A stretch of DNA of 64,000 bases from Shewanella pealeana ATCC 700345 (GTDB lineage Bacteria; Pseudomonadota; Gammaproteobacteria; Enterobacterales; Shewanellaceae), in the NCBI RefSeq assembly GCF_000018285.1, contig NC_009901.1:247001-311000 (forward strand), in the 5' to 3' direction. Both the position numbers and the translations under genes were made by a program. Shown here in pieces: positions 1-64,000 of this stretch (position 1 is its first letter; every line of letters starts with the position of its first letter). The notes below the pieces were generated by a model. That model saw nothing but the letters and a program-made list of their open reading frames with translations, searched no databases and was not told where the DNA came from.

Positions 1-1420
<1,420 letters not shown>

Positions 1421-1551
1421 ACAACCCTAATGGGTTTTATGAGTTAACTATGTTTCTTGTAGAAACCAGAATTAGAAAACACTTAATGTGTGTTCGAACT
1501 CAATTTATTAAGACTTGCATAGCGAGTCCAGCTTTCTAAATTTACCAAATT

Positions 1552-1671
1552 TGTCTGGAAACCATAGAGTTGTGGCACCACCTGAATCCATTCCGAACTC
1601 AGAAGTGAAACGCAATATCGCCGATGGTAGTGTGGGGTCTCCCCATGTGAGAGTAGGTCATTTCCAGGCGC
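1552..1671 (+). rRNA. rrf: 5S ribosomal RNA, first copy
   Basis: A 120-nt 5S gene lies about 130 nt after the 23S 3' end. It has the conserved CCGAACTCAGAAGTGAAAC and GATGGTAGTGTGGGG blocks, and its ends (TGTCTGGAAA / TTTCCAGGCG) pair to form helix I. The second copy at 1829 is identical across its whole length, which suggests a recent duplication or gene conversion. Ends were set by homology to E. coli 5S. Confidence 0.97.
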
Positions 1672-1737
1672 TAAATTATGCTCGCAAGAGCAATATTTAT
1701 TCGCAATTAGATGTAAGACGAATAAATATAGAGTTTT

Positions 1738-1813
<76 letters not shown>

Positions 1814-1828
1814 TTATTTAAAAGAATT

Positions 1829-1948
1829 TGTCTGGAAACCATAGAGTTGTGGCACCACCTGAATCCATTCCGAACTCAGAAGTGAAACGCAATATCGCCG
1901 ATGGTAGTGTGGGGTCTCCCCATGTGAGAGTAGGTCATTTCCAGGCGC
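1829..1948 (+). rRNA. rrf: 5S ribosomal RNA, second copy
   Basis: A 120-nt repeat of the 5S gene at 1552, identical to it, including a few bases on each side (TT before and CTAAATTAT after). It is the last structural RNA of the operon and is followed by the rrn terminator. Confidence 0.97.
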
Positions 1949-1976
1949 TAAATTATTCTCGAAAGAGAAGCGATAA

Positions 1977-2005
1977 AGCCCGTTGCTAATGCAACGGGCT
2001 TTTTT
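1977..2005 (+). terminator. rrn operon terminator
   Basis: A perfect 10-bp stem AGCCCGTTGC / GCAACGGGCT with loop TAAT is followed by a run of Ts. This is a strong Rho-independent terminator 28 nt after the second 5S gene. Confidence 0.92.
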
Positions 2006-2150
2006 CGTATATGCGCTGATCAAATTGTTCCAGACAATTTAAGGCACTTCCTATAATCATTTAGTCATTCAAAAAGACACTTCTTCCACAGGTAATAGGG
2101 AGAAATAGCATTGATGTGTTTCAGGTATCTGCTAGTTCTAAGTCTCCTTA

Positions 2151-2419
2151 TAATACCAATCAGTATAAGAAGTTGATCTACTCAGAGCGTTTTTGGCAAA
2201 CTAATTCAAGGCGAATAACTGAAAGAATGGTTGCTCCCTTATGAAGTTATTCAACGCAGAAGTAGGCAGCCAAAAACGCTCCAGAATGGCGAGTTTTAGC
2301 GGCTCTGATACTGCGTTAACGAGCTTAAGCGTAGAATAACTATGCTCTTCACTCGTTGCCTTGTCTCAGTGCCGCTAAACTCTCGCTGAGCGACCAAATC
2401 TTTATACTGATTGGTATAA
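2151..2419. repeat. MITE-like palindromic element, about 270 bp, non-coding
   Basis: The element is bounded by inverted ends: ATACCAATCAGTATAA near 2153 and its complement TTATACTGATTGGTAT near 2402. Inside are two separate imperfect hairpins. The left is closed by AGCGTTTTTGGC (2185-2196) and GCCAAAAACGCT (2269-2280), with a second pair GAATAACT/AGTTATTC inside it. The right runs from about 2288 to 2386 and is closed by GCGAGTTTTAGCGGC and GCCGCTAAACTCTCGC. There is no ORF of useful size. The ends resemble a palindromic repeat I associate with Shewanella genomes, which is recognition rather than a search. No clear target duplication was found. Confidence 0.75.
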
Positions 2420-2649
2420 CCCTCATTTGGCTTACTATGTATCAGTCTTCTTATAGGCTGAAGTCATCTTAAGTATTCTTCCATTTGGTACCATTAGCAT
2501 ACTGATTTTTCTAGCTGATTTTCGGAACTTGTCTTTGCTGTACCGTAAAAGCATCTCCAAACTAATTGATGAAAATATCATAAGTGCGTATTGCTATTCG
2601 GGCTTAGCTTTCATAGTTTAGCTTCAATGGAGACACTAAGGATTATGAA
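2420..2649. other. Intergenic region upstream of cinA
   Basis: Apart from the MITE-like element, the gap between the rrn terminator and cinA shows no gene. A weak ribosome binding site (AAGGA, about 2638) precedes the cinA start. No convincing -35/-10 pair was picked out. Confidence 0.4.
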
Positions 2650-3924
2650 ATGAAGCTAGAAATGATTTGTACGGGCGAAGAGGTGTTGGCTGGCCAGATA
2701 GTCGATACAAATGCTGCATGGTTCGGTAATACCATGATGGAACATGGTATCGAGTGTCAAAGGCGTGTGACAGTTGGTGATCGCTTAGAAGATCTCGTCT
2801 CAGTATTTAAAGAACGCAGCCATGAGGCTGATGTGATTTTAGTTAATGGTGGTCTCGGACCGACAAGTGATGATCTCTCTGCTGAAGCGATGTCACTCGC
2901 TAAGGGAGAGGCCTTAGTCGAGAACGAAATTTGGCGAGAGAGGTTGGAAAATTGGTTTACCCGTAACGGCCGAGTAATGGCGCTGAGTAATCTTAAGCAA
3001 GCTATGTTACCTGAGTCAGCCATTATGATAGATAATCCTGTTGGGACGGCTTGTGGTTTCGCTGTAAAACTCAATCGTGCATGGTTATTTTTTACCCCTG
3101 GCGTCCCATTTGAATTTAAACAGATGGTCTATGAACAGTTTATACCTTTCGTTAAGCAGCGATTTGATATTGCAGGTGATGTAGCGCTAAGGAAGCTCCT
3201 AACCTTAGGTCAAGGAGAATCATCGCTTGCAGATACGCTCGAGCAGATAGATTTGCCTAGTGGGATTACCATAGGTTACCGCTCTTTTATGCCGCATATA
3301 GAGATAAAGCTATTCGCTCGTGGTGTAGGAGCAATTGCTCAGCTTGACAGACTCGAAGCGCAAATAAGATTTCTACTGGGCAATGCTATCGTTGCTTGTG
3401 ATAGGAAAAGCTTAGCTGAAGAGATCCACTCTCTAATGGTAAATTCTGGGCTAAGCCTCAGTACCGCGGAGTCTTGTACCGGTGGCATGATAGCAAGTCA
3501 ACTGATCGACCTCTCTGGGAGTTCATCCTATTTAGATCAAGGTTTAGTGACTTATAGTAATGAGTCTAAGGTTCGAGTATTAGGTGTTAAGCCTGAGACA
3601 TTAGACGATCACGGGGCAGTCTCTATCGCTACTGTAGAAGAGATGGCTAAGGGAGTAAGATCAATTCTTAATAGTGACTTTGCGCTAGCGACAAGTGGCA
3701 TAGCAGGCCCTACAGGTGGTACTGATGATAAGCCTGTTGGCACGGTTGCCATTGCTCTAGCGACGAAAGGGGGTGTTTATAGTCAGATGATTAAGCTACC
3801 TCGACGTTCTCGCGAATTAGTGCGTAGTTTAAGTACTGCCGTCGCATTCGATATGTTAAGAAGAGAGCTGTTAGGTGAGGCGGTTATCGTCGATTATGGT
3901 TCGATTGGCCGTTTCCAAAAATAA
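2650..3924 (+). CDS. cinA: CinA-family protein, nicotinamide-nucleotide amidohydrolase
   Basis: This 424-aa protein has the full two-domain CinA layout. An N-terminal molybdopterin-binding-like domain (about 1-170) carries the family motifs [18 protein letters not shown] and [12 protein letters not shown]-terminal PncC domain (about 255-415) has the motifs STAESCTGG and [18 protein letters not shown]. PncC enzymes deamidate nicotinamide mononucleotide to nicotinate mononucleotide in pyridine-nucleotide recycling. The N-terminal domain has ADP-ribose pyrophosphatase activity in some homologues. The start is ATG at 2650 with AAGGA 8 nt upstream. The gene stands alone and is closed by a hairpin terminator. 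The CinA name comes from competence genes, but nothing here suggests a role in DNA uptake. Confidence 0.93.
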
Positions 3925-3936
3925 TGCATTTAGAAT

Positions 3937-3969
3937 AAAAAGGCAGTATCAAGTGATACTGCCTTTTTG
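3937..3969. terminator. Bidirectional terminator between cinA and the DUF1439 gene
   Basis: The stem AAAAAGGCAGTATC / GATACTGCCTTTTT with loop AAGT carries A and T runs on its two sides. It can therefore end cinA on the plus strand and the convergent lipoprotein gene on the minus strand. Confidence 0.9.
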
Positions 3970-4000
3970 GTTTATGATGTCTAATCCGCAGAGAAGTTAA

Positions 4001-4543
4001 CTATTCTTCGAATATCAGTACTAGTTTGCCGGGCTTAACTTCAATTCGCTTTGTTATGTCGGCAATCAATGCCTGATTAGACTCTTTGGTATCGAGTACA
4101 TACACAGGTTGAGTTTCTAGAAACTGTGTTAAGAAGCGCATTAACTCAGGGGCGATTGAGCCAATGGCTTTCTCTATGTCCTGAGGTTTAGATTCAACTT
4201 TAACTAACTGCAGATTTCGTAGATGAACACTGTTATCAGTTGCGTCGTACCAAGGCTCTGCTTCAAACTCAGTGACTAGATTTGCGTTTATCGGCATCAA
4301 TGGGTTTCTCACATTGACGATAGTAACCGCAGATACTGCCATGGTATCTGGCTTTTCGCCTAATGTGACCTTGATGTCGTTTACGTGCAGCTCAACGCCA
4401 AAGATTTTATTACCTTGCTTTACTTCAAAGTGCATCTCATCGTTAAGATAAGTTTCTAGCTCTTTTTCAGTGATGCTGTATTGACTGACACAGCCTGTCA
4501 ATAACAGCAAGGCGCTAGTAAGCGCCACTTTTAGTAGCTTCAT
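4001..4543 (-). CDS. DUF1439 (YceB-like) lipoprotein
   Basis: This is a 180-aa predicted lipoprotein. The signal peptide [18 protein letters not shown] ends in the lipobox LLTGC, with the acylated Cys at residue 18. The rest resembles the DUF1439 family of E. coli YceB: a short helix, then alternating beta strands including DIKVTLGEKPDTMAVSAV. The molecular role of the family is not established. Its start codon overlaps the ppc stop by one base (TAATG), so it is the second gene of a ppc operon. A serine at position +2 predicts outer-membrane sorting. Confidence 0.8.
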   Translation of the reverse strand: MKLLKVALTSALLLLTGCVSQYSITEKELETYLNDEMHFEVKQGNKIFGVELHVNDIKVTLGEKPDTMAVSAVTIVNVRNPLMPINANLVTEFEAEPWYDATDNSVHLRNLQLVKVESKPQDIEKAIGSIAPELMRFLTQFLETQPVYVLDTKESNQALIADITKRIEVKPGKLVLIFEE

Positions 4544-7179
4544 TAACCTGTATTTCTCATTCCTGCGGCAACGCCCGCTATGGTTAACATCAATGCCAGC
4601 TCAACATTTTGAGAAGATTGCTCCTCTCTACGTGTTCTTGCTAGCAGCTCAGCCTGCAGGAAGTTTAGCGGATCAATATAAGGGTTTCTAAGTTCGACAG
4701 ACTCACGATTCCAAGGGGTATGTGCCATCAAGCTTTCTGCCTGTGTCAGCTCAAGTACGGCTTCTACTCCAGTCGCTAACCGCTCTCTAAGCTGTACGCC
4801 TAGGTGATGTAGCTCAGAAGGAACTAAGCTAGTTTCATAGAACTTAGACAAGTTAGGCTCAGCTTTGGCGTAAACCATCTCTAGCATTGAAATGCGGGTC
4901 TTAAAGAATGGCCAGTGTTTCTCCATCTCCTGTAGCAGAGCTAAGTCTCCTCGCTCCGATGCCGCTTTGAGCGCTTCGCCAGCACCTAACCATGCGGGAA
5001 GCATCAAACGGTTTTGTGACCAAGCGAAGATCCATGGGATGGCGCGAAGGCTCTCAATGCCGCCGTCGACTCGGCGTTTTGCCGGGCGACTACCTAGTGG
5101 TAGTTTTCCTAGCTCAATTTCCGGTGTAGCGGCACGGAAGTAAGACACGAAGTCAGGCTCTTCACGCACTATGGCTCGATAAGCGACTACCGACTCGTCT
5201 GCAAGCTGCTGCATACATTGACGCCATTCTGGCTTAGGCTCTGGTGGCGGTAATAGTGTCGCCTCCATGACTGCCGAGGTGTATAGCGCCAGACTCTGCA
5301 CTGCAAGTTTCGGTAAGCCAAACTTAAAGCGGATCATTTCACCTTGTTCAGTGACTCGAATGCGACCATCTACAGAACCTGGAGGCTGAGACAAGATCGC
5401 TTGATGAGCTGGTCCACCTCCACGGCCAATTGTGCCGCCACGACCATGGAAGAGGGTAAGTTTGATATTTGCTTCTTGGCTGATGGCGACTAGTTTTTCT
5501 TGTGCAGTGTATTGCGCCCAAGCGGCAGCCATTACACCTGCATCTTTAGCCGAGTCAGAATAGCCAATCATGACCTCTTGAATACCTTTGGTGTAACCTC
5601 GGTACCAATCGATAGCAAACAATGCCGACATACAGTTAGATGCATTGTTTAAATCATCTAAGGTTTCAAACAAAGGCACTACGCGAATTGGGTGTGGACA
5701 GCCAGTTTCTTTCAGCAGGAGTAGAACCGCTAATACATCTGATGGCTGGCTGGCCATCGAAATAACATAAGAGCCCATAGCGCGAGCTGGCTGGCTGGCA
5801 ACCAATCGGCAAGTTTTCACTACTTCTTCAACTTCTGCTGAAGCTTGCCAATTTGCAGGAATTAACGGACGCTTACTTGAAAGTTCACGTAGTAAGAATG
5901 ACTGCTTTTCGCTTTCATCCCAGTGAGCATAATCGCCCATGCCTAAATAGCGAGTCAGTTCGGCAATCACATCGGCATGGCGCTGAGCGTCTTGTCGCAC
6001 ATCCAGTCTCAGCATATGAATACCAAAACAGGCAATACGACGAAGCATATCAAGCAGTAAGCCGTTAGCAATTAGGCTCATTCCTTGGTCGCATAGACTC
6101 TTATAAAGCATCATTAACGGATCTTTTAGATCGCTTTCATGCCAAATAATATCTTTTGGATTAACGTCTGGTTGATGCCCTTCAAGCTTTTCATTTAGGT
6201 AATCGATCGTCGCTCTAAGTTTTTTACGCAGATCTCTAAGTACATCACGATATGGCTCATTACTGTTATTACAGTAAGCCAATAATTCTTCATTGGCGCC
6301 TTCCATTGAGAGTTCGTTTACCAGCAAGACTACATCTTTTAGGTATAAACGCGCTGCAGTATGACGGTTTCGGTCAAGCACCTCTTGCGTGACGGTCGAA
6401 GTGACAAATGGATTACCATCACGGTCTCCGCCCATCCAGCTAGAGAACCTTACCGGTGCTATATCGATAGGAAGCTGGGTATTGGTGCGCTCTTCGACTT
6501 GCTGATTAAGTTGTCTAAGAAAATCTGGAATAGCTTGCCATAGAGAGGCTTCAATTGTACTTAATCCCCAACGCGCTTCATCTACAGGGGTTGGGCGTTC
6601 GTTACGGATCTCATTGGTATGCCAAATTTGAGCGATTAGCTGACGTAGTCGTAAGTGGTGTTGCTTTTTTTCTTGCTCAGTCAGTTGGGTATTCTCTAAA
6701 GCGGTTAGAGAATCAATTACCGCCGAGTACTTTTGAATAAGAGTACGACGAGAGATCTCAGTAGGATGGGCTGTTAGTACAAGATCGATATCGAGAGTCT
6801 TAAGGCAAGCGAGTACTTTTTCTTGATCAATTTTGCCGCCTAGCATCCGGCCAAGTAGTTGTTCTACCGGATCGGGGACGCAAACTAATTCATCGCAATT
6901 ACGGCTAATTGTATGGAACTGCTCTGCGATATTGGCAAGGTTTAGAAACTGGTTAAAAGCTTTAGCAAAAGGAACTAGCTCGTCGTCGCTTAAAGAGGAA
7001 AGCAAAGTCAGCATCTCTTCACGAGAGGCGTCATCACCTTGGCGTGAGCTTTTGGCAAGATGACGGATTTGTTCAATTTTTTCCAGGAAAGTATCATCGA
7101 GATCGGTGCGGATTGTGTCACCTAAAATTTGCCCTAAGGTCCCAACGTTTGACCTTAGCGAGGCATACATGTCTACCAT
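4543..7179 (-). CDS. ppc: Phosphoenolpyruvate carboxylase
   Basis: This 878-aa cytoplasmic enzyme carboxylates PEP to oxaloacetate and refills the TCA cycle. Length and motifs match the bacterial family: catalytic His138 in VLTAHPTE (same number as E. coli), the mobile loop [17 protein letters not shown] around residue 580, and the conserved C-terminus MRNTG, whose Asn takes part in aspartate inhibition in E. coli. The ATG at 7179 has GGAG 5 nt upstream. An alternative start three codons in ([10 protein letters not shown]) fits the family N-terminus equally well. It is co-transcribed with the DUF1439 lipoprotein gene. Confidence 0.98.
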
Positions 7180-7346
7180 ACGTGCTCCATATCGGTAAGC
7201 TAATCGATCACAATACCTAGCAGTGTAACGCTAGGCAATGGTCGAGATTAAAATATCGTGCTTGAACAGGCTTTATACCACTTTTTGAGTATTTCATCTT
7301 TAAGGATATATTAAATTTTTCCCTTAAATACGCGAAAAATAGAGGT

Positions 7347-8498
7347 TTATTTTATACAAGCATGATAAATCAGCTTTTTTAATAGTTCTTTTGTGCGATT
7401 AATATAATTAAGCTCCAAAAATTCATCCGGTTGATGAGCCTGTTCGATACTGCCAGGGCCAAGCACTAGTGTCTGACAACCTAATTGACTGATATAGGGG
7501 GCTTCAGTTGCATAGTTCACCACTTCGGGCTGGCTATCGCTGAGCTTAGCGACGAGTTGTGTCCAGCTGCCCTCTTTATTATCGGCAAAAGGTTCTGAGC
7601 CCGGGTAGAGGGGGGCTACGTGAATACTTCCGGGATATTGGCTACATATTGGTTCGAGATAGTTGGCAACCATCAACTCTAAATCTTGCAATGCCAATCC
7701 AGGGATTGGACGAAGGTCGATATGAAGATCGCAACAACCACAGATCCGATTGGCAGCATCACCACCGTGGATATGACCGAAATTCATTGTTGGGTAGGGC
7801 ACACTAAAGGCATCTTCTCGATAATTATTGGCTAAGTGCTGTTTGAGTTTTAGCAGCTGGCCAGTCACTAAGTGCATCACTTCGATAGCATTGAGGCCTT
7901 TTGCGGGATCTGATGAGTGACCGCTACGGCCGGTTACTCGAATCCCTTGGGTTAAATGGCCCTTATGCATATAGACAGGTTTTAAGCTGGTGGGCTCACC
8001 TATGATGGCGTAGTCAGGCGCAATGGACTTCTCTGCTGCAAAGGCTTTAGCACCATTCATGGTCGTTTCTTCATCTGCGCTAGCAAGGATATGCAGCGGA
8101 CGTTGAAATTTATCCATCGGTAACTCTTTTAGCGCTTCGAGTACCAAAGCAAAAAATCCTTTCATGTCGCAGGTACCTAAACCGTACCAGCGGTTATTCT
8201 TTTCAGTTAACAAAAATGGGTCTTGGCTCCAGCGTCCTTCATCGAAGGGCACTGTATCCGTGTGCCCAGCCAATAGTAAGCCTCCCTGTCCTTGACCAAA
8301 TGAAGCGACTAAATTGTGCTTATTACGCGTATTGGCAACTGGCACAGATTGGCACTGCATACCTAAATCACTAAACCAAGTATGCAATAGTTCGATGACA
8401 GCTATGTTGCTGGTATCCAACTCGGCTTCGAGGGCGCTAATAGAAGGCGCCGCGATAAGCTGGCTAAAGCTACTCTTTATCTCTGGAAGTGTCTTCAT
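7347..8498 (-). CDS. argE: Acetylornithine deacetylase
   Basis: This 383-aa M20-family metalloenzyme hydrolyses N2-acetylornithine to ornithine, the linear-pathway step of arginine synthesis. Metal and catalytic residues are visible: His79 and Asp81 in AGHTDTV, Asp111 in GTCDMKGF, and Glu143/Glu144 in ADEETTMNG. A TTG one codon upstream is in frame, but the ATG at 8498 is the better start. The ribosome binding site is weak. The gene is divergent from argCBFGH and its start lies 10 nt from the tandem ARG boxes, so ArgR probably controls both directions. Confidence 0.96.
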   Translation of the reverse strand: MKTLPEIKSSFSQLIAAPSISALEAELDTSNIAVIELLHTWFSDLGMQCQSVPVANTRNKHNLVASFGQGQGGLLLAGHTDTVPFDEGRWSQDPFLLTEKNNRWYGLGTCDMKGFFALVLEALKELPMDKFQRPLHILASADEETTMNGAKAFAAEKSIAPDYAIIGEPTSLKPVYMHKGHLTQGIRVTGRSGHSSDPAKGLNAIEVMHLVTGQLLKLKQHLANNYREDAFSVPYPTMNFGHIHGGDAANRICGCCDLHIDLRPIPGLALQDLELMVANYLEPICSQYPGSIHVAPLYPGSEPFADNKEGSWTQLVAKLSDSQPEVVNYATEAPYISQLGCQTLVLGPGSIEQAHQPDEFLELNYINRTKELLKKLIYHACIK

Positions 8499-8507
8499 CA
8501 AAAAATA

Positions 8508-8546
8508 CCCAAATATATATTCAAATATATTGCATAATTAATTTTG
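8508..8546. promoter_or_regulatory. Tandem ARG boxes (ArgR operator) between argE and argC
   Basis: Two 18-bp sites lie 3 bp apart, the spacing at which one ArgR hexamer contacts two boxes in enterics. Box 1 (8508-8525, CCCAAATATATATTCAAA) and box 2 (8529-8546, ATTGCATAATTAATTTTG) both fit the imperfect palindrome WNTGAATWWWWATTCANW, with substitutions. The pair sits immediately upstream of argE and about 230 nt before argC. No -10/-35 assignment is made. Confidence 0.75.
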
Positions 8547-8773
8547 CGTGTTAGTCTATCAAACAGCTAAGGCAACTACCACATTTCAATGGTCTGATTC
8601 ATGAGAGTAAATATGTTTAATCTGGTTAAAACAATAGTAATTAAGGTTATTTATACCCACTTCCTGCGACGATAATCTTGTCATTAAATGGTGTTCAGCC
8701 AGGGCTTTAGTTGTGCCCACTCTTTTTTGTTTTGTCATCTAAATTCAAGATTAAGGTTTTAAAGTCATAGACT

Positions 8774-9763
8774 ATGAAGAATATAGCCATTATTGGCGCC
8801 AGTGGGTACACCGGCGCACAGATCACCTCTCTTATAAATGCCGAAGCGAATTTATCAATTCAAGGCCTTTATGTTTCTGAAAGCAGCCTAGATAAGGGTA
8901 AGCCATTATCTGAGCTCTACCCTGCATATAGCCATATCTCACTGTGCCTTAATCCACTTTCTGAAGATGCAAAGCAAACCATAGTGGCCACTGCTGACGC
9001 CGTGGTGCTTGCGACCGATCATGCTGTGAGTTTGCATCTAGCAGCCTGGTTTTATCAGCAAGGTTTAGCCGTGTTTGATTTGAGTGGCGCTTACCGGTTT
9101 AGCGACGTAGCGCAATACCCTAAGTGGTATGGTTTTACTCATGAATATCCACAAGTATTGGCCGATGCAGTATATGGTCTAGCCGAGTGGAATAGCGATC
9201 AAATAGCAGCGACTAAGATGATAGCCGTACCTGGCTGTTATCCAACGGCATCACTTATAGCATTGAAGCCCCTCTCTCATCTATTAACCGATGTATTGCC
9301 TGTGATTAATGCGGTAAGTGGTGTGACTGGTGCAGGCAGAAAAGCTCAACTACATACAAGCTTTTGTGAGGTGAGCTTAACGCCCTATGGCGTACTCGCC
9401 CATAGGCATCAACCAGAGATTGCGACTCAACTAGGGCAAGAAGTTATCTTCACTCCTCATCTTGGCAACTTTAAGCGTGGGATCTTGGCTACGATTACAG
9501 TCAAGTTGAAGCCTGGCACCACTCTTAGTGATATTCAGCAGGCTTATCAATGTTACGACTCGGCCGAGCTTGTCACGGTAAAACAGAATCAATTCCCTAA
9601 GGTAGATGATGTGGTGCAAACACCTCATTGCCATTTAGGGTGGAAATTTGACGAGCAGACTGGATACCTAGTGGTAGCTAGCGCCATCGATAACTTAATG
9701 AAGGGCGCTGCAAGTCAAGCTCTTCAGTGCATAAAGATTCACTTTGGTGAGTCTGTTAAGTAA
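8774..9763 (+). CDS. argC: N-acetyl-gamma-glutamyl-phosphate reductase
   Basis: This 329-aa enzyme reduces N-acetylglutamyl phosphate to the semialdehyde with NADPH, the third step of arginine synthesis. The N-terminal Rossmann motif is [11 protein letters not shown] (residues 6-16), and the active-site Cys155 is in VPGCYPTAS. Length matches the proteobacterial type 1 ArgC. It is the first gene of argCBFGH, followed after 18 nt by argB. The start is ATG with a poor ribosome binding site. Confidence 0.97.
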
Positions 9764-9781
9764 CTGGTGTGGAGAATTGAG

Positions 9782-10585
9782 ATGACTCAAACAGATCTAA
9801 ACAACACAGAACAAAAGCCAGTTATGGTGCTTAAGGTCGGCGGGGCTTTACTGCAGTGTGACATGGGTATGTCTCGTTTGATGCAGGCTGCCGCCAAGAT
9901 AATCGCATCAGGTCAGCCGATTATTATGGTGCATGGCGGAGGCTGCTTAGTGGATGAGCAGTTGAAAGCGAATGGCATGATAACTGAAAAACTGGATGGA
10001 TTAAGAGTGACGCCAGAAGCGCAGATCCCTGTCATCGTCGGCGCGTTAGCGGGTACCTCAAATAAGACGCTTCAGGCTGCAGCAATTAAGGCGGGCGTTA
10101 CTTGCTTAGGTATGAGCCTAGCCGATGCTGGCATGATGAACGCCAAGATTAAAGATCCCTTGTTAGGACTGGTGGGGGAAGTGGAGCCTAAAGATGCAAG
10201 CTATTTGGAATTTGTATTAGCAAAGGGCTGGATGCCAATTGTGAGCTCTATTGCCATTAGTGAGCAAGGTGAGATGCTTAATGTGAACGCCGACCAAGCT
10301 GCCACAGCTTTGGCTAAGTTAGTTTCAGGATCTTTAGTTTTGCTATCTGATGTATCTGGTGTGCTCGATGGTAAAGGGCAACTAATTAATAGCTTGAATA
10401 GGGAACAGGTTAATGAATTAACCAAGATAGGTGTTATTGAGAAAGGAATGAAGGTCAAAGTGGAGGCTGCATTGGATGTTGCTGAGTCCATGGGGCAAGC
10501 CGTACAGATCGCCTCTTGGCGTCATGCACATCAGTTAATCGCATTATGCCAGGGTGAAGCCGTTGGCACACAGATCCAACCTTAG
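9782..10585 (+). CDS. argB: Acetylglutamate kinase
   Basis: This 267-aa amino-acid kinase phosphorylates N-acetylglutamate. Visible motifs are VLKVGGALL near the N-terminus, the substrate loop MVHGGGCLVDEQL, MLNVNADQAATALA and LLSDVSGVLDGKG; the C-terminal IASWRHAHQL matches E. coli ArgB closely. The frame is open from a GTG at 9767, but the ATG at 9782 has GGAG 8 nt before it and gives the usual length plus a short N-terminal extension. The stop codon overlaps the ribosome binding site of argF. Confidence 0.97.
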   Translation: MTQTDLNNTEQKPVMVLKVGGALLQCDMGMSRLMQAAAKIIASGQPIIMVHGGGCLVDEQLKANGMITEKLDGLRVTPEAQIPVIVGALAGTSNKTLQAAAIKAGVTCLGMSLADAGMMNAKIKDPLLGLVGEVEPKDASYLEFVLAKGWMPIVSSIAISEQGEMLNVNADQAATALAKLVSGSLVLLSDVSGVLDGKGQLINSLNREQVNELTKIGVIEKGMKVKVEAALDVAESMGQAVQIASWRHAHQLIALCQGEAVGTQIQP

Positions 10586-10597
10586 GAGATAAGTCTT

Positions 10598-11503
10598 ATG
10601 AAACACCTACTATCAATTAAAGATCTCAGCCAGCAGCAATTACTCGACCTATTGGCGTTGGCACAAAACATTAAGGCTAATCCTGCCGAATATAAGCATG
10701 CCTTGGATGGCAAGAGTGTGGTGATGTTATTTGAGAAGCCATCTCTGAGAACTCGGGTGAGTTTTGATATTGGCATTAATAAGCTTGGTGGCCACTGCTT
10801 ATATCTAGATCAACAAAATGGCGCCCTAGGTAAGCGTGAGCCGGTGTCAGACTTTGCTGCCAATATTTCTTGTTGGGCTGATGCCATTGTCGCCCGTACA
10901 TTTTTACACTCGACAATAGAAGAGCTAGCAGAGCATGGCACAGTACCGGTTATTAATGCGCTATCGGATCTTTATCACCCTTGCCAAGGTCTAGCGGATT
11001 TTCTGACATTAACCGAGCAATATGGCGATGTGAGCAAGGTGAAATTGGCTTATGTTGGTGATGGCAACAACGTAACTCATTCATTGATGTTTGGCGCAGC
11101 TATCTTAGGTGCACAGTTAACCGTCATCTGTCCTCCTGGCCACTTCCCTGATGGTAAGGTTGTTTGTGAAGCGCAGGAGTTAGCGGCAAAACATGGCGGT
11201 AAGTTAACTCTTAGTTCAGATATCGAAGCGATTGGCGACCATCATGCTATTTACACCGACACCTGGATATCTATGGGCGACTCAGCATCTATGGAAGAGA
11301 TCGAGGCCAAGTTTAAGCCCTATCAAGTGAATGCCGAGTTGATGCAAAAGGCGGGGGCGAAACATTTCATGCATTGCTTACCAGCTTATCGAGAAGTTGA
11401 AGTGACTGCCGAGATAGTTGATGGAGACGGCTCACTCATCTTACATCAGGCCGAAAATAGAATGCATGCTCAAAATGCCGTGCTGGTAACGCTTTTAAGT
11501 TAA
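10598..11503 (+). CDS. argF: Ornithine carbamoyltransferase
   Basis: This 301-aa enzyme makes citrulline from ornithine and carbamoyl phosphate. It has the carbamoyl-phosphate motif S49-L-R-T-R53, HPCQGLADFLT and the ornithine-binding HCLPAYR near the C-terminus. AGGAG overlapping the argB stop drives translation from ATG at 10598. The length (301) is that of the shorter anabolic form rather than the 334-aa E. coli type. Confidence 0.97.
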   Translation: MKHLLSIKDLSQQQLLDLLALAQNIKANPAEYKHALDGKSVVMLFEKPSLRTRVSFDIGINKLGGHCLYLDQQNGALGKREPVSDFAANISCWADAIVARTFLHSTIEELAEHGTVPVINALSDLYHPCQGLADFLTLTEQYGDVSKVKLAYVGDGNNVTHSLMFGAAILGAQLTVICPPGHFPDGKVVCEAQELAAKHGGKLTLSSDIEAIGDHHAIYTDTWISMGDSASMEEIEAKFKPYQVNAELMQKAGAKHFMHCLPAYREVEVTAEIVDGDGSLILHQAENRMHAQNAVLVTLLS

Positions 11504-11574
11504 TTACTTTTTGAAAAATAACTATCAATCTGCATTGGCAGATCGACATAAAAAACAGTTAGTAGGAAATTAAG

Positions 11575-12813
11575 ATGTCTATTGAAAATTCAGCAGTAAG
11601 TGATCACTCAGGCGTTAACAAGGTTGTTCTGGCATATTCCGGTGGCTTAGACACCTCGGCGATTATTCCTTGGTTAAAAGAAACTTATGATAACTGTGAA
11701 ATTGTGGCCTTTTGTGCCGATGTTGGCCAAGGTGATGCAGAGCTAGAAGGCTTGTATGAAAAAGCCATCGCCTCTGGCGCATCTGAATGCTACATCGTCG
11801 ACTTAAAAGAGGAGCTGGTGGCCGATTATATCTACCCAACGATTGCGACTGGTGCTATTTACGAAGGTACTTACCTGTTAGGTACGTCGATGGCGAGGCC
11901 GATTATTGCTAAGGCACAAGTTGAAGTTGCTCGTAAAGTAGGCGCAGATGCGGTTTGTCACGGCTGTACTGGTAAAGGCAACGATCAGGTTCGTTTCGAA
12001 GGCTGTTTTGCTGCATTAGCGCCTGATCTAAAAGTCATTGCGCCTTGGCGTGAGTGGGAGATGGTGAGCCGTGAAGACCTGCTCGATTATCTTGCAGAGC
12101 GTAATATTGCTACTGCAGCGTCTGCGACCAAGATCTATAGCCGTGATGCAAACGCTTGGCATATTTCTCACGAAGGCGGCGAGCTAGAAGATCCATGGAA
12201 TGAGCCATCGAAAGGGGTTTGGACCATGACTGTCGCCCCAGAGGATGCGCCGAATCAGCCTGAATATGTGTCACTAGAGCTTGAGCAAGGCAAGATCACT
12301 AAGGTAAACGGTGAGGCTTTATCACCATATAAAGCCTTGATGGTATTGAATGAAGTAGCCGGTGCTCACGGTGTTGGCAGAATCGATATTACCGAAAACA
12401 GACTGGTTGGCATGAAGTCTCGTGGTTGCTATGAAACGCCCGGTGGTACAGTGATGTTCGCAGCACTGCGCGCGATTGAAGAGTTAGTACTTGATAAAAC
12501 CAGCCGCGAGTGGCGTGAGCAAGTTGGCGCGCAGATGGCACACCTTGTCTATGATGGTCGCTGGTTCACGCCATTGTGTGAGTCTCTGCTAGGTGCATCT
12601 AAGCCTTTAGCCGACTTAGTGAATGGTGAGGTAGTGGTCAAACTCTACAAGGGCCAGGCCAGCGTAGTTAAGAAGCGTTCTCCTAATAGTCTGTATTCTG
12701 AGGAGTTCGCGACCTTTGGTGCCGATGATGTTTATAACCAAAAAGATGCGGAAGGCTTCATTCGTTTGTATTCGCTTTCAAGCCGGATCAGAGCGTTACA
12801 TAGTCAAAAGTAA
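11575..12813 (+). CDS. argG: Argininosuccinate synthase
   Basis: This 412-aa enzyme joins citrulline and aspartate using ATP. The PP-loop nucleotide motif AYSGGLDTS is at residues 20-28, and [13 protein letters not shown] follows near 130. Length fits the short ASS form, not the 447-aa E. coli form. It is fourth in the arg operon, 71 nt after argF and 110 nt before argH, with a hairpin in the gap to argH. Confidence 0.97.
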
Positions 12814-12837
12814 GTCTTTGACCAATAAAAGTTAGTT

Positions 12838-12863
12838 AGCGCTAACGTGTATGAGTTAGCGCT
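12838..12863. other. Hairpin in the argG-argH gap
   Basis: AGCGCTAAC (12838-12846) pairs perfectly with GTTAGCGCT (12855-12863) around an 8-nt loop. No T run follows, so it is not a standard terminator. It could act as an mRNA stability or processing element that changes argH expression relative to argG. Confidence 0.45.
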
Positions 12864-12923
12864 CTATAAACATAGAGTTAAAGGTGAAGCTAGACTTTGC
12901 CTAGATATAAAGAGGAAGTCAGA

Positions 12924-14294
12924 ATGGCATTATGGGGCGGCAGATTTAGCCAAGAGAGCAGTGCACTGTTTAAACTTTTCAATGACTCATTACCTGTGGA
13001 CTTTCGACTCATAGAGCAAGACATTGTCGGCTCAATTGCATGGGCAAGTGCCATTACCCAGGTTGGGATCCTTACCGAGAAAGAATGCACCGAGCTACAC
13101 CAAGCGTTAAATGAACTACTCGCGGAAACGCAAGATAGTCCTGAACTTATCATTGCTTCAGGAGCTGAGGATATTCATAGTTTTGTTGAGCAGTCGCTGA
13201 TTGCTAAAGTGGGAGACCTAGGTAAAAAGCTACATACGGGCCGCTCGCGTAACGATCAGGTAGCGACGGATCTTAAGCTTTGGTGTAAGAAAGAAGGTGA
13301 GCAGTTACTCGGTTTACTTGCTAACTTAAGAGCGGCATTGATCGGACTTGCCGAGCGTGAAATCGATGCGGTGATGCCGGGTTATACACATCTGCAAAGA
13401 GCACAGCCAATATTGTTTGGTCATTGGTGTTTAGCTTATGTGGAGATGTTTGAACGTGATATTAGCCGTCTGCAAGATGCGCTTAAGCGTGCCGATACTT
13501 GTCCGTTAGGTACGGGAGCATTAGCAGGTACAGCTTATCCGATGGACAGGGTGAAGCTGGCAAAATCCTTAGGGTTTGCCTCGCCGACACTCAATAGTTT
13601 AGATACGGTTTCAGACCGAGATCATGTGATTGAGATCTGCAGCAATGCCTCTATCAGTATGATGCACTTGAGTCGGATGGCTGAAGATTTAATCTTCTTT
13701 AATAGTGGTGAAGCGGGCTTTATTGAATTAGACGATGAAGTCACGTCAGGCTCGTCACTGATGCCGCAGAAGAAAAACCCTGATGCATTGGAGCTAATTA
13801 GAGGCAAGACGGGTCGTGTTTACGGCGCCTTAATGGGAATATTAACCACCATGAAAGCATTGCCGCTTGCGTACAACAAAGATATGCAGGAAGACAAAGA
13901 AGGCCTGTTCGATGTAATGGATAGCTGGTCGATCTGTTTAGAAATGGCAGCCTTGGTATTAAGTGGCTTGCAGGTTAATAGAGAAAAAACCCTTAAGGCT
14001 GCTAAGCAAGGTTATGCTAACTCGACTGAACTGGCTGATTATTTAGTGGCGAAAGGGATGCCTTTTAGAGAAGCACACCACGTGGTTGGTGAAGCAGTCG
14101 TGAGTGCTATTGCCAAGCAAACCCCTCTAGAAGAGTTAACTCTAGTAGAGCTGCAAGCCTTTAGCGCAGCGATTGAAGCCGACGTATATGATTGCTTGAC
14201 CATTGAGTCTTGCTTAGCTAAGCGTGAAGCGCTAGGTGGTACCTCTTTATCTCAAGTTCGTAACGCATTGGCGACTAAGAAAGAGAACTGCTAA
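12924..14294 (+). CDS. argH: Argininosuccinate lyase
   Basis: This 456-aa fumarase/aspartase-superfamily enzyme splits argininosuccinate into arginine and fumarate. It has [24 protein letters not shown] and the signature [12 protein letters not shown] (Gly276-Ser277-Ser278). The frame extends upstream to a TTG, but the ATG at 12924 has AGAGGAAG just before it and begins [10 protein letters not shown], the family start. The protein ends at the usual length and has no N-acetylglutamate synthase tail, unlike the fused ArgHA of some marine gammaproteobacteria. Confidence 0.97.
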
Positions 14295-14315
14295 TAGTGC
14301 AATTAGTAGGTGTAA

Positions 14316-14353
14316 AAAAACGCGGTCATTCTGTTGAGTGACCGCGTTTTTAT
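14316..14353 (+). terminator. Terminator of the argCBFGH operon
   Basis: The stem AAAAACGCGGTCA / TGACCGCGTTTTT encloses a 10-nt loop, with A and T tracts on its two sides. It lies between convergent argH and mrcA and can serve both. Confidence 0.9.
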
Positions 14354-14397
14354 TATTTCTGACTATGGTTTACTGGAATAGGTTTACGAGAAAAGGT

Positions 14398-16947
14398 CTA
14401 CTGGAATAGATCTTCATCTGGCTCATCGATAAAGATATCGCTGTTATCTTCTTGCTCTGTCACGTATTCCGTCGGTTCAGTGCCAGCAATAAAGTACTCA
14501 AACCTGCTGGTGTGATCGGTTTTGCGGGTCAGCTTACCAGTCGCTAGGTCGATTCGTGCCGATACGATACCTTCTGGTGGTGCCATTGGCACTTCTGGTG
14601 TACCCGCCAAGGCATCCTTCATAAACTCATTCCAACCAGGGCCTGCGGTTTTTGCACCGGCTTCAGCTAAAGATATCTGATCTTTGGCACCGTTAGCATT
14701 CCAGCTAGTACGACCTAGCTCTTGGCTGTGATCATCGAAACCGACCCAAACTGTGGTGGCAAGTTTAGGGTTAAAACCACTAAACCAAGTATCACGAGAC
14801 TCGTTGGTTGTACCTGTCTTGCCAGCAATATCGCGACGTTTCACCACTCGGGCAGCACGCCATGCCGTACCGTTCCAACCTGTACCTTTACTCCAGTTGC
14901 CGCCACCCCAAATAACACTCTTTAGTGATTCGGTGACTAAGAAGGCAGTCTGCTCCGAAATAATCTGTGGTGCATAACGCGAATCTGCGTCGCCACATTG
15001 ATGGATTGCATTAACGGCGGATAAGTTTTCTAAAGGTGTCGTGCTCGCTTGAAGTTCATTTGCCATAGCGGCAAAAGGATCATCATTAATTACTGGCTCT
15101 GTCACCACAGGCTTACAAGCTAGTGTTGGGTTAGCTTGTTCTACGATATCACCGCTTGCTGTTTCTACCCGTTCGATAAAGTACGGTTCGACTAGGTAGC
15201 CACCGTTAGCGAACACTGAGAACGCGGTGACGACTTGCAGCGGTGTTACCGATGGTGAGCCTAAAGCAATCGATTCATTGCGTGGTAAGTCGGCTGGGTC
15301 AAAACCAAACTTTACCAGTTCGGCAATTGTGGCATCCAGACCAGCATAGCGCATGGCTCTCACAGACATCACGTTGATCGATTGCGCTAAGCCTACACGT
15401 AGACGAGTTGGACCACCATAAACATCCGGTGAATTCTTAGGGCGCCAAGCTGTGCCTTGTCTAGTATCAGGCTTATTAATTGGCGCGTTGTTAATAAGGG
15501 TGGCAAGGGTGTAGCCTTTCTCTAACGCCGCGCTATAGATGAAAGGTTTAATGTTCGAACCTAACTGGCGCTTAGCCTGAGTTACACGGTTATATTGGCT
15601 TGTATAGAAGCTGAAGCCACCCACCAAGGTGCGAATCGCGCCGTCATGTGGATCTAGAGATACTAGGGCGCTGGCAACTAATGGCACTTGGCTTAGTTGC
15701 CAGAAGTTGCCATTGTTGCGGATCCACACTTGTTCGCCAGGTTTCAATACATCTGAGGCGAGTTTAGGTGCCTTACCTTGACGTTTGTTGGTGATAAACT
15801 TACGCGCCCACTTGATGCCATCCCAAGGTAGCTCGATAGTTTCACCTTTTGCATTCATCACTGTCGCGGTCTGCTCATTTACAGATAATACAGCTGCAGG
15901 GAACATGCCTTGGAATGCTCCAGTTTGCTTTAATCTGGCTGTGATCTCTTCAGGTTCGAGGGCTGTTTTTGTCCATAGCTCTTTTACTCTGCCACGGTAA
16001 CCATGGCGTTCGTCATAAGAGTACACATTGTTACGCAGTGCTTTTTGAGCATCTAGCTGCAGTTTAGAACTGACAGTGGTATAGATGTCATAACCGCCTG
16101 TATAGGCTTCTTCTTCGCCCAGTTTATCGACTAAATAGTCACGGGCCATTTCAGAAATATAGGGGGCATACAGATCGATGACTGCGCCGTGGTATTTAGC
16201 GGTAATCGGGCTAGCAATTGCAGCTTGATACTCAGCATTATTGATATAGCCAACCTCGTTCATTCGCATTAACACAACATTGCGACGCGCTTTTGCACGT
16301 GCTTTTGAGGTAATAGGGTTCAGCGTTGACGGTGCTTTCGGTAGGCCTGCAATCACCGCCATTTCCGGCAGAGTCAGCTCGCTCACTTCTTTTCCATAAT
16401 ACACTTGTGCGGCAGCGCCTACCCCGTAGGCACGCTGACCTAGGTAGATACGGTTAACATACAGTTCTAGAATTTCATCTTTGGTGAGCAGTTGCTCGAT
16501 ATGGATCGAGATAAAGATCTCTTTTACTTTGCGTATTATGGTCTTATCGCGGGTCAAAAAGAAGTTACGTGCTACCTGCATGGTGATGGTACTCGCACCT
16601 TGCTTCTTTTGGCCTGTGGTTAGCATCACAGATGCAGCACGTAAAATACCGATTGGGTCGATACCTTTGTGTTCGTAGAAGCGTGCATCTTCGGTAGCGA
16701 TAAAAGCTTGTAGTAGAGGCTTGGGCACCTCTTCTAACGTAAGTGGAATACGGCGCTTTTCACCAAATTGAGAGATCAGCTTCCCATCACTACTGTAAAT
16801 GCGAAGTGGTGTTTGTAATTTTACTGTCTTTAACGTCGTAACATCAGGGAGATCTGGCAGCACATAAAAATAAGCTGCAGCTATCGCTCCGATGCCTAGC
16901 AAGCCAAGGCTAAAGAAAGCTATTAAAAGTCGTTTAAACCACTTCAC
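14398..16947 (-). CDS. mrcA: Penicillin-binding protein 1A
   Basis: This 849-aa class A PBP polymerises glycan strands and cross-links peptidoglycan. An N-terminal membrane anchor (about 7-28) is followed by the GT51 transglycosylase domain with catalytic Glu86 in ATEDARFYEHKG, and a transpeptidase domain with S464-N-I-K467 and K710-T-G. An insertion between the two halves fits the PBP1a OB-like domain. The start is GTG with GGAA upstream; no ATG is nearby. It is divergent from pilM, the usual order in gammaproteobacteria. Its activator LpoA is also encoded in this window at 33449. Confidence 0.96.
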   Translation of the reverse strand: MKWFKRLLIAFFSLGLLGIGAIAAAYFYVLPDLPDVTTLKTVKLQTPLRIYSSDGKLISQFGEKRRIPLTLEEVPKPLLQAFIATEDARFYEHKGIDPIGILRAASVMLTTGQKKQGASTITMQVARNFFLTRDKTIIRKVKEIFISIHIEQLLTKDEILELYVNRIYLGQRAYGVGAAAQVYYGKEVSELTLPEMAVIAGLPKAPSTLNPITSKARAKARRNVVLMRMNEVGYINNAEYQAAIASPITAKYHGAVIDLYAPYISEMARDYLVDKLGEEEAYTGGYDIYTTVSSKLQLDAQKALRNNVYSYDERHGYRGRVKELWTKTALEPEEITARLKQTGAFQGMFPAAVLSVNEQTATVMNAKGETIELPWDGIKWARKFITNKRQGKAPKLASDVLKPGEQVWIRNNGNFWQLSQVPLVASALVSLDPHDGAIRTLVGGFSFYTSQYNRVTQAKRQLGSNIKPFIYSAALEKGYTLATLINNAPINKPDTRQGTAWRPKNSPDVYGGPTRLRVGLAQSINVMSVRAMRYAGLDATIAELVKFGFDPADLPRNESIALGSPSVTPLQVVTAFSVFANGGYLVEPYFIERVETASGDIVEQANPTLACKPVVTEPVINDDPFAAMANELQASTTPLENLSAVNAIHQCGDADSRYAPQIISEQTAFLVTESLKSVIWGGGNWSKGTGWNGTAWRAARVVKRRDIAGKTGTTNESRDTWFSGFNPKLATTVWVGFDDHSQELGRTSWNANGAKDQISLAEAGAKTAGPGWNEFMKDALAGTPEVPMAPPEGIVSARIDLATGKLTRKTDHTSRFEYFIAGTEPTEYVTEQEDNSDIFIDEPDEDLFQ

Positions 16948-17382
16948 CGCAATATTCCAAGAACAAAAAATAAGAACAATAGTATATAAGCCAAGGCGGA
17001 AATGGTGAAGTCTTGTTAACAGATTAGCCTGAGCTTTTTTCTTGATAAGTTAATTTGAATGCTTTTTCAAAAGAAAATGAATGGAAAAGTTAGTTAACGC
17101 AAAAGCATCACCTAAACATTTTTGAATAACGGATTCAGTTTTTATGACTAATCCAAATTGTTTTTCTGGTTTATATGGCTGCTCTGAAGGCTGAAGTGGC
17201 AATTATGCCGGAAATGTAGCCATAGTTGAGCGTGTTTGTGTCAAAGTTGCTTGCGGGTAAGTGTTTGGTGTCAAAAAAATAGCAATTGTAAAATGATGGA
17301 ACATTTTGTACAAATGTCTATAACGGGTTGATTTTGTGCTAATCTACTTTGGAAACAATAACTATAAAAGTGACTTTGGACT
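16948..17382. other. mrcA-pilM divergent intergenic region
   Basis: This 435-bp AT-rich gap must hold promoters for both mrcA and the pil operon. No ORF with a ribosome binding site was found, and no -35/-10 pair stood out enough to call. Confidence 0.4.
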
Positions 17383-18462
17383 ATGCTTTCTAATTTATGG
17401 AAGCGTCAGGCCCCGCAGATGGTTGGGATCGATGTGGGATCCCATGAAGTAAAAGCTATTCTGTTGAGCAAGACTGCTGATGGGTACAAAATATTAAGCC
17501 ATGCAGCCGTTCCTTTGAAAAAAGGAGCCGTTAATGATCATGAGATCCGTGATAGCGAGGCCGTCGTTGACGCGTTAAAACAGATAAAGCGCGTTTTACC
17601 AAAGTCTACTAAGTATGCCGCTGTTGCTGTTTCTGGTTCAGCAGTCATGACCAAAGTTATTTTTATGGATTCGGCATTAAGTGAAGAAGAGATGGAAGCT
17701 CAAATTGAAATTGAAGCCGACAATCTTATTCCTTATTCGCTTGATGAAGTGAATATCGATTTCGAAACCTTAAGCACTAATCGTACCGATCCCTCTAAAG
17801 TCGATGTGCTATTAAGCGCTTGTCGCTCTGAAAATATCGATAGTTTAAGTGACTCACTCGATGCGGTGAATCTAGAAGCTAAAGTGGTTGATGTTGAAGG
17901 CTATGCGCTAGGGCGATCTTTTGACATGATAGCTGGTCAACTGCCTGATGGTGTTAGCGATAAAGTCGTCGCGCTGGTGGATATTGGTGCCAACATCACC
18001 ACATTCTCTGTTGTTGAGCACGGTGAAACCACATTTGTCCGTGAGCAAGCCTTTGGCGGTGAGCAGTTTACCCAGTCAATCTTATCTTTCTATGGTATGA
18101 CCTATGAGCAGGCTGAAAAAGCTAAGCTTGAAGGTGAACTGCCACGTAACTATGTATTTGAGGTCTTATCGCCATTTCAGACTCAGTTATTACAACAAAT
18201 TAAGCGCACCTTACAAATTTACTGCACCTCTAGTGGTCGAGATAAAGTAGACCATATTGTTTTGTGTGGTGGTACATCGAAGCTTGAGGGTATGACTGAG
18301 CTAATGGTTAATGAGTTAGGCGTGCATACGATTATTGCCGACCCATTCCAAGGATGCTTACATGCCGATGAGGCTATAAAGAACCATCTACAGCCTCAAA
18401 TTAGCAAGTATATGTTGGCATGTGGCTTAGCGCTAAGGAGCTATTCAGAATGGCGAACATAA
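17383..18462 (+). CDS. pilM: Type IV pilus inner-membrane assembly protein PilM
   Basis: This 359-aa actin-like cytoplasmic protein belongs to the type IV pilus alignment subcomplex. The phosphate-1 motif region reads MVGIDVGSHEVKAILL (residues 13-28), and LVDIGANITTFSV is the phosphate-2 region. PilM binds the cytoplasmic N-terminus of PilN (the INLLPW motif present in the next gene). It opens the pilMNOPQ operon and overlaps pilN by 13 nt. Confidence 0.95.
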   Translation: MLSNLWKRQAPQMVGIDVGSHEVKAILLSKTADGYKILSHAAVPLKKGAVNDHEIRDSEAVVDALKQIKRVLPKSTKYAAVAVSGSAVMTKVIFMDSALSEEEMEAQIEIEADNLIPYSLDEVNIDFETLSTNRTDPSKVDVLLSACRSENIDSLSDSLDAVNLEAKVVDVEGYALGRSFDMIAGQLPDGVSDKVVALVDIGANITTFSVVEHGETTFVREQAFGGEQFTQSILSFYGMTYEQAEKAKLEGELPRNYVFEVLSPFQTQLLQQIKRTLQIYCTSSGRDKVDHIVLCGGTSKLEGMTELMVNELGVHTIIADPFQGCLHADEAIKNHLQPQISKYMLACGLALRSYSEWRT

Positions 18463-19031
18463 ACTTATTACCTTGGCGTGAAGAAGCGAGAGAAAAACAG
18501 AAGCGAGATTACACCGGGATCTTAGCTCTAGTATTCTTAGTTTCTGGTTTAGTAGTTTATTTATCGTTGATGACAATCGATATGTTTATCGATGATCAGA
18601 AAAGTCGTAACGCTTATTTGCAATCTGAAATTCAGCTTCTTGAGTCGCAGATTTCTGAAATCACTAAAATCCGCACCCGTAAGAAAGATATTGAAAGACG
18701 AACCGAAATTATTTTGGGCCTACAGCAATCGAGAAACTTACCGACTCATGTGTTAGACGAATTAGTACGTGTTGTTCCACCTGGGATTTATCTGTCTAGT
18801 ATCGAAAAGAAAGGCAGCATGTTGTGGATTGAGGGGCGTAGTGAGTCAAATAACAATGTCGCAAATATGATGCGAAAAATTGAAGCATCGGCTTGGTTGC
18901 AAGATCCTAATATGCAATCGATCGTCGCCCAAAATGAAGAATTAAGACAGTTACAGCGTTTCACATTAAGAGTGACAATAGTTAATGGTGAACTGCTATC
19001 TGCAAGCACAGTGCAGGGAGCGAGTAAATGA
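18450..19031 (+). CDS. pilN: Type IV pilus assembly protein PilN
   Basis: This 193-aa bitopic inner-membrane protein begins MANINLLPWREEAREKQK, the motif that binds PilM. One membrane span lies at about residues 23-43, followed by a coiled coil and a periplasmic ferredoxin-like domain. The frame is open from an ATG at 18420, but AAGGAG at 18435-18440 places the start at 18450, which gives the family N-terminus. It overlaps pilM by 13 nt and pilO by 4 nt. Confidence 0.94.
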   Translation: MANINLLPWREEAREKQKRDYTGILALVFLVSGLVVYLSLMTIDMFIDDQKSRNAYLQSEIQLLESQISEITKIRTRKKDIERRTEIILGLQQSRNLPTHVLDELVRVVPPGIYLSSIEKKGSMLWIEGRSESNNNVANMMRKIEASAWLQDPNMQSIVAQNEELRQLQRFTLRVTIVNGELLSASTVQGASK

Positions 19032-19648
19032 ACTTAGATTTAGACCAATTTAAAGATATTGATTTTGAAAATATTGGTGCTTGGCCGCAACTGGTCAAAA
19101 TTGTATTTGCTGTCGTATTGGCTGTGTGTGTGTTCGTTGGTAGCTATTTTCTATTCATTTCTGATGCTCTCGACTCGCTTAGTGCAGAGCAAAACAAAGA
19201 ACAACAATTAAAAACAGACTTTAAATCCAAATATCAACTGGCGGCAAACTTGAAACTCTATCGTGAACAACTCGCGACAATGGAAATACAGTTTGCTGAA
19301 CTACTTAAAATGTTGCCTTCAAAAAATGAAATGCCAGGATTGCTGGATGACATTACCTTTGTGGCAACAGATTCTGGGTTAAATATTAAGAGTCTAGATT
19401 GGGACTCGGAAATTGCTCGTGATTTCTATATCGAATTTCCTATCAAAATAGTGGTGGGCGGTGATTACCATGAATTAGGTCACCTAGTTGGAGGGGTTGC
19501 TCAGCTACCTCGAATTGTTAGCTTGCATGATTTTGTTATTAAGCGAAATGATTCTGGTGAGCTTGGCATGGATATTCTGGCTAAAACTTACCGATTTAAA
19601 GAGGGTGCCGAATTACCAGCAAAGGGGAAGAAGGGGGCGGTAAGATGA
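19028..19648 (+). CDS. pilO: Type IV pilus assembly protein PilO
   Basis: This 206-aa partner of PilN has one N-terminal membrane span (about 22-43), a coiled coil (about 50-95) and a periplasmic domain. PilN-PilO heterodimers link the cytoplasmic PilM ring to PilP and the outer-membrane secretin. The start overlaps the pilN stop (ATGA) and the end overlaps pilP, indicating tight translational coupling. Confidence 0.94.
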   Translation: MNLDLDQFKDIDFENIGAWPQLVKIVFAVVLAVCVFVGSYFLFISDALDSLSAEQNKEQQLKTDFKSKYQLAANLKLYREQLATMEIQFAELLKMLPSKNEMPGLLDDITFVATDSGLNIKSLDWDSEIARDFYIEFPIKIVVGGDYHELGHLVGGVAQLPRIVSLHDFVIKRNDSGELGMDILAKTYRFKEGAELPAKGKKGAVR

Positions 19649-20163
19649 TGAAACTGCTACCACTTTTAATGCTAAGTGTTTTACTTACAGGCTGTATTGG
19701 GGATAAAAGCGATCTGGAGCTGTTTGTTACTACAACCAAAGCTCAGCATGTTGCTCATATTCCGCCGTTAAAGGAGACACCGAAATTTGAGCACTTTGCC
19801 TATCAAGCCGATTTAATGAGAAGTCCTTATGTGCCGCCTTCAAGAGAGTTGACTGAAGAGGTTATCGATACCACTAAAGATTGCCTACAACCCGATTTAA
19901 AGCGCCGTAAAGGCCGGCTCGAGACTTATGCGTTAGATAATTTGCGTATGCGAGGCACCCTGAGCGAACGAGATGATATTTGGGCTCTACTTGAGACGAC
20001 CGATGGCAGTGTTTACCGTTTAGGTGTAGGCCAATACTTGGGTCTTTATCATGGCAAAATAGCGAAAGTAACTCCGCAAACTGTCGAAATAATAGAATTA
20101 ATCCCAGATGGATCCGGCTGCTGGACTGAACGCAACAGCAGTATGGAATTAACGGGAGAATAA
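19645..20163 (+). CDS. pilP: Type IV pilus lipoprotein PilP
   Basis: This 172-aa lipoprotein has a signal peptide with lipobox LLTGC (Cys17). Its C-terminal domain (about 85-170, with LRMRGTLSERDDIWALLETTDGSVYRLGVGQYLG... style strands) is the PilP homology domain that contacts PilO and the PilQ N0 domain. Start ATG 19645 overlaps the pilO stop, with a G-rich ribosome binding site upstream. Aspartate occurs at +5, not +2, so inner-membrane retention is not specified by the simple +2 rule. Confidence 0.93.
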   Translation: MMKLLPLLMLSVLLTGCIGDKSDLELFVTTTKAQHVAHIPPLKETPKFEHFAYQADLMRSPYVPPSRELTEEVIDTTKDCLQPDLKRRKGRLETYALDNLRMRGTLSERDDIWALLETTDGSVYRLGVGQYLGLYHGKIAKVTPQTVEIIELIPDGSGCWTERNSSMELTGE

Positions 20164-20169
20164 TAAGAG

Positions 20170-22236
20170 ATGACTGAGGGAATAATGAGATCTTTAACCA
20201 CGCCAAAAGCCAGCTTTAAGGTAATGCCTTTAGTTAAGGTCATTATTGGTTTCGTATTAATCGTTGGCATGACTCAGCATTCATATGCCGCAAATCGACT
20301 CATTGATGTCAAATATCACGCCGTTGTGGATCATCAGCTAGAACTACAGTTGATTTTTGAGAACGATATTAAAGAGCCTGAAATCGATTTAAATGCCTCT
20401 CCTGCACAGATCATTCTAGGGTTTGACGACAGTATTTCAGCATTAGAAAAGCAAACTTTGCCGATTAAAACCGTTGGTGTAGAAACTGTGAGTACGGTAC
20501 CCAATGGTAATAACTTACAGGTTTTTGTAGGCTTAAATAAGGTGAAGCCTTATCAAGGTAAAGTGGTGGGTAATACCTATCGTTTAACCATTAATGACGA
20601 GGTGGCCAGTCAGGGAATAGCAGGCGAAAATCCTTTTGTTAATAGCATTGAGAATATTGATTTCCGCCGTACAGCTGATGGTGGTGGCGAGCTACTTGTA
20701 AAGCTCAATAATAGCTCCGTGGCTGCTAACGTTGAGCAGGTCGGTGCCAAGCTCGAACTAAAACTTTATAACACAGATATTAATAGTGATTTCTTATACG
20801 TGATGGATGTATATGATTTTGCGACACCCGTTAAGAGTTTTGAGACATTCAAAGAAGATTTAACCGCACGCTTTCTTATCGATATTGACGGTAACTATGA
20901 ATATAACTACAAGCAAGACGGTAGTTTGTTCAAGTTAACCATGAAGAAAACCGAGCGCATGAATATCGTTAAGGAAGATAAGAAATATGATGGACGTTCA
21001 CTGTCATTAAACTTCCAGAATATTTCGGTTAGAACCGTGCTGCAGATTATTGCCGATTACAACAACTTCAACTTGGTCACCAGTGATACAGTTGAAGGGG
21101 ATATCACTTTAAGACTAGATGATGTGCCTTGGGATCAGGCATTAGATCTTATTCTGCAAGCAAAAGGCTTAGATAAGCGTATTGAAGGTAATATCTTGAT
21201 GGTTGCACCTATCGAGGAGATCGCTATCCGTGAAAGCCAAGAGCTAAAGAATATGCAGGAAGTAAAGGAGCTAGCTCCGCTTTACTCTGAATATTTACAG
21301 ATTAACTATGCTAAAGCCGTCGATATTGCCGCCTTGCTAAAGGGCGAAGACTCTAGTCTGTTAACTAGCCGTGGTAGTGTCGCAGTAGATGAGCGTACCA
21401 ATACCCTATTGGTCAAAGATACTGAAGAGACATTGGAAAACATTCACCGCCTAATTGAAGTCTTAGATATACCAATCAAGCAGGTGTTGATTGAAGCGCG
21501 TATGGTGACAGTAAAGGACGATGTTTCAGAAGATCTTGGTGTGCGTTGGGGTGTTACTGATCAACAAGGAGATAAAGGAACGTCAGGTAGTTTAGAGGGG
21601 GCGGGTGATATCGCAAACGGCATAGTACCAAGCTTAAGCGATCGTTTAAACGTTAACCTTCCCGCAGCTGTGGCTAATCCTACAAGCATTGCATTTCATG
21701 TGGCTAAGCTTGCTGATGGTACAGTGCTAGACCTTGAGCTGAGTGCCTTAGAACAAGAAAATAAGGGTGAGATTATTGCGAGTCCGCGTATCACTACTTC
21801 TAACCAGAAAGCCGCTTTCATCGAGCAAGGTGTTGAGATCCCCTATGTTGAGGCAAGCTCAAGTGGTGCAACAACGGTAACCTTTAAAAAGGCAGTGTTA
21901 TCGCTACGAGTGACACCTCAAATCACACCCGATAACCGAGTAATTTTAGATCTTGAAATTACCCAAGACTCGCAAGGTAAGACGGTTGATACGCCAACAG
22001 GACAAGCTGTCTCAATCGATACACAACGCATTGGCACGCAAGTGCTGGTGGACCACGGCGAGACGATTGTACTGGGCGGGATCTACCAGCAACAACTTAT
22101 CAGCCGAGTGAGTAAAGTGCCTATTCTGGGGGATATCCCATACTTAGGCTTTATGTTCAGAAGTACTTCTGACAAAAATGAGCGACAGGAGCTACTCATT
22201 TTTGTTACGCCTAAGATAGTCTCCGAAGCGCTATAA
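20170..22236 (+). CDS. pilQ: Type IV pilus secretin PilQ
   Basis: This 688-aa outer-membrane secretin forms the channel through which type IV pili exit. After a signal peptide (ending near SYA, about 40) come AMIN-type domains, an STN/N0 domain (around 275-345, including SLNFQNISVRTVLQIIADY), an NolW/N1 domain and the secretin barrel with VPILGDIPYLGFMFR near residue 655. Two starts are possible, ATG 20170 and ATG 20185; the second gives a more typical signal peptide. It is the last pil gene before a weak hairpin and aroK. Confidence 0.95.
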   Translation: MTEGIMRSLTTPKASFKVMPLVKVIIGFVLIVGMTQHSYAANRLIDVKYHAVVDHQLELQLIFENDIKEPEIDLNASPAQIILGFDDSISALEKQTLPIKTVGVETVSTVPNGNNLQVFVGLNKVKPYQGKVVGNTYRLTINDEVASQGIAGENPFVNSIENIDFRRTADGGGELLVKLNNSSVAANVEQVGAKLELKLYNTDINSDFLYVMDVYDFATPVKSFETFKEDLTARFLIDIDGNYEYNYKQDGSLFKLTMKKTERMNIVKEDKKYDGRSLSLNFQNISVRTVLQIIADYNNFNLVTSDTVEGDITLRLDDVPWDQALDLILQAKGLDKRIEGNILMVAPIEEIAIRESQELKNMQEVKELAPLYSEYLQINYAKAVDIAALLKGEDSSLLTSRGSVAVDERTNTLLVKDTEETLENIHRLIEVLDIPIKQVLIEARMVTVKDDVSEDLGVRWGVTDQQGDKGTSGSLEGAGDIANGIVPSLSDRLNVNLPAAVANPTSIAFHVAKLADGTVLDLELSALEQENKGEIIASPRITTSNQKAAFIEQGVEIPYVEASSSGATTVTFKKAVLSLRVTPQITPDNRVILDLEITQDSQGKTVDTPTGQAVSIDTQRIGTQVLVDHGETIVLGGIYQQQLISRVSKVPILGDIPYLGFMFRSTSDKNERQELLIFVTPKIVSEAL

Positions 22237-22251
22237 ATTATTTAGGCCCCC

Positions 22252-22276
22252 AAAGCCAGCGAAATCCGCTGGCTTT
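22252..22276 (+). terminator. Weak hairpin after pilQ
   Basis: A perfect 10-bp stem AAAGCCAGCG / CGCTGGCTTT with a 5-nt loop is followed by only three Ts and then mixed sequence. It may attenuate rather than stop read-through from pil into aroK. Confidence 0.55.
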
Positions 22277-22450
22277 GTCAGTTTAGTTGATACATTTTTG
22301 ATAGAAATGCATTCCACGCTTGCCATAGATGGCACTTAGCTGAGATAATCTGCGGTCAAGTCTCAATAGAGCAAGGTAAGATTAAAGGTCAACTCCGTTA
22401 ATTTGAGTTGACGTTGGCAAACTTAAATAAGATTCAGACGTATAAATCAA

Positions 22451-22966
22451 ATGGCCGAGAAACGTAATATTTTCCTAGTAGGCCCTATGGGGGCTGGTAA
22501 AAGCACTATAGGCCGTCATCTGGCACAGATGCTGCACTTAGAGTTCCACGATTCAGATCAAGAAATTGAAAGCCGCACAGGAGCTGATATCGCTTGGGTT
22601 TTTGATGTTGAAGGTGAAGAGGGTTTCCGCATTCGTGAAACACAAGTTGTCGCTGATCTGACAGAAAAACAAGGTATTGTCCTAGCAACAGGCGGTGGTT
22701 CGATTCAAAGCAAAGAGATCCGTAATAATCTTTCTGCACGCGGCATCGTTGTTTACCTAGAAACTACTATCGATAAGCAAGTCGCGCGTACGCAAAGAGA
22801 TAAGCGTCGTCCATTGCTACAGGTTGACGACCCAAGAGAAGTGCTAGAGAGTCTAGCCGAGGTACGCAATCCTCTTTACGAAGAGATTGCAGACGTCATC
22901 GTTAAGACTGACGAACAAAGTGCCAAAGTTGTTGCAAATCAAATTATCGAACAGTTAGGTTTTTAA
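22451..22966 (+). CDS. aroK: Shikimate kinase I
   Basis: This 171-aa cytoplasmic kinase phosphorylates shikimate on the route to chorismate. The Walker A motif G11-PMGAGKS18 is followed by the shikimate-binding DSDQEIE and the GGG motif ATGGGSI. Length equals E. coli AroK (173). It is 3 nt upstream of aroB in the conserved pil-aroKB-damX-dam order. Confidence 0.96.
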
Positions 22967-22969
22967 GAT

Positions 22970-24049
22970 ATGGCTAAACAGGTTCTGGTTGAGCTCGGAG
23001 AGCGTAGTTACCCAATTGAAATTGGCCAGAATTTGTTTAGTAGTAGCGAGCCATTGGCTCGCTATCTTCAAAATAAAAACATACTAATCGTCACCAACGA
23101 AACGATAGCGCCTCTCTATCTTCAACAGATAGAAGCTATGCTGTCGGATTTCGCGTGCGTCAAACCCGTCATTCTTCCCGACGGTGAACAGTACAAAACG
23201 CTTGAACAGATGAATACGATATTCACTTCATTGCTAGAACAGAATCTAGGTAGAGATACGGTTTTGATTGCTCTAGGCGGTGGTGTGATTGGCGATATGA
23301 CAGGTTTTGCTGCAGCGAGCTACCAGCGTGGTGTGGATTTTATTCAGATCCCCACGACCTTGTTGTCTCAAGTGGATTCCTCTGTTGGTGGTAAAACCGC
23401 AGTTAATCATCCACTAGGTAAAAATATGATAGGCGCCTTCTATCAACCTAAGTGTGTATTAATTGACACCCATTGCCTAAGCACTTTACCTAAGCGCGAG
23501 TTTGCTGCGGGAATGGCTGAGGTGATCAAGTACGGTGTTATTTGGGATGCCGAGTTTTTCCAATGGCTTGAAAACAACGTTGAAGCGTTGAAATCATTAG
23601 ATACACAAGCGCTCGAATATGCAATTAGCCGTTGCTGTGAAATTAAGGCCGAAGTCGTAGAGAAGGACGAAACCGAACAAGCTGTGCGTGCATTGCTTAA
23701 TTTGGGACATACCTTTGGCCACGCAATAGAAGCTGAAATGGGCTACGGTGTTTGGCTGCACGGTGAAGCTGTCTCTGCTGGCACAGTCCTTGCTGCAATA
23801 ACCTCAAATAAGCTTGGGTTAGTTGATGAGTCAATTGTTTGTCGTATAACAGCGTTATTAGCGGCATTTGATCTGCCTACAACTGCTCCCGACACAATGG
23901 ATTTTGAGCAATTCATTAAGCATATGCGCCGCGACAAGAAGGTGCTCAAAGGTCAGTTACGACTCATTTTACCTGAAGGCATAGGCCAAGCAGGGATCTA
24001 CAGTGACGTTACCGATGAGCTGCTGGAAGAGGTTATCAGCTGCGCATAA
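22970..24049 (+). CDS. aroB: 3-dehydroquinate synthase
   Basis: This 359-aa NAD+ and metal-dependent enzyme converts DAHP to 3-dehydroquinate, the second step of aromatic amino-acid synthesis. Signature sequences are [44 protein letters not shown], and the metal-ligand region [12 protein letters not shown]. It follows aroK after 3 nt. Confidence 0.97.
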
Positions 24050-24212
24050 ACTATGTGGCAGGTGATGGGTGAACGCTAAATTCAGTATTCAAAAACAAGT
24101 CTTTAAATTTTCTTTCCTAGCTATGAGCCCTTTTAGACATAGTTACGGATCTTTGCTGCTTAAAATTAATAGCAAGCCTTTATGGTCGCAATTGAATTGG
24201 GGTCAGATCTAG

Positions 24213-25694
24213 ATGTCGTTTTCAGCTGGGTCCACTTTACTACCAAGCCAGGATGCATTACTGCATCGTCTATTGCATCTGAGTTTGTACGGTGAGCAAT
24301 TGATGGTGTTAACGGGTGAAGATGGCGCCGGTAAAACCACCCTGGCCACGGCGCTAGTGAATGAATTAGAGAACCATAGTTCTGCATTAGTTATTTGCCC
24401 CAAGCATTGTGATAGCGCTGAAATTAGACGAAAAATACTTATTCAGTTGCTCAGCGATCCTGTGTTTGATGATGAGATCCCATTGCCTGAATGCTTGCTG
24501 AGTACCCTAGACTCTTTGCCAGCTGAGAGCTGCATAGTGTTAGATGATGCGCACCTATTGCCTCTAGATGTTTGGGCCGAGTGCATTGTGCTTAGCCAAA
24601 TGAATTTGCCTGGAAAGGTGATTAAGATCTTAATGACATCACCTATTGAGTTTTTGAATGATGTTGTCGGTCAGCTTCCTGAGTCACTCTTAGAGCAAGT
24701 GCTCCCAATCAATATCGAACCATTAGCGCAAGCTGAGCGCGAAGGTTTGTACTACACGCTTTTAAGTCGTACTGAGCAGCAACCGTTTACACCAAGAGAC
24801 ATAGTTAAAAATCGTTTGGAGCAACAACTAGGCACGCCGAAAGAAGTGGTAAATCTACTTGAGCTTGCCCTTAATGGCGAGCAAGAGTTGCCGCCGAAAA
24901 AGTCCAAACTAAAAGTACTTATTGTTACCTCGGCATTAAGCATAATCGCCTTGCTAGCGGTTTGGTTGCTGAGCGATAGCAATGGCAGCGCGAATGTTGC
25001 CGCGGCTAACAAGGTCGAATTTGCTCTAAATACAAACGAGCAATTTGTTGTTGATAATGCATTTCTTATTGAGTACGCCGAACGTGTACTTGAAGACTAT
25101 TCGCCTATATCCGGCTCGGGAGAACAGGGGGGAGTGAGTCATAGTGTGAGCGCTGCGGCTGATATCGAGTCTGATGTGATTGAGCCTGCTGAAGTTGACG
25201 AATTAAACGAGTCTGCTGGAGCTAAAGCGGTTACCACCTATGGCGCCAAGCAAGCTTCTACGTTTGATGTTATCGAACAGCCAGTAAAATCGGCAAGGTC
25301 TCAGTTTTCCGAGCTGCGCAGTGATTTCATTGGCAAGTCGAGTGCGAATGGCTCAGAAGAGAGCTCGTTGACACAGCAAGATGAGGCGGCTGATAAACGA
25401 GCCCAAGAGGTGATGCCAGTAGAGGGTTACACTTTACAATTGGCTAGCGTAAAGCGGCTAGACTCGCTGTATAACACACTCAAAAAGTTGAAAGGTATTC
25501 CTCAAGTGAAAGTGGCGCGCTATAAGCAACGCTGGGTCGTGTTACTGGGGGAGTTTAGTAGCCGGAAAATTGCACAAGAACAGTCGGCATTGTTGATAGC
25601 GGAAACGGGAATTTCAGCGCCTTGGATCCGAGCTTGGCAAAATCTTAGTGAATATGAGTTGCAAGATGTACTTCCAACTCGTGAAATTCAATAA
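24213..25694 (+). CDS. damX: DamX-like SPOR-domain cell-division protein
   Basis: This 493-aa protein lies between aroB and dam, as damX does in E. coli. The N-terminus is an AAA-type ATPase with Walker A GEDGAGKTT (about 36-44) and Walker B-like SCIVLDDAH. A single membrane span lies near 229-250, then a low-complexity acidic linker, and a C-terminal SPOR domain (about 405-480, beginning GYTLQLASV) that binds denuded septal peptidoglycan. Shewanella-type DamX keeps an intact Walker motif, so ATP binding is plausible, although E. coli DamX is not known as an ATPase. Confidence 0.87.
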   Translation: MSFSAGSTLLPSQDALLHRLLHLSLYGEQLMVLTGEDGAGKTTLATALVNELENHSSALVICPKHCDSAEIRRKILIQLLSDPVFDDEIPLPECLLSTLDSLPAESCIVLDDAHLLPLDVWAECIVLSQMNLPGKVIKILMTSPIEFLNDVVGQLPESLLEQVLPINIEPLAQAEREGLYYTLLSRTEQQPFTPRDIVKNRLEQQLGTPKEVVNLLELALNGEQELPPKKSKLKVLIVTSALSIIALLAVWLLSDSNGSANVAAANKVEFALNTNEQFVVDNAFLIEYAERVLEDYSPISGSGEQGGVSHSVSAAADIESDVIEPAEVDELNESAGAKAVTTYGAKQASTFDVIEQPVKSARSQFSELRSDFIGKSSANGSEESSLTQQDEAADKRAQEVMPVEGYTLQLASVKRLDSLYNTLKKLKGIPQVKVARYKQRWVVLLGEFSSRKIAQEQSALLIAETGISAPWIRAWQNLSEYELQDVLPTREIQ

Positions 25695-25748
25695 TAAACA
25701 GAGTACAATCATCAGCTCTCTTTTTTTCACAGTGTTCAATCAATTTAA

Positions 25749-26588
25749 ATGATTAAAAAACAAAGAGCCTTTCTAAAGTGGGCAGGCGGAAAATTTAAAC
25801 TGATTGAAGCCTTGGCAGAGCATTTGCCTGAAGGTGATCGCCTTGTTGAGCCTTTTGTCGGTGCCGGTTCGGTATTTCTTAACAGCAATTACAGCCAATA
25901 CCTTTTGTGCGATATTAATCATGATTTGATTAATTTGTACAAGATCGTGAAAAAAGAGCCCGATAGATATATCGAAGCTGCGAAGGCGCTTTTCGTTCCA
26001 GAGATGAATGATAAAGAGGCTTACTACAAAATCCGTACAGCCTTTAATGCGACTCAAGATCCTTTTACGCGCTCAGTCTATTTTCTTTATATGAATCGTC
26101 ATGGTTTTAATGGCCTATGTCGTTATAACCGCAAAGGTGGTTTCAATGTGCCATTTGGTTCATATAAAAAACCATACTTCCCAGAAAAAGAGATCCTTGC
26201 GTTTTCGCTTAAGGCGCAAAATGCCGAGTTTCATTGCATCGGTTATGAGCAGGCGATCGATATGACGAAATCTGGCGATGTGGTTTATTGCGATCCGCCT
26301 TATGCTCCTTTATCTTCGACTGCCAGCTTTACAACCTATGTAGGCAGCGGCTTCTCGTTAGACGATCAGGCATTGCTTGCTAGAAAAGCACGTCATACGG
26401 CGATAGAAAGAGGCATTCCGGTACTGATTAGTAACCATGATATTCCGTTAACGCGTGAGCTATACCATGGCGCTCGTTTTGGCACGATACAGGTTCAACG
26501 TAACATCAGTCAGAAGGGGAGCAGTCGCAAGAAGGTCGATGAATTGATGGCCTTGTATGATGACTCTTACCATAGTGAAAACGACTAG
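25749..26588 (+). CDS. dam: DNA adenine methyltransferase
   Basis: This 279-aa class alpha N6-adenine methyltransferase acts on GATC and supports mismatch repair, SeqA control and replication timing. Motif X region FLKWAGGKFKL is at 8-18, AdoMet motif I is F36-V-G-A-G40, and the catalytic motif IV is D182-P-P-Y185. The length matches E. coli Dam (278). It is 54 nt after damX. Confidence 0.97.
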   Translation: MIKKQRAFLKWAGGKFKLIEALAEHLPEGDRLVEPFVGAGSVFLNSNYSQYLLCDINHDLINLYKIVKKEPDRYIEAAKALFVPEMNDKEAYYKIRTAFNATQDPFTRSVYFLYMNRHGFNGLCRYNRKGGFNVPFGSYKKPYFPEKEILAFSLKAQNAEFHCIGYEQAIDMTKSGDVVYCDPPYAPLSSTASFTTYVGSGFSLDDQALLARKARHTAIERGIPVLISNHDIPLTRELYHGARFGTIQVQRNISQKGSSRKKVDELMALYDDSYHSEND

Positions 26589-26636
26589 TCTAAATTTGCT
26601 GATTATTAAGTAAGTGCCGACTTATCCCAATCGGTA

Positions 26637-26822
26637 TTAAGCGAGCACTTGCTTAACAATAAGCAGTAAGCCAGCCACAAACACAATCGCCAGCACTATC
26701 CCCATGATTATAAAGGGCAGAGGTGAAGATTCTTGGAAGTCTCTAAGGCGATTTTGTTCTGTTTGTACACCAAAAAATGCCGCTATTGTACTCGAGAAAA
26801 GTTGCCAGAGCTGGCGCAGCAT
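26637..26822 (-). CDS. DUF2970 small membrane protein
   Basis: This 61-aa protein has the DUF2970 pattern: an amphipathic N-terminal half (WQLFSSTIAAFFGVQTEQNR) with a conserved DF, then one membrane span (about 36-58). Function is unknown. It is on the minus strand, opposite to dam and rpe, directly after a second small gene with which it may be co-transcribed (8-nt gap). Confidence 0.75.
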   Translation of the reverse strand: MLRQLWQLFSSTIAAFFGVQTEQNRLRDFQESSPLPFIIMGIVLAIVFVAGLLLIVKQVLA

Positions 26823-26830
26823 GTCGGCGA

Positions 26831-27169
26831 TTACTTACCGTTAAGTGGAGAGCTTTTACTAATAGGTGCACTTTCGTGACCGTATAACAGCTCAAACAGA
26901 TCGATAAAGTGTAATTGATTGGTCTGGCTCTTACCTGTTAACCAACTTTTCCAACTTAGATCATCTGACTGGCTCGCGCAGCGATTACTCGGATGGCTCG
27001 CAGGCAGGCTAGGGTTATATTGGTTGCTTGTACTATCACAGGCACAAGCATTGTTTGATGCTGTTTCTACAGCAGTAGACGACAAAGCAAGTGTTCCAAT
27101 TGCAGAGCTCGCAAGCGCAAGAATCACAGCAGATTTTAGCATTGCTGTATTCTGGATAAGTCCTTTCAT
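26831..27169 (-). CDS. Hypothetical secreted protein
   Basis: I do not recognise this 112-aa protein. It has a signal-peptide-like N-terminus (hydrophobic about 10-30, possible cleavage after SSTAVETA or nearby), a cysteine pair ACACDS, then a Ser/Pro/Asn-rich stretch and a helix LHFIDLFELLYGHES. A GTG directly abuts the ATG; the ATG at 27169 has AGGAGG 4 nt upstream and is preferred. It is the first gene of a two-gene unit with the DUF2970 gene. Confidence 0.6.
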   Translation of the reverse strand: MKGLIQNTAMLKSAVILALASSAIGTLALSSTAVETASNNACACDSTSNQYNPSLPASHPSNRCASQSDDLSWKSWLTGKSQTNQLHFIDLFELLYGHESAPISKSSPLNGK

Positions 27170-27370
27170 CACGCCTCCTTTATTAACTAGGTCGAAACAT
27201 TATAGCAAAGCCGGCTATATTTTAAACATTTTTTCCCCGTAAATTCCATATCACTGTTTAAGTGAATTATTTTATCTATGCAATTTATCTTAAATGGGCG
27301 CTCAAGTCTGGAGGGCTATAGCTGCAACAGGTAGAATAGCGTATTTCTTAAACATTCAGGTGAGTTCGAT

Positions 27371-28045
27371 ATGCGTCCATTTTTGATTGCTCCTTCTATT
27401 TTATCTGCCGATTTTGCTCGTTTAGGTGAAGATGTCGATGCGGTATTAGCCGCAGGGGCAGATGTAGTTCATTTTGATGTCATGGACAATCATTATGTGC
27501 CAAATCTAACAATTGGCCCTATGGTATGCCAGGCGCTACGCAACTACGGTGTCACAGCCGATATCGACGTGCACCTAATGGTGAAGCCAGTCGACCGCAT
27601 CATTCCTGATTTTGCTGAGGCGGGTGCATCGATTATTACGTTCCATCCAGAAGCCTCTGAGCATGTGGACCGCACGCTGCAGCTGATTAAAGAGTCTGGC
27701 TGTAAAGCGGGCCTAGTATTTAACCCAGCAACGCCTCTTCATTACCTAGACCATGTAATGGATAAACTAGACGTGATTTTGCTTATGTCAGTAAACCCAG
27801 GTTTTGGTGGCCAATCATTTATTCCGACTACTTTGGATAAATTGCGTCAAGTGCGTAAGTTGATTGATGACAGCGGTTACGACATTCGCTTACAAGTTGA
27901 TGGCGGTGTAAAGGTCGATAATATTGGCGAAATCGCAGCTGCGGGGGCGGACATGTTTGTTGCAGGTTCAGCTATTTTCAATAAGCCTGATTACAAGGCG
28001 GTAATCGACGAGATGCGTGCAGAACTTGCAAGCGTTGAGGCGTAA
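27371..28045 (+). CDS. rpe: Ribulose-phosphate 3-epimerase
   Basis: This 224-aa TIM-barrel enzyme interconverts ribulose 5-phosphate and xylulose 5-phosphate in the pentose phosphate pathway. Motifs are [28 protein letters not shown] (metal-binding His and Asp) and [14 protein letters not shown]. It is the first of the rpe-gph-trpS unit with 3- and 5-nt gaps, as in E. coli. Confidence 0.97.
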
Positions 28046-28048
28046 TCA

Positions 28049-28747
28049 ATGAACCCTTTTAGTCAAATCAACGCGGTAGCATTTGACTTAGACGGAACGC
28101 TGATCGATAGCGTTCCGGATCTAGCGGCTGCCACGCGCGCGACCCTAGAAGAGCTAAACCTTCCACTTTGCAGCGATGAACTAGTGCGAAGCTGGGTGGG
28201 TAATGGCGCTGAGATGCTAATGCGTAGAGCATTATCTTTTGCCCTTGCTACTGAAGTGAGTGAAGAAAAGCTGCAAAACACGATGCCGCGCTTTATGCAT
28301 TTTTATAAGCAAAACCTGCAGCAACACAGCGTGCTATATGCCGGTGTGGAGTCGGTATTATCCCAGCTCAAGCAAGCGGGCTATCGGATGGCGATTGTCA
28401 CCAACAAGCCTTACGAATTCACCATACCGCTACTTAAAGCATTTAATATTCATGGTTACTTTGACATAGTGCTTGGCGGAGACTCATTAACAAAGATGAA
28501 ACCCGATCCATTGCCACTGCAGCATATTTTGCACGAGTGGCAGTTAGAATCTGAGCAGTTGTTGATGGTTGGCGACTCAAAGAATGACATATTAGCGGCA
28601 AAAGCGGCTAAGGTTGCTTCTGTGGGCTTGACCTATGGCTACAACTACGGTGAAGATATCGGGCTAAGCGGCCCAGATGCCGTATGTGAACAATTTAGTG
28701 AAATAACCGCGCTACTTAATCAGTGCGATAAAGCAACGGAGCAATAA
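28049..28747 (+). CDS. gph: Phosphoglycolate phosphatase
   Basis: This 232-aa HAD-superfamily hydrolase removes phosphate from 2-phosphoglycolate, a by-product of repair of oxidative DNA ends. Motif I is [10 protein letters not shown] (nucleophile Asp about 11), with TNKP as motif II and [14 protein letters not shown] as motif IV. It sits between rpe and trpS, which supports Gph over other HAD phosphatases. Confidence 0.94.
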
Positions 28748-28752
28748 ACAAA

Positions 28753-29763
28753 ATGACGACCCCCCTAACGAAACCAGTAGTTCTAAGCGGAGCGCAGCCA
28801 TCGGGCGAGCTAACCATCGGCAACTATATGGGCGCGTTACGTCAGTGGGTTGCAATGCAAGATAGTCATGATTGCCTTTATTGCGTCGTTGACCTGCATG
28901 CGATTACTGTCAGACAAGACCCAGTAAAATTACGTGAGGCGTGTCTTGATACGTTAGCACTGTATTTAGCTTGTGGTGTTGACCCTAAAAAGAGCACGGT
29001 ATTTATCCAATCTCAGGTGCCACAGCACACTCAGCTTGGCTGGGCGCTAAACTGTTACACCCAGATGGGTGAACTAAACCGTATGACGCAGTTTAAAGAC
29101 AAGTCTCAGAAGCATGCTAACAACATCAACGTCGGCCTATTTGGTTACCCTGTATTGATGGCTGCTGATATCTTGCTTTACCAAGCGAACGAAATCCCTG
29201 TGGGTCAAGATCAGAAGCAACACTTAGAGCTGACTCGTGATATCGCGACACGCTTTAACAATGCTTATGGCGAAACATTTGTCGTTCCAGAACCATTTAT
29301 TCCTGAGCATGGCGCTAAGGTGATGTCACTACAAGATCCGCTGAAGAAGATGTCTAAGTCTGACGATAACCGTAATAACGTAATCGGCCTGCTTGAAGAT
29401 CCGAAAGCTATCATGAAGAAGATCAAAAAAGCGATGACAGATGGCCAAGAGCCGCCAGTTGTACGTTTCGACGTTGCTGAAAAGCCAGGTGTATCAAACC
29501 TACTGAGTCTAATGTCTGGCTGTACTGGTCAGTCAATTGCCAGTCTTGAAGCTGAGTTTGAAGGCAAGATGTATGGTCATTTGAAAGTGGCAACCGGTGA
29601 AGCCGTTGTCGGTATGCTTGAGCCGCTACAGCAGCGCTTTAAAGAATACCGTGCAGACCAAGACTTCTTGAATCAAGTGATGAGAGACGGAGCTGAAAAA
29701 GCACAGGCTCGCGCTGAAGTCACAATCAAGAACGTCTACGAGAAGATCGGTCTTATCGTTTAA
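28753..29763 (+). CDS. trpS: Tryptophanyl-tRNA synthetase
   Basis: This 336-aa class Ic synthetase charges tRNA-Trp. The HIGH-like motif is in [13 protein letters not shown], the KMSKS loop is KKMSKS near residue 200, and GQDQKQH is the tryptophan-site signature. Length equals E. coli TrpS (334). It ends the rpe-gph-trpS unit before a strong terminator. No leader-peptide attenuator was seen. Confidence 0.97.
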
Positions 29764-29780
29764 CTCGATGCGAGTTAATG

Positions 29781-29808
29781 AAAGCCAGCGATATTCGCTG
29801 GCTTTTTT
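29781..29808. terminator. Terminator after trpS
   Basis: An 11-bp perfect stem AAAGCCAGCGA / TCGCTGGCTTT with a 3-nt loop and a T run. It is placed between convergent trpS and the LysR gene. Confidence 0.9.
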
Positions 29809-29829
29809 GTTGGGTTATTCATAGATTAG

Positions 29830-30699
29830 CTACTGTAGGCTTAACCAAGTCACAAAGGCGGCAATGGCAGGCTCTTTGAGTCGACGCTGTTTACAACTGA
29901 AGTAGAATTCAAATCCAGTCAGGATATCGGGTAAATCCAACTCAACTAACAAGCCCCTTTCGATGTCGGCTTGCACCATAAAGTCCGATGCGAGGGCAAT
30001 TCCTTGACCAGCAATAGCTGCCTCAATCGCCATTAACACATGACTAAAAATATGCTGTTGTTGCTCAGCAGGCAGAGCTAAATTATTTGCCACAAACCAT
30101 CTGTCCCAATCTAATCCGAGTGGACCTTCGTCAACAGTTAGCAATGGGTGTTTAGCTAATTCGTCCAGTGCTAAGCTATCTGAATCCATCAAGCTTGGGC
30201 TAATAACCGGAATTAAGCGCTCTTTATGCAACAAGTGATGATGGTAACCTAATTGGCCGCTTTGGCCGGTGATAAACATATCTGCCACGCTGTCGCTTAA
30301 CTCGGGATCATCAGCAATCATATCGAGGCGGATCTTTATCTGTGGATGTTGGCGTCTAAAGTCGCTGAGTCTTGGAATGAGCCATTTGATCGCAAATGAG
30401 CTGTAAACGGCAAGGCGAAGCTGATCATTACTGTCGCCACTTATTTGCATGCTTAAGTCACTCAGTTCATTAAAGATCCGTTCTAACTCTTTATATAGCA
30501 ACTCGCCTTTGCTAGTCAGTCGTAGCTGGCGTCCCTCACGCTTAAATAGCCGCTCGCCATAGTGCTCTTCAAGCTGTTTTACTTGATGAGATACGGCACT
30601 TTGGGTAATGCAAAGCTCTGTGGCTGCGCGTGAGAAATGTGACTGTCTGGCAGCGGCTTCGAATACTTGCAACGCCCTAAGCGGAGGCAGTTTGCGCAT
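29830..30699 (-). CDS. LysR-family regulator, GcvA-like
   Basis: This 289-aa LTTR has the N-terminal winged HTH (about 5-64: LRALQVFEAAARQSHFSRAA and TQSAVSHQVKQLEEHYG) and a C-terminal substrate domain. The opening LPPLRALQVFEAAAR is typical of the GcvA subgroup. It is divergent from an EamA transporter gene, with 142 bp between them, so that gene is the likely target. The effector is unknown. Confidence 0.9.
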   Translation of the reverse strand: MRKLPPLRALQVFEAAARQSHFSRAATELCITQSAVSHQVKQLEEHYGERLFKREGRQLRLTSKGELLYKELERIFNELSDLSMQISGDSNDQLRLAVYSSFAIKWLIPRLSDFRRQHPQIKIRLDMIADDPELSDSVADMFITGQSGQLGYHHHLLHKERLIPVISPSLMDSDSLALDELAKHPLLTVDEGPLGLDWDRWFVANNLALPAEQQQHIFSHVLMAIEAAIAGQGIALASDFMVQADIERGLLVELDLPDILTGFEFYFSCKQRRLKEPAIAAFVTWLSLQ

Positions 30700-30714
30700 G
30701 GCTAGAGTCCTAGT

Positions 30715-30759
30715 ATGAATTTAATAGGTGATCTTTATCATAGTATTAATTTAATTCAT
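30715..30759. promoter_or_regulatory. Candidate LysR operator between the regulator and eamA genes
   Basis: ATGAATTTAAT (30715) and ATTTAATTCAT (ending 30759) form an imperfect inverted repeat around an inner dyad TGATctttATCA. LTTRs commonly bind such AT-rich interrupted dyads in divergent promoters. The assignment rests on position and symmetry only. Confidence 0.4.
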
Positions 30760-30841
30760 GTATGGCTAAAAAACATCATTTTAGTTTAGCTTTTGCGGGC
30801 TATATCATGCGCCTAAATTCAGTTGTACTGTGGAATAACAG

Positions 30842-31726
30842 ATGAAATCCAATGTCATGATTGCCATGGCAATACTCGTTTTTGGTAACCTTTTTAGCGC
30901 ACTCTATGATGTGTCCATTAAGTGGATCCCTGAGGGAAGTAACGCGGCTACCTTTTTGTTAATACGGCAGCTACTGTCGGTGCTGATGTTATTGCCACTA
31001 TGGTTTTATGCCAAAAGACCAACGACTAAGCACCTGAAAGTGCACTTCTTTCGCTCTAACACTGGGGCATTGGGCGCGGTGTGCCTGATCATGGGCTTAA
31101 TGTCATTACCGATTGCCACGGTAAGTTCACTGTTTTTCTCTGCACCGCTGATGATAGTGCTGATGGGCTCGATTTTCCTAAAAGAGAAGGTCACGTCGAC
31201 TCAATGGATCGCCACTATTTTAGGTTTTATTGGCATCTTAATACTATTGCGCCCAAGTGAGATAAATTGGTTTGGTGTTGCTGTGTTGATCTCGGCATTC
31301 ACCTTTGCCCTGAATCAGCTAGCGCTACGTAAACTACCCTACACCGAAAACCCGAGTGTCACCTTGATGCTCTATAACACCCTCAGTATCCCGCTTACAT
31401 TCATTATGGTGTTAGTGCAGGGCTTCGAGGGGGTCAGTTGGGCTCTAATTGGCATGGCTGCGCTCAGTAATAGTTTCTTGCTGGCCTATCATTGGTTATG
31501 TGTGCTGGCTTACCGTAAGGCCGAGGCGAGTCAAATTGCGATTGCCGAATACACTGGGCTACTATTTTGTGTATTGTTTGGCTGGTTATTGTTTGATGAG
31601 TGGTTAGATGGTTTAAGCTGGGTTGGTGCAGGCTTTATCGTGTTGCCGTCTTTAATTATCCCATGGGTTGCGGCTCGGATAGCTTATTTAAGACCAAAAA
31701 AAATCATCGAGCAAAAGGCTGGATGA
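30842..31726 (+). CDS. EamA/DMT-superfamily membrane transporter
   Basis: This 294-aa protein is almost wholly hydrophobic, with about ten membrane spans arranged as two EamA repeats (about 8-140 and 152-285). The second repeat ends at GAGFIVLPSLII. The family exports or imports metabolites such as amino acids and nucleotide sugars; the substrate here cannot be read. It is divergent from a GcvA-like LysR gene that probably controls it. Confidence 0.88.
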   Translation: MKSNVMIAMAILVFGNLFSALYDVSIKWIPEGSNAATFLLIRQLLSVLMLLPLWFYAKRPTTKHLKVHFFRSNTGALGAVCLIMGLMSLPIATVSSLFFSAPLMIVLMGSIFLKEKVTSTQWIATILGFIGILILLRPSEINWFGVAVLISAFTFALNQLALRKLPYTENPSVTLMLYNTLSIPLTFIMVLVQGFEGVSWALIGMAALSNSFLLAYHWLCVLAYRKAEASQIAIAEYTGLLFCVLFGWLLFDEWLDGLSWVGAGFIVLPSLIIPWVAARIAYLRPKKIIEQKAG

Positions 31727-31763
31727 TTTCTTTAATCGCTGGTGGACGTCTCTGTATTACAGA

Positions 31764-32932
<1,169 letters not shown>

Positions 32933-32996
32933 CTATGTTTATATATGCTTGGTATAACGGTATTTTACCGAACTGAGCATATGAAAATTAAGCTAT

Positions 32997-33335
32997 TTAA
33001 AAAGCATCGCGGATCCACTGCATGGCATCGGGATCGACCGCGACAACATCGAAACGACATATGGCATCGATTCGATTAATCTGTATGTAATGACTCGCCG
33101 CTTTTCTAATGCGTAGAGTTTGTGCTTGGCTCAAGGCATTAACGGCTCCACCGTATTGAGATGGAGAGCGGTATTTTACCTCAACGAACACCCAATCGCT
33201 GCCATCTTTCATCACAATGTCGATTTCGCCAAAGCGATATCGTACGTTTTGTTCGACAAATGTCAGGCCGCGTTGTTCCAAGTACCGCCGTGCACTATGT
33301 TCGGCTATTTGACCCTGGTTCTGATTCTTTGCCAT
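32997..33335 (-). CDS. yraN: YraN family (UPF0102) putative endonuclease-like protein
   Basis: This 112-aa protein has the restriction-endonuclease-like fold pattern of UPF0102: [17 protein letters not shown], then [22 protein letters not shown], where Glu, Asp and Glu-x-Lys form the presumed active site. Function is not established. A TTG lies one codon upstream, but ATG 33335 is preferred. It is between lpoA and diaA, as in E. coli. Confidence 0.92.
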
Positions 33336-33448
33336 CAAACTCGCTCATCCCTGTGGCGTCAATTTGACTATATCCTAAAGCAATAACCTAGACTGCTTTT
33401 CTGTGCGAATTTACCTGTAAATCTTGCTGACCTCAGGGGGCATCTGCT

Positions 33449-35323
33449 TTATAGCGGACGTAAGTTACCTCTCTGGTAGCGACCCCAGCTGAGTTGACGG
33501 TTTAATGTGCCGTCAGGTTGCACCGATAACATTCCGCTACGACCTGAAAACTGATAGCCAGGTAAGGCGCGCATCTGAGCCAGTTTACCCACTAAATCCA
33601 GCGCATCATAGCCCATAATAAATAGTCTTTTGCGGCTATTGCTCCAGCTTGGCCATAGCTCGTTAACCATTTGAGTTTCGGTGTTCGGCGTCAGTAACCA
33701 AGGTATATCGCTGATGGTGAGGTTATTTAGCTCTTCAGCGGTATTGCGGCTGTTGCCTTCTACTCGGCTACGGCTGGTGGTGTAGAGCGGAACCGGATCG
33801 GCGAATACACTGAAGTTAACATCGATAAAGGGTTTAAGCAGCACTAAATCTTGGCTGGCAGAGATCATATAAATCGCATCAATATCACGGCGTGAACGGA
33901 AGTCGGCCTCAATTTTAGGCGTTAGAATCGCTTTGATGCGGGCAATACGTTCCTTACTGTCGATAACCCCTAGAGCCTTTTGCACCGTGACTTTCATCTT
34001 ATCGCCGCCGTCATAGTAGTGAATTTCGGCAGCGTTATTGGTTAGTTTTTGCCAAGCGTTATCAAAGCTATCAGCCATGCGGTGGCCAACAGCATCGTTG
34101 CTCACTAGTAACAAAGGCTGCTTAATACCATCATTGTATAGGCGCTGAGCGGCATCGATAGCCTCATCGGTTGGAGACAGAGCAAAGAAGAACTTATCAG
34201 GATCTGCGGTAAAGCTATCGATATGGTTTAAAAACAACTGTGGAATCGTTTTATTGGCAATCGGTGCGATAGGCGCTGAAGGGCTAGTTGCAGACACTGT
34301 TTCAGCTGTCGGCGTCATACTTTGTAACTGCTCGACCTCAGACTGCAGTAACGGACCAATTATAAACTCTGCACCCGCAGCAACAGCTTGCTGGTAAGCG
34401 GCTTGAGCTCCGGTCGCTGTATCGAAAAAGTTAAGCGTCACATCGTCATCGCCCATTGCCATATAGTTAGCAAGAATACCTTGTTTTACGGTGTTAGCGA
34501 CAACGGCGCGCGAACCTGTTAATGGCAGTAATACAGCGATATTTTTCGGTTGGTAAGGCTGGGTATTGAGCGCCTTTTCTAAATCTGTTGGCAATTTTGC
34601 CGCAGCAGGGTGATTTGGATTGAGCTGTTGCCAGCTGCCTAAGTGGCGCACCAGGTCGTTAGGGTCAACGGCGTAGTGTTTAGCTATGTAGGCAAGCTGA
34701 ACCCAGCCAGCAAAAATAGGGTTTGATCTATCGTCGCTAAAGCTAAGTAGTGTCTGTTCGTTAATCTGCTGCAGAGAGCGCCAAATAGTGTCATTGACCT
34801 CATGGGCTTCGGCGGCTGGTAGATACTGACTGAGTAAACTGAGCTGTCTAACCTGATCGATTGGCTGGTTAACTTGCTGGTATAGGTGCGCCTTGAACTG
34901 GTAGTAGCTGACCCATTGCCAGTTAGGTAGTTTCCAGTTGCTTGGATATTTGAGCACCTGCAGAGCATGATCATAGGTAGAGGTCATCTCTAGCACGCGA
35001 GCCGAAAGGTAAATATGCTCGGCCAGTAACTCAGGCTTTTGACTGATATCTTGCGCAATAGACTTCAATGCTTTATCGGCGGCGCTGGCATTACCTTCAT
35101 TGATAAAGGCATGGGCGGCGAGTAAAACATACTTATCCTGAGTTTCTTTATTTTTTTCGTTGGCAGCTAATGCCAAGTATTGTGATGACGGCTTGGTCAC
35201 CGACGATAAAGAAACTTCAGTCTTTTCAGTCTTTACCGGCGCAGAAGTCGTGCCGCAACCGAACAAAACCGCAGATAAAATTGCGATAGAGATAAATTTT
35301 GTTGTATTCAGTCTTTTTAACAC
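33449..35323 (-). CDS. lpoA: Penicillin-binding protein activator LpoA
   Basis: This 624-aa outer-membrane lipoprotein has lipobox LFGC (Cys23). An N-terminal TPR-like helical domain (about 40-255) is followed by a periplasmic-binding-protein-like domain (about 265-620, beginning NIAVLLPLTGSRAVVANTVKQG). LpoA reaches across the periplasm to stimulate PBP1a, the mrcA product at 14398. The start is GTG. It is divergent from rsmI, the conserved arrangement. Confidence 0.94.
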   Translation of the reverse strand: MLKRLNTTKFISIAILSAVLFGCGTTSAPVKTEKTEVSLSSVTKPSSQYLALAANEKNKETQDKYVLLAAHAFINEGNASAADKALKSIAQDISQKPELLAEHIYLSARVLEMTSTYDHALQVLKYPSNWKLPNWQWVSYYQFKAHLYQQVNQPIDQVRQLSLLSQYLPAAEAHEVNDTIWRSLQQINEQTLLSFSDDRSNPIFAGWVQLAYIAKHYAVDPNDLVRHLGSWQQLNPNHPAAAKLPTDLEKALNTQPYQPKNIAVLLPLTGSRAVVANTVKQGILANYMAMGDDDVTLNFFDTATGAQAAYQQAVAAGAEFIIGPLLQSEVEQLQSMTPTAETVSATSPSAPIAPIANKTIPQLFLNHIDSFTADPDKFFFALSPTDEAIDAAQRLYNDGIKQPLLLVSNDAVGHRMADSFDNAWQKLTNNAAEIHYYDGGDKMKVTVQKALGVIDSKERIARIKAILTPKIEADFRSRRDIDAIYMISASQDLVLLKPFIDVNFSVFADPVPLYTTSRSRVEGNSRNTAEELNNLTISDIPWLLTPNTETQMVNELWPSWSNSRKRLFIMGYDALDLVGKLAQMRALPGYQFSGRSGMLSVQPDGTLNRQLSWGRYQRGNLRPL

Positions 35324-35425
35324 GGGTCTTCACTCTGGTAAGATGCTGCTAATAGTTTAACCTGCTCTTCCCCTTGGCGAAAGTATTGTTAGAAACTCTT
35401 GCCAACACTCAACATAGAGGTAGAT

Positions 35426-36268
35426 ATGGACCTGTCGGTCGCGCTTTACATTGTTCCCACACCAATAGGGAATTTAGGAGACATCAGTAGCCGTGCGTTA
35501 GAGGTGCTGAATCAGGTGGCGCTTATCGCCTGTGAAGACACTCGCCACAGCGGCAAGTTGTTGAGTCATTTCGGCATCGAGACCCGTAAAACGGCGCTGC
35601 ATGATCATAACGAGCGTGACAGAGCCCAGTGGATCATTCAAAAGTTAGGCAATGGCGAAGCCGTGGCTTTGATTTCAGATGCTGGAACGCCGCTTATCTC
35701 AGATCCGGGCTATCACTTAGTTAAACAAGTGCGCGAAGCAGGCTTTAATGTGATTCCATTGCCGGGACCATGTGCGGCGATCACAGCTTTATCTGCATCG
35801 GGTTTACCATCGGATCGTTTCTCATTTGAAGGCTTCCTACCATCAAAAGAGAAGGCAAGATTAGATAAATTAACGGCATTGAAAGATGATCCTCGTACGT
35901 TAATTTTTTATGAGTCACCGCATCGTATCGTGCATAGCCTAGAGTCAATCATGGCCGCTTTAGGTGAAGAACGTGAAATCGTTATGGCACGTGAAGTGAC
36001 TAAGACCTTCGAGACCTTCCTTTCGGGGCCAGTAGCAGAGGTATTACAGACAGTTAAAGATGATCCTAATCAGCAGCGCGGTGAAATCGTGTTGATGTGT
36101 CATGGTCACCGTAGCGATGAAGAGGCAGAGTTTTCACCAACAGTGATCAATACGCTTAAATTGTTGTGTGAAGAGTTACCTCTAAAGAAAGCCGCTGCGG
36201 TTGCTGGCCAGATTTACGACATCAAAAAGAATGCGCTGTATAAGCATGGCTTATCGATTGGCCTGTAA
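35426..36268 (+). CDS. rsmI: 16S rRNA (cytidine1402-2'-O)-methyltransferase
   Basis: This 280-aa SAM-dependent enzyme adds the 2'-O methyl to C1402 in the decoding centre. It has the TP-methylase signature [14 protein letters not shown] at the N-terminus, [12 protein letters not shown], and [12 protein letters not shown]. The frame is open from 35399, but the ATG at 35426 has AGAGG 5 nt upstream and gives the family N-terminus. rnpB follows it. Confidence 0.95.
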
Positions 36269-36368
36269 GTTTTTCAGTTGTATGGCTTAGTGTCTCTATT
36301 GAGTGCTCTTTATTAATAGATGATTCTCTAATAGTTGAGCATTAGGTGAAGTTGATTGGTGAAAGTCC

Positions 36369-36397
36369 TTGGATTGTTGCTTGAGCTTAGCTATAAT
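36369..36397 (+). promoter_or_regulatory. sigma70 promoter of rnpB
   Basis: -35 TTGGAT (36369-36374) and a perfect -10 TATAAT (36392-36397) are separated by exactly 17 bp. The predicted RNase P RNA 5' end lies 7 nt after the -10 box, which fits initiation at 36405. A GC-rich discriminator (CCGCGCC) fits growth-rate control of a stable RNA. Confidence 0.85.
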
Positions 36398-36404
36398 CCG
36401 CGCC

Positions 36405-36733
<329 letters not shown>

Positions 36734-36754
<21 letters not shown>

Positions 36755-36970
36755 ATTACAAGTAAAAAACCGCATCTCGCAAGGGATGCGGTTTTTGCTT
36801 TCTGCTTATCCAAATAACAGCAGCTTATCGGACGTTAATGTCACCTATTCAAACAGAAGCCACATCTCGAAAGAGGTGCGGTTTTTTGCTTTCTGGGACT
36901 TCCTGAGGCTTATCGGGCATCAATGTCACCTATTTAAGAAAGCCCTCAACAGAAATGTTGAGGGTTTTTT
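36734..36970 (+). repeat. Three tandem copies of the rnpB 3' end plus terminator
   Basis: The rnpB 3' segment GCTTATCGG...ACCTATT and its following hairpin recur three times, starting at 36734, 36823 and 36908 (periods 89 and 85 nt). Each unit has a hairpin and T run ending near GCTTTCTG or GTTATCTG. Hairpin 1: AAAAACCGCATC/GATGCGGTTTTT (36765-36796). Hairpin 2: CCACATCTC-GAAA-GAGGTGCGG (36860-36881, then six Ts). Hairpin 3: CCCTCAACA-GAAA-TGTTGAGGG (36943-36964, then six Ts). The loops and stems differ, so units have diverged while the 3'-end segment is conserved. E. coli rnpB is also followed by repeats that carry its 3' end. Confidence 0.88.
36765..36796 (+). terminator. Primary rnpB terminator
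   Basis: A 12-bp stem with an 8-nt loop ends in GGTTTTT. It begins 11 nt after the mature rnpB 3' end. Two back-up terminators follow at 36860 and 36943. Confidence 0.9.
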
Positions 36971-37068
36971 GTTATCTGTTAGCTCCAAAACGTCCAGCCT
37001 GTTCTTGAGTTAGGGGCTGCGGCTTTTGTTTTCTGTTAATTATGTCCTGTTGGTTAAACTAACCAAAC

Positions 37069-38325
37069 CTAGAAATAATAACCAAAGTTGATGTTAAAGC
37101 GTTTGTTGGTGTCGCCATCTCCGACCATGGTTCCGCCAATAAAGGGCTGGTTTTCTGCCACTACAAAATCAAAATAGGTGTAGAGTCCACCGGCGGAAAC
37201 CGCCATACCCGTTACGTTCATAAAGGTGTCTTCCATGGCTGCAGGCTTATCGGTTACCAGAGAATAGTCGTTATAGAAGGTGAGGTTTGATATTGGCCCG
37301 ATATCAACAGGAAGGCTGTAGGCTAGGTTGGCAATGTATGTGGTGGCTTCAGCTGGTATAGAGTCATAGAAATGATAGGCGGCTACCACAATACGGTCCA
37401 CATCTATGCCATCAACGTCGTACTTGTAATCAGTCATCTGCAGTTTTACGTTCCAGCGGTCGTAATTCACTACGCCATGGATAGCTGCCGCGACATTATC
37501 ACCATCGGTACCATTTTCAATTTCTAGTTGGCCGGCTTGGATTGATGCCCCCAATTCAACGTCTACAGCACTAAATTTGAAGTTATGGGCGTAACGAGCG
37601 TTAAAGGTATTCACTTCTCCTGCGGCATAGCCAGCGCTTGGCGCATCGTAGGCATCTTCACCGTCTAAACGAATGCCTACCACATCATAAGCGTAACGAT
37701 CGGTGCGGTCAGAGACATAACCGTCGAGACCACCCTGTTCGTCATTTTTATAGAAGGCGAAATCAAATTGATTGGCAGTGCTTTTATAGGTGTAATTTAG
37801 GCCCATGTCATAGTCGTCTTCAAGCCCAAGATAGAAGTTAGAGCTGAAGAAGTAGTTGTTTGATGCGTAAGTTAAAATACCAAAGGGCACTTGAGTCACC
37901 CCAATTTTACCCTGCTGCTCCTCATTAAAGTTGTAGCCAATCCATGCGTGCTGAATGACATTCATATACTCAAACCAGCGGTATTGAGCCGAAAAAATAA
38001 GATCTTGGTAATTGCCTGAAACGTCTATACGGAAGAGGTCAAAATCAAAGTCGCCACCGCGATCGGCGTTATCGTCATCAAAATCTTCATAGGAATAATT
38101 AACCCGTACAGCGCCGCCAAAGTTGACGGTATTCTCTGGCTTCTGTGTTTGTTCTTCAACAACTAGCATCTCTGGTTGCTGCTGTTGAGATTCAAGCTGC
38201 TGAGCCTCGAGTTGCTCGATACGGGCTTTTAACGCCTCTAGCTCTTCATCTATTGGGGTGGCATTCGCATTAGCGGATAATGCAAGGGCGATACATGAAG
38301 CTGCAAGTGTATAACGAATCATCAT
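37069..38325 (-). CDS. Outer-membrane porin-like protein with N-terminal coiled coil
   Basis: This 418-aa protein has a signal peptide (ending near NANA, about 22), a coiled coil (about 27-50, rich in Glu, Gln and Leu) and a beta barrel of alternating aromatic strands ending in FGYYF, the outer-membrane C-terminal signature. It resembles the trimeric phosphate-selective porin-like and DcaP-like proteins that carry N-terminal coiled coils. Two adjacent ATGs occur; the first overlaps the proV stop (ATGA). It is the last gene of the proX-proW-proV operon, so it probably supplies an outer-membrane entry path for the same solute. Confidence 0.8.
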   Translation of the reverse strand: MMIRYTLAASCIALALSANANATPIDEELEALKARIEQLEAQQLESQQQQPEMLVVEEQTQKPENTVNFGGAVRVNYSYEDFDDDNADRGGDFDFDLFRIDVSGNYQDLIFSAQYRWFEYMNVIQHAWIGYNFNEEQQGKIGVTQVPFGILTYASNNYFFSSNFYLGLEDDYDMGLNYTYKSTANQFDFAFYKNDEQGGLDGYVSDRTDRYAYDVVGIRLDGEDAYDAPSAGYAAGEVNTFNARYAHNFKFSAVDVELGASIQAGQLEIENGTDGDNVAAAIHGVVNYDRWNVKLQMTDYKYDVDGIDVDRIVVAAYHFYDSIPAEATTYIANLAYSLPVDIGPISNLTFYNDYSLVTDKPAAMEDTFMNVTGMAVSAGGLYTYFDFVVAENQPFIGGTMVGDGDTNKRFNINFGYYF

Positions 38326-39578
38326 TTATCCTTATTGGTTAAGCTTGATTTTTGTAAGTCAGTGTTGTCAGCATCGTCGGTGTAAAAGTCAGATAGCACA
38401 TCTGCCAGATGGGTTCTGGATAGTTCACCTTGTAAGTCACCATCTGCATCGACAACGGGCAGGGGATAATCAGACTCCATCGTTGCGGGAATAATGCTTT
38501 CAAGCAGGGCATCTTGTGATATTGGGGTCAGCTCCTCTACCTTAAAATCTTCCATTAGCGCTTCTTCATCAGCCATAACGGCATCTTCAAGTGCTTCTTG
38601 GCACACCACGCCCTGGAAACCTTCATCGGTAACGTAATAGGCATAATTAGCTGGAATACGTTTCATCTGTTTGAGGGCTTCACCTATGGTATCTGCTGTG
38701 AGACGGAATGCGGGTGGCTTCATCACCGTTTCTACGGTTAGGGCTCGTGGGCGGTTTACGTCTTTGACAAAAGCTTCAACGTAGTCGTCGGCCGGGTTAA
38801 GTAAGATATCGACGGGTTCACCCACTTGAACGAGATTGCCATCTTTGAGGATAGCGATTCGATCGCCTATTCGCAGTGCTTCATCGAGGTCGTGAGTGAT
38901 GAAGATAATCGTTTTATGCAATTCTTTTTGCAGCTCAATCAAGTGGTCTTGCATTTCACTGCGGATTAGCGGGTCCAGTGCTGAGAAGGCCTCATCCATC
39001 AGCAAGATTTCTGCATCGGTACACAGGGCTCTGGCGAGGCCGACGCGCTGCTGTTGTCCACCTGAGAGTTGCGAGGGGTATTGCGCTTCATAGCCGCTCA
39101 AACCGACAGTCTCAAGCCATTGCTTGGCTTTGATGTTCCTCGTGGTTTTGTCGACCCCTTGTACACTCAGGCCATAGCCGACATTCTCTAGAACAGTTCG
39201 GTGAGGCATTAAGCCAAAACGTTGGAATACCATGGCCATTTTACTGCGCCGGAACTGCTCAAGTTGCTTGGTATTGAGTTTCATCACGTCCAAGCCCTCA
39301 ACCAGGATTTGCCCCTCTGTCGGGTCGATGAGGCGATTAAAATGACGGATTAAAGTTGATTTCCCAGAGCCGGAAAGCCCCATAATCACAAAGATTTCGC
39401 CTTTCCTAATGTCGAGATTGATGGCTTTAAGGCCCACTGTATGACCCGTTTTTGCGAGTATTTCGTCCTTAGAAAGACCATCCCTAACCATTGGCATGAC
39501 CTGCTCTGGTTTTTTGCCAAAGACCTTAAACAGATCCTTAATTTGAATCAGTGGTTGTGTTTGCGAGTCGCTAGTCAT
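38322..39578 (-). CDS. proV: Glycine betaine/proline ABC transporter ATP-binding protein
   Basis: This 418-aa ATPase of the ProU type has Walker A GLSGSGKST (67-75), the signature LSGGQQQR, Walker B LLMDEAFSALD, and two C-terminal CBS domains (about 275-400) that sense ionic strength in ProV/OpuAA proteins. The N-terminal extension before the core (KVFGKKPEQVMPMVRDGLSKDEILAKTG type) is typical of the family. The open frame reaches 39656, but ATG 39578 overlaps the proW stop by 8 nt and is the probable start. The gene name is by family; choline or other betaines are possible substrates. Confidence 0.92.
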   Translation of the reverse strand: MTSDSQTQPLIQIKDLFKVFGKKPEQVMPMVRDGLSKDEILAKTGHTVGLKAINLDIRKGEIFVIMGLSGSGKSTLIRHFNRLIDPTEGQILVEGLDVMKLNTKQLEQFRRSKMAMVFQRFGLMPHRTVLENVGYGLSVQGVDKTTRNIKAKQWLETVGLSGYEAQYPSQLSGGQQQRVGLARALCTDAEILLMDEAFSALDPLIRSEMQDHLIELQKELHKTIIFITHDLDEALRIGDRIAILKDGNLVQVGEPVDILLNPADDYVEAFVKDVNRPRALTVETVMKPPAFRLTADTIGEALKQMKRIPANYAYYVTDEGFQGVVCQEALEDAVMADEEALMEDFKVEELTPISQDALLESIIPATMESDYPLPVVDADGDLQGELSRTHLADVLSDFYTDDADNTDLQKSSLTNKDK

Positions 39579-40470
39579 GTTGCCCGCCTTGTATATGTTT
39601 CTGCGAACGCTTGGCGTAGGCTTGGGAGGCGCGATCAAAAATAATAGCCAAGGCAACGATGGCTAAACCATTAAATAATCCGAGAGTGAAATATTGGTTG
39701 GTGATCGACTTGAGTACAGGTTGGCCTAAGCCCTTAACGCCGATCATCGATGCGATAACCACCATGCCTAGAGCCATCATAATCGTCTGGTTAATACCAG
39801 CCATAATGGTGGGTGAGGCCAATGGCAATTGAACCCCCATCAAGCGTTGCATCGGATTCGCACCGTAGGCAGTGGCAGCCTCCAACACTTCCTTATCAAC
39901 CAGACGAATGCCTAAGTTGGTTAGACGAATGACAGGTGGAATGGCATAAATGACCACCGCAATAACGCCGGGTACCTTGCCTATTCCCAGTAACATGACC
40001 ACAGGGATGAGGTATACAAAGGCTGGCATAGTTTGCATCACATCCAGAATCGGTGTGACTATCGACTGGATGCGATCGCTGCGAGACATTAAGATGCCAA
40101 TGGGGATGCCCAGTAGTATGGCTAATAGGGTGCAGACTGTGATGATGCTAAGGGTGCGCATGGTATCTTCCCACATACCAAAATAGCCAATCAGCAGAAA
40201 TGACACCACAACGGCTAAAGATAATTTCCATGAGCGACTAGCTAAGTAAACCAAAGCTGTAATCGAGATCAGTACAGCCCACCAGGGTGATTGCACTAGT
40301 AGCTTTTCAAACCAGATAAGAAAGTCGAGTAGAGGATCGAAGGCAGATTCGATGACATCACCATATTCGCGGGAAAAGTCGCGAAAGGCACCATCTAAAT
40401 ATTTACGGATCGCTAATAAAGTTGAGCGATCCATTTTTGGGAACTCGCTGAGCCAAGAAAAGTCAGCCAT
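39571..40470 (-). CDS. proW: Glycine betaine/proline ABC transporter permease
   Basis: This 299-aa inner-membrane permease has about six or seven spans and the binding-protein-dependent transport signature around EAATAYGANPMQRLMGVQLPLASPTIMAGINQ (EAA loop, near residue 200). It is the channel subunit for ProV and ProX. The gene overlaps proV by 8 nt and follows proX after 84 nt. Confidence 0.93.
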   Translation of the reverse strand: MADFSWLSEFPKMDRSTLLAIRKYLDGAFRDFSREYGDVIESAFDPLLDFLIWFEKLLVQSPWWAVLISITALVYLASRSWKLSLAVVVSFLLIGYFGMWEDTMRTLSIITVCTLLAILLGIPIGILMSRSDRIQSIVTPILDVMQTMPAFVYLIPVVMLLGIGKVPGVIAVVIYAIPPVIRLTNLGIRLVDKEVLEAATAYGANPMQRLMGVQLPLASPTIMAGINQTIMMALGMVVIASMIGVKGLGQPVLKSITNQYFTLGLFNGLAIVALAIIFDRASQAYAKRSQKHIQGGQHD

Positions 40471-40554
40471 TGCTACCTCTCCAGTTTTTTAAGGGATTTT
40501 CTAGGTGAAAAGACAGATCACGAGGCGAAGTAGGCCTCGCGTAGCGATTTAGCG

Positions 40555-41559
40555 TTATAGGTTTGCGATAGCCAGCTTCACTTTTGTGGCGACGTTAGCT
40601 GGAACCCATTCAAGCCAAATATCTTGATGATTGATTAGGAAATATTCGGCAGCGATAGTGCCATCAGCCTGATTGTTCTCCATCCACGCCAGTAAGCTGT
40701 TCATCTGCGCATTGGTCAAGGCGCGTTTACTAAGGTATTTGAATGCCGAGGTTGATTTGTCTGCGAATGCTGCGGTGGTGACCGTCTGCACTAATGCAGC
40801 TGGGTACATGGTGACCTTAGGGGCGGCACACTCTACTTGAGAGGTGCAGTCGCGAAAATGCTCTGTATCAACACCGCTACCAAAGTCCACTTTGACCATT
40901 TTGTACTTACCTAATACAGCGGTGGGGGCCCAATAGTAGCCAAACCAAGGTTGTTGGCGTTCGTAAGCTCGGGCAATAGAACCAGCAAGACCGGCTCCTG
41001 AACCGGGATCGATAAGATCAAATCCAGCATCACCGAGCTTGAGTGCGCGAAACAGGTTTTCTGCAGATAGTTGGCAACCCCAGCCAGCAGGGCATCCATA
41101 AAAGGCACCACGATCAGGATCTTCTGGGTGCTCAAAGGTTTTTACATTGGCTATGACTCCCTGAATGGTTTTCAGGCTAGGATCTTTGTCGACCATGTAC
41201 TGCGGAACCCAGAAGCCTTCTTCACCACCATCGGATAGCGAGTTACCTGCGATAATTAAGCGCTTATCATTGACTGCTTTTTCGATAAGTTCTTTGACGC
41301 TGTTACTCCAGATTTCTGGGGCGATATCAGGCTCTCCTTTTTCAACCATCGAAGTGCTGGTGGGCATGGTATCGCCTGGAATTAACTCGGCTTCACAGTC
41401 ATAACCATGCTCTAAAATAAAGCGGTCAACATTCGCGATTAATGAAGCGGAGCTCCAATTCATATCAGCGATAGTGACTTTGCCGCATCGTTCTTCGGCA
41501 AAGGTTTGGTGTGTTACGCTGCTAAGAAGTAGGCCACCAATCAAAAGTATACGTTTCAT
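40555..41559 (-). CDS. proX: Glycine betaine/proline ABC transporter substrate-binding protein
   Basis: This 334-aa periplasmic protein has signal peptide MKRILLIGGLLLSSVTHQTFA and the OpuAC fold with KVTIADMNWSSASL and PSTAWGC-like aromatic sites (for example YWAPTAVLGKY near 225). Four cysteines (two pairs at about 152/158 and 237/242) could form disulphides. The open frame begins at 41607, but ATG 41559 has GGAG upstream and gives a normal signal peptide. It is the first gene of a proX-proW-proV-porin operon. Confidence 0.9.
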   Translation of the reverse strand: MKRILLIGGLLLSSVTHQTFAEERCGKVTIADMNWSSASLIANVDRFILEHGYDCEAELIPGDTMPTSTSMVEKGEPDIAPEIWSNSVKELIEKAVNDKRLIIAGNSLSDGGEEGFWVPQYMVDKDPSLKTIQGVIANVKTFEHPEDPDRGAFYGCPAGWGCQLSAENLFRALKLGDAGFDLIDPGSGAGLAGSIARAYERQQPWFGYYWAPTAVLGKYKMVKVDFGSGVDTEHFRDCTSQVECAAPKVTMYPAALVQTVTTAAFADKSTSAFKYLSKRALTNAQMNSLLAWMENNQADGTIAAEYFLINHQDIWLEWVPANVATKVKLAIANL

Positions 41560-41785
41560 AAGAACTCCGTGCTCGAGGTTGAGTATTCCTTTACGCACCT
41601 GCCCCACAACAATTATTAGAGTTCAAATTAGAGGCTATGCTGGATTCTTGCTGGTAATACCCCATTGCAGTCTTGCTGTGGAACTTAAGATTAAAACAAT
41701 GAGGTTGTTGATGAAAATTAGCACAGTTGCAGCAATGTTAACAGTTTTGCAACTCAGGATGTTTGGCTTAATTTGTTCTCACTGT

Positions 41786-41810
41786 ATTTGAATATGGTTA
41801 GAGTTCAAAT
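41786..41810. promoter_or_regulatory. Candidate operator upstream of the proXWV-porin operon
   Basis: Perfect 7-bp arms ATTTGAA (41786-41792) and TTCAAAT (41804-41810) flank an 11-bp centre. The right arm lies in a 15-bp motif repeated at 41616. It is about 230 nt from the proX start. No protein can be assigned. Confidence 0.35.
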
Positions 41811-41962
41811 TAACTTTGCAGTTTGACTGCGAGAGAGCTTGGTGGTTTATATCTATAGGAGTTGCCGTTTAGGCTACTCGTTTTAGGTTCCTATTTTTAG
41901 GCCCTAAATGGAGTTGATTGCCGTATAGCAAGTCTAAATGACACTTTTATATTGAACATATA

Positions 41963-41994
41963 AAAGCCCGCTTATCGAAAAATAAGCGGGCTTT
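41963..41994. terminator. Hairpin terminator downstream of the LysR gene (minus strand)
   Basis: A perfect 13-bp stem AAAGCCCGCTTAT / ATAAGCGGGCTTT with loop CGAAAA and A/T tracts on both sides. It can terminate the LysR gene at 42108. It is nearly identical to the hairpin at 48973. Confidence 0.8.
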
Positions 41995-42107
41995 ATGTTT
42001 TTAACCATCATCACTACGAATCGAGTGCAGCTAGCGTTGCAATAAGTTGCTGCCTAACACGATCACAACTCATACTCTGCGAGCAGCCATGTTATCAGCT
42101 AAGTGTT

Positions 42108-43049
42108 TCAGTTAAGCTCAGCGATTATGTCTTCATGGGGGGAAATTACTTGTTGGAAGCTGGAGCGAAGAATACTCTCCAGTGAACTCATTGCTGGGTG
42201 TTGATACCAAGTACGGTGATAAACAAAACCATATTCGTATTCAATTGGCTCACCCGCATTAGTGACTGGCCGCCAAGTTAGCCCATATTGTCGATATTCG
42301 GCATAGGCATTCCCCGCAAACACTAGGTAATTGAAGCGTTCGGCACAGCTTAACGCGGCGTGCATAGAAGGAACGGTAATCGTTGACTCGATTTTCAAAC
42401 CTTGCCCTTCAATCACAGAGCTTTTCTTGCTCGAACCGCTTGCCCCAGGATCGAGCAATGCTATTTGAGCAGTCTCTAATTGGCTGACATCTATGCTTTC
42501 AAACTTGGCGAGAGGATGATCTTGACGTAAATATACCCCAATAATCACAGAGCCTAGACGACGTTGAATGATGTTAGATGGACAGTCAAATGGAAAGCGA
42601 TTAATACCAATCGTAAAGTCGCCCGAATCGAGGTTTGGCATACTATCGTTTGGCCAAGCGTGACTCTTTAGCCCCAGTTGGCAACCATGCTCTTGTAATC
42701 CGGCCATAAGACCGACTGTCACAGGCTCGCTTAAGTAAGTCGGGGCATAAACACACAAGGTTCCTTTAATTTTTCCCAATGGGCTTTCATTAGATTTATA
42801 AAGGCACTCCTCAATGCCTGTCAACAAAGGCTGTACCCTATTCATCAAATCTTTCGCTAGTACAGTCGAGTGGTAGCGACCATTGGTCAAAATAAATAGT
42901 TCATTATCAAAGTGGCTACGTAGCTGCGCCAGGCCCCTATTTAGCGTTGAGCGGCTAATCCCTAGATGATTGATGATGGCGTTGGCTGTTTGGTATTTAT
43001 CAATAATAAATAGATATCTAAGTAGGTTAAGGTCAAAAGGTGGAGTCAT
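42108..43049 (-). CDS. LysR-family regulator, divergent from the aldehyde oxidoreductase operon
   Basis: This 313-aa LTTR has an N-terminal HTH (about 5-64, with NAIINHLGISRSTLNRGLAQLRSHFDNELF) and a substrate-binding domain from about 90. The HTH departs from the common LTTR pattern (NRGLAQLR where SxxixxLE is usual). It is divergent from the cytochrome b-ferredoxin-AOR operon with a 598-bp gap, which makes that operon the likely target. Control of the proXWV operon is less likely but possible. Confidence 0.85.
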   Translation of the reverse strand: MTPPFDLNLLRYLFIIDKYQTANAIINHLGISRSTLNRGLAQLRSHFDNELFILTNGRYHSTVLAKDLMNRVQPLLTGIEECLYKSNESPLGKIKGTLCVYAPTYLSEPVTVGLMAGLQEHGCQLGLKSHAWPNDSMPNLDSGDFTIGINRFPFDCPSNIIQRRLGSVIIGVYLRQDHPLAKFESIDVSQLETAQIALLDPGASGSSKKSSVIEGQGLKIESTITVPSMHAALSCAERFNYLVFAGNAYAEYRQYGLTWRPVTNAGEPIEYEYGFVYHRTWYQHPAMSSLESILRSSFQQVISPHEDIIAELN

Positions 43050-43647
43050 TTACTATCCTGCTGCTTAAGTGCTGAATCACCGACGAGTTACTGGGCATAT
43101 TCCGCAGAGGGGCTCGAATTGTCAAAAGCTGCAGTCTGACTGAGATTGTAAGATCAGCAGAGCTGGGGGTTTTCATTACATCATATCCATCAAAAATTAC
43201 TGCAAGAGTTCACTTTCGGCATTGAGCTTGACGATGTCTAGGGTCGATTTTGAGTCTTTATGCTCATTAACAGTGATGCGACCGACACTTACGCTTTAGT
43301 TATATAACTTATTGTTAAGTTGGTTTTCATGGCAGGCATGATTGGAGCGGCCATCAGGCGATGACAAGTCTGTGAGAGAGCATTTCTATGGCGTAATTAA
43401 GTTTAGGTTTTACGCTTTAGTTTGATCTCTAACTGCCAGAAAACCATGATAAAAGCGCGACTTAAATTAAATGAAACAGAGAGGAAGTGCAACTCGTAAG
43501 TTAGCCATAATCGTGCTTGAGTCAATTTTGCATTTTTGAGACTTCAACTTTGGTTAGGTATTTGAGGAATAATTTTAAGACAGGCCATTAGGTAGCATTT
43601 AGGTACCTATGCGTCATTAATCCTAACTAGTCAATATTGGAGTCTAT
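43050..43647. other. Divergent regulatory region of the LysR gene and AOR operon
   Basis: No gene is visible in this 598-bp gap. Near the cytochrome b gene are three copies of the heptamer TTAGGTA at 43554, 43588 and 43599, the last in a perfect palindrome TAGGTACCTA (43600-43609). A 12-bp repeat TACGCTTTAGTT also occurs twice (about 43288 and 43410). No clear FNR, NarL or CRP site was seen. Confidence 0.45.
43554..43609 (+). promoter_or_regulatory. Candidate activator sites: three TTAGGTA repeats
   Basis: Direct heptamers at 43554-43560, 43588-43594 and 43599-43605 have start-to-start distances of 34 and 11 bp, close to whole helical turns. They lie 43-94 bp before the cytochrome b start codon. 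A regulator binding one face of the helix, such as the divergent LysR protein, would fit. Confidence 0.4.
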
Positions 43648-44535
43648 ATGGCAAAACAATCGAACAACCTTTTGGGGTGGTTACTGGGTGCGGGGGTGGC
43701 CTTTATACTTTGTGCCATCAGTGTCGCTGTATCCAGTTACCATGGTGAGCAGGGGCGAGAAACCGTGATGCTCTTTGATAGCTTGGCGTATCTGCCGATA
43801 CTGGTATTTGCAGTCAGCCTATTTACCGCTTCAAAGTTACATCGTCCTGGTGATCGTATCGAGGGGGACAAGGTTCTGCGTCATGATGGTATCGCTCGAT
43901 TAACTCACTGGACTGCCGCTTTTGGTTGTTTACTTCTATTGATTACGGGCATTGCTCTAGGCTTTCTTTTTATTCCACGCTTTGTTGTCGACGCGACGGC
44001 TACAGCGATGATGTTTAATCTGCACTTTGTCGGTGCTCTATTTTTCGTTTTTGGTTGTGGCCTGTGGGCTAGTAATCAATTGGTCGAGCCCCGGCGCTTT
44101 AGTACACATCTACCAGACGAGTCACTTTGGATAGAGTTGAAGAAGTCTGTACTGCATTACACCCATATGTTGGGTATGACCAAAACCCATGTTGAAGCCC
44201 CAAAATATCATCATTCAGGCCGTCTCGCTGGCTTAGTCATTATGGCCTCCTCTTTTGTGGTTATTTTATCGGGTTTTGGCAAATTGCTGGCTCGCGGGCT
44301 TGATCTGAATCCTAGCATCGCAGAGTTGATTAACCTGAGTCATGGCTGGTCGGCACTAGCACTGTTGTTATTGATCCCTGTGCATGCGCTCTTAGGCGGA
44401 GTCGCGCCTTGGGCTTGGAACACATTGAAAGCCATGGTAACTGGTTATGTTAGTCGTGATTATGCGCAAAAAGAACACGCTATATGGTTTAGAGAATTAG
44501 AAGAAAAGCAGCGTCATCAGGAGTCGCAACGATGA
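43648..44535 (+). CDS. Membrane cytochrome b subunit (formate dehydrogenase gamma / YdhU-like)
   Basis: This 295-aa integral membrane protein has about five or six spans. Histidines suited to binding two b hemes are His87 (in RLTHWTA), His126, His232 and His246 (HGWSALALLLLIPVHALLGG). This layout is that of FdnI, PhsC and E. coli YdhU, which pass electrons between quinones and iron-sulphur subunits. It is the first gene of an operon with a ferredoxin and a tungsten oxidoreductase and overlaps the ferredoxin gene by 4 nt. GGAG precedes the ATG. Confidence 0.85.
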   Translation: MAKQSNNLLGWLLGAGVAFILCAISVAVSSYHGEQGRETVMLFDSLAYLPILVFAVSLFTASKLHRPGDRIEGDKVLRHDGIARLTHWTAAFGCLLLLITGIALGFLFIPRFVVDATATAMMFNLHFVGALFFVFGCGLWASNQLVEPRRFSTHLPDESLWIELKKSVLHYTHMLGMTKTHVEAPKYHHSGRLAGLVIMASSFVVILSGFGKLLARGLDLNPSIAELINLSHGWSALALLLLIPVHALLGGVAPWAWNTLKAMVTGYVSRDYAQKEHAIWFRELEEKQRHQESQR

Positions 44536-45218
44536 GCATGAATAAGAATAGCTCTGAAATGGATACTGGCCGGCGTCACTTCCTTGCCGCTATGGGTGGT
44601 GTCGGTATGTTGATAGGTTTTAGTGGTACAGCCTATGCGATACGCGACGATAAAGTTTATATCAAAAGCTCAGGTGGTGCATTGGTGGTCGATCTCAAGA
44701 AATGCATGGGCTGTGGTACCTGTATGACTACCTGCTCATTAGTACATCATGGCAAAGCTTCGCTGTCTTTGTCATGCATTCAGATTGAGCAGGATGTATT
44801 TAAGCCGTTTCCACAAGATATTCAGATGAGTACCTGCCTGCAATGTCACGATGCCCCTTGCGTGACAGCCTGTCCAGTTAATGCCAATAAGGCGAGTGAA
44901 GACTTTGATTTTGTGCGCGATATCGATCCTGATAAGTGTATTGGCTGTATGCAGTGTATCGAAGCCTGCCCCCATACCCCATCACGAGTCCAGTGGAACC
45001 CGACAACCCGCTGCGCACAGAAATGCGATTTGTGCCTCAACACTCCCTATATGGAAGAGCAAGGTGGGATTGGTGGTGTTCAGGCATGTAGGAGAGTCTG
45101 TCCAGTTGGTGCAATTGCTTTTATTACTGAGCTACCAGAGCAAAGCCTGCCGCAAAATTATGTCGTGAATTTGCGAAATGAAAACTGGGCTAAATCCGGT
45201 AAGACTATCGAAGACTGA
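44532..45218 (+). CDS. Tat-exported four-cluster ferredoxin subunit
   Basis: This 228-aa iron-sulphur protein has a Tat-type N-terminus (G13-R-R-H-F-L, then a weakly hydrophobic stretch ending near AYA36). Four Cys groups are visible: 58/61/64/68, 102/105/110/114, 136/139/142/146, and 161/165/168 with 186/190, the DmsB/NrfC/YdhX pattern for four [4Fe-4S] clusters. It would wire the tungsten enzyme to the cytochrome b. The start overlaps the cytochrome b stop and AOR follows after 8 nt. Confidence 0.9.
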   Translation: MSMNKNSSEMDTGRRHFLAAMGGVGMLIGFSGTAYAIRDDKVYIKSSGGALVVDLKKCMGCGTCMTTCSLVHHGKASLSLSCIQIEQDVFKPFPQDIQMSTCLQCHDAPCVTACPVNANKASEDFDFVRDIDPDKCIGCMQCIEACPHTPSRVQWNPTTRCAQKCDLCLNTPYMEEQGGIGGVQACRRVCPVGAIAFITELPEQSLPQNYVVNLRNENWAKSGKTIED

Positions 45219-45226
45219 GAAATTTC

Positions 45227-47368
45227 ATGAAAAAATTAAAAGGTTACGCAGGCAAAATCCTGCACATTGATTTAAATAATATGACTCATCATGTTTTGCC
45301 TACTGAAGATTATTATGAGTGGGGCGGTGGGCACGGCTTTGGTGCCAAGCTATTTTGGGATTTATGCGAAGATATCGAAGCGGTAATTGATGGCCGCGAT
45401 CCACGTAACGTCATCACAATTGCAGGCTCACCTTTTTCTGGCACCAATGTTCCTTCTGCTGGTGGTCGCTGCGAAGTAACTAACGTTTCGGTGGGATTGA
45501 TCCCTCGTAATCGCTTCACTCGTTCAAATTTTGGCGGTCATTTCTCTTCTATGATGAAGCATGCAGGCTGGGATGCGATAACCATCACGGGTAAGGCACC
45601 TTATCCTGTCTATATTGACGTGCGTAATCACCATGTAATGATCCGTGATGCTAGCCACTTGTGGGGTAAAGATACCCATGAGACTCAGCAATTTATTCAG
45701 GAAAATGTTGCCAAAATAGATGTGGCCGCAGGCTGGAATGCTCAGCTAGACGGCAACGATATTGGTCGTACAACACAAAAGGCCTCTGTATTAGCTATTG
45801 GTCCTGCGGGTGAAAACCAGGCTGCATTAGGGTGTTTGATCCATGGGGCGGGAAATGCGGCGGGTCAGGGCGGAAATGGAGCGGTATTTGGATCTAAAAA
45901 CCTGAAGGCTATTAGCTTTATCGGTACGGGGTCGGTTGATATTGCCGATCCAGCCGCATTGGTCAAGGCTCGCTTTAAGACCCGTGAGTTCTACGCGGTC
46001 GATGTCGATAAATCAACGAATTTCACTTATAACGGACTCAGTGCTGGGCCTGCAGCTATAACGTTTTCTCAAATGCCGACAGAGCACCGAGCATCTTCCT
46101 GCCATGGCTGCGTTAACGGTTGCAAACAGCGTAATGCTATAGGTTATGGCAATGAAGTGACCTGCCAAACATCAGTGTGGTATCTAGGTGCTGTGCGTTC
46201 CTATAAGTTTGGCGGAGATGCGAAACTCAGCTTACACAACCGAAGCATAGATTTAACTGCGGACAGCCTTTATGCCGGGGACTTAGCTAATCGGCTGGGG
46301 ATTAACACTTATGCCATCATGGCACTCATCCCATGGATGCAAAAATTGCATGCTAAGGGCAAGCTAGGTGTAGGTAAAAAGATTGATAGTAATCTGCCCT
46401 ATGAAATCTTGGGTTCAAGGGAGTTTGCCGACAAATTCTGTCACGCTATTGCGACGGGTACGGATATCGGCGCGCATTTTCTTGACGGAGTCGTACCTGG
46501 TGTGCAGGCGTTAGGGCATGGCGCAGATGTTGATAATGGTACGTTGGACTACCCTTACTATGGTATGCCAGAACACGGTTACGATACTCGTGCCGAACTG
46601 GAGTGGGGCTATGCCACACTAATGACTGATCGGGACATGAATGATCACGCCTTAAATTGGATCTATTGGACCGTGAACCTTGCCAAGCTATCTGGTATCG
46701 ATCTCCCTATTCCCGCAAAGGAGATGGCGACGTGTTTTGTTGAAAAAATGGCGCCCTATATCAAGCCTGATGAAGTCAGTGCTATGGATTACGCAAGTCA
46801 TAACATGTACTCAGAAGTGTTAGCCCGTCAAGTGCAATGGGTTAATCACTATGGTCGCTTCTGGAAAAATTCTGCCTTGATGTGTGACTTCCGCTGGCCA
46901 GATTGTGTGAATTTACAGCGTGAAGATCTGCGCGGGGCGACAGGTAATGATGAGGTGGGTGAGCATGTGTGGTGGAATGCGGTAACAGGTGAAGATATTA
47001 GTTATGTTGATGGTATAGAGCGTGGGCGGCGGATCTTAAATTTAGATAATGCGATATGGGTGCTAGAAGGGCGCCACCGTGATGATGCTAAATTTGCCGA
47101 TTATATTTATGACAAAAAGCTGACCTACAGTAAGTTGCCGACTTTCCTTTGGCCAGCTACAAATGAAGCGGGAGAGTGGGATTATCGTGACATGCTAGGA
47201 CGTTCACACTGTCGCGAAGGTGTCGAGACGTGGAAGAGTCACTATTATCGAGCCGAAGGTTGGGATCCTGATACGGGATGGCCAACTCGAGCACTGCTTG
47301 AAAGCATGAACATGAAAGAAGTGGCTGACCGACTCGAACAAGTAGGCAAGCTGGGTAAAGAGGGGTAA
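45227..47368 (+). CDS. Aldehyde ferredoxin oxidoreductase family tungsten enzyme (YdhV-like)
   Basis: This 713-aa AOR-family protein oxidises or reduces an unidentified substrate, by family at a tungsten-bis-pterin centre. The N-terminal domain has GYAGKILHIDLNN and GGGHGFGAKLFWD. A [4Fe-4S] site is formed by Cys292, Cys295 and Cys299 (CHGCVNGC) with Cys553 (ALMCDF), matching ligands 288/291/295/494 of the Pyrococcus enzyme. The C-terminal GWDPDTGWPTRALLESM resembles E. coli YdhV (GWDPQLGCPTRETL). There is no signal peptide. It sits in a cytochrome b-ferredoxin-AOR-orphan operon, so electrons probably exchange with quinone. Confidence 0.88.
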   Translation: MKKLKGYAGKILHIDLNNMTHHVLPTEDYYEWGGGHGFGAKLFWDLCEDIEAVIDGRDPRNVITIAGSPFSGTNVPSAGGRCEVTNVSVGLIPRNRFTRSNFGGHFSSMMKHAGWDAITITGKAPYPVYIDVRNHHVMIRDASHLWGKDTHETQQFIQENVAKIDVAAGWNAQLDGNDIGRTTQKASVLAIGPAGENQAALGCLIHGAGNAAGQGGNGAVFGSKNLKAISFIGTGSVDIADPAALVKARFKTREFYAVDVDKSTNFTYNGLSAGPAAITFSQMPTEHRASSCHGCVNGCKQRNAIGYGNEVTCQTSVWYLGAVRSYKFGGDAKLSLHNRSIDLTADSLYAGDLANRLGINTYAIMALIPWMQKLHAKGKLGVGKKIDSNLPYEILGSREFADKFCHAIATGTDIGAHFLDGVVPGVQALGHGADVDNGTLDYPYYGMPEHGYDTRAELEWGYATLMTDRDMNDHALNWIYWTVNLAKLSGIDLPIPAKEMATCFVEKMAPYIKPDEVSAMDYASHNMYSEVLARQVQWVNHYGRFWKNSALMCDFRWPDCVNLQREDLRGATGNDEVGEHVWWNAVTGEDISYVDGIERGRRILNLDNAIWVLEGRHRDDAKFADYIYDKKLTYSKLPTFLWPATNEAGEWDYRDMLGRSHCREGVETWKSHYYRAEGWDPDTGWPTRALLESMNMKEVADRLEQVGKLGKEG

Positions 47369-47372
47369 GCGG

Positions 47373-47726
47373 ATGTTAATGACACCAGAGTTTGCTACAC
47401 AAATAACACGAAAACTGATGCCTGATGAAGAGCTTATCGCAGCAGTATTGAATCGACCTCGTGGAATATTTACCTGTAATATTTTAAGCTTAGCCGAATT
47501 TCATTACTTTATTCAGGGGACGCGTCAGTCATTGCCGTCGGTCAATTTTTCATTACTTGAACAATGGCTGCGAGAGACGATAGGTGACCGATTCTTAGCG
47601 GACCAAATTGCTGAGATTGAAGCCCAAGATGTTTGTTTTATCGATAAGTGTAAGTTAACGATCCCTGTCGTTGAGTCGAGATTGTTGGAAGCTTATTCTA
47701 TCTTGGAGCTTGAGAAGCAAGACTAA
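47373..47726 (+). CDS. Uncharacterised 117-aa protein of the AOR operon
   Basis: I do not recognise this protein. It is soluble, mostly helical and slightly acidic, with three Cys (35, 87, 92, the last two in CFIDKC). AGAGGGG lies 8 nt before ATG 47373, and the gene begins 4 nt after the AOR stop, so it is translated with the operon. By position it could be a maturation factor for the tungsten enzyme or a small subunit. Similarity to YdhW or YdhT of E. coli was not visible by eye. Confidence 0.75.
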   Translation: MLMTPEFATQITRKLMPDEELIAAVLNRPRGIFTCNILSLAEFHYFIQGTRQSLPSVNFSLLEQWLRETIGDRFLADQIAEIEAQDVCFIDKCKLTIPVVESRLLEAYSILELEKQD

Positions 47727-48189
47727 AACAATATCTAGTATGGCCAAGCGTTAGGCTTGGTCATGCTCTTTATATTGGCTGGCATTAATGGATGTCTATT
47801 TCTTCTAACCGCTAATCTCTACCTCTCGACTATCATGTCTACCCCTCTACATCTTTATTTAGGCGAACGTCTCAGTGTTGAGCTCGGCTAACTTAATATA
47901 TTCGCTTATTACTGCTGATTTCTATCCATTTTACCTGACTGGTTTTCAATTTTCATCATGGCTTAGCTGAAGCTGGCGACTTGCTGCAAGCCTATTTATC
48001 TGCGCAATAATTTGAACGTTTCCCCTATTTTATTTGGATTGTGTCATCTCGGTTAGCACTGAGCGCCCTAATCAAAATTGCATTACTTACTTGTCAGAAC
48101 TGAATCATTAATTCATCGAATATAGCAACACAAGCCGTCTGGTTTGGTTATTTATACGCTCTAATAATTATAATGAATTGGATGATAAG
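47727..48189. other. Intergenic region after the AOR operon
   Basis: The region begins with a weak hairpin CCAAGC-GTTAG-GCTTGG (47744-47760), followed by AT-rich sequence with a pyrimidine-biased stretch (about 47795-47855). A perfect TATAAT occurs at 48169-48174, but it is only 16 nt from the next start codon, too close for a normal leader, so it is not called a promoter. No gene is seen. Confidence 0.4.
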
Positions 48190-48933
48190 ATGAAGAATGC
48201 TCTATTAGTTTCCTTACTTGCCGTTATGCTGATTCCCACCTCTGCACACGCTGAAGAGGAACGCCACACTAAAGACCCAAGAAATGCAGCCGGAAAAGTA
48301 GGTGTCGAGGTTAGCCATCATGGTGAGTTAAAACTGGCATTCGGTAACGGTGCCAAAAACTGGTATGGTGACAACGAGAACGAGCTCATTTTTTTGTATG
48401 AGTTTGAGACCGGAACAAGTGACAGCCGATTTAGATTGATCAATTTTGACGATCGATTTGGTGGGATTTATGCCGATATTATTAACACCAATAATGAATC
48501 TGTACTGAACACTATTGGCTATATGCTGCCGTTCAACGCTGATAATGGTAAGACGATGTTCTTCCCGAGTATCAACTATAGTTATTTGGCCCTAGATGAA
48601 AGCAATGAGCTACGAACAGATGTTCCAGAGGAGCTTGGCGGCGGAAATCACAGCCAGCTTTCAAGTTTAAACCTATATATTTTACACCCATGGAATGAAA
48701 CTCATTTCACATTTATCGAGATGTTTGGTGCTCGCTCTTTCGCTGGAGTGGAAATGGAGATGTATGATGTGGCCTGGACTCAAGGGATGAACAGTACGCT
48801 ATTAAATAGCCCCGCCACGGTTTATTTTAAAGGCCAATATACTCGAACCGAAATGTTTGGTGAGTTTGCAGTCAATGGTTCGATTAATGATGAAGACTTG
48901 GTCTTTAGTTTTGGTGTAGATATAAAATTCTAA
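48190..48933 (+). CDS. Predicted outer-membrane beta-barrel protein
   Basis: This 247-aa protein has a signal peptide (MKNALLVSLLAVMLIPTSAHA) and about ten to twelve amphipathic strands with aromatic girdles (for example WYGDNENELIFLYEFETG), ending in the outer-membrane signature VDIKF. Size and pattern recall Tsx-like nucleoside channels, but no specific family is claimed. The frame is open from a TTG at 48178; ATG 48190 starts the signal peptide. It lies between the AOR operon and a terminator on the same strand and may belong to the same functional block. Confidence 0.75.
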   Translation: MKNALLVSLLAVMLIPTSAHAEEERHTKDPRNAAGKVGVEVSHHGELKLAFGNGAKNWYGDNENELIFLYEFETGTSDSRFRLINFDDRFGGIYADIINTNNESVLNTIGYMLPFNADNGKTMFFPSINYSYLALDESNELRTDVPEELGGGNHSQLSSLNLYILHPWNETHFTFIEMFGARSFAGVEMEMYDVAWTQGMNSTLLNSPATVYFKGQYTRTEMFGEFAVNGSINDEDLVFSFGVDIKF

Positions 48934-48972
48934 GTGATTTCAAAGTAATAACAGCCTATCTAATAACTCAAA

Positions 48973-49002
48973 AAGCCCGCCTATCGAAAGATAAGCGGGC
49001 TT
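48973..49002. terminator. Hairpin terminator after the outer-membrane barrel gene
   Basis: AAGCCCGCCTAT / ATAAGCGGGCTT with loop CGAAAG has one mismatch in 12 bp and flanking A/T runs. It is nearly identical to the hairpin at 41963, with about three differences over 32 nt. A second stem CCCCTAA/TTAGGGG follows at 49022-49040. Confidence 0.82.
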
Positions 49003-49090
49003 AATTAGGTGGTCCGCCTTACCCCTAATAACCTTAGGGGGAGGCAATCAAAGAGGCGAATCATACATTTAGTTGTGTGTGACTTAGCAA

Positions 49091-50299
49091 TTAGACTGGT
49101 TTAAATAGACACTTTAGTCGCTTGAAGATAATCAAACGTGACATGGCTAAGTAACCACTGACAGTTTTTTGATGTAAACGGAAAATCGTATCGTAGAGGC
49201 GACGGACTAGGCGGCCTTTTAAGATCAATCTATCGTTCATCATGGTGCTAATGGCAAAGTTATGGCCGATAGCGACTACCATGCCACCGTCGTTGTAGAC
49301 GAAAGGCTTGAGGGGCTTGCCCTTTAAATGGGCAACAAGATTTTTAGCTAAATGCACGGCTGCACGGTTAGCTGCTTGTGCTTTTGGCGGTACCTGGCTG
49401 CCATCTGCTTGTGGGATCGCGGCGCAATCACCCAGAGCGAAAATCGATGAATCAAATGTCGTTGCCAGAGTTTGCTCAACCACTAATTGATTTAGCGAAT
49501 TGCTCTGCAGACCGCCAATCTCTTTTAGCCAATCCGGCGCCTTAATACCTGCAGCCCAAAATTGCACGTCGGCATTTAGCACTTGGCCGTCGCTGGTGGT
49601 CATACGATCCGCTTCAACACTGGCGATACGGGTATTGAGCATGACATTAACTTGATACTTCTCAAGCCTTAATAATGCTTGCTCAGACATTTTCACTGGG
49701 CCGTTTGGTAATACACGGTCTGCAGCTTCAATCAAGTTGATATTAAGCTTTGCCGCATAAGGATTGCGACTTAACTCTTCACTGACTTTAGCTAATTCAG
49801 CCGCGAGCTCTAAACCGGTGGCACCAGCGCCAACGATATTAATGGTGCGACTCAGACCTGAGCGCAGCAGTGAGCTGATTTGGTGCCAGCTATCACGGGC
49901 TTGCTCTGGTGTATCTAAGAATAGGCAATGCTCTTTCGCACCTTGGGTAGCAAAGTCATTACTAATTGCGCCGATGGCAATGATTAAGTAATCGTAAGCT
50001 AGCGTATCAGTTTCACCGTTAGGCTTACGAACCACGAGTTGCTTGGCCGCTCGATTGACGTCTGTCATCCAAGCTTGGTAATGCATGTAACCATTATTAG
50101 CGCCATGGCTGAAATAGCAGATTGTGTCGAGATCGCTGTCAAAAGTACCTGCAGCAATCTCATGAAAGCGTGGCTTCCAATAATGGTGAGTTTCACCTTC
50201 AACCAGAATAACTTCATCTTGGCTATTTACACTGCGACCTAGCATGCTTGCGATTTCAAGACCTGCAGCGCCACCACCAACAATAACAATACGAGACAT
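49091..50299 (-). CDS. ndh: NAD(P)/FAD-dependent oxidoreductase, type II NADH dehydrogenase-like
   Basis: This 402-aa two-dinucleotide-binding flavoprotein has an N-terminal FAD motif VIVGGGAAGLEIASMLGR and an NADH motif NIVGAGATGLELAAEL (about 164-179), with a second FAD contact FALGDCAAIP. The C-terminus is amphipathic, as in membrane-attached NDH-2, which passes electrons from NADH to quinone without proton pumping. The frame is open from 50317, but ATG 50299 has GAGGAAT upstream. Another sulphide:quinone or ferredoxin reductase role is less likely. Confidence 0.85.
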   Translation of the reverse strand: MSRIVIVGGGAAGLEIASMLGRSVNSQDEVILVEGETHHYWKPRFHEIAAGTFDSDLDTICYFSHGANNGYMHYQAWMTDVNRAAKQLVVRKPNGETDTLAYDYLIIAIGAISNDFATQGAKEHCLFLDTPEQARDSWHQISSLLRSGLSRTINIVGAGATGLELAAELAKVSEELSRNPYAAKLNINLIEAADRVLPNGPVKMSEQALLRLEKYQVNVMLNTRIASVEADRMTTSDGQVLNADVQFWAAGIKAPDWLKEIGGLQSNSLNQLVVEQTLATTFDSSIFALGDCAAIPQADGSQVPPKAQAANRAAVHLAKNLVAHLKGKPLKPFVYNDGGMVVAIGHNFAISTMMNDRLILKGRLVRRLYDTIFRLHQKTVSGYLAMSRLIIFKRLKCLFKPV

Positions 50300-50717
50300 A
50301 ATAATTCCTCTAAGCATCGACAGATGCGGATGTAATTTAACAAGAGCCTTGGGACTGAAAGGGATACGCAGGGTATGACCGAGTGCAGGGCTTTAATGGC
50401 GCTCATTATAGTTACCATTCATCTAGGAACAATTAGCTCAAAAGGTAAATTACTTTTGCGTGCTGGTAATAATTATGTGTTGGTTATAGCCTAGTGGTGG
50501 CTAAATTATTAGAGCTTCAGCATGTCTATCTCAAGCTTCTGGGGAGCAGCATTCGTTTGAATGTAAGACCAAACTTAGATGAATTACAGAAATAGGTGCT
50601 TTAGCTAGAGTAAATGTTTCCCTATCTAGAGAACAGCAATTATTATAGTCAGTTATGTTGTTTTAACCTGTTAAAACAAGGCTAATTAGTTGTATTGGAA
50701 CGTGAAATAAATCACTT
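50300..50717. other. Divergent region between the NDH-2 and diguanylate cyclase genes
   Basis: This 418-bp AT-rich region has no gene. The notable element is a perfect 10-bp inverted repeat TTGTTTTAAC-CT-GTTAAAACAA (50658-50679), 38 nt before the cyclase start. Its lack of a T run argues for an operator rather than a terminator. Confidence 0.4.
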
Positions 50718-52088
50718 ATGCTAGAAAGTAAAGTAAGCGAAAACTCTTGGTTATTAGTTAAGTATTCTCAAGCTATGATTCGGCCCTTATCGGCTGTCGG
50801 TATTATTTTTGGCTGTGCGGCAATGTTTGGCTATTTGGGCGCTATGGAATGGATATATAGACCTGTCACTAATGGACCTGCGACGAACCCATTAACTGCA
50901 ATGTGTATGATTTTTATAGGAACCGCTCTTTGGATAAGTAAAAAGAAAAGTGATGCTAACTTGGCGCTGTTGTTATTATCGGCAGTTATCATTATTACAT
51001 TGACCCTTATTTTTGATGTAATTTCTGGCTCAAACTTCTCAGCGATACTCACGCCTTTTCAGGAACAAGTCGCGCTAGAATTAAAAAATGGCAAAAGTAA
51101 TAGCATGGGGATTAACTCCTCTGTCATGTTTCTTTTTATTGCTATTAGCTTGGTATTGTTTGTTGGGCAAAAATTAATTGCTTCGCAGTTGTTTGCCTTC
51201 ATTGCTTTAGCCATACCCACGGTTTCTTTTACTGGTTATGCCTACGGGCTTGAACAGTTTTACGGCCAAATGTCGATGTTGACGGCATTTATAGGGTTTG
51301 TTCTGGCCATAGCGGCATTAATGATGACGGCTAAAGTTGGTGGTGTGAACGCAATCTTAAGTCCTTTTATTGGCGGGAAAATAGCACGTCGACAAACCGC
51401 TGCAGGTTATTTCGTCCCAGCAATACTTGGTTATTTGTTGATTAAATCGCTTTGCGCAATAGATGGGGAACTATGTGGCATTTTTGTCGTAACTATCTGT
51501 TGGTTTGTCATACTCATGATAAGTTATTCAGCTCTTTTTCAAGAGAAGATGGATCTTGAACGTCGACAAATGGAACAGCTACTGACCTTAGCTGCAATGA
51601 ACGACCAATTAACCGGGCTGGCAAACCGTAGAAAGTTCCATGAATTTGCGCAAGAGGAGTTAAACCGTGTACAGCGTAACAAAAGCCAGTTTTGGGTTTT
51701 GGTTATGGACGTGGATTTCTTTAAAAAGATTAATGATACCGCTGGCCATGATATGGGAGACCAAGTGCTTATTGAATTGAGCAAGGTGTTAAAAAATTCA
51801 GTTCGTGCCGTAGATCTGGTGAGTCGAATGGGGGGGGAAGAGTTTTCCATCATTCTGAGCGACACGACAAAGCAGGGAGCTGAACGCGTGGCTGAGAGTA
51901 TTCGAAGTAGCATTGAAAGCATCAAGATTAAGGGCTGGACAGATATATATGGACCCATTACGGCTTCTATTGGCGGCGCTACGAGTGATGGGGCCGATAA
52001 GCTTGAAAATACGCTGAAGATTGCAGATAGTGCGTTATATCAAGCAAAACAGCGTGGTCGTAATCAGGTCTACTTTGCTGCTGAGTGA
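50718..52088 (+). CDS. Membrane-bound diguanylate cyclase (GGDEF)
   Basis: This 456-aa protein makes cyclic di-GMP. About eight membrane spans (20-280) are followed by a GGDEF domain (about 295-455) with DQLTGLANRR, MDVDFFKKINDTAGHDMGD and active-site GGEEF in RMGGEEFSII. An RAVD five residues before GGEEF is an intact I-site, so product inhibition is expected. The sensory region does not match a named domain that I recognise. The stop codon lies inside a 12-bp hairpin shared with the convergent LysR gene. Confidence 0.92.
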   Translation: MLESKVSENSWLLVKYSQAMIRPLSAVGIIFGCAAMFGYLGAMEWIYRPVTNGPATNPLTAMCMIFIGTALWISKKKSDANLALLLLSAVIIITLTLIFDVISGSNFSAILTPFQEQVALELKNGKSNSMGINSSVMFLFIAISLVLFVGQKLIASQLFAFIALAIPTVSFTGYAYGLEQFYGQMSMLTAFIGFVLAIAALMMTAKVGGVNAILSPFIGGKIARRQTAAGYFVPAILGYLLIKSLCAIDGELCGIFVVTICWFVILMISYSALFQEKMDLERRQMEQLLTLAAMNDQLTGLANRRKFHEFAQEELNRVQRNKSQFWVLVMDVDFFKKINDTAGHDMGDQVLIELSKVLKNSVRAVDLVSRMGGEEFSIILSDTTKQGAERVAESIRSSIESIKIKGWTDIYGPITASIGGATSDGADKLENTLKIADSALYQAKQRGRNQVYFAAE

Positions 52089-52107
52089 TAAGCATATCAC
52101 TCAGCAG
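52078..52107. terminator. Convergent hairpin between the cyclase and LysR genes
   Basis: The perfect 12-bp stem CTGCTGAGTGAT / ATCACTCAGCAG with loop AAGCAT spans the cyclase stop codon. No long T run follows, so termination efficiency is uncertain. Confidence 0.55.
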
Positions 52108-52131
52108 GCCAAAGCGAGTGGGGCCTAGTCT

Positions 52132-53001
52132 CTATTTTAGGCCTTCACTCAGGAAATCCAGCAGCATGCGTACCTTAGGCGAAAGGTGGCGATTTTGTGG
52201 GTACAGCGCCCAGATCCCTTCTTCGGGTTGGCGGTTTTGCTCGAGCAAGGGGGTTAGCTCACCCGATTCAATAAAGGGTAATACGTAATAATCGGGCAGC
52301 TGCACTATGCCTATGCCTTTAATGGCTGCATCAACCAGGGCATGGCCACTGTTGCAACTCAAGCTGCCTTTAACCCGTACATTCCTGGTTTTACCGCTCT
52401 CTTGAAAGCGCCAATAGTCCATGGTGCCAATTAAACAGTTATGCTGATCAAGTTCAGATAGTGAATGGGGTAAACCATAAGTTGCTAAGTAGTTTGGCGA
52501 GGCACACACATATTGAGTTCGGCTGCTGAGCTTCTTAGCCATCATGCTTGAATCTTCTAAATGGCCAAGGCGGATCGCCAGATCATAGCCCTCATCGACT
52601 AGGTCTAACTTCTGATTGCTTAGATTGAGTTTGACTTCAAGCTCAGGATACAGCGATGCAAAGTCATTAATTAGTGGAGCAATGGTTTTTTCACCATAGG
52701 TTACAGGCGCAGTGATCTTTAACAGGCCTCTTGGGGTAGTTTGTAAGTTAGTAATGGCGCGCTCGGCTTCTTCGAGGCCATCGAGTACCTGTCTACAATG
52801 CTGATAATAGACCCGACCCACTTCGGTAACAGATACCTTTCTGGTGGTGCGATGAAACAGTTTAGAGGCTAAGCGTGTTTCTAATGCACTTATCTGCCGA
52901 CTAACCTGCGCAGTCGAGATCCCTAACCGTTGCGATGCCTTGGTAAAGCTTTCGGCTTCTGCGACGGCAACGAACTCACTCACACCTTCCCAATTAAACA
53001 T
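52132..53001 (-). CDS. LysR-family regulator of the formaldehyde gene cluster (predicted)
   Basis: This 289-aa LTTR has a typical HTH (about 6-63: FVAVAEAESFTKASQRLGISTAQVSRQISALETRLASKLFHRTTRKVSVTE) of the CrgA-like subgroup and a C-terminal effector domain from about 92. It is divergent from gfa (359 bp between starts). Four nearby promoters carry a shared T-N11-A site about 66 bp before the predicted transcription start, the usual place for an LTTR recognition site, so this protein is the likely activator of gfa, the ybiI-like gene, frmA and the SMR gene. E. coli uses the unrelated FrmR repressor for this job. Confidence 0.88.
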   Translation of the reverse strand: MFNWEGVSEFVAVAEAESFTKASQRLGISTAQVSRQISALETRLASKLFHRTTRKVSVTEVGRVYYQHCRQVLDGLEEAERAITNLQTTPRGLLKITAPVTYGEKTIAPLINDFASLYPELEVKLNLSNQKLDLVDEGYDLAIRLGHLEDSSMMAKKLSSRTQYVCASPNYLATYGLPHSLSELDQHNCLIGTMDYWRFQESGKTRNVRVKGSLSCNSGHALVDAAIKGIGIVQLPDYYVLPFIESGELTPLLEQNRQPEEGIWALYPQNRHLSPKVRMLLDFLSEGLK

Positions 53002-53360
53002 TGTTACTCTCTAGAAATTATGGCTGGAAAATATGGCTTAATTATTAACATAAATGAGGTAAAAGCAATTTTTAATTTAATCATCGACAAAACCAATATC
53101 TCTCTTCTGTTGCTCATATAGCTGAGTTCCTCATGCTTTTAATTATTACTAAATAGAAAAAGTCATTTGTAAAAACCTCGGATTATCAAATCATATGTGA
53201 GGAATATAATTGCTGCCACACGTCTCTCGTTTCAATGCTGCTTTAAGCACTGAACGATTTACCGATATCGCCAAGGCTTAAGTTCCCCCCCCCTGCGTTT
53301 AGTATGGAATTTAGTATGGGGTTGATATTTGAGTCTTGGCCCATTTTAGGATCAATTATT
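53002..53360. other. LysR-gfa divergent region
   Basis: It holds the gfa promoter (53146-53210, described separately) and an unusually long leader of about 144 nt. The leader contains a C9 tract (53285-53293). No start-distal gene is visible. The LysR promoter on the minus strand was not located. Confidence 0.5.
53146..53210 (+). promoter_or_regulatory. gfa promoter with LysR-type site (copy 1 of 4)
   Basis: The site TTACTAAATAGAAA (53146-53159) begins 37 bp before -35 TTATCA (53183-53188); a 16-bp spacer and -10 TATAAT (53205-53210) follow. The left arm TTAC and the segment AAGTCATTTGTA agree with the SMR promoter at 57017, but the right arm GGTAA is degraded here. Confidence 0.7.
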
Positions 53361-53918
53361 ATGACAACGTTAATTCACCCACAAGTCGACAACGGCATTC
53401 CTGCAACGGCAGCTAGTTTTGCTGGCGGATCACTGCAATGTAAATGTGCAAACAATCCAGTTGAAGTCACCATTGCAGCACAAACTGCTCATAACCATGT
53501 ATGTGGCTGCAGTAAATGTTGGAAGCCTGAAGGCGCGCTATTTGCACAAATTGCCGTAGTCGCAAAAGATAAGGTTAGCGTAACCGCTAATGCCGACAAG
53601 CTACACATCATTGATGAGAGCGCTGCAATTCAACGTCACGCTTGTAAAGAGTGCGGCACTCATATGTATGGCCGCATCGAAAACACGGGGCACCCTTTCT
53701 ATGGCTTAGACTTTGTGCATACAGAGCTATCTAAGCAGCAAGGTTGGTCGGCGCCAGAGTTCGCTGCGTTTGTATCTTCAATCATAGAGTCGGGTACTGC
53801 GCCTGAGGCTATGGCAGATGTTCGCCAAACTCTTAAGGATCTCGGTTTACCTCCTTATGACTGTTTATCACCAGCATTAATGGATGCAATCGCGACCCAT
53901 GTTGCGGCTAACAAATAA
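53361..53918 (+). CDS. gfa: Glutathione-dependent formaldehyde-activating enzyme (S-hydroxymethylglutathione synthase)
   Basis: This 185-aa zinc protein promotes condensation of formaldehyde with glutathione, the first step of the pathway completed by frmA and fghA. Cysteines match the Gfa zinc sites: structural Cys27, Cys29, Cys95, Cys98 (CKC and CKEC) and catalytic Cys48, Cys50, Cys53 (CGCSKC). The open frame extends to 53304, but ATG 53361 with AGGA upstream gives the family N-terminus. In vivo need for Gfa has been questioned in the literature, as the condensation is also spontaneous. Confidence 0.92.
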
Positions 53919-53970
53919 CGCTGAAGAGTGAGCCGATACCGGCTTAAATAGCACTTATACCAGTAATGCA

Positions 53971-53993
53971 AAAAGCGCTTCGGCGCTTTTTTT
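53971..53993 (+). terminator. Terminator after gfa
   Basis: An 8-bp stem AAAAGCGC / GCGCTTTT is closed by a TTCG tetraloop, an especially stable loop, and followed by more Ts. Confidence 0.9.
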
Positions 53994-54026
53994 ACATCTA
54001 TAGCCTAGCAATATGGCTGATTATTG

Positions 54027-54091
54027 TTACCTATCTGCAAAGGTGTTTTAAGGCTTTGGTGGATTATCATATCTATTGGAACAACTATAAT
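54027..54091 (+). promoter_or_regulatory. LysR-type site and promoter upstream of the ybiI-like gene (copy 2 of 4)
   Basis: TTACCTATCTGCAA (54027-54040), then TTATCA (54064-54069), a 16-bp spacer and TATAAT (54086-54091). All spacings equal those of the gfa, frmA and SMR promoters, and GGATTATCA is shared exactly with gfa and frmA. The right arm of the site is degraded. The predicted start lies about 216 nt before the next gene. Confidence 0.65.
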
Positions 54092-54313
54092 GTTTGTTAT
54101 TGAAATGAGGCAGGCTGATAAGCTTTAAAACCTGCTTAGTTAACTGAGCGCCGAGGGACATGGAGTGCTTTGCCTTACATGGCTTACATAAGTTATTACA
54201 GATAGTAGAAGGTGTAGATTGTTAGACGCAGCCCTTACCTTTGGCTATAGATTAATAGGCAGTTGAATCGATTCATGCTCGGTAACCGCTAATTGTCATA
54301 GAGAGGTACTAAC

Positions 54314-54580
54314 ATGGCAGGTGGATGGTCAAGAGATGGTGCAGTACAAGATCAAATAGATAGCAGTGTAGAGGATGCGGTCGCTGCGGCGAGGAGCCGA
54401 CTTATTGGCGGTGAAAGTCGACTGCATTGTGAAGAATGTGGTGAAGATATCCCACAAGCAAGGCGTATAGCCGTTCCTGGTGTTCGACTCTGTATTGCTT
54501 GTCAAAATGAACTTGATAACAGTCAGGCGAAGCAACACTTGTTTAATCGCCGCGGCAGTAAAGATAGTCAGTTACGTTAA
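54314..54580 (+). CDS. DksA/TraR-type C4 zinc-finger protein, YbiI-like
   Basis: This 88-aa protein has the same length as E. coli YbiI and the same ends (MAGGWSRDGAV... and NRRGSKDSQLR). The C4 finger is Cys39, Cys42, Cys60, Cys63 (CEECGEDIPQARRIAVPGVRLCIAC). DksA-family proteins act on RNA polymerase, but YbiI lacks the long coiled coil and has no settled role. GAGAGG precedes the ATG. The upstream shared promoter suggests co-regulation with formaldehyde genes. Confidence 0.9.
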   Translation: MAGGWSRDGAVQDQIDSSVEDAVAAARSRLIGGESRLHCEECGEDIPQARRIAVPGVRLCIACQNELDNSQAKQHLFNRRGSKDSQLR

Positions 54581-54690
54581 ATGACTGACTATAGAAAGTG
54601 AAGCTAAGCAGTACACTGCTTAGCAACTACTTTAAGACATATGTTTTAAAAAGTGCTTCTGTAATTAATGAAGCAATTTTCAAAAGATTA

Positions 54691-54755
54691 TTACCATATG
54701 GTAAAGGTAAATTACCTATTGATGGGATTATCAATAATGAACAGGTAGTTATAAT
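54691..54755 (+). promoter_or_regulatory. frmA promoter with LysR-type site (copy 3 of 4)
   Basis: A clean palindrome TTACCATATGGTAA (54691-54704) fits T-N11-A. It is followed at the shared distance by TTATCA (54728-54733), 16 bp, and TATAAT (54750-54755). The predicted start is about 56 nt before the frmA ATG. Confidence 0.8.
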
Positions 54756-54808
54756 CTTTCCATACCCACTACGGTGACGCACCGTAATTTAAAGTTTATT
54801 AAAACTAG

Positions 54809-55948
<1,140 letters not shown>

Positions 55949-55960
55949 CATCATTGTCTA

Positions 55961-55994
55961 AAATAACAAGCGCTCTCTGGCGCTTGTTATTTTT
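55961..55994 (+). terminator. Terminator after frmA
   Basis: The stem AAATAACAAGCG / CGCTTGTTATTT encloses an 8-nt loop and ends in Ts. It should reduce read-through from frmA into fghA, for which no separate copy of the shared promoter was found. Confidence 0.85.
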
Positions 55995-56076
55995 AAAGGC
56001 TTAATTTTTAAAGATAGAGCTTTAAAGGTTGAGCTTTACAGAATTAGTTTAAAGAATTTATAGGAGTCGGTATTAA

Positions 56077-56916
56077 ATGACCGTTGAAAATATCAGTGTA
56101 AATAAGAGCTTTGGTGGTTGGCATAAGCAGTACAGCCATCAATCTAAAACACTTAATTGCGCAATGCGATTTGCCATTTATTTACCGCCTCAAGCGTCAA
56201 ATGGTAAAAAAGTGCCAGTGCTGTATTGGTTGTCAGGTTTAACCTGCACCGATGAAAACTTTATGCAAAAAGCCGGTGCTCAGCGTATGGCTGCTGAGCT
56301 GGGTATTGCGATTGTTGCCCCTGATACCAGCCCACGTGGTGACGATGTTGCCGATGACACGGGTTACGACTTAGGTAAGGGCGCAGGTTTCTATGTTAAC
56401 GCTACCCAAGCTCCTTGGAACCGTCATTATAGAATGTACGATTATGTGGTTAATGAATTGCCACAGCTGATTGAGTCTATGTTCCCGGTTAGTGATAAGC
56501 GCTCAATAGCGGGCCATTCTATGGGCGGCCACGGTGCACTCGTAATTGCCATGCGTAATCCACAGGCTTACCAGTCGGTGTCGGCATTTAGCCCAATTAC
56601 GAACCCTGTTAACTGCCCTTGGGGCAAGAAGGCGTTCACTGCTTATTTGGGTCGTGATACGACAACTTGGGTTGACTACGATGCGAGCTTATTAATGCGT
56701 CAAGCGACTGAGTTTGTGCCAGCGCTAGTGGATCAAGGTGAAGCTGATGATTTTCTTATCGAACAGCTAAAGCCAGAGGTACTAGAGGCCGCAGCCAAGA
56801 TGAGTGGATATCCTTTAACGCTAAATATGCAAGAAGGCTTCGATCATAGCTACTACTTTATCTCTAGCTTTATCGAAAACCACCTGCGTTTTCATGCTGA
56901 GCACTTAGTTAAGTAG
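56077..56916 (+). CDS. fghA: S-formylglutathione hydrolase
   Basis: This 279-aa esterase releases formate and glutathione from S-formylglutathione, ending the detoxification route. The nucleophile is Ser148 in GHSMGGHGAL, with Asp in QGEADDFL and His in FDHSYYF completing the triad. Cys57 in SGLTCTDENF is a conserved family residue. TAGGAG precedes the ATG. The name frmB is also used for this gene. Confidence 0.96.
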   Translation: MTVENISVNKSFGGWHKQYSHQSKTLNCAMRFAIYLPPQASNGKKVPVLYWLSGLTCTDENFMQKAGAQRMAAELGIAIVAPDTSPRGDDVADDTGYDLGKGAGFYVNATQAPWNRHYRMYDYVVNELPQLIESMFPVSDKRSIAGHSMGGHGALVIAMRNPQAYQSVSAFSPITNPVNCPWGKKAFTAYLGRDTTTWVDYDASLLMRQATEFVPALVDQGEADDFLIEQLKPEVLEAAAKMSGYPLTLNMQEGFDHSYYFISSFIENHLRFHAEHLVK

Positions 56917-56960
56917 TCGCTTATATAGGCGCGATTACTCGCTGACATTCCGACACGAGA

Positions 56961-56986
56961 AGCTGCCCACCAAGGCAGCTTTTTTT
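56961..56986 (+). terminator. Terminator after fghA
   Basis: AGCTGCC / GGCAGCT (7 bp) with a 6-nt loop and a run of Ts. Confidence 0.85.
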
Positions 56987-57016
56987 ATTGCTAATGTTCA
57001 GGCCTCAAAGAGATTA

Positions 57017-57081
57017 TTACCTAAGGGTAAAAGTCATTTGTATTTAATGGTGATTATCAATTCTTACTAGAGGGATATAAT
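57017..57081 (+). promoter_or_regulatory. SMR gene promoter with LysR-type site (copy 4 of 4)
   Basis: The palindrome TTACCTAAGGGTAA (57017-57030) precedes TTATCA (57054-57059), 16 bp, and TATAAT (57076-57081). It shares AAAGTCATTTGTA with the gfa promoter. The predicted start is about 57 nt before the ATG, the same leader length as frmA. Confidence 0.8.
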
Positions 57082-57144
57082 AGCCTCACTAATTTAAATA
57101 TCTTTGCAAACATAGCGTTGCTGAACAAATATTAAGGTAAGAGC

Positions 57145-57471
57145 ATGAGCTGGATTTTTCTTTTATTGGGTGTGGTTGCGGAAGTGTTATCTCATGTGGC
57201 GCTAAAAGCCACCGATGGTTTTAGTAAGCCTTTACCTGCGGCCCTGGTTATTTTAGGTCACCTAACAGCTTTTATCTTTTTAGGCCAAGCAATGAAGGGC
57301 ATGCCAGTAGGTGTGGTGCATGCTTTATGGGCCGGTTTAGCGATTGTGTCAGTGACATTAATCTCAGCTCTATTTTATCGCGAACATTTGGATATGACGG
57401 CTTGGATTGGAATGGTACTGGTGGCTGCAGGTGTGATGATGATTAACTTCTCACAGGGGCATGCTCATTAG
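57145..57471 (+). CDS. Small multidrug resistance (SMR) family transporter, atypical
   Basis: This 108-aa protein has four membrane spans and the essential membrane-embedded Glu13 in VVAEVLSHVALK (EmrE Glu14). Trp62 matches EmrE Trp63. Two substrate-site positions differ: His17 where EmrE has Thr18, and His59 where EmrE has Tyr60. This suggests a substrate other than typical quaternary cations. Its promoter is the fourth copy of the shared formaldehyde-cluster type. SMR proteins work as dual-topology or paired dimers; only one SMR gene is present here. Confidence 0.88.
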   Translation: MSWIFLLLGVVAEVLSHVALKATDGFSKPLPAALVILGHLTAFIFLGQAMKGMPVGVVHALWAGLAIVSVTLISALFYREHLDMTAWIGMVLVAAGVMMINFSQGHAH

Positions 57472-57481
57472 CGATAAGCTA

Positions 57482-57541
57482 ATGAATCAAAAATAAAAAG
57501 CCCGCAAGCTTAGCGCTTGCGGGCTTTTATTTTTGATTCAT
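57482..57541. terminator. Long palindromic terminator after the SMR gene
   Basis: The arms begin ATGAATCAAAAATAAAA and continue into GCCCGCAAGC; the right arm mirrors this for about 27 bp with a single extra A on the left. The GC core and flanking A/T runs make a strong two-way terminator. Confidence 0.9.
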
Positions 57542-57613
57542 CTAAGGGGTAATCTAGGAGCTAATGCAAAGATCTAGCTCTAAGAGTGTTCACCCAAGAT
57601 GCATGCAGCTTGG

Positions 57614-58261
57614 TTACCCCTTAATTAAATAAGCGCCTTTGGTGGATAAGGTTACCGTAATAGGTAGGTTCGTTTTGTTTTTCCAATACCAACCATGGGA
57701 GCCTGCAAAAGGGGTAGTTAGTGTACCCTTCATTTTACTTGCAGTAGTCATCGCAAAGCTTTCGTAAAAGCCTGTGCTATCACCTTGTGGCTCGCCATGA
57801 AAATCAAAAAATAGTTCGCCGCCATCGGTACTCCAGTCGTATTCCAAGTGCTTACCTTGATTGAGTAAAAACTTGTATTCGAGGCCCTTACCTGCAGCGA
57901 TAACAATATTCACTTTATCTTGGCGCATGCCTGGTTCTTGTGCCCTTGCTTGCTTTATTTCATTCACTGTCGGTGCGGGGGCGATCTCTAGAGTATTAGA
58001 AGCGCTGGACGTAGTTTTTTTCGGTGATACTAGAGGGAGTGGGCTGGCGTCTGTTTGCGCGGCTTCGGCAATCTTGGTCAGTCCCACAGCTTTACCTATG
58101 CCTGTTGGGTCGATGTTGTACTCAGCTGGTAAAATAGCGATGACCAATACAATTGCTCCAATCAATACTGCACACATACTGGCCTTTAGCAGCGTTGCAT
58201 TCGAGTGGACTGGGATGGTGTTTGGGTTATCGATATTGGTTTGGTTATTGATGTTTTTCAT
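57614..58261 (-). CDS. Single-span membrane-anchored periplasmic protein (HupE cluster)
   Basis: This 215-aa protein has a short Asn-rich cytoplasmic tail, one membrane span (about 28-47, ASMCAVLIGAIVLVIAILP), a flexible linker rich in Ser, Thr and Pro, and a periplasmic domain (about 105-215). That domain has conserved-looking Trp and Gly residues (EYDWSTDGGELFFDFHGEP and GSHGWYWKN). The function is unknown. It lies 60 nt after the HupE-like gene and is probably co-transcribed. Confidence 0.75.
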   Translation of the reverse strand: MKNINNQTNIDNPNTIPVHSNATLLKASMCAVLIGAIVLVIAILPAEYNIDPTGIGKAVGLTKIAEAAQTDASPLPLVSPKKTTSSASNTLEIAPAPTVNEIKQARAQEPGMRQDKVNIVIAAGKGLEYKFLLNQGKHLEYDWSTDGGELFFDFHGEPQGDSTGFYESFAMTTASKMKGTLTTPFAGSHGWYWKNKTNLPITVTLSTKGAYLIKG

Positions 58262-58321
58262 TGTTGTTCCTTAAATTTATCTCATTTTCAATCTTGGGAT
58301 TAGTGTCTAACTTGGATGCAT

Positions 58322-59017
58322 CTAGCTAATGAAATAGCCAGTGAGCTGGAAGCCCACAAGCATTACGCCGGCGCTCATCAACAAGGTACTTGTCACCGTT
58401 GAAAACTGCAGGTAGCTTTTATGCCGACGCCAGATACTCATTAAAATGAGCACTAATCCAAGCGCTAAAAACTGGCCGATTTCGACCCCCACGTTGAATG
58501 CTAAGATGTTTGGAACGAGTCCATCTTGCGGTAATTGAAACTCCTGAATTTTAGTTGCCAAGCCAAAGCCATGAAACAGACCAAATATCATGACTGCGAC
58601 TTTTGTATTGGGTTGAAAACCAAATACTCTTTGAAAGCCTCCTAAGTTATCAAAACCTTTATAAATAATGGAAAAGCCGATGATAGCGTCGATCAGATAG
58701 GCATTTACTTGTATGTCATAGTACACGCCAACTAACAGAGTAATGCTGTGGCCAATGGTGAATAGACTCACATACAAGAGCACGTCTTTAGTGCGGTAGA
58801 GGAAGAAAACCACTCCGACTAAAAACAGTAAATGGTCATAACCCGTGACCATGTGTTTAGCACCAATATAGATAAAGGGCAGAATTGATACCCCTTGGTT
58901 AAGAGTTAAAAATTGCTTGGTATCTTCATCGACACCATGGGCAAACAGTGAAAAAGAGGCGAATAGCCCGCATAGCATCACCATGAATTTAATGGCTGTG
59001 CCCAAAGATTGGCTCAT
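58322..59017 (-). CDS. HupE/UreJ-like membrane protein
   Basis: This 231-aa protein has a signal-like N-terminus ending AHG and about six membrane spans. The HupE/UreJ pattern shows in GAKHMVTGYDHLLFLVGVVFF, TIGHSITL, FGLFHGFGLATK and NVGVEIGQ, where His, Asp and Glu in membranes are likely metal ligands. HupE and UreJ proteins move nickel or related metals. No hydrogenase or urease gene is in the window, so the metal is open. It sits between a histidine-rich protein gene and the anchored periplasmic protein gene. Confidence 0.85.
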   Translation of the reverse strand: MSQSLGTAIKFMVMLCGLFASFSLFAHGVDEDTKQFLTLNQGVSILPFIYIGAKHMVTGYDHLLFLVGVVFFLYRTKDVLLYVSLFTIGHSITLLVGVYYDIQVNAYLIDAIIGFSIIYKGFDNLGGFQRVFGFQPNTKVAVMIFGLFHGFGLATKIQEFQLPQDGLVPNILAFNVGVEIGQFLALGLVLILMSIWRRHKSYLQFSTVTSTLLMSAGVMLVGFQLTGYFIS

Positions 59018-59152
59018 TGCTGTTACTCCAAATTATTTTAGATGTTATTAAGCGCAGCGAAATAGGCTGATATATATCAGTTGCTTATGCACTTATTTAT
59101 AAGAACGACTTAAATACTGGTAGTCAGTTATTTAAACATCGCTAAACAATAA

Positions 59153-59611
59153 TTAGGTGTGCGGAGGAGGGATCGGTGGCGCATAGCGGTGACCCACGTA
59201 GCGTATATCGTTATCGCTAATAGTCTTGATGTGAATAAATTGGCTGGAAAATACTGTTTCTACAGGTATATCTGACGGTGTATGGCCATGATTGGCATGG
59301 TCATGTTCCGTTAATTGATTAGGTTCAGTGTTGAATGTGTTATCGCCATCGACTGCGGAGTCGACTGCAAGGTAAGGCGTGATAGATTCGGTGGCATTAA
59401 ATGCGTTAGCAGCATGTGAGTGATGTCTGAATGTCTCAACTACTTCATGGCTATGATGGTGATATATCGATTGTCCTAATGGGTGTTCACCATTTGGGTA
59501 TTGCACCGAATAGGCAGAACTCACGGCAAAAAACTGACACACAAAAAGCATTAGCATGATTGCCAATGTTGATTTTGAATGTTGCTTAGGCTGAACTTCA
59601 AACCTAAACAT
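59153..59611 (-). CDS. Histidine-rich secreted protein, probable metal binder
   Basis: This 152-aa protein has a hydrophobic N-terminal segment (about 16-34, likely a signal peptide) and histidine clusters YHHHSHE, FRHHSHA and EHDHANHGH, then a C-terminal tail RYAPPIPPPHT. Such stretches bind zinc, nickel, cobalt or copper. ATG 59620 is in frame, but AGGG is 1 nt from it and 9 nt from the ATG at 59611, so the latter is preferred. It is the first gene of a probable three-gene metal cluster with the HupE-like gene. Confidence 0.72.
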   Translation of the reverse strand: MFRFEVQPKQHSKSTLAIMLMLFVCQFFAVSSAYSVQYPNGEHPLGQSIYHHHSHEVVETFRHHSHAANAFNATESITPYLAVDSAVDGDNTFNTEPNQLTEHDHANHGHTPSDIPVETVFSSQFIHIKTISDNDIRYVGHRYAPPIPPPHT

Positions 59612-59835
59612 GTTTTGCATCCCTGTAAAAATAATAGCCCCTGATGAACGTTATGATTAGCATTGCGACTTGAGCATTAAATCAGATTGGTTTTAAAAGC
59701 GCTAGGGTAGATAGTGTCATTATTAAGCAAGTTTAATTAACGGCATTGCACCTTGTGCAGTAACTTTAAATAGCCGTTTGTTGCTTATTAACCGCGTGCG
59801 GCTACAGTTAATTTTACTGAAGCAGGAGATATCTT

Positions 59836-60255
59836 ATGCGTACATTACCAATACTGTTGTTGATATTGAGCATTGCATTGAGCGGTTGCGCCTCGAGCGA
59901 AGCGAGTAAAGAGCGGGCCGCAATGTATACTTTTACTGAACTTGAACAGGTAAATTCAATCGGTAATTTTCGTATGGATGGTTGGGAAAGTGTCGATAAA
60001 TACTCAGTTATCGTTAATTCCCGACCTAGGCAGAGCTATTTGTTGATCTTGAGTGGTGGCTTAAATGATCTTAAATTTGCCCAAGGCTTATTGGTAACAT
60101 CCACTCTCGGCAAGGTCGAGGTGGGTTTTGATACTGTCTCTACCGTGCAAGACCCTATGATGAAGGCGCAAATAAAGCGGATCTATAAGCTGGAGAATAA
60201 ACAGCAGAAGAATGATATTAAGGCCAAAATTGAAGCCTTCGCTGATAGCAAGTAG
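59836..60255 (+). CDS. DUF6491-like lipoprotein
   Basis: This 139-aa lipoprotein has lipobox LSGC (Cys18). Its mature part has IGNFRMDGWESVDKYSVIVNSRPRQSYLLIL and a Lys-rich C-terminus, a pattern I associate with the DUF6491 family. Function is unknown. GCAGGAGA precedes the ATG. It is a single gene closed by a hairpin terminator. Confidence 0.75.
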   Translation: MRTLPILLLILSIALSGCASSEASKERAAMYTFTELEQVNSIGNFRMDGWESVDKYSVIVNSRPRQSYLLILSGGLNDLKFAQGLLVTSTLGKVEVGFDTVSTVQDPMMKAQIKRIYKLENKQQKNDIKAKIEAFADSK

Positions 60256-60322
60256 CGTTGGCTCGTGGGTCTGGCTAATAACTTTTAGTCGTGGTTCAGA
60301 GTAATCATATCGGCCAGCATTT

Positions 60323-60350
60323 AAGCCTCTCATTTATTAGAGGCTTTTTT
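60323..60350 (+). terminator. Terminator after the DUF6491-like gene
   Basis: The stem AAGCCTCT / AGAGGCTT with an 8-nt loop is followed by Ts. Confidence 0.85.
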
Positions 60351-60432
60351 ATATAGTTCGTCTTCTGGCCATGGTTCCTAGGAGGCGTCTATCAGCATAG
60401 ACTTCAGCCTAGTCGCCCAATTAACGACATGG

Positions 60433-62079
60433 TTAGAAATGACTCTTCACCTGAAAACGCCACTCCCAACTATTCACTTCAGGCCCTGATGTATAGGGCA
60501 CACTTAAGTCGATATGGGCCACATTGCCGTAGCTCGATTTCGATGAATAAATTCGCGCGCCAATACCGAAACTGCCGATAGGTGATGACACCGCATTGTT
60601 TTCATCGGGGCCGCCAAAGGCGTGGCCCACATCGGTAAAAATTGCCCAGCCGAGCTCGGCTAACTGATACAGATTGATATTGGGGTAGTGACGGAGTTCG
60701 GCGGTAAAGGCCCATTGATGATCGCCATACTGATAGTCATTTGGGTAGCCGCGAACGCCTGTCTCATCACCTAAGGCAAATGGCTCGTCTAAGTAGTTAT
60801 TTTGCGAAGTGCTGACTCTGAGTTTTGAGTAGGCAGTCCATTTTTGGGTGATATGGTAGAAGTACTCTGCAGCAAGATTAACTTGATAGAAATCTTTTTG
60901 GCTGGTGGCAAACACCCCTTTGGCATCCATCCCTAATAAAACCAGCTGTCCATCGCCTTGATAGCCACGGCTCGATATCAAGTCAATATGGTAACCAATA
61001 GGTGAGTTATCACTGATATCTCGAGTTTCTATACCGAGCTTAAAATAATGCTGCCAGCCTAAGTTAAAGTCCTCATTATTTTTAATTAGGTGCACATTGT
61101 TGAGCACCTTAAAGTCATCTTGTAGATATTGATATGCGATCCATGGGTAGAGGAAATCTCGGTCTTGTGGCAGTGCTGACATAGGGTAACTATCGACATG
61201 AGCGAACTCGTGCCTGTCTTGGGTAATCCCCGTGATAACTCTTGAGAGTTGTTTGCTATCGCGCTCGACTAGCCAACCTAAATGGGCGTTGTTATAGCTC
61301 TCGATATGTTCAAACTCACTGATATCCTGTCCGTTTTGTTTGAGTGTGTCGATACGTAAATCATCTAAGTATTCGGCGGAGTAGCTGTGAGTGCCATCTA
61401 AACTGTAGAAAGGTTTTTCAAAATAAACATGCTTTGCTTGGCCATCGCTATTATCGTAAAAGCTTGCGGCGATAGTCGCGTGTTTGATGACGTTCACAGG
61501 TGCTTCAACGGCAAACAGATAGCCCGTTCTATCAACGTTTGATTGATACTTTATACGGGTACGAATGCCGTAGCCGAGCAAATTATCTTCTTTAAGACCG
61601 AACGAAAACTTGCTCTCCCCACCGCTATGGCTGGCACTAAAGGTTGGTAATAGTGACCAGTTGTCCCAAGTTTCGACCAGAATATTTTCACCTTCATCGG
61701 CAAGATCGGCATCAGCAGCAGGTTGGGAAAATGTGACTCTGGCATCGCGAAGATAGGCTTGCGCCCGTAGCAGTCGTTGTGCTTCTTCTAAGTTTTTTAG
61801 GCTGACTTTATCGCCCTCTGAAAAGCTCAGTTTATCGCGGATCACCAAGTCTCGAGTATTGATATGTAGGTAATTGGCCCATCGATGAATAAAAAAAGTT
61901 TCGGGGTCGGATAGGTCAAAAATGTCATTACTCTTGATGACAATATTCTTGGTTTGCTTTTTTTGCTGGTAATCATCTGCAGCTTTGTTTTCGACAGCGG
62001 TAATTTTTTTTTCAGCCGAAGCTGCACCCGCTTGGATGCTAAAAAATATCGATAATGCTAGGCCGCAAACCCGTTCCAT
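60433..62079 (-). CDS. BamA/TamA-family outer-membrane protein with one POTRA domain
   Basis: This 548-aa protein has a signal peptide (MERVCGLALSIFFSIQAGAASA), a short Lys-rich linker, one POTRA-like domain (about 75-145: SFSEGDKVSLKNLEEAQRLLRAQAYLRDARVTF) and an Omp85-type barrel (about 160-548). The barrel carries the VRGY motif of the family (GVRGYPNDY) and ends KSHF. The open frame starts at 62118, but ATG 62079 has GGAGG about 9 nt upstream. The substrate is unknown; with one POTRA it resembles neither BamA (five) nor TamA (three). Confidence 0.82.
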   Translation of the reverse strand: MERVCGLALSIFFSIQAGAASAEKKITAVENKAADDYQQKKQTKNIVIKSNDIFDLSDPETFFIHRWANYLHINTRDLVIRDKLSFSEGDKVSLKNLEEAQRLLRAQAYLRDARVTFSQPAADADLADEGENILVETWDNWSLLPTFSASHSGGESKFSFGLKEDNLLGYGIRTRIKYQSNVDRTGYLFAVEAPVNVIKHATIAASFYDNSDGQAKHVYFEKPFYSLDGTHSYSAEYLDDLRIDTLKQNGQDISEFEHIESYNNAHLGWLVERDSKQLSRVITGITQDRHEFAHVDSYPMSALPQDRDFLYPWIAYQYLQDDFKVLNNVHLIKNNEDFNLGWQHYFKLGIETRDISDNSPIGYHIDLISSRGYQGDGQLVLLGMDAKGVFATSQKDFYQVNLAAEYFYHITQKWTAYSKLRVSTSQNNYLDEPFALGDETGVRGYPNDYQYGDHQWAFTAELRHYPNINLYQLAELGWAIFTDVGHAFGGPDENNAVSSPIGSFGIGARIYSSKSSYGNVAHIDLSVPYTSGPEVNSWEWRFQVKSHF

Positions 62080-62222
62080 AGATAGCAGTCCTCCTTGGCT
62101 AGTATCGACAACAGGCATAGATTAATAACATATGCTAAGTGTAGATTAGTCAAGTAATAACAGGCTGTTTAACTTAGGCTAAACTTGGAAGTTAGATTAA
62201 AGTCGAGAGGTTTTAGCCTAAT

Positions 62223-62250
62223 AAAAAGAGCGCCTATAAGCGCTCTTTTT
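62223..62250. terminator. Terminator between the ThrE-like and BamA-like genes
   Basis: An 11-bp stem AAAAAGAGCGC / GCGCTCTTTTT with a 6-nt loop and A/T runs. It serves the ThrE-like gene on the minus strand. Confidence 0.88.
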
Positions 62251-62272
62251 CGGTATTGATTGCCGTTAATTC

Positions 62273-63493
62273 TTACAGGGTGCGCCTTGGTGGCACTGCG
62301 ACATTGGCAAAAATTAAGCCCGCAACAATTGACATGAAAATTAAGAAGATTTGAATGCCTAAGTGCGACTGATTAAAGATAGTCTCACCCAAGATTAAGG
62401 TATTAAGGCCGATATAGGTTTTGCTGCCGGGTACTAAGATGACGATACCTTGTAAGAGTGCGATAGAGGCGGGAGCCTTCATCCAGCGGGCGAAGAGGTT
62501 GGAGTATACGCCTACTGCTAATGCACCAAAGAAAATACCGATAGATTCGCCAAAATAGAGTCCACCTAACATGGCTGAGAAGAAGGCGACGATGCCCGCC
62601 ATAATCCCCCATGGTGAATCTTTTAGACGCGCTTTAAAGATAATCACTAGCGCTGTAGAAAGAATGGGGACCGCCGCCCAAATTCCCCACTGGGGTAAAG
62701 ATTCTGGCGGCTGATAGGTTACTTCACCAAATAGTGTCTTACCTATAGCCATGCCTAAGATCACCCCAAAATAGAGCTTAAATAGCAACATGAAGGCATC
62801 CATGACCCTTGCTGTACCTGAGATTAAATCTCGTGCAGCCAGTTCGGCTAAGCCGAGCGTCAAGGCTAAACCGGGTATGAAAATGATAATGCCAGAGAGG
62901 ATCACTACGGGAATATTCACCGAGGGATCAAATTGGGCAATGGCATAGGCGGCAATAGCGCATAAAATGGCGGCGAGAGGTTCAAGCATCTCAGCCATGC
63001 GTTTAGAGCGCTCGGCGCGATAGACTAAACCATAAACCATTAAGCCTAATATTCCTGACCAGAACACATCGTTCCAACTGGTGCCCATTAACATGGCAAA
63101 AGCACCTGCTGAAGTGCCAAAGGCCATTAGGGTTAATTTGGTGCCGTAGGGGTTAGGCTTATTGGCAATTTCTTCTAGACGTTCAAGTGCCTCACTAAGC
63201 GTGCGTTGACCAGACATGAGCTCTTCGACTAACTCATCGGTTCTAGCTAGTGAGCCTAAATCGAGTTCACCGGGTTTCACTCGGGCGACGTGGTTATATT
63301 CTTGGTCTTCCTCATGTTGCAGCACAAAAGTCATCGCAGTAGGCGAAATCAAAAAATAACCTTCAATGCCGAGCACGTTAGACACACCTTGCAAGTGGGC
63401 TTCAAGGCGGTAGGCCGGAGTACCAAATTTATGCAGTGCCTTACCGAGCCTAATGATGAAACGGCGCTTTTCTAAAAACTCTTGATTATCCAC
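62273..63493 (-). CDS. ThrE-family threonine/serine exporter
   Basis: This 406-aa membrane protein fuses the N-terminal ThrE domain (DUF1212-like, about 10-250, with an opening hydrophilic part YFLISPTAMTFVL... and five spans) and the C-terminal ThrE_2 domain (about 265-400, five more spans). Single-chain proteins of this kind export threonine and serine in Corynebacterium; in other bacteria the halves are separate genes. The start is GTG at 63493. The substrate is inferred from the family only. Confidence 0.85.
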   Translation of the reverse strand: MDNQEFLEKRRFIIRLGKALHKFGTPAYRLEAHLQGVSNVLGIEGYFLISPTAMTFVLQHEEDQEYNHVARVKPGELDLGSLARTDELVEELMSGQRTLSEALERLEEIANKPNPYGTKLTLMAFGTSAGAFAMLMGTSWNDVFWSGILGLMVYGLVYRAERSKRMAEMLEPLAAILCAIAAYAIAQFDPSVNIPVVILSGIIIFIPGLALTLGLAELAARDLISGTARVMDAFMLLFKLYFGVILGMAIGKTLFGEVTYQPPESLPQWGIWAAVPILSTALVIIFKARLKDSPWGIMAGIVAFFSAMLGGLYFGESIGIFFGALAVGVYSNLFARWMKAPASIALLQGIVILVPGSKTYIGLNTLILGETIFNQSHLGIQIFLIFMSIVAGLIFANVAVPPRRTL

Positions 63494-63522
63494 TATCTTA
63501 CTTCGCTATAGGTGACTTCAGG

Positions 63523-63669
63523 ATGATTCGCTTGATTAAACAACTGCTTATTATGATTGTTATTGGTTGTTCGGCGCAGATGCTCACTTGGCATATTTTG
63601 ACGAGCGCATCTTACCTTATTTGGGCTAAAAAAGTTGCCATTTATTTACATAATGTTCCGCAATTGTAA
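63523..63669 (+). CDS. Possible small lipoprotein or membrane peptide, 48 aa
   Basis: An intact frame from ATG 63523 to TAA encodes 48 aa, with AGGTGA 7 nt upstream of the ATG. The N-terminus MIRLIKQLLIMIVIGCSAQ has two basic residues, a hydrophobic stretch and a lipobox-like VIGC. The gene starts 29 nt from the divergent ThrE-like gene and ends 38 nt before the MAPEG gene. No homologue is recognised. Confidence 0.35.
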   Translation: MIRLIKQLLIMIVIGCSAQMLTWHILTSASYLIWAKKVAIYLHNVPQL

Positions 63670-63707
63670 TGCTGCGGTGTTGAATACGAATTTTAATGGA
63701 AATCATC

Positions 63708-64000
63708 ATGTCACTAGCCATATCTGGTCTGTATATCAGCCTCACCGCATTGCTTATCGTTGCTCTGACTTATCGAGTGATAAAACTAAGGCGTACCCAT
63801 AAAATCGGTATTGGCAGTGCTGGTAATGAATCGCTGGCATTAGCTCAAAGGGTGCATGCCAATTTGCTTGAAAATGCGCCCATAGCCTTGCTGTTGCTGC
63901 TGGTCGCCGAAACCAATGGCGCTAACAATTTGTTACTGCATTTATTCGGTAGCATTTGGTTAGTCGCCCGTTTAATGCATGCCGTAGGTTTAACCCAAGG
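63708..64000 (+). CDS. MAPEG-family (YecN-like) membrane protein, 3' end outside window
   Basis: The 97 codons seen encode hydrophobic spans with the MAPEG landmark AQRVHANLLENAPIALLLLLVAE, where Arg and Glu-Asn contact glutathione in characterised members, and ARLMHAVGL near the edge. YecN of E. coli has the same motif. An in-frame ATG occurs four codons upstream at 63696; ATG 63708 has GGAAA before it. The gene is cut by the window end. Confidence 0.85.
   Translation, partial: MSLAISGLYISLTALLIVALTYRVIKLRRTHKIGIGSAGNESLALAQRVHANLLENAPIALLLLLVAETNGANNLLLHLFGSIWLVARLMHAVGLTQ

Follow-up and report, generated by a model that had tools for sequence, protein, structure and literature searches.

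Which regulator controls the formaldehyde detoxification genes of Shewanella pealeana ATCC 700345, and through which DNA site? In Escherichia coli the corresponding regulator is FrmR, a repressor of the CsoR/RcnR family. The window analysed here (64,000 nucleotides of contig NC_009901.1, positions 247,001 to 311,000) contains a cluster of genes for the glutathione-dependent pathway beside a gene for a LysR-type protein (Table 1). A sequence-only reading of the window had proposed that this protein activates four promoters of one architecture, and had contrasted this with FrmR of E. coli. The contrast is right: the FrmR/CsoR family (PF02583) had 0 matches at E≤0.001 in the S. pealeana genome, and a control search was positive in 6 of 14 genomes, E. 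coli included. Control by an FrmR-family protein was set aside for lack of a match. The LysR protein has both domains of its family (PF00126 with 66.9 bits, N-terminal HTH; PF03466 with 141.4 bits, C-terminal substrate-binding). Judging from the comparisons below, we put the probability at about 85% that it is an activator of formaldehyde detoxification resembling GfnR of Pseudomonas aeruginosa, acting at eight promoters via one conserved element.

Table 1. Features of the window discussed in the text (positions within the window; R1 is the promoter model described below).
Feature	Position	Strand	Evidence
Pyridine nucleotide-disulphide oxidoreductase (flavoprotein, Pyr_redox_2)	49091..50317	-	PF07992 157.5 bits
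Fifth site of the window	50401..50473	-	R1 32.5 bits, E 4.7e-7, weakest of eight
LysR-type regulator, 289 aa, GfnR-like candidate activator	52132..53001	-	HTH_1 and LysR_substrate Pfam domains
Site and core promoter of gfa	53142..53214	+	R1 53.1 bits, E 1.7e-13, trained without the own genome
gfa, S-(hydroxymethyl)glutathione synthase	53361..53918	+	TIGR02820 335.9 bits, cut-off 234.55
Site and core promoter of ybiI-like gene	54023..54095	+	R1 44 bits, E 1.1e-10
ybiI-like DksA/TraR C4 zinc finger protein	54314..54580	+	NF008243 144.5 bits, cut-off 96
Site and core promoter of frmA-fghA	54687..54761	+	R1 47.5 bits, E 9.3e-12
frmA, S-(hydroxymethyl)glutathione dehydrogenase	54818..55948	+	TIGR02818 746.4 bits, cut-off 543.95
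fghA, S-formylglutathione hydrolase	56077..56916	+	TIGR02821 417.1 bits, cut-off 281.7
Site and core promoter of SMR gene	57013..57086	+	R1 57.6 bits, E 6.4e-15, top score genome-wide
Small multidrug resistance (SMR) family transporter	57145..57471	+	PF00893 81.1 bits

Every coordinate proposed for the common promoter layout upstream of gfa, the ybiI-like gene, frmA and the SMR gene was confirmed. The first bases of TTAC are at 53146, 54027, 54691 and 57017, and those of TTATCA at 53183, 54064, 54728 and 57054, i.e., 37 bp start to start (33 bp between) in all four promoters, followed by 16 bp and then TATAAT. In the common design, ATTATTAC-N6-GTAAAAGTnATTT (minor departures occur) is followed by ATTATCA at 40 bp from the first base, then N16 and TATAAT. 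The two sites described as clean TTACC-N4-GGTAA palindromes (54691 and 57017) are indeed so; the site at 54027 has two mismatches and the one at 53146 has three. The palindrome is 14 bp long, its best dyad is even-length with the centre at 11.5, and this centre lies at about -64.5 if transcription starts 7 nt past TATAAT.

The core promoter alone is weak evidence for a common set, because an exact genome search with TTATCA-N16-TATAAT gave 7 matches (four of them the cluster promoters) versus 3 in the reversed control, and we rejected it as a definition of the set. Two of the three other core matches have the upstream element too, at an unchanged offset: C1:1624430 has a perfect TTACC-N4-GGTAA, and C1:3703018, upstream of a second frmA, has the palindrome with three mismatches. 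The third (L006) is without the upstream element at that offset. Specificity comes from the upstream element, not from the core promoter. This element is longer than first described, extending from ATTATTAC to ATTT (about 27–29 bp). A table of 102 sites that pair a loose palindrome with a core promoter deviating at no more than one position shows a conserved block from ATTATTAC to GTAAAAGTnATTT, then ATTATCA, then TATAAT; since these sites were selected on the core promoter, the -35/-10 conservation in this table is circular.

With R1, a sequence-only model of 77 positions built from 47 training sites less than 80% alike (own genome excluded, some close relatives included), we scanned the 5.17 Mb genome and found eight sites, with E from 6.4e-15 to 4.7e-7 (next match E=0.083). 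An IUPAC pattern allowing up to 3 mismatches recovered 7 of the eight and matched nowhere else (reversed control 0). The genes downstream of the eight sites are gfa, the ybiI-like gene, frmA-fghA, the SMR gene, a flavin oxidoreductase gene, a second frmA (94% identity between the two), an iron alcohol dehydrogenase gene and a gene for an SDF-family symporter. The motif is thus not confined to the cluster, as had been thought possible, because four further sites lie elsewhere in the genome; where four sites had been claimed, the held-out model gives eight, and one of the missed sites is inside the window. The genome scan has no R1 match between frmA and fghA, and fghA is probably co-transcribed with frmA. 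The symporter has no obvious part in formaldehyde disposal. In a Photobacterium locus (L031), a site is found between the LysR gene and a symporter gene whose product is 74% identical.

Conservation was assessed in 80 loci with LysR orthologues (68–95% identical) in other bacteria; the loci were fetched by LysR, so they sample the sites linked to it. R1 at E≤0.01 matched 76 of the 80 loci, from which its 47 training sites stem. For a non-circular count we used a matrix built from six own-genome sites, limited to their upstream 29 bp, and took its best match within ~300 bp of the LysR gene: the element is present (score ≥17) in 76 of the 80 loci. Four loci (L033, L035, L044 and L052) have no good site adjoining LysR (score <17), and no pathway gene in the available stretch either. 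With all offsets from 29 to 61 allowed, ATTATCA, with one mismatch tolerated, falls at offset 40 in 73 of the 76 sites, and three other offsets occur once each. TATAAT (at most one mismatch) follows after 16 bp in 58 of the 76, after 15 bp in 5 and after 17 bp in 1 (other distances 1–5 each). A literal T-N11-A, the form in which the site had been announced, matches in two registers, both of them in 76 of 76 sites chosen by a matrix that includes those positions, but its T and A are not symmetric partners, because the palindrome has even length.

The sequence-only reading had set beforehand, as the test of its idea, that relatives keeping the genes should also keep the motif; the site does recur upstream of these genes in relatives. 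Four sites with identical spacing within 4 kb could also be recent duplicates of one promoter without any common regulation. We regard this as very improbable, since unlinked sites exist, and since across the window plus nine close relatives (the whole of L008–L016) the mean pairwise identity of the element is 0.99 (frmA) and 0.90 (SMR), as compared to 0.47 and 0.41 for the flank upstream of it. Values for linker and spacer fall in between (0.57–0.88). The difference between element and flank indicates that the element is under selection.

Upstream of LysR, 58 of the 80 loci have frmA on the opposite strand at a distance of up to 6.5 kb, and in 37 the distance is no more than 500 bp (contig ends truncate some loci), i.e., the regulator gene adjoins frmA/adhC-fghA, as is the case for GfnR. 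15 of the 80 loci, several of them cut by contig ends, show no frmA, fghA, gfa, ybiI-like or SMR gene there. For each of the 139 sites that a simpler matrix found in 72 of these loci, the next open frame downstream was taken as the target: frmA for 56 sites, an SMR gene for 18, a flavoprotein gene for 17, a ybiI-like gene for 15, an iron alcohol dehydrogenase gene for 10, gfa for 4, fghA for 2 and a symporter gene for 1 (9 precede none of these, and 7 are too close to a contig end). The site is found upstream of frmA in Shewanella, Photobacterium, Ferrimonas, Marinobacter, Microbulbifer (weaker) and Phaeobacter, and it recurs upstream of gfa, ybiI-like and SMR genes in Shewanella. Bacteria with the promoter beside the LysR gene are mostly marine. 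The LysR-frmA pair is also plasmid-borne in S. oneidensis MR-1, Phaeobacter, Providencia and Sphingopyxis; the plasmid loci of MR-1, Phaeobacter and Providencia have the site, and none was found on the Sphingopyxis plasmid (LysR 47% identical). In MR-1, whose LysR gene is SO_RS22905, a site stands upstream of three genes: those for the iron alcohol dehydrogenase and the SMR transporter, and frmA (with fghA). LysR is divergent to frmA even at 47–49% identity. No site was recognised at this level of LysR identity, so the site is not common to all frmA-linked LysR proteins.

Regulator and site also occur together across genomes. Among 77 genomes of the genus (own genome included; orthologue at least 54% identical, site at E≤0.001), 73 have a LysR orthologue (counting a stop-containing fragment in G001), and a site is likewise found in 73: 72 have both, 3 have neither and 2 are discordant (Fisher P=2e-4, uncorrected for relatedness). 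The discordant genomes are G029, with LysR and frmA and no site at E≤0.001, and G027, with a site upstream of frmA and no orthologous LysR in its draft assembly. The three genomes with neither (G043, G060 and G071) have no frmA match at the cut-off used either. G055 has no frmA match at the cut-off, and its LysR gene and site precede fghA. In a sample of 276 genomes of the class (own genome included), three carry the orthologue (own, G198 and G221), and two of these three, own and G198, are the only genomes with sites at E≤1e-6; G221, with a 49%-identical LysR beside frmA-fghA, has no site at E≤1e-6. Three orthologue-free genomes of the class have weak matches (E 1.8e-5 to 2.3e-4), and the one in G202 adjoins a gene for a 37%-identical LysR paralogue. 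Searches spanning more than 40 genomes used stricter filters, and weak sites may be lost in them.

These counts bear on whether the LysR gene is merely a linked neighbour and the element is bound by a different regulator. G027, which retains a site without a detected LysR orthologue, would fit such a regulator, as would the even symmetry of the palindrome, which is atypical for LysR proteins. We nevertheless consider a different regulator unlikely: 76 of the 80 loci have the site no more than ~300 bp from the LysR start, site and LysR are present together in 72 of the 77 genomes and jointly absent in 3, and the FrmR family, the one covered by our search, is unmatched in the genome. The HTH of the LysR protein is kept as well, residues A31, Q32, Q36 and K47 being found in 97–98% of 93 distinct orthologues versus 0–17% of 24 paralogues. 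We infer that the LysR protein is the binder, and that this one protein very probably switches on the whole set of site-bearing genes.

By this account, LysR (52132–53001) would bind the ~28-bp element ATTATTAC-N6-GTAAAAGTnATTT, with the centre near -65, and would also touch the -35 region, where ATTATCA lies about four helical turns downstream of the element. Triggered by formaldehyde or its glutathione adduct, it would help RNA polymerase at promoters with a perfect -10 and a poor -35, and would thereby drive gfa, the ybiI-like gene, frmA-fghA, the SMR gene and the genes for the flavin oxidoreductase, second frmA, iron alcohol dehydrogenase and symporter. The fixed 40-bp offset from ATTATTA to ATTATCA is close to four helical turns and fits a LysR tetramer touching both. 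TTATCA matches TTGACA at 4 of 6 positions, the spacer is 16 bp and the -10 is perfect; together with the upstream site, these features suggest an activator-dependent promoter.

LysR might instead act at these sites mainly as a repressor that is relieved by formaldehyde, since repression is known for some LysR proteins. In three loci (L036, L085 and L087) the element overlaps the LysR start codon (offset -1), which makes repression of LysR's own gene plausible. At the target genes, however, the element is upstream of the -35, and the perfect -10 goes with a poor -35 and a 16-bp spacer; moreover, GfnR is described as upregulating its targets (available parts of PMC10308882). A mainly repressing LysR therefore seems improbable to us, and we keep to activation.

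As for what is sensed, four cysteines were compared. All 93 distinct orthologues have C69, C166 and C189, but so do 10, 15 and 22 of the 24 paralogues, respectively, and these three were set aside as sensor candidates. C216 is found in 90 of the 93 versus 3 of the 24, which leaves it as the only sensor candidate among the cysteines. We take C216 to lie at the effector pocket, a placement from general LysR folds. Three of the 93 orthologues are without C216.

One site is found in 44 of the 77 genomes of the genus, two in 7, three or more in 22 and none in 4. Since 44 genomes carry just one, the ancestral state looks to have been one LysR-frmA site, from which the multi-promoter form would derive; the regulon looks to have grown by gaining copies of one rigid promoter design. 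Tentatively, we suggest as a possibility that a formaldehyde-sensing LysR reads a rigid whole-promoter module, that in some Shewanella this module has spread from an ancestral frmA promoter until eight promoters carried it, drawing in a DksA/TraR-type zinc finger protein, a flavin oxidoreductase, an SMR pump and a symporter, and that the sensor may be C216 reacting with formaldehyde or S-hydroxymethylglutathione. The results provide a precise site and a gene list for a formaldehyde response in a Shewanella without an FrmR-family protein, tie genes of unclear role (ybiI-like, SMR, flavin oxidoreductase and symporter) to the pathway, and offer a starting point for how a LysR protein senses formaldehyde.

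Classical LysR activators bind near -65 and have an activation site around -35. The promoters described here resemble theirs in the upstream dyad at about -64.5 from the predicted start, the conserved -35 patch and the divergent gene order, and differ in the even-length dyad TTACC-N4-GGTAA and the strictly fixed 40-bp offset to the conserved ATTATCA. With FrmR of E. coli the LysR protein would share control of the same glutathione-dependent pathway (available parts of PMC10308882), but it belongs to a different protein family, and the FrmR family is unmatched in this genome. A close parallel is GfnR (PA3630), a LysR-type protein that governs adhC and the neighbouring hydrolase gene fghA in P. 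aeruginosa, according to the available parts of PMC10926688 and PMC10308882 (the former gives Willsey and Wargo 2016 as the primary reference). In P. putida, PP_1615, the regulator of frmAC, resembles GfnR and not FrmR, and one study saw no significant induction of frmAC (both from the available parts of PMC10308882), which cautions against assuming induction here. In the titles and abstract starts of the open-access literature searched, the site or regulon is undescribed, and the word 'formaldehyde' is absent from the available main text of PMC3223726 and the available parts of PMC5443562. Since LysR control of frmA-fghA is already known from GfnR, the principle is not new. The S. pealeana protein is like GfnR in its LysR type and in its predicted control of frmA/adhC-fghA, a likeness drawn from description and gene order. 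Unlike GfnR as described, it has eight promoters with the site, including those of gfa and of the ybiI-like, SMR, flavin oxidoreductase and symporter genes; what seems to be new is the site in explicit form with its fixed geometry, together with a regulon of several promoters that has apparently expanded within Shewanella.

Beyond the four sites at the predicted formaldehyde genes, the window holds a fifth copy of the element, ahead of a flavin oxidoreductase gene (see table), and homologues of this gene in other species are also preceded by the site. The second frmA, located elsewhere in the same genome, has a site of its own. The unclassified protein encoded behind some of the sites is 142–156 aa long, begins with MEKIE or MEKID, and is probably a membrane protein; a 60-residue piece of it had no match at E<=0.001 in Pfam and NCBIfam.

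Sites and genes outside the predicted formaldehyde-disposal cluster (L, fetched loci)
Feature	Position	Strand	Remark
Second frmA, own genome	L089:5108-6238		94% identical to first copy
Sites preceding unclassified protein gene	L017:5245, L022:4619, L024:4615, L036:6961
Fifth site of the window	50401-50473	minus	ahead of flavin oxidoreductase gene 49091-50317
Weak look-alike site	L179:2759-2821		in front of divergent gene, beside LysR paralogue

The LysR paralogue at L179 is 37% identical and comes from another family, and the look-alike site adjoins a putative iron alcohol dehydrogenase gene. Together, the paralogue and this site perhaps represent a sister aldehyde regulon.

On one contig of a genome of the genus (G021:C10), the cluster and its sites appear twice in mirror order; this is either an artefact of the assembly or a duplication in inverted orientation. 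In S. oneidensis MR-1 (L153), the cluster is carried on the megaplasmid, typed as mobilizable, with three sites, an IS5-like element separating frmA from the ybiI-like gene, and a gfa match that is missing from the gene table. Plasmid pC131 of Providencia rettgeri (L155), typed as conjugative, carries the LysR gene, frmA and fghA with gshA downstream; the site is present in this cluster, and a TEM-1 gene is found ~5 kb away.
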